From Myxococcales bacterium (GTDB taxonomy: Bacteria; Myxococcota_A; Polyangia; Fen-1088): DNA of 34,006 bases. Under the pieces are notes generated by a model. That model was not told where the DNA came from. It saw nothing but the letters and a program-made list of their open reading frames with translations, and made no database searches. The stretch is taken from NCBI GenBank assembly GCA_003158395.1, contig PMIX01000126.1, forward strand, positions 1 through 34,006, read 5' to 3'. Below, piece after piece: positions 1-34,006 of the stretch. Each line of letters starts with the position of its first letter. The first letter of the stretch is position 1. The position numbers were made by a program, and so were the translations under genes.

Positions 1-83
1 TGAATTTGAAGGGACGTCGGCTAGATAGCGTGTGTAGCTCAGGGCTACGTGGGGACAAAGGCAATCGAGATCTCGGAGGTGCG

Positions 84-938
84 ATGCGATCACTAGTATT
101 TCTGCTGGGCCTGCTGTGCAGCGCGAATGCTGCCGCTGTCGAAAAGTACGTTCTGGTTGAGTGGCCGCCGATGGAACTACGGCCTGCCGAGGAGGAGAAG
201 GTTCTGGCTGCAATCAGGGCGGGTATCAGGGCAGCGGGGTGCGAAGTGGCAATAGGGTGGGCGGGAGCGGGGGCAACGTGTACGACGTCAGTGTGCTGGA
301 AGGGCGTCGCAGTCGCGGCGAAAGCGACGGACGTCTTGGTGGTAACGGGTGAGTACAAGGACTTTGGGTGGCGCTTGGCGCTTGAACATAGGAGTGGCGC
401 AACCGGTGCGAGGATCGGAGGAGAGAAAGAGAACTGTGACACTTGCCCCTTCCCGTCGATGGTTGAACATGCGCGGGTAGCGGCGCAGCGGACGGCGGAA
501 TCGGGGCAGGTGGAAGCGCCCGCAGAGCCGATTCCGACCCCGACCGTATCTGCTGCGCCCCGTGCAACTAATCAACGGGCTTCAGGTGCTACCGAAGAAC
601 GGGTGGGCATCCCGCCGGCCGCCGTCGTTCAAGGCTCCAAGATGAATGGGACAGAGGGCAGCCCAACCTGGCCGATCTGGCTGATGGCCGGGGGTGGTGC
701 GGCGGTGTTGGGGGGAGGCGCGCTGTTGGTGATGAACGGGAGAGACTGGGGGTGTTCGGATACGCGAGGGGACTGTACGCGTCGATTCAAGACAATAACG
801 CCGGGATTGATCGTGGGGGGGGTAGGGGCTCTCGGGTTGGGCCTCGGGATTTGGCAGTACTTCAGCTCAGGAAACGACGGGGCACGGGTCGCACTGTGGT
901 TGGGGCCCAATAGTGTTGCGCTCGCAGGAGGGTTCTAG
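84..938 (+). CDS. Exported protein with C-terminal membrane segments, unknown function
   Basis: The ORF track starts at base 6, but an ATG at 84 follows a strong GGAGGT ribosome site and begins a clean signal peptide (MRSLVFLLGLLCSANAAAV), so I choose that start (284 aa). The mature N-terminal half is a compact domain with four or more cysteines, including CDTC, and the pattern of a basic helix followed by beta strands. A Pro/Ala/Thr-rich linker follows, then two hydrophobic stretches near the C-terminus (WPIWLMAGGGAAVLGGGALLV and GLIVGGVGALGLGLGIW). This layout, a small periplasmic domain tethered by C-terminal membrane helices, is common among uncharacterised myxobacterial envelope proteins. 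The stop lies two bases before the start of the next gene, so the two are probably co-transcribed. No enzymatic motif was recognised. Confidence 0.8.
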   Translation: MRSLVFLLGLLCSANAAAVEKYVLVEWPPMELRPAEEEKVLAAIRAGIRAAGCEVAIGWAGAGATCTTSVCWKGVAVAAKATDVLVVTGEYKDFGWRLALEHRSGATGARIGGEKENCDTCPFPSMVEHARVAAQRTAESGQVEAPAEPIPTPTVSAAPRATNQRASGATEERVGIPPAAVVQGSKMNGTEGSPTWPIWLMAGGGAAVLGGGALLVMNGRDWGCSDTRGDCTRRFKTITPGLIVGGVGALGLGLGIWQYFSSGNDGARVALWLGPNSVALAGGF

Positions 939-940
939 GA

Positions 941-3700
941 ATGCGACAGATAGCTTTGCTGGTCTCGGTGATGGGGGTCCTCGGCGGGTGCAACTGGTTG
1001 ACGGAACTGAAGTCAGGACGGTGCGACAAGACGAGCGACTGCCGGGCAGGGGAGGTGTGCGACGAGCGTCAGTTTTGTGTCTGCGCAGGGCCCAATTGTG
1101 GGGATGGGGGCTCCCGCGACGTGAGCGGCCCAGCAACCATAGACGGAGCGGAGGCAAGGGAAAGCGGCGTCTCTTCCGACACGACGGCCGACGCGAGTGG
1201 CGTCTCCTCCGACACGACGGCCGATGCGAGTGGCGTCTCCGCGGACACGGCGGCCGGCGCGAGTATTGACGGGGCCACGGGCGACGCGAGCGCCGATGCC
1301 ACTGCCGATATGGTGCAGCCAGGGTGCAAAGTGAACGGGGATTGCTCGGATGCTCGACCGGCGTGCAGCGGCGGTGTTTGCGTGGAGTGCGCGACTTCCC
1401 CTGACTGCAAGAACCCAGGTAAGGCCGTGTGCGTAGCCAACGCTTGTGTGGAGTGCGGGGCCGTGGGTGACTGCAAAGATCCGGCGCGGGCGTTTTGCGT
1501 GGCGGGTGCCTGTGTGGGTTGCGACAAAGCCGGAGCGACTGCTTGTGCCGGGTTGCTGTGTGCGCCTGCGGACACCGCTGGCGTTGGTGGGCAGTGCGTG
1601 AAGTGTCTCACCAGTGCCGGCTGCTCGGGTGCCACGCCGATCTGCTCGGGCAACGCGTGCACCGCCTGCACCGCGGCCAGCCAGTGCCTCGCCAAGAACC
1701 CCACCGCACCGGCTTGTTCCGCCGGCGGGACCTGCGTCCAGTGCACGGACAACAGCACCTGCTCGGGGACGACCCCGGTGTGCGACACCACGACGAACAA
1801 GTGCGTCCAGTGTACGGACAACACGAGCTGTTCGGGTGCCACGCCGATCTGCTCGGGCAACGCGTGCACCGCCTGCACCGCGGCCAGCCAGTGCCTCGCC
1901 AAGAACCCCACCGCACCGGCTTGTTCCGCCAGCGGGACCTGCGTCCAGTGCGCGGACAACACCACCTGCTCGGGTACCACCCCGGTGTGTGACACCACGA
2001 CGAACAGGTGCGTCCAGTGCACGGACAACACGAGATGTTCGGGCGCCACGCCGATCTGCTCGGGTAACGTATGCACCGCCTGCACCGCAGCCAGCCAGTG
2101 TGCTGCCAAGAACCCCGCCGCGCCGGCTTGTTCCGCCAGCGGCGCGTGCGTCCAGTGCACGGACAACACCACCTGCTCGGGTACCACCCCGGTGTGCGAC
2201 ACCACAACGAACAGGTGCGTCCAGTGCCTCACTAGCGCCGGCTGCTCGGGCGCCACGCCGATCTGCTCGGGCAACGTGTGCGCCGCCTGCACCGCGGCTA
2301 GCCAGTGCGCTGCCAAGAGCCCCGCCGCTTCAGCGTGTTCCGCCACCGGGACGTGCGTCCAGTGTACCGACAACAGCACCTGCTCGGGTACCATGCCGGT
2401 GTGCGACATCACGACGAACAAGTGCGTCCAGTGCCTCACCAGCGTCGGCTGCTCGGGCGCCACGCCCATCTGCTCGGCGAACGTGTGTGCCGCCTGCACC
2501 GCGGCTAGCGACTGTGCTGCCAAGAACCCCGCCGCCCCGGCCTGTTCCGCCAGCGGGGCGTGCGTCCAGTGCACGGACAACACCACCTGCTCGGGTACCA
2601 CGCCCATCTGCTCGGCGAATGTGTGCACCGGCTGCACCGCGGCTAGTCAGTGTGCTGCCAAGAGCCCCACCGCTCCAGCGTGTTCCGCCAGCGGCACGTG
2701 TGTCCAGTGCACGGACAACACCACCTGCTCGGGTACCACGTCGGTATGCGACGCCACGACGAACAAGTGTGTCCAGTGCCTCACCAGCGCCGGCTGCTCG
2801 GGCGCCACGCCCATCTGTTCGGCGAACGTGTGCACCGCCTGCACCGCGGCTAGCCAGTGTCTCGCCAAGAACCCCGCCGCCCCGGCTTGTTCCGCCAGCG
2901 GGACGTGCGTGCAGTGCACCGACGACACCACCTGTTCCGGTAGCACACCCGTCTGCGCGACCGCAACCAACACTTGTCGCGGCTGCACCGCGGACACGGA
3001 GTGCTCCAGTCGTGGTCCCGGCGTGTGCATGAGCCACCAGGATGCCCGCTGCGCCTCCGATGCTGAGACGGCCGTCGTCATCGCTGGAGGCTCCCTGCCG
3101 AGTGTGGCCAGCCTGGCGGGCAAGGACCTGGTGGTCGTGCGCGGTACGGCATCCGGCACCCTGGTCTGGGCGCTCTCCGGCCCGCAGATGAGTATCGTGG
3201 GTCAGAACAGCGGCACCATCACCGGGGCTGGGGCAGGGAGCGCGGCGGTGCATGTCACCGGCGGCGACCTCTATATGAGGGGCCTCACGATCACCGGTGG
3301 CTCGCCTGGGCTCTGGGCAGATGGGGGGGCAGTCGTGCGCCTCGACCATGTCGACGTCACCAACAACACCGCCGGCGGCATCCTACTCGACGGGGCAGGC
3401 TTCGACATACGGAACACGACGGTCAGGGGGAATGGCCCGAACATAGCCGGCTCATCGGCCTTCGGCGGCATGCTCATCCAAAACGTGCCAACCTCGACCG
3501 CAGTGCCGAAGTCCCTGGCACTGTTTACGGTGACCTCGAACCAGCAGATTGGTGTGGCGTGTGCCTCGGGTACGGCCTCTCTCTTGAACCCCACGCCTAC
3601 AAGCGCGCTTGTATCCGGCAATACCGGCGGTGACATTGCCGGTACCTGCGGCTTCACCTCCTGCGCCACCGCCAGCACCACGTGCGGGGCCCAGCCATGA
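941..3700 (+). CDS. Large Cys-rich repeat lipoprotein with C-terminal beta-helix-like domain
   Basis: 919 aa, started by an ATG preceded by GCAGGAGGG and only two bases after the previous stop. The N-terminus has a signal peptide ending in a lipobox (VLGGC), so it is a predicted lipoprotein. A Ser/Asp/Thr/Ala-rich linker contains three copies of an 11-residue unit (GVSSDTTADAS). From about residue 125 to 690 the protein is built of short Cys modules of the form CxxC-x5-C-x6-C, organised into a 69-residue higher-order repeat. The last 220 residues lack this pattern and read as stacked short beta rungs (DLYMRGLTITGG, VVRLDHVDVTNN), like a right-handed parallel beta helix as in pectin-lyase-like folds. 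I infer a surface protein. The repeated modules resemble the Cys-rich repeats of other myxobacterial lipoproteins. The function is unknown, and no catalytic residues can be named. Confidence 0.85.
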   Translation: MRQIALLVSVMGVLGGCNWLTELKSGRCDKTSDCRAGEVCDERQFCVCAGPNCGDGGSRDVSGPATIDGAEARESGVSSDTTADASGVSSDTTADASGVSADTAAGASIDGATGDASADATADMVQPGCKVNGDCSDARPACSGGVCVECATSPDCKNPGKAVCVANACVECGAVGDCKDPARAFCVAGACVGCDKAGATACAGLLCAPADTAGVGGQCVKCLTSAGCSGATPICSGNACTACTAASQCLAKNPTAPACSAGGTCVQCTDNSTCSGTTPVCDTTTNKCVQCTDNTSCSGATPICSGNACTACTAASQCLAKNPTAPACSASGTCVQCADNTTCSGTTPVCDTTTNRCVQCTDNTRCSGATPICSGNVCTACTAASQCAAKNPAAPACSASGACVQCTDNTTCSGTTPVCDTTTNRCVQCLTSAGCSGATPICSGNVCAACTAASQCAAKSPAASACSATGTCVQCTDNSTCSGTMPVCDITTNKCVQCLTSVGCSGATPICSANVCAACTAASDCAAKNPAAPACSASGACVQCTDNTTCSGTTPICSANVCTGCTAASQCAAKSPTAPACSASGTCVQCTDNTTCSGTTSVCDATTNKCVQCLTSAGCSGATPICSANVCTACTAASQCLAKNPAAPACSASGTCVQCTDDTTCSGSTPVCATATNTCRGCTADTECSSRGPGVCMSHQDARCASDAETAVVIAGGSLPSVASLAGKDLVVVRGTASGTLVWALSGPQMSIVGQNSGTITGAGAGSAAVHVTGGDLYMRGLTITGGSPGLWADGGAVVRLDHVDVTNNTAGGILLDGAGFDIRNTTVRGNGPNIAGSSAFGGMLIQNVPTSTAVPKSLALFTVTSNQQIGVACASGTASLLNPTPTSALVSGNTGGDIAGTCGFTSCATASTTCGAQP
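1595..2970 (+). repeat. Tandem 207-bp (69-aa) coding repeat, with one 138-bp unit
   Basis: Within the Cys-rich lipoprotein gene the phrase encoding CVQC recurs at about 1734, 1941, 2148, 2355, 2562, 2700 and 2907. The spacing is 207 bp throughout except for 138 bp between 2562 and 2700. Each 207-bp unit encodes three Cys modules of about 23, 21 and 25 residues. The 138-bp unit lacks exactly one 69-bp module yet stays in frame. Sequence identity between units is high but not complete, so the array has both expanded and diverged. It is a coding minisatellite, not a CRISPR, because units abut with no spacers and are under clear codon constraint. Confidence 0.9.
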
Positions 3701-3741
3701 GGCGCCTCCGGCGGTAGCCCGGAACAGATGTATCCTCGGGG

Positions 3742-4002
3742 TCAGGGGACGGCCACACAGTAGAGAACGCCCAGATCGTTGCCGAAGCTATCGGTGCCAC
3801 CGCAGGGAGCCGTGATCCCGTTCCACCAACCGGAGGCGACCGTGTCGACAATTCCTTGCACTCCCGCGCGAGAAACTGAAGAAATACTCGGGCTGAGAAT
3901 GTGCCCCGAAATCTCGCCTGCGGGCCCGGGCTGAGTGGCCGCTTGGTTGGCAAGACAGGGCCCGTTTCGCCTCGCCCTACGACACAGGCGTGATGACCCA
4001 GA
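3742..4002 (-). pseudogene. Possible C-terminal gene remnant in the 3.70-4.10 kb intergenic stretch
   Basis: The gap between the repeat lipoprotein and the TPR membrane protein has no ORF with a good start. On the minus strand an open frame of 87 codons, ending in TGA at 3742-3744, reads plausibly as a protein C-terminus (GITAPCGGTDSFGNDLGVLY followed by CVAVP). A second minus-strand frame ending at TAG 3977-3979 finishes with a similar pattern (TDDLGIVWVITPVS). The two endings share D-L-G-(I/V)-x-(W/Y)-x-(I/V/A), which suggests two decayed tandem copies of one gene end. No start codon or ribosome site is evident. Chance open frames in GC-rich DNA remain a real alternative. Confidence 0.3.
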
Positions 4003-4095
4003 CTATCCCCAGGTCGTCAGTCTGTGAATGCGATACCGTGCACGCCGGAGTGCCTACGCGCCCATGCCAGGCGCGTGGTGTATCCCGGACCCTGG

Positions 4096-5790
4096 CTAGG
4101 GTACCGCCTGTTGCCCGTCACCAGCCGCGCTGGCATAGGTCTCGGCAATCATTCGCTCCACCTTGGCCCAGCCGGGATGAAGCCGAAGCGCCTCTTTCCA
4201 AACAGCGATGGCCTGGGCTGGACGCCCATTGGCTTTCAACGCAGCTGCGAGGTTCGCCCGCACACTGGCGTTTCTGGGCAGCAGTCGCACGGCGACTTTC
4301 AGCTCCTCGACCGCCTCGGCGCTTCGACCCACCCGCAACAACACCGCCCCAAGATTGTTGTGCTGCTGGGGCTCAGTCGGCGCAATGCGGATGGCTGCCT
4401 GGTAATGGCCGATGGCTTCGTCAGGCCGGCCGTGGTCCTTCGCGTAGACCGCCAGATTGAACTCGGCCATCCAGGCGTCGGGGTTTCTTTGCAGGGTGTG
4501 TTGGAAGAGCGCCTCATAGTCGTGAAAGGCAGCGCACTGACGTGCACTACGGGCCGCAAGCAGTGCGAGCAAGAGCCCCGCGACCAAGCGAGCGGCAGGG
4601 ATCGGCCGGCGCCCGAACCGTCTGGTCAGCGCCCATAGGGCCGAGGCGCAAAGAGCAATCGGGCCCATGCTGGCCAGGTACTGAAAATGATCCTGGACGT
4701 AGGAAAATCGGTGATAGGCGACGGTGAAGAATCCCAGTGCCGGCGCGATGGTCAAGGTGTAGCAAGACAACGCCACCAGAGGACCCCAGCCGACCCGGCG
4801 GCCGAGTCTGATCGCCGCGGCAAGGACCAGCACAACCGCAGCAGGAAAGACATACTGCCACCAGACGGCCCCGTCGATGTGCCAGCGCGGGTACACGAAC
4901 ATCAACTCCGCTGGCCAAAGTAGCTTGCCCAGATAGAAGATAAAAGCCCGGCCCGCAATCAGGAACCGGTCCAGCCAAGGATAGGTCCAGTCGGCGTTCA
5001 CATGGGTCTGCTCGATCCACGCTGTGATGGTGCTGGCGAGCGCTCCCAGCACGAAAAAGGGGACCAACGCAGCGGCTGACCGTCTCCAACCCCGCGGTCG
5101 TTTCCACAGCAGCACGACCAGCAGAGCCGCAGGCAAGGTGGCAACCGCGGTCTTGCTCAGCAGCGCCAGGCCGAAAAGCAAGAGGGCCAGCGCGCGCCAA
5201 AGCGACGGTCGCACCAGCGGGCGCTGGCCTTGGGCGGGAGCTACGCCAATCCCGGCGGCACGCAAGAAGGCCAAAGCGGCCGCAAGATAGAGGACGCCCG
5301 CAAGCACGTTCTTGCGTTCGGTGATCCACGCTACCGACTCAACGTGCACGGGGTGAACGGCAAACAAGGCGGCAGCAAGCCACGCCGCCGGAATTGCAAG
5401 GGCGCGCAACACGCGCCAAAACAGGAACGCGACGCCCGCATGCAAGAGGATGTTGTCGAGGTGGTACGGGAAGGGGTTCAGGCCGAAGAGCCGGTATTCC
5501 ACCCAGAAGCTGGTGTGGGTCAGCGGGTAGTATTGCTGGTTGGCCAGCAGGTCGCTCCAGATGCGAAGCAATCCGTCCACGCTCCTCAGCGTGAAGTTGT
5601 TGGTCACATTGTCGTCGTCGTCCCAGACGAAGCCCCCGCCCAGCGCGGGGAAATAGGCCGCCAAGACCAGCGCGCCGATCGCCAAGGCCCCCATCGCGCG
5701 CGGATGCGAGTGCAAAGAAGTGCGGCAGGCGTGGACGGTTCGGTCCCAGACAGCGCGGAGACGAAACCAAGGACGAGCCAGATTGTCCAT
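4096..5790 (-). CDS. TMTC-like multi-pass membrane protein with C-terminal TPR repeats
   Basis: 564 aa, ATG start with GGGAGG upstream on the minus strand. The first 420 residues are strongly hydrophobic with about ten membrane segments. The first periplasmic loop carries WDDDDNV, matching the acidic motif of GT-C glycosyltransferases and of TMTC-type proteins. The stretch HPVHVESVAWITERKNVLAG is the second conserved signature of this family. The last 120 residues contain about three tetratricopeptide repeats (DAWMAEFNLAVYAKDHGRPDEAI and following units). Family members are proposed mannosyl- or other sugar transferases, but the bacterial ones are not assigned substrates. I infer an inner-membrane protein acting on lipid-linked or protein-linked glycans. 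It sits alone, with no glycan genes beside it. Confidence 0.85.
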   Translation of the reverse strand: MDNLARPWFRLRAVWDRTVHACRTSLHSHPRAMGALAIGALVLAAYFPALGGGFVWDDDDNVTNNFTLRSVDGLLRIWSDLLANQQYYPLTHTSFWVEYRLFGLNPFPYHLDNILLHAGVAFLFWRVLRALAIPAAWLAAALFAVHPVHVESVAWITERKNVLAGVLYLAAALAFLRAAGIGVAPAQGQRPLVRPSLWRALALLLFGLALLSKTAVATLPAALLVVLLWKRPRGWRRSAAALVPFFVLGALASTITAWIEQTHVNADWTYPWLDRFLIAGRAFIFYLGKLLWPAELMFVYPRWHIDGAVWWQYVFPAAVVLVLAAAIRLGRRVGWGPLVALSCYTLTIAPALGFFTVAYHRFSYVQDHFQYLASMGPIALCASALWALTRRFGRRPIPAARLVAGLLLALLAARSARQCAAFHDYEALFQHTLQRNPDAWMAEFNLAVYAKDHGRPDEAIGHYQAAIRIAPTEPQQHNNLGAVLLRVGRSAEAVEELKVAVRLLPRNASVRANLAAALKANGRPAQAIAVWKEALRLHPGWAKVERMIAETYASAAGDGQQAVP

Positions 5791-5927
5791 ACCGGGCGGA
5801 GCCTCCCTATTGCCAGTCCAGCTTCGGGTGCGAGGCTATCTCACCGTATGGTCCAGCATGTAGATTTTGGCCGAGCTCTCTTGCAGGTAGAAGATCGTCA
5901 GAAAGTCGAACGATGGAATGGCTGCCC

Positions 5928-7979
5928 TCAGCGCACGCAACGAACATCGTTCTTGCTGGTCATGGCGTCGTAGCCCGTAGTGCCGTCGTAGAAAGAGACC
6001 CCCGTCGCGTTGGACGTCGAGTCGGCCACCACAGAGGCAGACCAGAAAAACCAGCTGGGTGTCCCGGGTAGAAAAGCGTTCGGGTCCATCAAAGGAGCGC
6101 TCGCTTGCGAGTAGTCGACGATGGTCTGTAGCTCCTTGCCTGTCGGAAGGCGCCAGCCTGTGCCTCCAAGGCTCGCGCCTAGGCTGGCACAGTAGGTTTT
6201 GGCGTCAGCCCAAGAATAGGGAGTCGGGGGAGTCTGTTGCCAGGTCAGTTTGCTCTTCGTGTCGTAGACGGTTCCGCTGCCGGTTCCGCCAGCGGTCACA
6301 ACGTACTGTCCGGCCGGAGCGCTGGCGTCAGCCGGGGTTGGCGAGGCGACCGCCCGCACACAACGAACGTTATACGGAGAGGATACGTCCCAGCTCTCCG
6401 CGCCGCCGCTATAGAAGGTGACGTACCGCGCCTTGGATGCTGATCCGGCCACCGCAGTCGAGGACCAAAACGAAGCCGCCGGCGTCGAGGGGAAATATGT
6501 GCCGTTGATGCTTGGGATGACCTGCCCGAGGTCCACGATGGACACAAGCTCGATGATCGACGGGAGGCGCCAGTCGCTGTGGCCGGCGAGGGCCAGCGTC
6601 GGGCAGGTGGCAACCGCCTGCGACCAGGTGTACTTGGTCGCGGTCGATACTGCCTGCTGCCACATAAGGCCGGTGACGTTGTCGGTGACCGTGCCGTCGT
6701 TGTTGTCCGTGTAGCTCTCGAGGTTGGGTGCGCCAGCGGTCACGTCCGCTTGACTATTGGGCATCGGCCACCCGACCCAGTTGGGATCGAAGCAGGTTAC
6801 CTGGGGCCCGCAAACCAGCCCAGTTGAACAGGTTGTGGTGGCTGTGATCGCAGTACAACCGTTAGCTCCAAGCGTGCACGTCCCGAGGCTCGTGCCCGAA
6901 AAACACGCTGTTGCCCCAGTCGTACAAGCGTTCGTGCAACAGGATGCCGAGCCAGCCGCGCCACCGCAGGCTCCGTTGGTGCATGTCGAGGTGGTGCAGA
7001 CGGTGCAGCCATTGGTCCCGACGGTACATGTCTGAAGGCTCGTACTCGACAGACACGTCATCCCAGCCGCACCAGCGTTTGTGCAGCACGATGCCGCACC
7101 GGCGGCGCCGCTGCAAGCTCCATTGGTACAAGTGGCAGCCGATGATTGGTAGAAGCAGGCCTGCGAATCTTGCGAGCAGGAGGCCAGGGTCGATCCGCTG
7201 GTGCACGTACCTCCGAGTGAACTGCACACGGGATCCGTCTTGCACGTGCATTTGGCTGTCCCGCTCGGCCCAGTACAGGTCTGATGTGCCCCGCACGCGA
7301 CAACCGTGCTCCACTGTCCATTCGTACAAGTCTGAACGCCGTTGGTCGAACACTGAGTGGCGCCTTCCTGGCAGACCGCCACCGTTCCACCTGTGCCCAG
7401 GGAGCCACCCGTGCCGACGAAGCCTCCGCTTCCGGCAGTCCCACCCGTGCTCGTCGTTCCTCCAGAGGTTGTCGTCGCACCACCTAGGGCGATTGCGCCG
7501 CCCGCGCGGCTATCGACGAGTGCATCGATCACCGGTTGGCCACCGCCGCTGGCACCACCAACAAGCACGGGCGCATCGATGGCGTCCGTGCCACCTGCGG
7601 CCCTGGGGGCGTCAGCTGCAGTCGTGCCGCCAGCCCCGCCCGTGCCGATCGTTCCACCTGCCCCGGCGGGGGCATCTGTCTTCTCATCGACGCTGCCGCC
7701 GGCCGAGGGCTGGCCGCCCGCGCCACCGGAGCCTCCACCCACCCCCCCGGTCGTGATCGCACCACCGCCGACCGATATTCCCGCGTCTTCGCTCTCTCCT
7801 CCCATGCCGGCATAGCTTCCCAGGCTCGTGCTGCCCGCGCCGCCTGTGCCACCCGGGCCGCCAGACGCGACAGCGTCGGCAGCACCGAAATTTGGAGGCA
7901 CAACGCCGGTACATCCCAGCGCGCAAATGGCGAGAAGGCAGACAGGGATTCGAATGGAGAGCAGGACCGGTTTCGTCAT
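5928..7979 (-). CDS. Lipoprotein with Cys-rich middle and two DUF1566-like domains
   Basis: The track ORF begins at 8030, but the ATG at 7979 opens a clean lipoprotein signal (MTKPVLLSIRIPVCLLAICA then LGC), so I use 7979 (683 aa). A Gly/Thr/Ser/Ala-rich low-complexity linker of about 180 residues follows. A Cys-rich segment comes next with modules such as CTNGACGGAAGSASCCTNAC. The C-terminal 280 residues hold two copies of the DUF1566 (Lcl C-terminal) fold: LMWQQAV, WRLPSIIELVSIVD, FWSSTAV, VRCVR in the first, and LTWQQTP, WRLPTGKELQTIVDY, FFWSASVV, VRCVR in the second. DUF1566 proteins are mostly surface or lectin-like with no established enzyme activity. Tandem DUF1566 on a lipoprotein suggests a surface adhesin or binding protein. 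The gene is divergent from the next one. Confidence 0.85.
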   Translation of the reverse strand: MTKPVLLSIRIPVCLLAICALGCTGVVPPNFGAADAVASGGPGGTGGAGSTSLGSYAGMGGESEDAGISVGGGAITTGGVGGGSGGAGGQPSAGGSVDEKTDAPAGAGGTIGTGGAGGTTAADAPRAAGGTDAIDAPVLVGGASGGGQPVIDALVDSRAGGAIALGGATTTSGGTTSTGGTAGSGGFVGTGGSLGTGGTVAVCQEGATQCSTNGVQTCTNGQWSTVVACGAHQTCTGPSGTAKCTCKTDPVCSSLGGTCTSGSTLASCSQDSQACFYQSSAATCTNGACSGAAGAASCCTNAGAAGMTCLSSTSLQTCTVGTNGCTVCTTSTCTNGACGGAAGSASCCTNACTTGATACFSGTSLGTCTLGANGCTAITATTTCSTGLVCGPQVTCFDPNWVGWPMPNSQADVTAGAPNLESYTDNNDGTVTDNVTGLMWQQAVSTATKYTWSQAVATCPTLALAGHSDWRLPSIIELVSIVDLGQVIPSINGTYFPSTPAASFWSSTAVAGSASKARYVTFYSGGAESWDVSSPYNVRCVRAVASPTPADASAPAGQYVVTAGGTGSGTVYDTKSKLTWQQTPPTPYSWADAKTYCASLGASLGGTGWRLPTGKELQTIVDYSQASAPLMDPNAFLPGTPSWFFWSASVVADSTSNATGVSFYDGTTGYDAMTSKNDVRCVR

Positions 7980-8307
7980 TCCATGACCTAGTTGGGTGGT
8001 GTCGGTTCTCGAGATGGGAAAAGATACCACCGTCTAGAGGGGCAAGAGACGGTTCAGGCTTCCCGAGATCGACGATCAGACCAGGACCCGCGTCGTTGTG
8101 GATCCGTTTTCCTGGGCAAGCCGGAGCGTGTCAACGCAGCCGGCCCGGGTGCCGCGACCGCCTTCCCCGGGTACACGGGTTCCATTCCACGCCTGTGCTC
8201 GTCTGCTACCCTGGGGCCACCACGCTTACGGTGCCCGTGGCTCTCCGCCCCAAAAGGTTGACCCGCGCAGGTGCTTGTGTGACTCCTAGTCTTGTGGAGG
8301 TGGACTC

Positions 8308-9354
8308 ATGAACGCACCCCGACGCAAAACCGGCCCTGTCAGTTTCGGTCCGCGTCCCTGCAGGACTTTGGCCGCGCTGCACGCACTCGCGCCCCTGCTC
8401 TTGTTGGGCTGCACGGCGCGGACTCCGCTCCGGTCTTCCACAGGAAACCCCTCGGAGCCAGATGACACCCTTGACACCGGGGGACAGATTGGCGTGGGCG
8501 CGGCAGGATCGGGCGGCGGGAACGCCGCGGGCGCTGCAGGCAAGGGGAGCGCGGGGGGGGCAGGGGGACCCTCATCGAGCGGAGGAACCCCTGGCCTGGC
8601 TGGGGCGAAGGGAGGTGCGACTACTGGCACCGCGGGTAGCGGCGGCGCCTCGTCCGCAGGTGGCATGACGATCTCCAGCGGAGGCCGCACGGCAAGCGGG
8701 GGAGCAACCTCGACGGTCGGTGGTGCGACAACGAACAGAGGCGGCTCGTCGGCCGGCGGAACCAGAGCCACCGGCGGCAGCTCGCCTGTTGGTGGTAGCG
8801 TAGCAACCGGCGGGACAACAGCGCCCGGTGCCCCTGCGATCAATGACAGCGGCTATGTGAAGGTGTCTGCGGGCACGACCATTCTGGCCGGATTCGTCAC
8901 ATCCGCTGAGGGCGGCTCCGGATCTTCGATTGCGTTGACCTACGGACCGACATCTTTCTGCGCGTCGGGCACGGTAGGTATGAATGGTACCTACAGTTCC
9001 TGGGCCAATGCAGGATTCAGCGTCAACCAAGACCCATCGGGCGCGAGTGGATCTTCAAGTCCGCTGGTGCTCTCGGGCAGCACATTTTCTGTCAGCTACG
9101 TCAACAATGGCGGGTCTCCGCTGAGATTTCAGCTCTTTGATGGCAGTGACTATTGGTGCTACCAGCTGCCGCTCTCGACTGGCGCTACTACGAAAACGAT
9201 TCCATTTGCGAGTCTGAACACCCAGTGCTGGAGCAATGGTGGGAGCTCGTTTGCATCTGGCACTCCCATTACGTCGGTACAACTTCTCGTGCCAGGTAGC
9301 AACACCAGCGCTACGCCTTTCGACTTCTGCTTCCTGGGGCTGACCGTCCAGTAG
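8308..9354 (+). CDS. Lipoprotein with Gly-rich linker and C-terminal beta-rich domain
   Basis: 348 aa, ATG preceded by GTGGAGGTGG. The signal peptide is long, and the lipobox is LLLLGC at about residue 33. Residues 50-175 are a GGTxxxGG-type linker. The C-terminal 170 residues (from about PAINDSGYVKVSAGTTILAG) are beta-rich, with paired aromatic residues and cysteines (DYWCYQLPLS, NTQCWSNGG, FDFCFLGLTVQ). That layout is reminiscent of galactose-binding or carbohydrate-binding modules, but no family can be assigned with certainty. The protein is probably outer-membrane anchored and surface exposed. It shares its architecture (lipobox plus Gly-rich stalk plus globular head) with several other genes in the window. 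Confidence 0.8.
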   Translation: MNAPRRKTGPVSFGPRPCRTLAALHALAPLLLLGCTARTPLRSSTGNPSEPDDTLDTGGQIGVGAAGSGGGNAAGAAGKGSAGGAGGPSSSGGTPGLAGAKGGATTGTAGSGGASSAGGMTISSGGRTASGGATSTVGGATTNRGGSSAGGTRATGGSSPVGGSVATGGTTAPGAPAINDSGYVKVSAGTTILAGFVTSAEGGSGSSIALTYGPTSFCASGTVGMNGTYSSWANAGFSVNQDPSGASGSSSPLVLSGSTFSVSYVNNGGSPLRFQLFDGSDYWCYQLPLSTGATTKTIPFASLNTQCWSNGGSSFASGTPITSVQLLVPGSNTSATPFDFCFLGLTVQ

Positions 9355-9594
9355 CCGGCCAACCCTGCCTGACTTGCCCCGGGGCACCGCGGCAAGCGTG
9401 ACGGGCCGGGTCCTGGCAAGTGGGTGGTGGTCAACGCCAAGGCCCGCACCTGAGGCCAGCAGCCAAAGGTGCGAGCGCCGGCATTCATGTCCGAGCCGCA
9501 TGTGACGATACTAGCTTGAGCGCGCCTTTCGCAGCACCTCTGCTGCGCGCGAACGCGTAAATAGGATCCGCTTACGGCGAGGAATGGCAAAGGA

Positions 9595-9702
9595 ATGGAC
9601 GGAACCCGGGAGAACAAGCACGGCGGCTTGCTGATTTGCGCCAGTGCCGTGAGCCAGGGAGCCACGTTCACCATCAAACTACCCATCGGTAGGGGAGCGT
9701 GA
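9595..9702 (+). pseudogene. Remnant of a histidine kinase C-terminus
   Basis: The 463-bp gap (9355-9817) before the intact kinase contains an in-frame stretch ending at TGA 9700-9702 whose last 28 codons read ENKHGGLLICASAVSQGATF then TIKLPIGRGA. This matches the usual end of HATPase domains, where a catalytic-domain tail reads approximately HGG-x-x-x-x-x-S-x-x-G-x-G-(S/T)-x-F-x-(I/V)-x-LP. The intact kinase downstream ends similarly (VDKHKGQLTFESEVGKGTCF). Upstream of the GG motif the frame degrades. Only about 36 codons remain, so this is a decayed fragment of a second sensor kinase. The rest of the gap shows nothing I could support. Confidence 0.6.
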
Positions 9703-9817
9703 TCCAGATCGTGGTGCCGATGGCGCGCTCAGATGCAAGCGGCACGATGCCGACGAGGCCGCGCCGTGTTGAACGGTGGGTGTGGCCGGCGTCGAATCTG
9801 GATAACGGAGATCCGGC

Positions 9818-11572
9818 ATGACGCCCCTTCGGACCAAGCTGGTTCGCACGTCGCTCATCACTCTGGGGGCGGTGGGGCTTGCCGTCGTGCTGGTCACGGT
9901 CATCCTGCAGCTGCGCATCTCACAGAGGAACCTCACGGCGAACTGGATCCATATCGAACGGGCGCTGGAGTCCAAGGGGCGCCTGCTGGTGGCCAACCAG
10001 GCGGTGGCCATGCGCGCGTTCGTGGCCGGCAACGGGTTCGCCGACGTGCGCCAGCTAATCCAACACACAATGGCCCACGAGGACGATCTCCTGTACGGCG
10101 CCTTCGTGGACCGGAACGGCCGGACCTGGGCCTACGGTGATCGCACCTCTCCGACTGCGGATCCGGTTCGAAACGTTGCCTGGCAGGGCATGCCGCCGCC
10201 ACCGCCGTACGCCGAGGAAGTGACGAGCCGCCGGGTGCGCTTCGGCGGTGACGAGATCGCCGAGTTCTCGGCCCGCATCGCGGTCGACGGACAGGACGCG
10301 GGCGTGGTCCGCTACGGCGTATCGCTGGCGGCCATGCGGAAGGCGCACCAGCAGGCACGCAGCGAAGCCCGGCGGGGGCTGATTGAGGCGATTGTACTCA
10401 TCGGCGGAATCGGCATTCTTGCGATGGGCCTGGGAGGTTTCACCATGCGTCGTCAGGCGGCGAGCATCACCAAACCCTTGGCCGAGCTGAGCCGCGCCGT
10501 GCAGGCGATCGCGAGCGGCCAATCTGGGATCCAGGTGAGCATCCACAGTGGCGACGAGATCGAGGTGCTCGGGACCTACTTCAACGTCATGGTGCAGTCC
10601 CTTGAGGCGTCGTATGCCGATCTCGCCCTTGCCAACCAGCAGTTGAGGCAGCAGATGAACGACCGCCTCCAGATGGAGATCGAGCTGCGGCAAGCGCAGA
10701 AGCTGGAAGCGGTCGGGCGGCTTGCAGCGGGGATCGCGCACGAGATCAACACGCCGACGCAGTATGTGAACGACAGCATCCACTTCGTGCGCGATTCCAT
10801 GGACAGTCTTCAACGACTGATCCAGCGCTATCGGGAAATCTGCGAAACGCTCTCGCGCGGCGAGGCAGCGGCGGAGACTGCGCGCGAGCTGTCGGATGCG
10901 GAGGAGGAGGCGGACCTGCCTTACCTTATGCAGGAGATACCGGCAGCCCTCGATCGATCGATCGAGGGACTGGCGCGCGTGTCCACCATCGTCCGATCGA
11001 TGAAAGAGTTCGCGCACCCGGGGCAGACGGAGATCGCGGCGGTGGATCTGAACCGGACGATCTCCACCACGCTGACCATCGCCCGCAACGAGTACAAGTA
11101 CGTAGCGGACTTGGAGACCTGCTTCGGCGAGCTTCCGCCGGTCCCCTGTTACGAGGGGGAATTCAACCAGGCCATCCTGAACATCGTGATCAACGCCGCG
11201 CACGCGGTCGGCGATGTGGCGGGGAAGACGGGAACCAAGGGGTGCATCACCGTCCGCACCGAGCGCGACGGCGACTTCGCTCTGGTCTCGGTCAGGGACA
11301 CCGGCGCGGGCATCCCTCCCGCGATCCGCGACCGCATCTTCGATCCTTTCTTCACCACCAAGGAGGTGGGGCGGGGAACGGGTCAGGGGTTGCCGATTGC
11401 GCGATCCGTGATCGTGGACAAGCACAAGGGACAGCTCACCTTCGAAAGCGAGGTTGGCAAAGGGACGTGCTTCTTCATCAGACTTCCGCTGCACTCCGTG
11501 GGCGGCGCCGACAACCAATCGCGCCGAGAAGCAGACAGCGCGCACGGAAAGCGAGAGCTGACGCATGGGTGA
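9818..11572 (+). CDS. Membrane sensor histidine kinase
   Basis: 584 aa, ATG with GGAG upstream. Order of parts: TM1 at about residues 11-32; a periplasmic sensor region of about 155 residues; TM2 at about 187-210 (IEAIVLIGGIGILAMGLGG); a HAMP segment (SITKPLAELSRAVQAIASG); a coiled-coil; then the phospho-acceptor box RLAAGIAHEINTPTQYVND with His about 308. The ATPase domain shows an N box (NQAILNIVINAAHAV, near 449), G1 (RDTGAGIP), F box (IFDPFFTTK) and G2 (GRGTGQGLPIA). It has no receiver domain. The gene overlaps the next one by 8 bp and heads a four-gene unit with two binding-protein-like genes and a TonB-dependent receptor, so the signal it senses probably depends on those proteins. No response regulator is adjacent. 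Confidence 0.92.
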   Translation: MTPLRTKLVRTSLITLGAVGLAVVLVTVILQLRISQRNLTANWIHIERALESKGRLLVANQAVAMRAFVAGNGFADVRQLIQHTMAHEDDLLYGAFVDRNGRTWAYGDRTSPTADPVRNVAWQGMPPPPPYAEEVTSRRVRFGGDEIAEFSARIAVDGQDAGVVRYGVSLAAMRKAHQQARSEARRGLIEAIVLIGGIGILAMGLGGFTMRRQAASITKPLAELSRAVQAIASGQSGIQVSIHSGDEIEVLGTYFNVMVQSLEASYADLALANQQLRQQMNDRLQMEIELRQAQKLEAVGRLAAGIAHEINTPTQYVNDSIHFVRDSMDSLQRLIQRYREICETLSRGEAAAETARELSDAEEEADLPYLMQEIPAALDRSIEGLARVSTIVRSMKEFAHPGQTEIAAVDLNRTISTTLTIARNEYKYVADLETCFGELPPVPCYEGEFNQAILNIVINAAHAVGDVAGKTGTKGCITVRTERDGDFALVSVRDTGAGIPPAIRDRIFDPFFTTKEVGRGTGQGLPIARSVIVDKHKGQLTFESEVGKGTCFFIRLPLHSVGGADNQSRREADSAHGKRELTHG

Positions 11573-12308
11573 GGGCGCGAAGTCCTGTCGGATTGCGCTC
11601 GCGCTCGTGGTGGCGGCGACGTTGGTCGCTGGCTCGGTCAGGGCGGCGGCGCCGGCGCTCGGGCAGAAGATCTATGTGTACCTGCCGAGCAATGTGCGCC
11701 CGCCGATGCTGCAGCGGGTGCTGGCTGCGGCCTTACCCGGGGCCGAGGTGATGGTGTTTCGGCACCTGCGCGACTTCGAGACCAGCGTCGAGGAAGCCCC
11801 GCCCGACTTCATCATCAGTGCTCGCCCCTTCGTCGACAGGTGCGACCGATGGAAGCCTGTGCTGCAAGGGTTCGCTGCGGAGCGGGCTGAGGAGCCCTAC
11901 GTCCTGGTATCGGTGGGCCGCGCGGTCGATCCGGCGGACATCCCAGACCTGGGGATCGGCGTGGTCGATCTGCTGGGGAAGAAAGGGATGCCCGTCCTGG
12001 TCGCCAGACTGCTTGGAACGACCGCGCTTCCCAAACTGATCCGCGTCGGCCAGCCAGAGGACCTGCTGCCGTTGCTCGAACTGGGATTCGCGGGCGCTGT
12101 GCTGATGCCCGCACGAGCGGTGCCATCGTTGCGCGAGAAGAGCGCGCTTGACTTGCGCGTGACCGAGCTGAAGGCCGCGTCGGTAGGCCTGCCTGCGGTG
12201 GGCGTTGCGGCCGGCGCTCCGGTCTCGACCGAGATGGAGCGCAGGCTGATGGGGCTTCCGCCCGCCGTGAAGGCGCTGCTGGGCGTGGATGACTGGAGGC
12301 GGCCGTGA
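11565..12308 (+). CDS. Periplasmic binding-protein-like protein of the kinase operon
   Basis: 247 aa, with a signal peptide (ALALVVAATLVAGSVRAAA). The start ATG lies 8 bp inside the kinase gene, implying translational coupling. The mature protein begins with a typical first strand (QKIYVYLPSNV) and alternates short strands and helices (PPDFIISARP, DIPDLGIGVVDLL, GFAGAVLMPARAV), which is the appearance of a small type-2 periplasmic binding protein fold. It is shorter than usual transport-associated binding proteins (about 300 aa). No ABC permease or ATPase gene is nearby. I infer a periplasmic ligand-sensing partner of the kinase rather than a transport component. The exact family and ligand are unknown. 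Confidence 0.75.
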   Translation: MGEGAKSCRIALALVVAATLVAGSVRAAAPALGQKIYVYLPSNVRPPMLQRVLAAALPGAEVMVFRHLRDFETSVEEAPPDFIISARPFVDRCDRWKPVLQGFAAERAEEPYVLVSVGRAVDPADIPDLGIGVVDLLGKKGMPVLVARLLGTTALPKLIRVGQPEDLLPLLELGFAGAVLMPARAVPSLREKSALDLRVTELKAASVGLPAVGVAAGAPVSTEMERRLMGLPPAVKALLGVDDWRRP

Positions 12309-13357
12309 GGGCGATGCTGGGTGTGATCCTGGTCGCGTTTGCGGCTGGCGCGGGCGAGGGCGACGCAAGTCCCACGCCTGACGGAGGGCACCCGGACGCG
12401 TCGGCCCGAGGGCTGGTGGACACGCCGGCAGCGGAAGGTACCGTGCTGGTGCTGGGACCGCAGATAGCCGCCGCGAACGAAGTGGTGAGCGGCCTTAGGG
12501 ACGAGCTTGCCGACCACTACCAGATCGTCGAGCGCAAGGTCACCGCCGCGACGTCGGTCGAGGTGCTGTCGCAGATCATCCGCGAGGTCGAGCCACGGGT
12601 ACTGGTGCTGCTCGACAACCCGACAGTGCGTCTGTACCGTGCGCTCCAGGCCGTGCAACCCCCGGGAACCCGGTTTCAGCCGGCGGTGGTGCTGATGGCG
12701 GCTTTCTTCGAACAGGCGTCGGCCGGCCTGCAAAATACCACTGGGATCTCGTACGAGGTTCCGGCAGTCATCGGCTTCGTGAACCTGCGCAGCCTGCTGG
12801 GTCGGCCGCTCCGCAAGGTCGGCGTTCTTTTCCGACATGGCTTCGAGGGCGTCGTCGCCCGCCAGGGCGAGCTGGCAGCCGCCGAGGGATTCACGCTCGC
12901 GGGGCGCGTCCTCGACGACGGGGATCGAGTAAAGGCGGTCAAACGTGGCCTGCGGAGGTTGCTCGACTACGACCATGTCGATGCACTCTGGGTGCTGAAC
13001 GACAGCGCGCTCTTGTTTCCGGAGTTGCTGGCGCGGGCGTGGCTGCCCGTACTTCGGCACGGGCATATACCCGTGATGGTGGGCGTGTCGTCCCTGGTGT
13101 CGGCGAAGCTGGCTTTCGGAATATTCGCGGTGCTCCCCGATCACCGCGCGCTGGGCAGGCAGGCGGCTGGGCTAGTCGACACTCTGGCCGAGGCGAATTG
13201 GGTGGTGGGCGCGCACCGCCCGCTGCTGCCTGTCGCCATCGAGAAGGTGCTCAACGTCGGGATGGCGCGTGCGCTGGCTCCGATCCGCGAGGAAAGGCTG
13301 CGCGAGGTGGATCGACTGATCGAGGCCGGGGCTGAAGAGGGGCAGCGGGAGCCATGA
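12305..13357 (+). CDS. ABC_sub_bind-like periplasmic protein
   Basis: 350 aa, using a GTG start that overlaps the previous stop (GTGA). An ATG at 12314 is a possible alternative, and both leave a short signal peptide (AMLGVILVAFAAGAG). The body resembles the ABC_sub_bind family (Pfam PF04392-type, TrpX-like): a beta strand TVLVLGPQIAAANEV, helix, VLVLLDNPTVRLYRAL, then AVVLMAAFFEQA, KVGVLFRHGFEG, DALWVLNDSALLFP, HIPVMVGVSSLVSAKLAFG. The residues that would contact a ligand cannot be named. It is the second binding-protein-like gene in the operon and probably works with its neighbours in sensing a ligand delivered by the TonB-dependent receptor. Confidence 0.78.
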   Translation: MRAMLGVILVAFAAGAGEGDASPTPDGGHPDASARGLVDTPAAEGTVLVLGPQIAAANEVVSGLRDELADHYQIVERKVTAATSVEVLSQIIREVEPRVLVLLDNPTVRLYRALQAVQPPGTRFQPAVVLMAAFFEQASAGLQNTTGISYEVPAVIGFVNLRSLLGRPLRKVGVLFRHGFEGVVARQGELAAAEGFTLAGRVLDDGDRVKAVKRGLRRLLDYDHVDALWVLNDSALLFPELLARAWLPVLRHGHIPVMVGVSSLVSAKLAFGIFAVLPDHRALGRQAAGLVDTLAEANWVVGAHRPLLPVAIEKVLNVGMARALAPIREERLREVDRLIEAGAEEGQREP

Positions 13358-15507
13358 GAATCGGCGCGAGACCGGCGGCGCCCAGCCGCCACACAATCAC
13401 GGCGGTTGCCGCCGTGTCTATTCTTGCCGCTTTAGGCGCGGCTGAAGCACGCGTGCTGGCCGCGCCCGCCGCGGATCGGAATGCCTCCGAGTCGACCGCG
13501 CCAGAGGCCGCGCGTCTACCGGTGCCTGTCAGTGGCGGCGACGGGGATGGGGTCTCGGACGTGGATCTGGGCAGCCTGCTGCAGATGGACGAGGTATCGG
13601 TGGCCTCGATCAAGACAACGGGCGTGCGCGAGGCCCCTGGCATCGTGTCTTTGCTGACCCGTGAGGAGATCGAAGCCTCCGGTGCGCGTGACCTGGTGGA
13701 CCTGTTGGAGATGATGCCCGGCTTTTTCGTCGGCGTCGACGTGCAAGGCAACCTGGGTCTCGGGATGCGCGGCAACTGGGGCCAGGAGGGCAAGATCCTC
13801 CTTATCATCGACGGTCAGGAGATCAACGAGACGGCGTACGGCACGGTCTCGATCGCGCACCACTTTCCGGTACAGGCGATCGAGCGTATCGAGATCATCC
13901 GCGGGCCCGGGTCGGCGATCTACGGTGGGTTTGCCGAGTTGGGCGTTGTGAAGGTAACCACACGTGGCGCCGAGCAAATCGAGGGCGTCGAGGTCCTGCA
14001 GCGAGCCGGCGTGGCGGTCGGGCGAGTGGGCACGGATGTCGCGCACCCATTTGTTGACACCTACCTCGCTGCCGGGCGCACCTACGGCGACTTCGAGCTG
14101 TCGCTGTCGCTGTTTGGTGGGTACAGCGTACAGAGCGAGGGAACCTATACCGACATCTTCGGCACCAGTTTCAATGCCGCCAACGCGTCGGCGCGCCGGC
14201 CGCTGCTGGCAAATTTGCAAGCCGCCTGGCGTGACTGGCGGCTGCGCTTCATCGCCGACGGTTTCACCTACCAGGCGCAGGACGACTTCGACGTGGCAGG
14301 AAGCGCGCCCACTCACTATCGCTTCGGCGGCATCTACGGCGATCTCACGACGGTTCTCCAGCTGGGCCGCAACCTGACGCTGACCCCTCGCCTGGCCTAC
14401 AAGATCCAGGAGTCGTACGTTACCCTGCCGGCCTCGGCAGCCGACCAACAGCGCATCATCGACGCCGGACTGCTTGAGCGGCTGCGCATGGACAGGGCGC
14501 TCGCAGGGATGATGCTTGGTTGGGATGCGCGCCCTAGCCTCAACGTCATCGCCGGCGCGGAAGCCTTTTCCGATGTAGGGCGCGCCGGTGGAACCCCCGG
14601 CGACGGCTCGTCCGTGCAGGGGACGCGAAGCCTATCCACCGTCGCCGCCTTTGGGCAGCTGCTGTGGAATACGCCCATCGCGAACATCACCGTGGGAGGC
14701 CGGGGCGAGCACCACAGCTACTTCGGTTGGTCGGCGGTGCCGCGCGTGGCGCTAACCCGTGTCTTCTCGTCGGGGCTGCACCTGAAGCTCCTGGGCAGCC
14801 AGGCCTACAAAAGCCCGACCTTCATGAACTACGCCCTTGAGCGTTCGATCGATCCGGCGAACCGCGTGCGGCCGGAGAGCACCAACGCCCTTGAGGCAGA
14901 GGTCGGGTACGGGTTGCCCACAGGGCTGCAGCTCGTGGTGGATGGCTTCCTCGGCACGATCAACCACCCCATCATCTACAGCTACGACCCGGCCACGGGC
15001 AAGGAGTCCTACTTCAACCGCGGTCGGACAGGTACCTATGGCGGCGAGGCGGAGCTGCGCTTTGGCGGCAGGAACGTGGCGGCGAGTGCCAGCTACTCCT
15101 ACTACCACGCGCTGGCCAGCATCCCCGAGGACTACCGGGTCGCGGGCGGCGGTGGCGCCACGCTGGGCGCTCCCCAGCACAAGGGCGTTGTGCGCGCGAG
15201 CTGGCGGCCGACGCGGCACTGGCTCTTCGGCGCCACAGCGATTGGTTCGGGTGTCCGCTACGCCGTGACCGGCATCAACCCTGTCGATCAGAGCTACCTC
15301 GTGACGACCGTCGGTGCCCGGCTGCTGCTCGGCCTGTCGGCACGTTGTCAGGACGTAGGGGTTCGGGGTCTGTTACTCGGCCTCAGCGTGAACGACCTGC
15401 TCGACAGCCGCGATGTCTTCGTGCAGCCGTACCGGGGCGGTCACGCTCCGCTGCCCGGCGTGGGACGCCAGGTGTTCCTCAGCCTCGGTTACGCCTGGGA
15501 GCGGTGA
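13354..15507 (+). CDS. TonB-dependent outer-membrane receptor
   Basis: 717 aa, start ATG overlapping the previous stop (ATGA). A signal peptide is followed by DLGSLLQMDEVSVASIKTTG, which matches the N-terminal block of the TonB-receptor subfamily whose members begin their plug with a DLSLEELxxxxVTSVSK-like stretch. The plug domain runs through REAPGIVSLLTREEIEASGA, DLLEMMPGF, ILLIIDGQEINE and IERIEIIRGPGSAIYGG, the last being the strongest plug signature. The remainder is an antiparallel beta-barrel with alternating aromatic strands, ending QVFLSLGYAWER, where the terminal aromatic-rich strand is typical. No TonB, ExbB or ExbD genes are adjacent. As the last gene of a kinase/binding-protein operon, it is likely the ligand gate for that system. 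Confidence 0.9.
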   Translation: MRIGARPAAPSRHTITAVAAVSILAALGAAEARVLAAPAADRNASESTAPEAARLPVPVSGGDGDGVSDVDLGSLLQMDEVSVASIKTTGVREAPGIVSLLTREEIEASGARDLVDLLEMMPGFFVGVDVQGNLGLGMRGNWGQEGKILLIIDGQEINETAYGTVSIAHHFPVQAIERIEIIRGPGSAIYGGFAELGVVKVTTRGAEQIEGVEVLQRAGVAVGRVGTDVAHPFVDTYLAAGRTYGDFELSLSLFGGYSVQSEGTYTDIFGTSFNAANASARRPLLANLQAAWRDWRLRFIADGFTYQAQDDFDVAGSAPTHYRFGGIYGDLTTVLQLGRNLTLTPRLAYKIQESYVTLPASAADQQRIIDAGLLERLRMDRALAGMMLGWDARPSLNVIAGAEAFSDVGRAGGTPGDGSSVQGTRSLSTVAAFGQLLWNTPIANITVGGRGEHHSYFGWSAVPRVALTRVFSSGLHLKLLGSQAYKSPTFMNYALERSIDPANRVRPESTNALEAEVGYGLPTGLQLVVDGFLGTINHPIIYSYDPATGKESYFNRGRTGTYGGEAELRFGGRNVAASASYSYYHALASIPEDYRVAGGGGATLGAPQHKGVVRASWRPTRHWLFGATAIGSGVRYAVTGINPVDQSYLVTTVGARLLLGLSARCQDVGVRGLLLGLSVNDLLDSRDVFVQPYRGGHAPLPGVGRQVFLSLGYAWER

Positions 15508-15593
15508 GGGCGCGGCGAGATCGAGATCAAGTGCCGCTCGGGCGTGAATCGAACCAGCAACGGTTGGATCGCGCTCCGTCAGATACTGGCTCG

Positions 15594-16769
15594 TCACGTG
15601 GTGGCGTCGGGGGAGCGCGGCTGCCCACTGTACGGGTGGCTCTCCACCACACGCAGTCGGGCGTGGGTAAGCCGCTCGATGTCGCGCAGAAAGGTGCGCT
15701 CACTCGGGTCGCAGAAAGATAGCGCGATTCCGGCGGCGCCCGCGCGGCCCGTGCGGCCGATCCGGTGCACGTAGTTCTCCGGTTCGTTGGGCAGCTCGAA
15801 GTTGATGACGTGGGTGATCCCGTCCACGTCGATCCCGCGCGAAGCAATGTCGGTGGCTACCAGCACACGCACGCTGCCCTTCTTGAAGCCAGCCAGGGCG
15901 CGCTCGCGCGCCGACTGGCTCTTGTTGCCGTGGATGGCCTCGGCTGTGCACACGCGGCCGCGGTTCAGGTGCTCGGCGACACGGTTGGCGCCGTGCTTGG
16001 TGCGGGTGAAGACCAGCACGCGGGCCATGGCCCGATCGCGCAGCACCTCCGCCAGCAGGTTGCGCTTGTGAGCTGACTGCACGTGCAGCACCCACTGGCT
16101 GACTTTCTCCGCCGTGCTGGCCGTGGGCGTGACCGAGACCGTCGCCGGATTGCGTAGCATCCCGCCGGCCAGCGCGACAATGTCGGGCGGCAAGGTGGCC
16201 GAGAAGAGCATGGTCTGGCGCTGCCGCGGCGTCGCGGCCACGATGCGCCGGATAGGCTGGATGAAGCCCATGTCCAACATCCGATCACCTTCATCGAGCA
16301 CCAGCGCCTCGACGGCGTCCAGCCGCACATGTCCCTGCTGCATGAGATCGAGCAGGCGGCCCGGTGTGGCCACCAGGATCTCAGCCCCACGCCGGATGCC
16401 GTCCACCTGCGGCTTCTGCCCGACCCCGCCGAACACCACCACGTGGCGCAGCGGAAGATTGCGGCCGTAGGTGGCGAAGCTGTCGCCGATCTGGGAGGCC
16501 AGCTCGCGCGTGGGCGCCAGCACCAGGGCGCGTGGGCCGCGCAGACCATCGCGCCGTGCAGAGGCAGCCAGGCGGGTCAGGATGGGGATGGCGAAGGCCG
16601 CAGTCTTGCCGGTGCCGGTTTGCGCGCAGCCGAGCAGGTCGCGGCCGGCAAGGAGCAACGGAATTGCCTGCGCTTGTATGGGCGTAGGCACTCTGTAACC
16701 CTCGGTGTGAAGTGCGCGGCGAATGGGATCGATGATGTCAAGCTGTGCAAAAGAGCTGATGGTATTCAT
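15594..16769 (-). CDS. rhlE: DEAD-box RNA helicase, RhlE type, with DEGD motif II
   Basis: The track ORF opens at 16898, but the ATG at 16769 begins the canonical N-terminus ([20 protein letters not shown]), so the protein is 391 aa. Motifs in order: Q motif ([11 protein letters not shown]), motif I AQTGTGKT (about 49-56), Ia [14 protein letters not shown], motif II DEGD (159-162), motif III SAT (190-192), motif [11 protein letters not shown] and motif [12 protein letters not shown]. The C-terminal tail beyond motif VI is short. Motif II reads DEGD rather than DEAD. The gene name follows the RhlE-like body. Such helicases remodel structured RNA in ribosome assembly and mRNA decay. It is on the minus strand, downstream of the lyase gene. 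Confidence 0.88.
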
Positions 16770-17086
16770 TTTTCTCTCGGCAGTCCCCGAGAGACGCCAT
16801 CCGAGCCTGCCCTTACGCGCAACGATCCGAGACGACCACTTCGAGGTTGGTTGATAACTAGCAGCGGTAGTGATGCGGGCAAAAGCCCTCGGAGTCAAGG
16901 TTTTGATTCGCCGTCACTCCCCGCTCGCGGGACTCGTCCCACTCTTGCGCGCAACAGTCCGGAAGATGCGGACTCGCAAGAAGACAGAACGCAGTCGCAG
17001 CGACGTAGGTCAGAAACCCTTCCAAATACCTGGCAGAAGGGGGAAGGAAAGCACCCCAACCTCGACGAACCACCTCTTTCCGGCAA
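16770..17086 (-). other. Intergenic stretch upstream of the helicase gene
   Basis: This 317-bp gap separates two minus-strand genes, the lyase stop and the rhlE start. I see no coding frame, tRNA or convincing terminator. A short GGGC-AAAA-GCCC hairpin occurs near 16878-16889 without a U-tract. The region may serve as the 5' leader and promoter of the helicase gene, but I cannot name a promoter sequence with confidence. Confidence 0.3.
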
Positions 17087-19441
17087 TCATCGCCGCAAGC
17101 CCGTTCGCCGACGTCGCCGGTTCAGAACTAGGAACAGCGCGCCCAGCATAGCGACGAGAGAACCCGCCGGGAAGCCCCTGGAGGTCGCCCCGATCGCACA
17201 TGAACAGCCCGACGAGGCCGCCGCCTTGGGGCCGCTTCCTCCGCCCACGGCGCCGCCCCCAGATCCGCTGCCCGTGCTACCCCCGGTCTTGGGCGCCACC
17301 GCAGTCGTTCCGCCGGTTCCGATCACCACCGCCCCTCCGGTGCCTGCCACTGTGCTGCCCCCGGTCGCGGGATTGCCGGCTGCGGCTCCGCCGGTTCCGG
17401 GCCCCCCACCCAACGCGGACGTCCCGCCTGATCCGACAATCCCTGTTCCTCCGGTGTTTGTCCCGGTAGTGCCTCCGGGCCCGGTTGTTCCGCCGCTACC
17501 GCTCCCGCTGCCACCGCGACCACCCGCCGCACCAGCGCCGCCGCCCGCGCCTCCGACCACGGTGGTCCCGCCCCGACCGCCTGAGCCACCAGCCACAGTG
17601 GTCCCGCCGCCGCCCGCGCCCGCGGCGCCAGTGGTCCCGCCGCCGCCCGCGCCCGCGGCCCCGGTCCCGTCAGGATAGACGATATTGGGCCTGGGCGGGT
17701 CGGTCATCCCGTCGCCCAAGTAGTAGTCCAACATGTGCGACTGGATGTAGCCCTTTTCGCACATGCTGTTTCGATATTCGGGATCATGCACCAGGGTATA
17801 GATGCGCTTGTCGGTCGGAATGGCGGTTGTGTAGACCCTAAACCCCGTACTGTCGGTCTTTTCAAGCAGCACTTCCTCGCGCCAGTCGCCGAACATATCG
17901 CCGTACAAAGGGGCCGCATTGCGGGCTCCATAGATACCTTCGAGCGTCACTTTGCTGAAACTGCCGGCGGGCATGCCGGGATAGGCATATTTCGATACGA
18001 TGTTTCCGTCCAGGTTTTCACTCAGCACGTCGCCGTCCCACCAGATGCGAAAGTTCACCGCAGGATCATAGGAATCCACTGTCGTACCGGCCGTACCATT
18101 GCCAGGCTTCAAATTCTTGGAACCGTCTAGATTGTATATCCCATCCGTGGCGTCCCAGCATTCGTACCCCGGACTCGTCGGGTCGACATCTCCACATGTC
18201 CCGCGATTGATATCTGATGAACCGCTGCCAAACTTTTGAAGTACGGTGCCGGTCTTGGCGTTATAACGGGCCCAGTTATATCCAGAAGACTGTCCAACGG
18301 CCCAACCCAACAGGTCGGCGGACGGGTTGGGATCCATGGCGCCTATATGCCACCGGTCGCCGTGGCTTATGCCCTGAGAACCCATATTCCAGAAGACCGT
18401 TCCATCCCCCTTGATGGCATAGCCGCCGTTGACACATTCGTCGATGCCATCGCGATCAAGGTCGACACATCTGACCTGGTGGTCGTTTGGAAAGGAACCC
18501 ATAGGGGTACGGACGGCCTTGAACCGCATGGACCAGGCGCCATTCGTGAAATCAAATCCCATGTCCATCATAGCCCTCGTCCCACCGGCTTTTCCCTTGA
18601 AGTACAGGCTCGGATGCACGCCGTCCCAATAGGCGATGCTGAAATGGCCGGTTACGTTACCAGTAGCTTTAAGATCTTGGGGGACAGCGACTTCCTTGCC
18701 TTTTTCCGCGCCGGTTACTCCGTCGACCGCGACGATGAACGAGTCGGTTTGCGTTGTCGACGCGTTCAGTACTTTTCCATCCCCGAAGATCATGCCGTTG
18801 CCCCCTCTGAGCAGGAGTTCGGCTTTGCCGTCGCTGTCAATGTCATACACGGTTTCATCGTCGGCATGCCCACAACTAAGGGTGTCCGGACCGGAGAGTG
18901 AAAGGTCGGTATTCGTGCTGTTGGGGCCCATATCGACCCGCCACATGAACGTCCCGTCTCTCTTGTATGCATCTACATACTGGGATACGTTGTTCAGGAA
19001 CCGGTCCACAACATATTCGTATTCGCCATCCCCGTCGAGATCCCCGACATAGGCAAGGTGGATTTTCCTGCCGGCTGCGTCTTTGAGCGGGATCTCAAGA
19101 TAGCCATTTGGCAAGGCCATCGCCTGTGTCCCTGTCGCTTCCTCGACGCCCCCGATTATCGCTTTCAGGGTGTAGTCGGTGCCGCCGGCGGCAGTGTCCT
19201 GGTAGTTGGTTGAGTCGGTTATCGGCGCGGCATTGAGTTTTGTCGTCCCCTTGTACACGTTGAAGGCGACATCGGTGCCCTGTTCCGTGCCGAAGAGCCG
19301 CCACGACAGAAGGGTTCCGGTTCCTCCCCCAACCGCGACAAAGCCCCGGCCCAGTCTCTCCATGATGCGCTGCCCGTGGGCAGGCACAGCCAAGAGGCCA
19401 GCGGCCAGGAAAACACAAGACCAAGAGCCTTTGAATCTCAT
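17087..19441 (-). CDS. PL11-type rhamnogalacturonan lyase with MYXO-CTERM-like tail
   Basis: 784 aa, ATG with AAGGAG eight bases upstream on the minus strand. A signal peptide (FLAAGLLAVPAHG) is followed by a catalytic region of about 590 residues typical of family 11 polysaccharide lyases: an N-terminal beta domain (GRGFVAVGGGTGTLLSWRLFG), then a propeller with calcium-type loops (DLDGDGEYE, DIDSDGKAE, DLDRDGIDE) and the family's late blocks (FRIWWDGDVLSE, PLYGDMFGDWREEVLLE, YTLVHDPEYRNSM, QSHMLDYYLGDGM). Next comes a Gly/Thr/Ala-rich linker of about 150 residues, then GCSC, a membrane segment (SLVAMLGALFLVL) and RRRRR, matching the MYXO-CTERM layout for retention or cleavage at the envelope. 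Family 11 members cleave rhamnogalacturonan I of pectin by beta-elimination. It is probably surface displayed. Confidence 0.92.
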   Translation of the reverse strand: MRFKGSWSCVFLAAGLLAVPAHGQRIMERLGRGFVAVGGGTGTLLSWRLFGTEQGTDVAFNVYKGTTKLNAAPITDSTNYQDTAAGGTDYTLKAIIGGVEEATGTQAMALPNGYLEIPLKDAAGRKIHLAYVGDLDGDGEYEYVVDRFLNNVSQYVDAYKRDGTFMWRVDMGPNSTNTDLSLSGPDTLSCGHADDETVYDIDSDGKAELLLRGGNGMIFGDGKVLNASTTQTDSFIVAVDGVTGAEKGKEVAVPQDLKATGNVTGHFSIAYWDGVHPSLYFKGKAGGTRAMMDMGFDFTNGAWSMRFKAVRTPMGSFPNDHQVRCVDLDRDGIDECVNGGYAIKGDGTVFWNMGSQGISHGDRWHIGAMDPNPSADLLGWAVGQSSGYNWARYNAKTGTVLQKFGSGSSDINRGTCGDVDPTSPGYECWDATDGIYNLDGSKNLKPGNGTAGTTVDSYDPAVNFRIWWDGDVLSENLDGNIVSKYAYPGMPAGSFSKVTLEGIYGARNAAPLYGDMFGDWREEVLLEKTDSTGFRVYTTAIPTDKRIYTLVHDPEYRNSMCEKGYIQSHMLDYYLGDGMTDPPRPNIVYPDGTGAAGAGGGGTTGAAGAGGGGTTVAGGSGGRGGTTVVGGAGGGAGAAGGRGGSGSGSGGTTGPGGTTGTNTGGTGIVGSGGTSALGGGPGTGGAAAGNPATGGSTVAGTGGAVVIGTGGTTAVAPKTGGSTGSGSGGGAVGGGSGPKAAASSGCSCAIGATSRGFPAGSLVAMLGALFLVLNRRRRRTGLRR

Positions 19442-19685
19442 CGTGTCGCTCCTTTCAGATTACAGGGTCGCCGGGCCGGCTTCCTGACATCTATAAAGGG
19501 GGGAGAGAACCGCCCAAACGGGTCATGGCCATCTCGTATCAGAACGCTAGACAGCGTTTTCGGTTTGGCCTGTGCCTCGCCAAGAGATCATCCGCAACGT
19601 TTTCCCGACGGTGGCGATGTGAAACTGACGCTCTCGTACCAGGCCCACGCGACGCGGATTCCGTGGGGGGAGTAAACTAGGCGGT

Positions 19686-19916
19686 ATGGACCGAAGCAGT
19701 ACCGCTCCTTGCGCAGGTGTTTCCTGGGCCCGGATGATCCCGCTGGCTTTCTTGGGTGGGCTGATCGCTGGGGGCTGTGGCGCAAATGAGCAGACCTTCT
19801 CAGACTCGGGCGGAACGCGGGGCACAGGTGGTGCGGAGGTCACCGGCGGAGCGCCAGGAACAGGTGACCCGCTATACTCGGGTGGCGTGGTTATCGACAC
19901 CGGCGTTCAGTTCTGA
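19686..19916 (+). CDS. Short lipoprotein stub, possibly truncated
   Basis: 76 aa. It has a lipoprotein signal (PLAFLGGLIAGGC), then a Gly/Thr-rich linker resembling those of the larger lipoproteins in the window (GGTRGTGGAEVTGGAPGTG), and stops after a few more residues. The larger relatives carry a globular head after this linker, and here none follows. Either a short secreted lipoprotein or the surviving 5' end of a truncated gene is possible. The following bases lead straight into the glycosylase gene. Confidence 0.55.
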   Translation: MDRSSTAPCAGVSWARMIPLAFLGGLIAGGCGANEQTFSDSGGTRGTGGAEVTGGAPGTGDPLYSGGVVIDTGVQF

Positions 19917-19994
19917 CGCCGAATTTGCGCGCGAGGATCTTGCCGACGCGCAACTTGCTGTCGAACAGTCCGGCATTGGTGGTAACGTGGGCTC

Positions 19995-20855
19995 GTGCCC
20001 GAGTTGCCTGATCTCGTTCACGTCGAAGCCGTGCTGGCCCGGTCGGTGTGCGGCTTGCCCATCGTCGACGCCCGCGTGGGCGATCCTGTGGTCCTGCGGC
20101 TCATGCTGCCGGAGCCGTTTCCGGCGGTGCTCTTGGGCAAGCGCATCGCCGACGTGAAGCGGCGCGGTCAGTTCCTGCGCTTCGACCTGGACGATGGGCT
20201 GTGCCTGGTGGTGAACGCCATGCTGACCGGCCGGTACTCGCTGGCGACGGTGGGGACACCGCCTGGACGAGACCCGATCCTGGCGCTGGCCCTCTCGGGC
20301 GGCACCGAGTTGCGCTACTCGGACGAGACCCGCATGGGCAAGATCTATGTGGCTCGCGTGGATCAACTGGATCAGATCCCCGGCTTCGCCAGTCTAGGCG
20401 TCGACCTGCTCTCAGAGGATTTCACGCTGCCGTACATACGGCGCCTGGTGGCCCGCCGGCGTGATCAAGTCCGCCAGTTCCTGCTCGACAAGACCGCGCT
20501 GGCCTCCATCGGAAACGCCTACGCCGACGAGATCCTCTTCGCCGCGCGCCTACACCCCAAGACCTTTTGCCACAAGCTGCAGCCCGACGAAGTGCAGCGC
20601 CTCTATGCGGCTATCCGCAACACACTGGATAGCGCCATTCGCGAGATCCAGGCCCGCAACCTGCCCATCGAGGTCAAGGTGCGCGACTTCCTCAAGGTGC
20701 GCGGCCGCGCCGGCGAGCCCTGCCTGGTCTGCGGGACCACAATCCGCCGGGTGCGCGTGGGCCGTGACGACGCCTGCTTCTGCCCTATCTGCCAGCCCAC
20801 CGAGCGCAAGCCTTTCGTGGATTTTCGCAACGTGCCGAAGAGACCAACAACTTAG
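19995..20855 (+). CDS. mutM: Formamidopyrimidine-DNA glycosylase family protein
   Basis: 286 aa, GTG start giving the diagnostic N-terminus MPELPDL, where Pro-1 after Met removal and the adjacent Glu are the catalytic pair. A Lys in the VKRRGQFLRFDL block is the conserved DNA-binding lysine position. The helix-two-turn-helix reads ASIGNAYADEILF, matching the NxYxxE signature. The C-terminal zinc finger has C-x2-C-x16-C-x2-C (CLVC ... CPICQ) with a conserved GRD in the finger loop. The usual H of the void-filling loop appears as N in VNAMLTGRY. It is expected to excise oxidised purines and incise abasic sites in base excision repair. It is monocistronic, following the lipoprotein stub. Whether it is Fpg or a Nei-like variant cannot be decided from sequence alone. 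Confidence 0.9.
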   Translation: MPELPDLVHVEAVLARSVCGLPIVDARVGDPVVLRLMLPEPFPAVLLGKRIADVKRRGQFLRFDLDDGLCLVVNAMLTGRYSLATVGTPPGRDPILALALSGGTELRYSDETRMGKIYVARVDQLDQIPGFASLGVDLLSEDFTLPYIRRLVARRRDQVRQFLLDKTALASIGNAYADEILFAARLHPKTFCHKLQPDEVQRLYAAIRNTLDSAIREIQARNLPIEVKVRDFLKVRGRAGEPCLVCGTTIRRVRVGRDDACFCPICQPTERKPFVDFRNVPKRPTT

Positions 20856-20953
20856 CTCGACTGTGGGAAGCTGTTCCATGAGCACGCAAAGCTTCGGCGG
20901 GTCGGCGCTCTTTCTTGCAGCCTTTGGTTTGCTGGCAGTTTTCGGGTCACCAC

Positions 20954-21589
20954 TCAGTCCAACGTCCTCTCTTGGATTTCCGGCGTGAGCACGACGTCGA
21001 TCCGTCGGTTCCGCTGCCGGTTCGCGGCCGAATCATTGGGCGCCAGCGCCCGATATTCAGAGAAGCCCGCAGCGCCCAGATATTTGGGGGCCACCCCTTT
21101 CTCCTGGAGGTATCGCACGACCGTAGCCGCACGCGCGGCGGAAAGCTCCCAGTTGCTCGGAAACCTGTCGCGAAGCTTGGGACCGATCGGCACATCGTCG
21201 GTGTGGCCCTCCACCATGATCATGCGGTTCTCGATGCTGTTCAGGGCATTCGCCACCCTGTCTAGGACCTGCCTTCCGTCGGCGTGGATCTCGGTGCTCC
21301 CGGAGTTGAAGAGGACTTCTTCGACGACCGAGATGGTAAGTCGATCCCTGAGTTGTTTGATGGTGAGCTGTCCCTTGGCCATCTCGTCCTGGAGTTCCCT
21401 GGAAAGGGCCCGGTTGGCCTTGGTCAACTTATCGACTTTGGCCTGGTCGGCCTTCAGTCTCGTTTCGTCGGCCCTGAGCACACGCGATTCCTTCTCCAGG
21501 GCTGCAACCCTCTGATCGCATTCCTTGGTCGAGGCGCAGCCCACCAGGCCCAGTGCCAGCGTCAGTGCGATCAATGCCAGCTTCTTCAT
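20954..21589 (-). CDS. OmpA-family lipoprotein
   Basis: The track ORF starts at 21805, but the ATG at 21589 has GGGAGA upstream and a textbook lipoprotein signal (MKKLALIALTLALGLVGC), giving 211 aa. Residues about 20-90 are charged and helical and probably form a coiled coil (CDQRVAALEKESRVLRADE). The C-terminal part is an OmpA/MotB peptidoglycan-binding domain: EVLFNSGSTEIHADGRQVLD, MVEGHTDDVPIG, NWELSAARAATVVRYLQEKG, and NRQRNRRIDVVL, with the expected Asp and Arg that contact diaminopimelate. It would anchor the outer membrane to the cell wall. It converges on the glycosylase gene, and a separate tail-to-tail terminator could not be identified. Confidence 0.9.
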   Translation of the reverse strand: MKKLALIALTLALGLVGCASTKECDQRVAALEKESRVLRADETRLKADQAKVDKLTKANRALSRELQDEMAKGQLTIKQLRDRLTISVVEEVLFNSGSTEIHADGRQVLDRVANALNSIENRMIMVEGHTDDVPIGPKLRDRFPSNWELSAARAATVVRYLQEKGVAPKYLGAAGFSEYRALAPNDSAANRQRNRRIDVVLTPEIQERTLD

Positions 21590-21729
21590 CGCATTCTCCC
21601 TTCGTGATTTGGGTGTCCCATGGTCCCCGGGCGCTTCCTTGGACAACTCTCCCGAGAACTGCGGCACAGAAGCCCCCTCGCTCCCTGTTCGATGCCCGAG
21701 ACCGGCCATAGTTACGGACCGGGCGTGAG

Positions 21730-23118
21730 CTACGCGGTGGGATCCGCGCCGCGGATGGTCGGGACCGCCGGAATGCGCGCGCTCACCAGCCAACCGCGCA
21801 CCCATTTCTCTGCTTCTTTGCGCGTGGTCACCTCTCGAATGGCCGTATCGACAAACCCCGCTTCCCCGAGAACATGCTGCAGATATCCAAGGGTGTGGCT
21901 GTAGCGGCCATGGGGATTGATGCGATAGCCCTTCGGCGCGTCCTGGGGCTCCGCGCGTTCAACAGTAAATATCAGAGCCCCTGTGGGGCGCAGCACTCTA
22001 GCGGCGGCCATGATGACATCAGTGAGATCGCCGAAGTAGACGAGCGTATCGGCCGAGACGATCAAGTCACTCGTCAGGACGTGCTGAGCGAGGAACGCTG
22101 TCAATTCTTGAACAACGAGCGTGTCGTACACCCCGCGGGCGCGAGCCAATTCGACCATGGCGGCGGATAGATCGACGCCGAGCAGGACGCGAGCGGCGGG
22201 GCGCAAGAGCGGGCCGCATAGGCCGGTGCCACAGCCGGCGTCGAGCACCGCCAGCCGCCCCTGAGGCTCGCCGAAGACCTGAGCAACCGCCTCGGCGATG
22301 AGCGCGGGTCCGCGGTAGTCGAGTCGAGCCAGATTCGCGTCGAAATTGGGAGCGAATCTCTCAAACTCAGCGCGCACGTACTCGTCCGACGCGCGAAGGG
22401 GTGCGGCTTCGCCAGAGCAAGCCGCGAGCAAATGGCGTGCGCGAGGATCATCGGGAAAGAGGGCGTGCCATCGGCGATAGATCTCGGCGGCCTCCTCGAC
22501 GCGGCCGACAGTACTCAACAGCGCGCCCAGCTGGCGATGGGACTCTGCCTCTTGGGGCGCGAGACGCATCGCCTCGCGATAGGCATCCAGGGCTTCTTCC
22601 ACACGGTCCAGGCTCCCCAGCGCGTTGCCCAAGTTCTGCCAGGCCGGCGCATGATCCGGTCTCAGCGCTATGACCTCACGAAATGTGACGACCGCGCCCT
22701 CCAGGTCGCCCCGCTCGCGGCGAACCGTACCCAGGTTGTTGAGGGCGTTTGCGTCCCTGGGGCGCAACTCAAGCGCGCGTCGGTAGTCCGCCTCGGCCTC
22801 ATCGAGGCGGCGAAGCTGCTTGAGCACATTGCCCCGGTTGTTCAGGATATCTGGGTGGTCGGGTTTCAGCGCAAGCGCGCGTCCCATGAGCTGCAGGGCT
22901 TTCTCCGACTGACCCAGTTGATGCTCGGCCACGCCGAGGAAGTTCAGGGCATCAATGTGGTGAGGGGAGGCGGCCAGGATCGCGCGATAGACCTTCGCTG
23001 CCTCTTCAATGTGGCCTTCCTGATGCTTGCGTATCGCCGAAGCCAGGTCCTCGCGGACTGATTGGCCGGTGGCGTGGCGACCCAACTTCCTTTTGCGGCG
23101 CTTCAGTTTGGCTGACAT
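21730..23118 (-). CDS. TPR-containing SAM-dependent methyltransferase
   Basis: The track ORF opens at 23490, but the ATG at 23118 (MSAKLKRRKRKL) has AAGGTGAG upstream, giving 463 aa and starting the folded part. About eight TPR units fill residues 15-270 (for example AAKVYRAILAASPHHIDALN and EAEADYRRALELRPRDANAL). The C-terminal 180 residues are a class I methyltransferase: motif I VLDAGCGTGLCG, an acidic strand end LLGVDLSAAMVELARARG, and DLIVSADTLVYFGDL followed by RVLRPTGALIFTVE. The TPR array suggests a protein substrate or partner. The substrate is not identifiable. Confidence 0.88.
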   Translation of the reverse strand: MSAKLKRRKRKLGRHATGQSVREDLASAIRKHQEGHIEEAAKVYRAILAASPHHIDALNFLGVAEHQLGQSEKALQLMGRALALKPDHPDILNNRGNVLKQLRRLDEAEADYRRALELRPRDANALNNLGTVRRERGDLEGAVVTFREVIALRPDHAPAWQNLGNALGSLDRVEEALDAYREAMRLAPQEAESHRQLGALLSTVGRVEEAAEIYRRWHALFPDDPRARHLLAACSGEAAPLRASDEYVRAEFERFAPNFDANLARLDYRGPALIAEAVAQVFGEPQGRLAVLDAGCGTGLCGPLLRPAARVLLGVDLSAAMVELARARGVYDTLVVQELTAFLAQHVLTSDLIVSADTLVYFGDLTDVIMAAARVLRPTGALIFTVERAEPQDAPKGYRINPHGRYSHTLGYLQHVLGEAGFVDTAIREVTTRKEAEKWVRGWLVSARIPAVPTIRGADPTA

Positions 23119-23237
23119 AGGCTCACCTTGCGGGCACGAATTTGCTCGGAAGAGAAAAATCGCAGCCCGTAGGGCAGGCGTCAACACCGGATCTCCGGCG
23201 CCGGGGCACGCGTGATTGTCGCCGGCAATGACGTGGG

Positions 23238-24581
23238 CTATCGGTAGACCTCGGCGCTCGCGAGCGACGAACCCGAGCTGTCTCCGCCTGTGATCAGCAC
23301 GGCTCCATCCGGCAACAACGTCGCCGCGTGGAACTCCCTTTCCGCGGCCATGCTGGCGGTGGCCGCGCAGGTGCCGGCGGTAGGGTCGTACAGCTCCGCA
23401 CTCGCGAGGGAATTCCCCCAGGTCCCTCCGCCCTGGTATCCCCCAGCAATGAGCACCAACCCACTCGGGAGCAAGGTCGTCGTGTGGCAAGTCCTTGCCG
23501 CAGTCATCGAGCCGGTGGACGCAAATTTCCCGTTCGCGGGGTCGTATAGCTCCAGGCTGCTGCTCGCGAAATAGCCCTCAAAGCCGTGCGGCCCGCCCGC
23601 CACAAGCACGCTTCCGTTCGGCAACAGCGTGCCGGTGGGAGATGATCTTCGATTGCTCATGCTGCCTGTCGCTGTGAACGTCGCGGCCGTTGGGTCATAG
23701 AGCTCCGCGCTGACGAGTCCGTCATTGTTCCCGGTGTCAGTCGGCGCGACAAATCCGCCAGCAAGGAGCACGGTCCCGTCTCGCAGCAGAGTGGCCGCGT
23801 GTTGACGTCTTGCGACGGCCAAGTTGCCGGTCGGCGTGAATCTCGCAGTTGCTGGCTCGTACAGCTCGGCGCTCACCAGCGCGCTTGTGCCCGAGTATCC
23901 GCCCGCGAGGAGCACCATCCCGCTCTGCAAAAGAGTGGCGGTGTGCTCGGTCCTTGGTACGGTCAGGTTTCCGGTGACCGCGAATGTCCCGGTGGCTGCG
24001 TCATATAGCTCCGCGCCCGCACCGCCCCCTCCGCCGGTGACAAGGACCTTGCCCGTGGTCAAGAGCGTCGCCGTATGGCCGGACCGTGCCACCGTCATGT
24101 TGCCAGTGGCTGTGAATGTGCCGCTGCTCGGGTCGTAGAGCTCCGCGCTCGCAAGAGCCTGGTTGTTGCTGACACCTCCGGCGATGAGGATTTTGCCGCC
24201 GGGCAACAATGTCGCCGTGTGGTGGGACCTTGCCGCAGTCATGTTGCCCACCCGCGCGAAACCGGACGCGCCAGCTGCGGCAACGGACGCGTCGTTGCCG
24301 GCGGCGCCTCCTGTGCCCATCCCGATTGTGCCGCCGGTGCCGACTGCGCCGCCAGTCCTTCCCACGTCAGCCCTGCCCGGGTTGCCGCCGGTGCTCGTCA
24401 GATCGCTCGCGGAGTCCCAGGTGAAAGGAGCGTCAGCTCCGGTGCCGACTGCGCCGCCAGCCGGGACCGCGCCATCGGGAGTGCCGCCCTGGCGGGTTTC
24501 CTTGGAGCCGCAGCCGAGTGCTACGACAGCGGCGAAAAACCCAGCAGCGCTAGAGTGTCTTCGTATCAGGAGGCTCCCCAT
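23238..24581 (-). CDS. Kelch-repeat beta-propeller lipoprotein
   Basis: The track ORF begins at 24722, but the ATG at 24581 opens a lipoprotein signal with lipobox VALGC (MGSLLIRRHSSAAGFFAAVV), giving 447 aa. A Gly/Thr-rich linker of about 75 residues is followed by about seven kelch-like units with the pattern ARSxHTATLLPxGKVLIAGG ... SAELYDPxxGTFxxTG. Seven blades would close one beta-propeller. Such proteins are usually surface or secreted binding proteins, and no active-site residues are expected. The ASAELYDP blocks are nearly identical at the nucleotide level, showing recent blade duplication. The ligand is unknown. Confidence 0.88.
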   Translation of the reverse strand: MGSLLIRRHSSAAGFFAAVVALGCGSKETRQGGTPDGAVPAGGAVGTGADAPFTWDSASDLTSTGGNPGRADVGRTGGAVGTGGTIGMGTGGAAGNDASVAAAGASGFARVGNMTAARSHHTATLLPGGKILIAGGVSNNQALASAELYDPSSGTFTATGNMTVARSGHTATLLTTGKVLVTGGGGGAGAELYDAATGTFAVTGNLTVPRTEHTATLLQSGMVLLAGGYSGTSALVSAELYEPATARFTPTGNLAVARRQHAATLLRDGTVLLAGGFVAPTDTGNNDGLVSAELYDPTAATFTATGSMSNRRSSPTGTLLPNGSVLVAGGPHGFEGYFASSSLELYDPANGKFASTGSMTAARTCHTTTLLPSGLVLIAGGYQGGGTWGNSLASAELYDPTAGTCAATASMAAEREFHAATLLPDGAVLITGGDSSGSSLASAEVYR

Positions 24582-24788
24582 ACTGAAGTTCCCGCCGGCC
24601 GAGAGAAAACGACCCCGCCACCGTCGACAATTTCGGAGCCGGGCCACGGGAAGGATTGATGAAGACAACGAACCATTGCGAGTGTCTTCCCCTACGCTAA
24701 TGCAAGCGCGCTGCCAAGCCAAGTACGGCGCAATCTCGCGCCGTTGACGGGAGCGAGGACGACACGACTATGGCGCATATGTCATCCC

Positions 24789-24905
24789 CCGTGCCGAGAT
24801 TCGCCTCTGTGGGAAAGGAAATTGAAGTCCAAGCCGGGGCGGAGAATCTGGCCAAGAAAGACGCGCGCCCATTAGAGTGGCCGCCATCCTCGCGCCCCCG
24901 CCTGC
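24789..24905 (+). pseudogene. Remnant of a REP-associated (RAYT-like) transposase gene
   Basis: The 372-bp gap between the kelch gene and the small membrane protein contains a stretch resembling the intact transposase gene near 28788-28890. Blocks shared include GAGATTCG, GGAAAT(T/C)GAAG(T/C)CCA, CGGAGAATCTGGCCAAG and AGTGGCCGCCATCCT. In the intact gene these encode part of its C-terminal half. Indels disrupt the frame here. The rest of the gap shows nothing I could support. Confidence 0.6.
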
Positions 24906-24953
24906 CCGTGCTAGAACCAGAGCATCTTGAGTCCTGACGGCCCCATAGGTCAG

Positions 24954-25364
24954 ATGATGTCGTGGTTGGGTGCCGCGACGGTGTTGTGGTCGACACCATT
25001 GCTGGTGCTCATCGCGCTGGTGTTCATTTTCGACCCGAAAGGCGCGCTGGAGATCCTTGGGCTGAATCGCAAAGGCAAGGTGGACCAGTCATGGGCACCC
25101 TCCAGACGACGCTGGATACGCGCGGGTGCCTGCATCGGTGGGGTCTTGATGTTGTGGTGGACGGGCCTGTTGCTCGAGGTCATCCGTGGCGAGCTGGCCC
25201 AAGGCGGGCATGGCCTGCTCCGCTTCGCCTGGCGCGCGCACGGCGGCGTGACCCACGCGCTCCTGTTACTGGTTGGCGTCCCAGTACTGCTGGCGGGATC
25301 GGTGGTAATACCGGTCAGGGTGTGGCGGGTCACACGCGCGCCTACGGCAAGCCCGCCGTTCTAA
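24954..25364 (+). CDS. Small three-helix membrane protein
   Basis: 136 aa if started at the ATG at 24954. A TTG at 24927 and a second ATG at 24957 are alternatives. Three hydrophobic segments are visible: WLGAATVLWSTPLLVLIALVFIF, ACIGGVLMLWWTGLLLEVI and ALLLLVGVPVLLAGSVVIPV, joined by a charged cytoplasmic loop. The family is not recognised. No neighbours on the same strand form an operon with it, and its role is unknown. Confidence 0.6.
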   Translation: MMSWLGAATVLWSTPLLVLIALVFIFDPKGALEILGLNRKGKVDQSWAPSRRRWIRAGACIGGVLMLWWTGLLLEVIRGELAQGGHGLLRFAWRAHGGVTHALLLLVGVPVLLAGSVVIPVRVWRVTRAPTASPPF

Positions 25365-25406
25365 ATCCCTGGTTCCCTGCCCGTCGTCCCGAAGACACGC
25401 CCGTTG

Positions 25407-26069
25407 CTATCGCCTGGCGTAGATCCCCCTCGACCGCCGCTTCGGACCATCCTCGAGCGCCCATGCTGGATCCACGCCCACGGAACGGCACAGCTCCTCG
25501 TACGCCGCCTGCCGCTCCGCGCGAACGCGAGAACCCAACCGGAGATACAGCGGTCTGTGCGTCCAGTCGAACGACGCGGTCGAACCGCCATAAAGGAAAT
25601 GCGCCAACGCCGCCGCGTGTACGCGGAGATCGTCGTTCCCCTTGACTGCACAGTACAGCAACCGCCGGCGTACGGCTTCGGTCGGGTGTGCCTCAGCCAG
25701 CGACAAAGCCTCCGTCAGGCCCTTGCCGGGGGTGACATTCGGCAGGGTATCAAGCAGAATGCTTTCGACTTTGTCGCTCGAAATGCGCTTTCGCGCCGCC
25801 AGGCGCCGGGTCGCGTGCAACCGGAGTTCGAGATTGCGGCTCGACAGCAGACCCTCAATCCCGTCCAGCGCGCGAGCCGTTCCCAGAGTGTCCAGCGCTT
25901 CGATGTCGCGAAAGTCGCTGCGGCGGGACAACAACAGATCCTCGGCCTGCTGCCTTTCCGTCGGGCAAAGACTCTTCAGAGCCTCCAGGTCGTAGCCAAT
26001 CCCATCATGCCATTCCACGTAGCCAATGTTCACACTTTGCAGAAAGCGCTGGTATTCAGGGCTGGCCAT
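25407..26069 (-). CDS. HEAT-like helical repeat protein, unknown function
   Basis: The track ORF starts at 26294, but MASPEYQRFLQSVNIGYVEW at 26069 has GGAGATTG upstream and begins the conserved part (220 aa). The protein is mostly helical: EALDTLGTARALDGIEGLLS, LELRLHATRRLAA, DKVESILLDTLPNV, TEAVRRRLLYCAV and DLRVHAAALAHFLYGG, the appearance of HEAT or Armadillo-type repeats. The ending ERQAAYEELCRSVGVDP is another conserved-looking block. The gene is divergent from 26144. Proteins of this kind are found near polymorphic toxin loci, so an immunity role is possible but not shown. I treat it as a hypothetical helical repeat protein. Confidence 0.65.
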   Translation of the reverse strand: MASPEYQRFLQSVNIGYVEWHDGIGYDLEALKSLCPTERQQAEDLLLSRRSDFRDIEALDTLGTARALDGIEGLLSSRNLELRLHATRRLAARKRISSDKVESILLDTLPNVTPGKGLTEALSLAEAHPTEAVRRRLLYCAVKGNDDLRVHAAALAHFLYGGSTASFDWTHRPLYLRLGSRVRAERQAAYEELCRSVGVDPAWALEDGPKRRSRGIYARR

Positions 26070-26143
26070 CAGCAATCTCCATGAGAGATGGACATCTTGA
26101 CTTGTCCGCAGGATTTGGTCCACTCTCCGTGCGGGATTGCGAG

Positions 26144-26485
26144 ATGACACGAAAGCGACGCACACCATCCGACAGAGTTCCGGAAGAACTCCGCAGAGCG
26201 GGCCGATCCTTGGAGAACGAAGTCCTATCGCTCGCCCTGGAAGGGCTTGTGGCAACTCAACGCCGGCTGCGCCAACGGCGGCCCGAAGTCGCACCGGATC
26301 ACGCCGATGAGTTGGATACCCATTGCCGACACGTCATGAGGTCCTGCTTCGAGATCGTCGCCACCACTCTTGCGAAACGAGGGGACCCGCTGCAGGCGCA
26401 AGGCCTGATCCTGAAGACCTATCCGTGGATAGACACCCACAATCTCGAGGAGCTCTTGCAGGAAGGCCTCTACTACGCGAAATAG
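26144..26485 (+). CDS. Small helical hypothetical protein
   Basis: 113 aa from the ATG at 26144, chosen over the track start at 26081, which would extend into the divergent gene's upstream region. The body is helical and charged (EELRRAGRSLENEVLSLALE) and ends with LEELLQEGLYYAK. The family is not recognised. It lies head-to-head with the HEAT-like protein gene, with 74 bp between the two starts, so they probably share a divergent promoter region. Confidence 0.55.
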   Translation: MTRKRRTPSDRVPEELRRAGRSLENEVLSLALEGLVATQRRLRQRRPEVAPDHADELDTHCRHVMRSCFEIVATTLAKRGDPLQAQGLILKTYPWIDTHNLEELLQEGLYYAK

Positions 26486-26602
26486 CCACTTCGGATGGGC
26501 GTGGTAGTGGCCGGCCACTTCTGACACTCGGGGTTGGCTTCACAATCTCGTATCTGTGGGAGGCCGCTGGGAGCACCCAATGCGCTGCCCGCGCAACCTT
26601 CT

Positions 26603-26782
26603 TCAGCCCGCCATTGGCTCGTCGTCGCAGAGCCAACCCAAGTATTGGCTCTTGTCTTTCGCAATAATTGCCATCTTCTCATTGTCGGAAAGTTTGGCGA
26701 TTCGAATTGCGTGCTTTGTGTAGTTTGGGTACTCAGCTTCGCTTACCCCGGACCCATCGAGCGTGCTGCCGCACCACGGAAA
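26603..26782 (-). pseudogene. Orphan C-terminal gene end, with a possible zinc-ribbon fragment
   Basis: The 777-bp gap 26486-27262 looks low in GC and shows coding-like minus-strand frames without starts. This one ends at TGA 26603-26605 and reads convincingly as protein (EAEYPNYTKHAIRIAKLSDN followed by EKMAIIAKDKSQYLGW). Only a stop lies just upstream, so no intact gene exists. The preceding residues FPWCGSTLDGSG recall the CPWCG end of small zinc-ribbon proteins of the DUF6980 type, which is a guess. It may be a displaced immunity-like fragment. Confidence 0.45.
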
Positions 26783-26804
26783 TCAACCTAAGTCGGGGAT
26801 TGAT

Positions 26805-27083
26805 TCAGATAGAGCTCTTGGGGGATTGGAAGATTCGGGAGCCCTCCGACAGGATCTGCCCGATGCAAGAACGAAGCAGGTCGCTATAGGCATGAGCCAT
26901 CTCAATCCAATGCGATGGCGAACGACGATGCGTTCTGTTCAGACTCCTCACCCGCTCCAATGCCTTCACATCGACATCTAGCCTCAGATCGCTAATCGCG
27001 TTCTCGATATGAACACGACACAGCATCCCGTGCGCGACGTAGTAGCCATCGGGAAGGTGTCCGCTTTCGAGGCCCCTGCGCAA
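26805..27083 (-). pseudogene. 5'-truncated orphan reading frame beside the recurring 20-bp motif
   Basis: A minus-strand frame of about 92 codons ending at TGA 26805-26807 reads plausibly (DGYYVAHGMLCRVHIENAI then SDLRLDVDVKALERV). It has no ATG start and abuts the 20-bp motif at 27081-27100, after which the sequence is unrelated. That is the pattern expected when a gene has been truncated at a repeat junction. Its family is not recognised. Confidence 0.4.
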
Positions 27084-27100
27084 GACTCTGGCACTGCCCC
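27081..27100 (+). repeat. Recurring 20-bp motif, copy 1
   Basis: CAAGACTCTGGCACTGCCCC. The same or a near-identical sequence occurs at 29348-29367, 29392-29411 and, with one change, 29884-29903. It marks the 5' limit of a truncated frame here. CTGGCAC-N5-YTGC resembles the -24/-12 shape of sigma-54 promoters, with mismatches to the consensus. Confidence 0.8.
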
Positions 27101-27262
27101 TGCGGAAGTTGGGTTAGCCAATACCTACATTCACCGCTTGGCCTGTACTAATTGCCGCAGATCTGAATATGCCTCTGGCACTACCCCAGCGCACTGCCCC
27201 AGCGCCCCCAACGAGGGTCGGTGACAGTCCCAGGGCGGCAGAGCATTTCCGGCTGATCAGGG

Positions 27263-27829
27263 TCAAAACGTGAGCGTCGTGCGGTGGCCGATGCCGAGGC
27301 CGATTAGGGCTCCGATCGTCGCCGTGAAGGCGCCCAAGCCGAGTCCGTACTTGAGCGCGTATGACTTGCATTCCCCGCGCTGACTTTCGTCGCTCGAGCA
27401 TTGCATCGATTCGGCTGCTGAGCCGAGCAGTAGTCCCCCCACAAGACCGGGCAATACTCCGATCAAGGCCCCTTCGAGGGCCCCGAGACTCCGGTTCTTG
27501 TAGGTGATGGCCCGCGTACGGTCGAAGGGGATTTCCGTCAGGTTAGGGGAAGAGAGCCGGCTGTCCTCGCGAAAGATGAAGGAGCCAGCGTTTGCGCCAA
27601 GCAAGTACCCGGCGCGCGGCTCCGGGGTTGTGGCCGTGCTACCGGATGGCTGCAGAGCCACCTCCATTCGCCGATCGGATACTCCGCGCAGCACCGCTTG
27701 GGCGGCCGCAGGCGTAACCGGTCTCGTCACGGCCTTGGTGTTCGAGCACGCCATCGCTGGCAGCAAGGTCACTGCCACCGCCACAAACGTCGGTCTGCGA
27801 TACCTCATGAGTGGCACAGCGCGAACCAT
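27263..27829 (-). CDS. Small lipoprotein with glycine-zipper membrane segment
   Basis: 188 aa from an ATG at 27829. An ATG at 27808 is an alternative, and the longer track start at 28150 would add an unlikely N-terminus. The N-terminus is MVRAVPLMRYRRPTFVAVAV then TLLPAMAC, a plausible lipobox. Residues 25-120 form a beta-like region (RAGYLLGANAGSFIFREDSR). The C-terminus has two glycine-rich hydrophobic stretches (LEGALIGVLPGLVGGLLLG and GLGAFTATIGALIGLGIG) with a two-Cys loop between them, typical of glycine-zipper envelope proteins. Role unknown. It is divergent from the transposase gene. Confidence 0.65.
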   Translation of the reverse strand: MVRAVPLMRYRRPTFVAVAVTLLPAMACSNTKAVTRPVTPAAAQAVLRGVSDRRMEVALQPSGSTATTPEPRAGYLLGANAGSFIFREDSRLSSPNLTEIPFDRTRAITYKNRSLGALEGALIGVLPGLVGGLLLGSAAESMQCSSDESQRGECKSYALKYGLGLGAFTATIGALIGLGIGHRTTLTF

Positions 27830-28048
27830 CTTAACACCGCACGTCCCCATACAGAATGCGGTTCTGAGCCGCGAACCGTCGCTCATCGCTGGCCCACCGT
27901 GAGCATAGGGCGGACAAGCCCACTCTTCGCCGAACATCGTCGCGTGCCAAGGTGGCCGACAGCCATATCGCCTCTTCGCGATTGAGGTTGCAGAGGCCGA
28001 AGAGGAAACCCGAAAGCAACGCCCACGGCGAGCGGCTGGAAGGTGGCT

Positions 28049-28064
28049 CTCTGCGCGCGCAGAG
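28049..28064. repeat. 16-bp perfect palindrome upstream of the transposase
   Basis: CTCTGCGCGCGCAGAG reads identically on both strands. It lies about 120 bp upstream of the transposase start in the 354-bp region between two divergent genes, which otherwise shows no gene. It could be an operator or a hairpin end of the mobile element, and no partner copy was found within the window. Confidence 0.55.
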
Positions 28065-28183
28065 CCAGCCCAATCGTCGCAACAAGGCAGAGATTCGTCA
28101 GGGCGAGGGGGGTGGGGGAAGCTGGGCAGCGCCCGCGTTCTGACCCTCACGCAACCATTTCCCGCCCCCGCCGAAAATCACGT

Positions 28184-29110
28184 ATGCCGCGATCACTGCG
28201 CTTCGTACCTGAGAATGCCCTCGTTGAGGTCACCACCCGTACCTTGCAAGGCAGGCTGCTGCTCAGACCGTCGCCAGAACTGAACGACCTGGTTCTTGGT
28301 GTCATCGGCAAGGCCCAAGATCGCTACAGAATGGTCATTCACGCCTTTGTTGTGACCTCGACACACGCACACTACATTCTGTCCCCCACCAGCGCCGAGC
28401 AGCTTGCCCGGTTCATGCAGTTCGTGGACGCCAATATCGCCAAGGAAGCCGGACGCTTGCACCTGTGGCCGGAACGGTTGTGGTCGAGACGGTACCGGTC
28501 AATTGTCATCGCCGACGATAATGCCGCCCTGGCACGCCTTCGCTATGTCCTGGCCCACGGGGCGAAGGAAGGCCTGGTTGGGGGCGGCCCAGGGTCTTGG
28601 CCAGGCCCCCACTGCATCGCGGCTCTCTCCAGTGGCCAGTTGCTGCGCGGAACATGGTTCGACCGCGGCGCCGAGTACAAGGCCAGGCAACGTGGCGAGT
28701 CCGTCCTCGCCATGCAGTTCGCCACCACCTTCGACGTCAACCTGACCCCGCTCCCATGCTTGCGCCACCTGACTCAATCCCAGCGTCAGGCGGAGATTCG
28801 GCACATGGTGAGGGAAATCGAAGCCCAGGCCGAGGCGGAGAATCTGGCCAAGGGACGCACGCCTATGGGAGTGGCCGCCATCCTTGCGCAGGATCCACAT
28901 TCGCGGCCGGCCTCCACGGACCGCAGCCCGGCACCCTTTGTCCATGCGTCGGACAAACAGACGGCACTCGAGTTCCGCGCCAAGTACCGTGTCTACGTTG
29001 ATGCGTTTCGCTCAGGCGCTTGGCGGCTGAAGGCGCGGGCTGCCGATTTCGCGGAAATGTTCCCTTTGTGGTCGTTCCCGCCCGCCTTGCCATTCAACGC
29101 CCCGGCCTGA
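28184..29110 (+). CDS. REP-associated Y1 transposase (RAYT-like)
   Basis: The track ORF starts at 28043, but the ATG at 28184 begins the family's N-terminus (MPRSLRFVPENALVEVTTRT), giving 308 aa. The Y1 Tnp domain is recognisable by the HUH pair in VIHAFVVTSTHAHYILSP, by GRLHLWPERLWSRRYRSIVI, and by RYVLAHGAKEGLV, which corresponds to the YI-x-NP-x-x-AGLV block of IS200-like and REP-associated transposases. The C-terminus continues with SPLPC-like and AILAQDPH blocks and ends SFPPALPF. Family members move or shape short palindromic repeats in the host genome. It has no obvious ribosome site and no IS-type terminal repeats. Repeats of this accessory region lie directly downstream. Confidence 0.85.
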   Translation: MPRSLRFVPENALVEVTTRTLQGRLLLRPSPELNDLVLGVIGKAQDRYRMVIHAFVVTSTHAHYILSPTSAEQLARFMQFVDANIAKEAGRLHLWPERLWSRRYRSIVIADDNAALARLRYVLAHGAKEGLVGGGPGSWPGPHCIAALSSGQLLRGTWFDRGAEYKARQRGESVLAMQFATTFDVNLTPLPCLRHLTQSQRQAEIRHMVREIEAQAEAENLAKGRTPMGVAAILAQDPHSRPASTDRSPAPFVHASDKQTALEFRAKYRVYVDAFRSGAWRLKARAADFAEMFPLWSFPPALPFNAPA

Positions 29111-29347
29111 CCGACGACAGCGTCCTACGCGTCCACGCCTCCACGCCACGGAAGCTGCAGACCCAGCGACGGGTGGAGTCTCTCCAGACCCCACGAGCGC
29201 ATCGAACTGCAGCGGCCTTGCCCGTGTTTGCCTGCCCTCGCGAGGACCTCGGGCCTTCCAGTAGGCGTCCTGTCCGGCATCTCCACTGCCCATGGGCTCC
29301 TTCGCAGCTTTCCTGCCCGCCGGCCGGTCGAGGATCCGAGGATCCTG

Positions 29348-29367
29348 CAAGACTCTGGCACTGCCCC
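29348..29367 (+). repeat. Recurring 20-bp motif, copy 2
   Basis: CAAGACTCTGGCACTGCCCC, preceded by GGTCGAGGATC. Identical to copies 1 and 3. Confidence 0.8.
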
Positions 29368-29391
29368 TACGCCGGCCGGTCGAGGATCCCG

Positions 29392-29411
29392 CAAGACTCT
29401 GGCACTGCCCC
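29392..29411 (+). repeat. Recurring 20-bp motif, copy 3
   Basis: Identical to copy 2 and 44 bp from it, again preceded by GGCCGGTCGAGGATC. The 44-bp spacing shows the whole block has been tandemly duplicated. Confidence 0.8.
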
Positions 29412-29824
29412 TGCGCGCCGCTGGATCCCGTACCTGCACGCGGCGGCCGAGCCCGTCGTATTCCCACCCCGTCTCCGCCCCGTCCGGCGTGCGCAGCAGC
29501 ACCAGGTTGCCCGCCCCGTCGTAGCCCAGCATGGTCGAGTGCCCAGACGGATCGCTCACTGCCGAACCAAGACCGGCCAGCGAGGAGAGCAGCAAGGCTG
29601 CGGCGCGTAGCACGAGGACATCCTACTTCAACTTGACCATGCCGGGACAGATGCGGCAGCCTGACCGGCGATAGCGTCCACTCCCTCCGCGGCGCGGAAA
29701 TCCCAGGCCCAGCGGTGGGAGTCTGTCCGGGCGTCGTGAACGCACTGAAACTTCGGCACCCTCCCCATCCCCGTCGGCCCTGCCGAGATGCTCTCGCCTT
29801 CCAACAGGCGCCGGGGCCGGCGCT

Positions 29825-29965
29825 TCACCTGCTCCTCGCCTCCCTTGCCAGCCCTTCACAGCGCCTGTCGGTCGAGGATCCTGCAAAACTCTGGCACTGC
29901 CCCAGCGTGCTGGCCGGCGACATGCTGGCCAGCACGGAGATGAGCAGGGCTGCCGAGTGAAGCAC
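29825..29965 (-). pseudogene. Short signal-like frame in segment B
   Basis: A GTG-started minus-strand frame of 46 codons begins VLHSAALLISVLASMSPAS, parallel to the signal-like start of the chimeric frame in segment A, and then runs into the repeat-encoded tail (LGQCQSFAGSSTDR). Because both segments start the same way, this may be the original first exon-like part of the repeated element. A functional product is unlikely. Confidence 0.35.
29884..29903 (+). repeat. Recurring 20-bp motif, copy 4 (variant)
   Basis: CAAAACTCTGGCACTGCCCC, one base different from the other three copies and again preceded by GGTCGAGGATCCTG. Confidence 0.75.
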
Positions 29966-30104
29966 GCAGGACATCCCACTTCAGCTCGACCGTGCAGGGG
30001 CACCCAGGTGCACATTGACATCACTCGGCTCCGTTGAGCTTGACGAGGGTCCCTGATCCACAGGCACGGATTCCTCAGTGATCATCTCGGGCAAGATCGG
30101 GCCG

Positions 30105-30464
30105 TCAGTAAAGTTGTTCGAAATCCCGAACAACACTCAGGCCATCAGCCGGAATCTCACGAGGCCGCTCGTAGGCCAGCACCACACCATTGCTGTCCCG
30201 AAAAGTTTCGGGGTATTGCTTTCCGCTCCGGCATAGCATCTCACCGCACTGCGAACAGCTAAGCGTCTTTAGCTTTTCGTTGAGTGGAGGTCCTACGTAG
30301 ACCATTTTGGTAATGTTGACTGCATAGAGATGTCCACAGCCTATGCACACAATGAGGTCATGTCCCTGGTTCTCCTCGGGAAACGTTATCCAGTGGCCGT
30401 CCTCCAACTGCCCCGCACTATTGGCAAGCGAAATCGGCCAACATCGCACCGGTTCGCTCTTCAC
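30105..30464 (-). CDS. Candidate immunity protein with two CxxC zinc-ribbon motifs
   Basis: 119 aa, GTG start that overlaps the Rhs stop (GTGA), so it is translationally coupled to the Rhs gene. Two CxxC pairs (CIGCGHLYAVN and CSQCGEMLC) would hold one zinc. The remainder reads as a compact beta-rich fold (HWITFPEENQGHDLIV) with an acidic C-terminus (DGLSVVRDFEQLY). It has no signal peptide, so it is cytoplasmic. Position and size match the cognate immunity protein of a polymorphic Rhs toxin. I do not recognise a named immunity family. Below its stop, 30025-30104 shows nothing. Confidence 0.6.
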   Translation of the reverse strand: MKSEPVRCWPISLANSAGQLEDGHWITFPEENQGHDLIVCIGCGHLYAVNITKMVYVGPPLNEKLKTLSCSQCGEMLCRSGKQYPETFRDSNGVVLAYERPREIPADGLSVVRDFEQLY

Positions 30465-33400
30465 TTGACAACCTCCACACTTCCATTGAGTACGTTTGTG
30501 TTCAGCGTTCCTGGGGCACGAACCGAAGGAGCCGTGATACTGTCCGCATTGATAGGATGTTCCACAACGTAATTGCGCGGGACGACATCGCTCACCGCTT
30601 CAGCGCCAGGTCTGTATTGGACTGTCAACACCTCGGGCGTAACACCTGGATTATGGTGAGTGAACTCCGCGATGGCTCCTTCGGGCGTGTTACTGAGGTA
30701 CGTTCCATGGCTACCAAGCCGCCCTGGCTTTGTGCCTGGACGAAAGCCACTCTTGCGAATTGCGGCTGCCGCTTCGGGTGACGTCGCATGGTAGCCGATC
30801 CTGGTTTTCGCAGCCTTCGTTGTTCCACACAACTCGTTCAGTCCAAACGGATCCCTCCATGCCAACGAATCGGCAACATAGGCGTAGGGCGCCAGCCCAC
30901 CTCTGAGCCCGATCGGATCCTGGCTGACGTACTCGCCCGCCTCAGGGTCGTAGTACCGGAACCTGTTGTAGTAGAGCCCCGTTTCCGCGTCCTCGTACTG
31001 GCCGGGCCAGCGGAAGGGACACGCTTGCCGGTCGCCGACGATGTTGCGTAGCTCGCCATAGATGCTGACGTCGGCGGACCACAGGGTCTTGCCAGCGGCA
31101 TCCAGCATCGCGGTGGGGGTGCCGAGGTGGTCGGTGATGATGCTGTGCTGTTCGTTGCCGCCAAGCTTCGCGATGGGAGTGAAGGTTTCGGGTTCGAAGA
31201 TCCAGGTGGTGAAGGGAGCGTCGCCCCTCTCCCCAACCCTCTCCCCGCTGCGCGGGGCGAGGGGGCCGGAGGTGGTGAAAGGAGCGTCGCCCCTCTCCCC
31301 GCTGCGCGGGGCGAGGGAGCCGGAGCTTGCTTCGTTCCCGCTCTCCCCGCTGCGCGGGGTGAGGGGGGCGGAGGGCGGCGGGCCTTGGGCGGGCTGCTCG
31401 GAGAGCACGGCCTGGCGCTGGCGGATTGCGGCCTCGGTGGCGGCGGCCTGGCCCTCGGGCGCGGGGGCGACGTCGGCGGGCAAAGCCGCGGGATCCACTT
31501 CCACCCACTCGTGCACGGGCACGTTGCCGTCCCAGACCCACTTCGTGGTCTTGCCCTGGTACTTCTTCCACACCCGCCTTCCCAGGGCGTCGTAGCCGAA
31601 TTCTACTTCCTTGCCGTCGGGGCGCACCACCTTGGCCAGCATCCCGGCGGCGTTCCACTCGTATTTCCAACACCGGCCGTCGGGCAGCAGTTTCTGCGCC
31701 AGGTTGCCTTCGGGATCGTACGAGTATCTCGTCACACCCTCGGGGGCGTAGCTCTCGAGCAGCTGACCGGCTAAGCCGTACTTGCGGTCGCGCCGCTCAT
31801 TCGTCCTGAACAGATTCCCGACCGCATCGGGCATGCGCAGGTCCACCTTGCCGTCTTGGTAGGCCGCCGACACCAGGTTGCCCAGCCCATCGTGGCTGAA
31901 CTGCACCGGGCCGCGCAGAGCATCCACGATCATCTTCAGTCGGTCGTTGGGCTCCCAGACGTACGACTTGGCTCCCACCAGCTTGCGACCGGACCAGATC
32001 TCGTGCTTGACCGGCCGGCCTAGTTTGTCGCGCTCCCAGCGGCTGCGCACACCGCCGGGCAGATGGCGCTCCAGCTCTAGGCCGAGCTGGTCGCGCGTGA
32101 ATCGCGCTTCCCAGGGGGAGGATCCAGCGTCCTTCTTCGGTTCGCTACCGGAGGACACCACCGGTCCGCCCCCAGCCCGCATCGCGATCACGTCCCCCAC
32201 AACATTGCGCTCGATCTCCAGCGCGTGGCCGCGGCTGGTCTTCATCCGCAGACGCAAGCCCAGGGGGCCGTACTCGCTTGCGACGGTGTCTACCCCTTGT
32301 TTCTCTTTCACCACCCGGCCCAGGATGTCGCGCTCCAACTTCACCACCGCGGTTCCGTTGTCTGCCGCAACCAATTCGCCGTCGGGGCGGTAGGTGTACT
32401 TCTCCTCGCCCACCGGAGCGCCCGCCGGGTCCAGGTGTTTTACGCCCACCACGCGGCCGGCCTTGTCGTACTTGTACTCGCTGGCCAGACCCGCGGGCCG
32501 CAGTACCCTGTGCACCCGGCCGGCCTTGTCGCGCTGGTATTTCCGGCACAGGCCGTCGAAGCCGTACTCTTCGCTCACCTCGCCGGTCGGCCCCAGCACG
32601 AACCGGTAAACGGCCCCTGCCTCGTTGTGGATGGCCACAAGCTGCTCCTCGGTGTCATAGCTGAAGTGCACCGTGGTTCCGGCCTGAGCACGCTTCACCA
32701 GCCGTCCCATCCCACCGTACGCGAACTGCACGTCGTACTGCTGGTCCTTGACTGCCACCACATTGTCTTCCCCGTCGTAGCGCAGCTCGCGCACGTTGCC
32801 GTCGGGCTCATATACCCGCGCGATCCGGCCCAGCGCATCTACTTGCCGCCGCTCGATGTTGCCCGCTGGATCCCGTACCTGCACGCAGCGGCCGAACCCG
32901 TCGTATTCCCACCCGGTCTCCGCCCCGTCCGGCGTGCGCAGCAGCACCAGGTTGCCCGCGCGGTCGTAGCCCAGGACAGTCGAGTGCCCAGACGGATCAG
33001 CGACTGCCTCCAGCCGCGGCCCGGCCCACACAAACCGCGTGCGCTGACCGAGCGCGTCCTCGCGTTCTATCAGTCGTCCCTGCTCGTCGTAGCGCCACTT
33101 CCACTCGCCGCCTGCCGGTCCCTGCAGCGCCACCGGCCGATCCTGTGCGTCGTACGCAATCTTGACCACGCTGCCGTCGGGCGACTTCTCCTCGACTAGA
33201 TTGCCCCGCTGGTCGCGCACCGATTCAGTCACCTGGCCAAGGGCATCCGTCTCGGCCACCACCTCGTTGAACTTGTTGCGCTCGCTCAGGGTCACGTTGC
33301 CCAGGGCATCCACCGTCTTCCACACCAGACCGTCGCGGTGGTGGTACACGGTCTTCTGCCCAAGCGAATTCTCAACCTCCGTCACCCCGGGCTGGTAGCG

Positions 33401-34006
33401 GAGCTTGTGGTCGTAGATCCCGTCGTCGCCCCAGGTGCGGATGCAGCGGGCGTGCTCGTCGCTCCCGTCGTACTCGAAGTAGAACGACAGCCCGTTGCGG
33501 TTCACTTCGCGCGCCAGCAGGTGGTCGCGGTACTCGAAGCGCATCGCCTGCTCCAGCGCGTTCCATACCGTCACCAGGTTGCCGCGATCGTCGTACTGGT
33601 AGCGCGCGAGAATGACTCGCTGCTCCGGGTTCTCGGGGTGCGGCCCCTCGATACGCTCGATCTGCCCGTGCCGGTCATGATGAATCGCAAAAACGCGGCC
33701 GCCTGAATCCACCATCTGGGCCAGCAGCCCGGCCGGGTTGTAGTGCAGACTGATGCGGTTTCCAAGCGCGTCCTGCATGCGCACCAGGCGCTGATAGTGG
33801 CTGCCTGGGCCGAAATGGAATTCCAGACCGTCAGCCGCGCGCACGCTGTAGCCGTGCTCGTCCCTGCGCAGGGTCAGCTTCTCTTTGCGATCGAAGTGCT
33901 CCTCGCCCGGCGCCAGTGGGGGCAGGGGCAGATGCCGCCCGTCCGCCGTGCGCAGGAGCAGCACCTTGTCGTCCACGTGCAACCCCACGTCGTAGCTGTG
34001 GTGCCA
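30461..34006 (-). CDS. Rhs repeat protein with C-terminal toxin domain, 5' end outside window
   Basis: More than 1175 residues are visible, and the frame continues off the right edge (WHHSYDVGLHVDD), so the N-terminus is missing. Many YD/Rhs repeats form the shell (NRISLHYNPAGLLAQMVDSG, VLGYDRAGNLVLLRTPDGAE, YDGFGRCVQVRDPAG). The conserved core end is TGLYYNRFRYYDPEAGEYVS then QDPIGLRGG, followed by WRDPFGLN, the usual junction before a variable tip. The C-terminal 125 residues (GYHATSPEAAAAIRKSGFRP, GSHGTYLSNTPEGAIAEF) resemble ADP-ribosyltransferase-like toxins of the HYD/ART group. A Pro/Arg/Ser-rich insert before the core end comes from a palindromic repeat inside the gene. The tip is coupled to the putative immunity gene downstream. 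It is probably delivered by a contractile or secretion system not seen here. Confidence 0.88.
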   Translation of the reverse strand, partial: WHHSYDVGLHVDDKVLLLRTADGRHLPLPPLAPGEEHFDRKEKLTLRRDEHGYSVRAADGLEFHFGPGSHYQRLVRMQDALGNRISLHYNPAGLLAQMVDSGGRVFAIHHDRHGQIERIEGPHPENPEQRVILARYQYDDRGNLVTVWNALEQAMRFEYRDHLLAREVNRNGLSFYFEYDGSDEHARCIRTWGDDGIYDHKLRYQPGVTEVENSLGQKTVYHHRDGLVWKTVDALGNVTLSERNKFNEVVAETDALGQVTESVRDQRGNLVEEKSPDGSVVKIAYDAQDRPVALQGPAGGEWKWRYDEQGRLIEREDALGQRTRFVWAGPRLEAVADPSGHSTVLGYDRAGNLVLLRTPDGAETGWEYDGFGRCVQVRDPAGNIERRQVDALGRIARVYEPDGNVRELRYDGEDNVVAVKDQQYDVQFAYGGMGRLVKRAQAGTTVHFSYDTEEQLVAIHNEAGAVYRFVLGPTGEVSEEYGFDGLCRKYQRDKAGRVHRVLRPAGLASEYKYDKAGRVVGVKHLDPAGAPVGEEKYTYRPDGELVAADNGTAVVKLERDILGRVVKEKQGVDTVASEYGPLGLRLRMKTSRGHALEIERNVVGDVIAMRAGGGPVVSSGSEPKKDAGSSPWEARFTRDQLGLELERHLPGGVRSRWERDKLGRPVKHEIWSGRKLVGAKSYVWEPNDRLKMIVDALRGPVQFSHDGLGNLVSAAYQDGKVDLRMPDAVGNLFRTNERRDRKYGLAGQLLESYAPEGVTRYSYDPEGNLAQKLLPDGRCWKYEWNAAGMLAKVVRPDGKEVEFGYDALGRRVWKKYQGKTTKWVWDGNVPVHEWVEVDPAALPADVAPAPEGQAAATEAAIRQRQAVLSEQPAQGPPPSAPLTPRSGESGNEASSGSLAPRSGERGDAPFTTSGPLAPRSGERVGERGDAPFTTWIFEPETFTPIAKLGGNEQHSIITDHLGTPTAMLDAAGKTLWSADVSIYGELRNIVGDRQACPFRWPGQYEDAETGLYYNRFRYYDPEAGEYVSQDPIGLRGGLAPYAYVADSLAWRDPFGLNELCGTTKAAKTRIGYHATSPEAAAAIRKSGFRPGTKPGRLGSHGTYLSNTPEGAIAEFTHHNPGVTPEVLTVQYRPGAEAVSDVVPRNYVVEHPINADSITAPSVRAPGTLNTNVLNGSVEVVK
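31238..31364. repeat. Three palindromic repeats inside the Rhs coding region
   Basis: CCCTCTCCCCGCTGCGCGGGG occurs three times (near 31238-31263, 31291-31316 and 31339-31364), each able to form a GC-rich hairpin. They are translated in frame as the LAPRSGERG-type residues of the Rhs protein, between two otherwise ordinary Rhs parts. This is how intergenic palindromic repeats of many GC-rich bacteria look when they land in a gene. Confidence 0.85.

Follow-up and report, generated by a model that had tools for sequence, protein, structure and literature searches.

The DNA analysed here, referred to as the window, is a stretch of 34,006 nucleotides from a Myxococcales bacterium, whose genome is a draft in fragments (5.35 Mb, 89% complete). 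Within it, four open reading frames follow one another on the forward strand with overlaps of 8, 4 and 4 nt, confirming the initial annotation of four co-directional genes that overlap by 4-8 bases. In order, they encode a HAMP histidine kinase (P0001), two small proteins termed P2 (P0002) and P3 (P0003), and a TonB-dependent receptor (P0004). GC3 is coding-like in all four frames (0.80-0.83). The genes and their domains are as follows:

9818..11572, + strand: sensor histidine kinase of 584 aa, with two TM helices, a periplasmic domain, HAMP, a HisKA-like H-box and HATPase, without receiver domain
9914..10375, + strand: single-Cache-like periplasmic sensor domain of the kinase, about aa 33-186 (AF2, Foldseek, homologue in locus L073)
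10457..10609, + strand: HAMP domain of the kinase, aa 214-264 (Pfam)
11162..11494, + strand: HATPase_c domain of the kinase, aa 449-559 (Pfam)
11565..12308, + strand: P2, secreted, with a predicted PhnD/AioX-like type II binding-protein fold (AF2 and Foldseek)
12305..13357, + strand: P3, a PF04392-like (ABC_sub_bind) putative binding protein (hhalign, profile search against structures)
13354..15507, + strand: TonB-dependent receptor of 717 aa (Plug at 1.5e-17 in Pfam)
13624..13944, + strand: Plug domain of the receptor (profile match)

An unrelated Gly/Ser-rich protein is encoded upstream and a DEAD-box helicase downstream on the opposite strand, so the operon is bounded on both sides. A promoter scan gave no result, and terminator-like sites occurred at chance level. 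By open reading frames and Pfam, no receiver domain, ABC permease or ABC ATPase lies within or adjoining the operon. The proposed lack of a permease, an ATPase and a response regulator thus holds for the window operon, but not as a general rule, as other members of the family carry fused or adjacent receivers. In a sister genome (G284, contig L042/L053) the four-gene order is kept, with 4-nt overlaps at the P2/P3 and P3/receptor junctions, and the kinase frame is apparently frameshifted and split across two frames. This split, together with a sensor piece of only 116 aa in locus L047, indicates that assembly errors or decay occur among the loci.

The cytoplasmic part of P0001 is that of a histidine kinase, with Pfam matches to HAMP (6.9e-12) and HATPase_c (7.7e-24), a weak match to HisKA (0.019), the motif AHEIN at 307 (H-box H308), an N-box at 455 and G-boxes at 494 and 520. 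The periplasmic region has no Pfam match. Its structure was approached through an AF2 model of aa 1-268 (pLDDT 82), which in Foldseek resembles the sensor domains of WalK/YycG and DctB, with WalK in a WalK-YycH model as best match. A distant sensor homologue in L073 matches sCache_3_2, a family of single Cache domains, at 2.4e-13. The modelled periplasmic region hence resembles a single Cache domain, and with HAMP and kinase following this predicted fold, P0001 has the make-up of a Cache-domain sensor kinase.

Sequence searches with P2 were fruitless: Pfam gave no meaningful match for P2 or its 23 aligned homologues (none of the 24 family members above chance), and NCBIfam and PDB sequence searches returned nothing useful. 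The fold was therefore needed to place the protein. Its AF2 model (mean pLDDT 94.4) has the bilobed form of type II binding proteins, with 7t1m (a bacterial sterol transporter protein), PtxB, ArrX, AioX and BvgS VFT2 as best Foldseek matches (E 1e-9 to 1e-11; TM about 0.7 by query length against AioX and PtxB). Of these, AioX, ArrX and BvgS serve in signalling. By predicted fold, P2 belongs with the PhnD-like type II binding proteins, and the same fold suggests that it may be competent to bind. AioX binds arsenite through a Cys. In the P2 alignment, Cys occurs in at most 4 of 24 homologues at any column, and AioX orthology or membership in its subfamily was rejected for want of a conserved Cys. 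Many of the conserved P2 residues look structural; in L054, P2 additionally carries TPR and PEGA regions.

P3 could be placed by profile. In Pfam, P0003 has no PF04392 match, its sole match being a sub-threshold periplasmic-binding family; a PF04392 search of the window genome found none, and 4 of 21 P3 homologues match the family (best 4.5e-5), so that P3 itself stays below the PF04392 cut-off. Alignment of the P3 family by hhalign against a PF04392-like set, which includes a protein from L035 that is PF04392-positive at 2.1e-26, nevertheless gave a probability of 99.2 across 273 columns, and the P3 family profile matches the structures 3LFT (1.5e-6) and 3LKV (1.1e-4). Judged from these profiles, P3 is a distant PF04392 relative, and its fold suggests binding competence. 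Polar and aromatic positions are strongly conserved (N105, Y150-E151, N232-D233), and a lipobox is present in most relatives and absent from the window protein. Weak P3 matches in other Myxococcota (L035-L041, L052) were rejected as members: they proved to be proteins of PF04392 type encoded close to Ser/Thr kinases or receptors. The view that both small proteins are of binding type is thus supported, for P2 by predicted fold and for P3 by profile.

The fourth protein, P0004, has the plug and, by length and sequence, the barrel-like C-terminus of a TonB-dependent receptor, PF00593 itself not being reached. The window genome contains about nine such receptor genes, and both of its copies of the P2-P3 module (C306, C24) have one within 4 kb. 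The receptor lies inside or directly adjoins the module operon in the window, the sister genome, G291 and Sorangium strains. Across the P2 loci, nearby receptors are found on either strand and come from diverse subgroups, and about a third of the loci, some of them short contigs, have none. A receptor tree displays long branches, and the placement of the window receptor in it is unreliable.

A scan for P3 with one genome per species returned 31 loci. These lie in Myxococcota, among them Sorangium cellulosum, in two Acidobacteriota (one of them Sulfidibacter), in Algicola and Pleionea of the Gammaproteobacteria, and in one MAG each of Fibrobacteria and Desulfatirhabdium. The records of the same genus and phylum as the window that came up in the searches all belong to Myxococcota. 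Sequenced strains of Sorangium cellulosum and Pleionea sediminis have the module. P2 is rare across the phylum (2 of 284 sampled Myxococcota genomes) and in the class of Pleionea (3 of 369 genomes, one at 6.8e-4 only), and common in the genus and family of the window (11 of the 39 nearest genomes). Where P2 occurs, P3 is nearly always adjacent: this holds for 31 of 33 P2 loci; of the other two, one has a TonB-dependent receptor between P2 and P3, and one is truncated at the contig end. The same sensor lies within 6 kb of P2 in 25 of the 33, and a receptor in 23. Since loci were selected via P3 or P2, many of them on short contigs, these linkage counts start from a P3 or P2 anchor; several gene starts in them are uncertain, as the reading frames were called mechanically. 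The loci led to 10 whole genomes, which together contain 12 P2 copies and 13 strong sensor copies; 11 of each have the other next to them. The exceptions include a Sorangium P2-P3 locus without a sensor nearby (L055) and two strong sensor copies without P2 (L152, L153). Given this survey, the four-gene grouping is not due to chance.

Because of its HAMP domain, the sensor alignment matched nearly every genome in a phylum-wide search, in which strong matches alone are meaningful. A HAMP-free sensor model, built from same-family loci alone, was therefore tested on held-out loci. Among 2982 open reading frames it matched sensor proteins only; its matches in the gammaproteobacterial Algicola and Pleionea reach 2.8e-43 and 1e-40, that in Sulfidibacter 5e-17 and that in the Fibrobacteria MAG 1e-9. 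For P2, P3 and sensor, pairwise distances, uncorrected for species phylogeny, correlate closely with each other (Pearson r 0.93-0.98, Spearman 0.47-0.72). In contrast, receptor distances, likewise uncorrected, correlate less well with those of the three (Pearson 0.66-0.68, Spearman 0.13-0.29), pointing at the input unit as the conserved part. The constant core is P2, P3 and the Cache-HAMP sensor, with the TonB receptor as a frequent, looser partner. That the small proteins go with the kinase, as the initial annotation held, is borne out by these neighbourhoods, and their close relatives are not routinely found apart or next to a complete ABC transporter. The placement of the receptor in the same sensing path fares less clearly: it is a frequent partner, but it is tied less firmly than the core and co-diverges more weakly.

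The outputs joined to the sensor vary widely. The window has a HisKA-HATPase output, which is extended by REC in L034 and L071 and by REC-Hpt in L074 and L081. An Hpt-HATPase output is found in L033, L043, L044, L046, L048, L051, L059 and L062, and the second module copy of the window genome has this output, with a receptor 3.7 kb off. GAF-Hpt-HATPase occurs in L068 and L078, the former with genes resembling CheY and CheX next to it, and PAS-HATPase in L082. The sensor is joined to an MCP signalling domain in L045, forming a chemoreceptor, and to a SpoIIE phosphatase in L073. L054 and L056 differ in that a Ser/Thr kinase adjoins P2-P3. Retention of P2, P3 and sensor together with such differing outputs makes them look like a reusable input unit for chemical sensing and not a transporter. 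The earlier proposal that the binding proteins switch the kinase is upheld as far as P2 and P3 belong with it, but the kinase is merely one of several outputs carried by the Cache-HAMP sensor.

A sensing role of the module is well supported. We consider it fairly probable that the operon forms one signal-transduction unit, in which P2, P3 and Cache-HAMP act as a modular input cartridge and the TonB receptor probably admits the ligand to the periplasm. There, P2 and P3 would bind the ligand, one another or both, and would act on the kinase through its Cache domain, presumably by contact. Cache-HAMP would then switch the cytoplasmic output, in the window a HisKA-type kinase, whose response regulator is presumably encoded at another site. 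Relatives would use this cartridge for other kinds of output, with a TonB receptor commonly supplying the ligand or being controlled by the system.

A different reading concerns the role of the receptor. P2, P3 and the Cache kinase could be the sensor, with the receptor as a target gene (autoregulated uptake) or a lineage-specific neighbour instead of the ligand supplier. Receptor absence near about a third of loci, its varied strand and subgroup and its weaker co-divergence all fit this possibility, which we nonetheless regard as somewhat unlikely: the receptor sits in or against the operon in several lineages, and both modules of the window genome lie near one of only about nine such genes. 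It is rather improbable that P2 and P3 have given up ligand binding and act as structural co-sensors or co-sensors of envelope state, for instance as inhibitory partners of the Cache kinase. The WalK-YycH match of the sensor model would suit such a role, as would a P2 that belongs to no recognisable family, lacks the conserved Cys of arsenite sensors and conserves largely structural-looking residues. However, the conserved positions of P3 fit what a pocket should show, and a ligand-importing receptor is commonly adjacent.

Improbable, too, is an uptake system, in which receptor, P2 and P3 feed a nutrient to an inner-membrane permease from another locus, with the kinase in a purely regulatory role. 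The folds of P2 and P3 are typical of ABC transport partners, and L151 has an ATPase-permease pair of FetA/UPF0014-like type after P3. This pair is the main exception: apart from it, no binding-protein-dependent importer, with permease and ATPase as partners, is found in the operon or near the 40 P2-bearing loci. The other ABC genes there are exporter-type fusions (L043, L074, Sorangium relatives) or a lone ATPase (L057), and a protein near the P2 locus in L078 is UvrA-like, as judged from sequence. Moreover, P2-P3 accompany the sensor across several output types, including MCP and phosphatase, which argues for the signal-transduction unit over uptake.

Each step of this favoured mechanism has known precedents. 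Binding proteins that signal to a kinase are described for AioX-AioS (PMC5908839) and for LuxP-LuxQ, TorT-TorS and XylFII-LytS (PMC6321045), and indirect sensing of this kind is thought to be under-detected (PMC6321045). Like the module, AioX-AioS-AioR and ArrX combine a PhnD-like periplasmic protein with a sensor kinase and no transporter of their own, and the P2 model matches both AioX and ArrX. AioX, however, serves one kinase without a second binding protein or TonB receptor, whereas P2 has neither a conserved Cys nor a sequence-family match. The window operon also lacks the response regulator that completes an AioXSR-type cluster of binding protein, kinase and regulator, although receivers occur in some relatives. 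LuxP-LuxQ, TorT-TorS and XylFII-LytS have a binding protein in the periplasm that influences the kinase via its ligand-binding domain, as P2 and P3 may do by contact here, but this protein is single, of a different fold class and without TonB receptor; PMC6321045 does not report a single input unit that serves kinase, chemoreceptor and phosphatase alike.

For the outer membrane, the precedent is PfeA-PfeS/PfeR (PMC8001512), in which a TonB-dependent receptor admits the ligand to the periplasm and an inner-membrane kinase senses it. Import would be similar in the module, but PfeS senses directly, without binding proteins. BvgS likewise uses the type II binding-protein fold as a kinase sensor, with the VFT domains fused to the kinase, unlike the separate proteins here. 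P3 aligns with PF04392 proteins such as 3LFT and 3LKV, but its family usually stays below threshold and is without permease or ATPase partner. The limited collection of literature searched contains no description of this gene set, nor of two dissimilar binding proteins and exchanged outputs combined with the known steps, and the combination looks so far undescribed.

We are evenly divided on the broadest form of the proposal, that two binding-type proteins, unrelated to each other, act together to gate a single Cache receptor in an undescribed, phylum-crossing cartridge, which serves several output classes, is commonly TonB-supplied and provides a dedicated route from outer membrane to cytoplasm without inner-membrane transport. 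AioX orthologues have been described as the sole signalling members of their own binding-protein family (PMC5908839); with the module there would be a second lineage of PhnD-like signalling proteins, accompanied by another binding protein of different fold and a TonB receptor. It is conserved, unusual and testable, yet built from known kinds of parts. Swapping of outputs is what makes it testable, as one input could be read through chemoreceptor, kinase or phosphatase. Linkage to the receptor suggests that bacteria may import a molecule just into the periplasm for sensing.

At one locus outside the window (L151, 1074-8873; positions are those within each locus), P2 and P3 lie together with an ATPase and a permease. 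The genes run in one direction: two tandem TonB receptors come first, P2 and P3 follow, and the FetA-like ATPase and UPF0014 permease stand last.

The sensor domain is found with another output. At L045, whose genome belongs to the window's family, a fusion protein joins it to an MCP signalling domain (8214-10721), and this gene is divergent from the adjoining P2-P3. Strong copies of the sensor domain are also present at L152 (7496-9856) and L153 (121-1803), with P2 absent near both. In the sister species (L042, 4370-6377), the kinase appears to be spread over two frames, with its HATPase part on a separate ORF, through a frameshift or an assembly error.

At L054 (1977-3542) and L056 (4528-5883), P2 comes after a Ser/Thr kinase and carries an N-terminal extension, which in L054 comprises TPR and PEGA regions; no Cache sensor was seen at either locus. 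In other Myxococcota, PF04392-like proteins, which match P3 weakly, lie directly 3' of Ser/Thr kinases, most of them harboring PEGA domains:

L036 3588-6206, Ser/Thr kinase and PF04392-like pair
L037 3085-5975, Ser/Thr kinase and PF04392-like pair
L039 6591-9319, Ser/Thr kinase and PF04392-like pair
L041 6190-11184, Ser/Thr kinase and PF04392-like pair with an adjoining, convergent TonB receptor

Elsewhere in the window, a 919-aa ORF (941-3700) has no Pfam matches. A rhamnogalacturonan lyase family 11 protein (17087-19441) displays a long C-terminal Gly/Thr-rich stretch and a membrane anchor at its terminus, and an RHS-repeat protein occupies the contig end (30461-33988).
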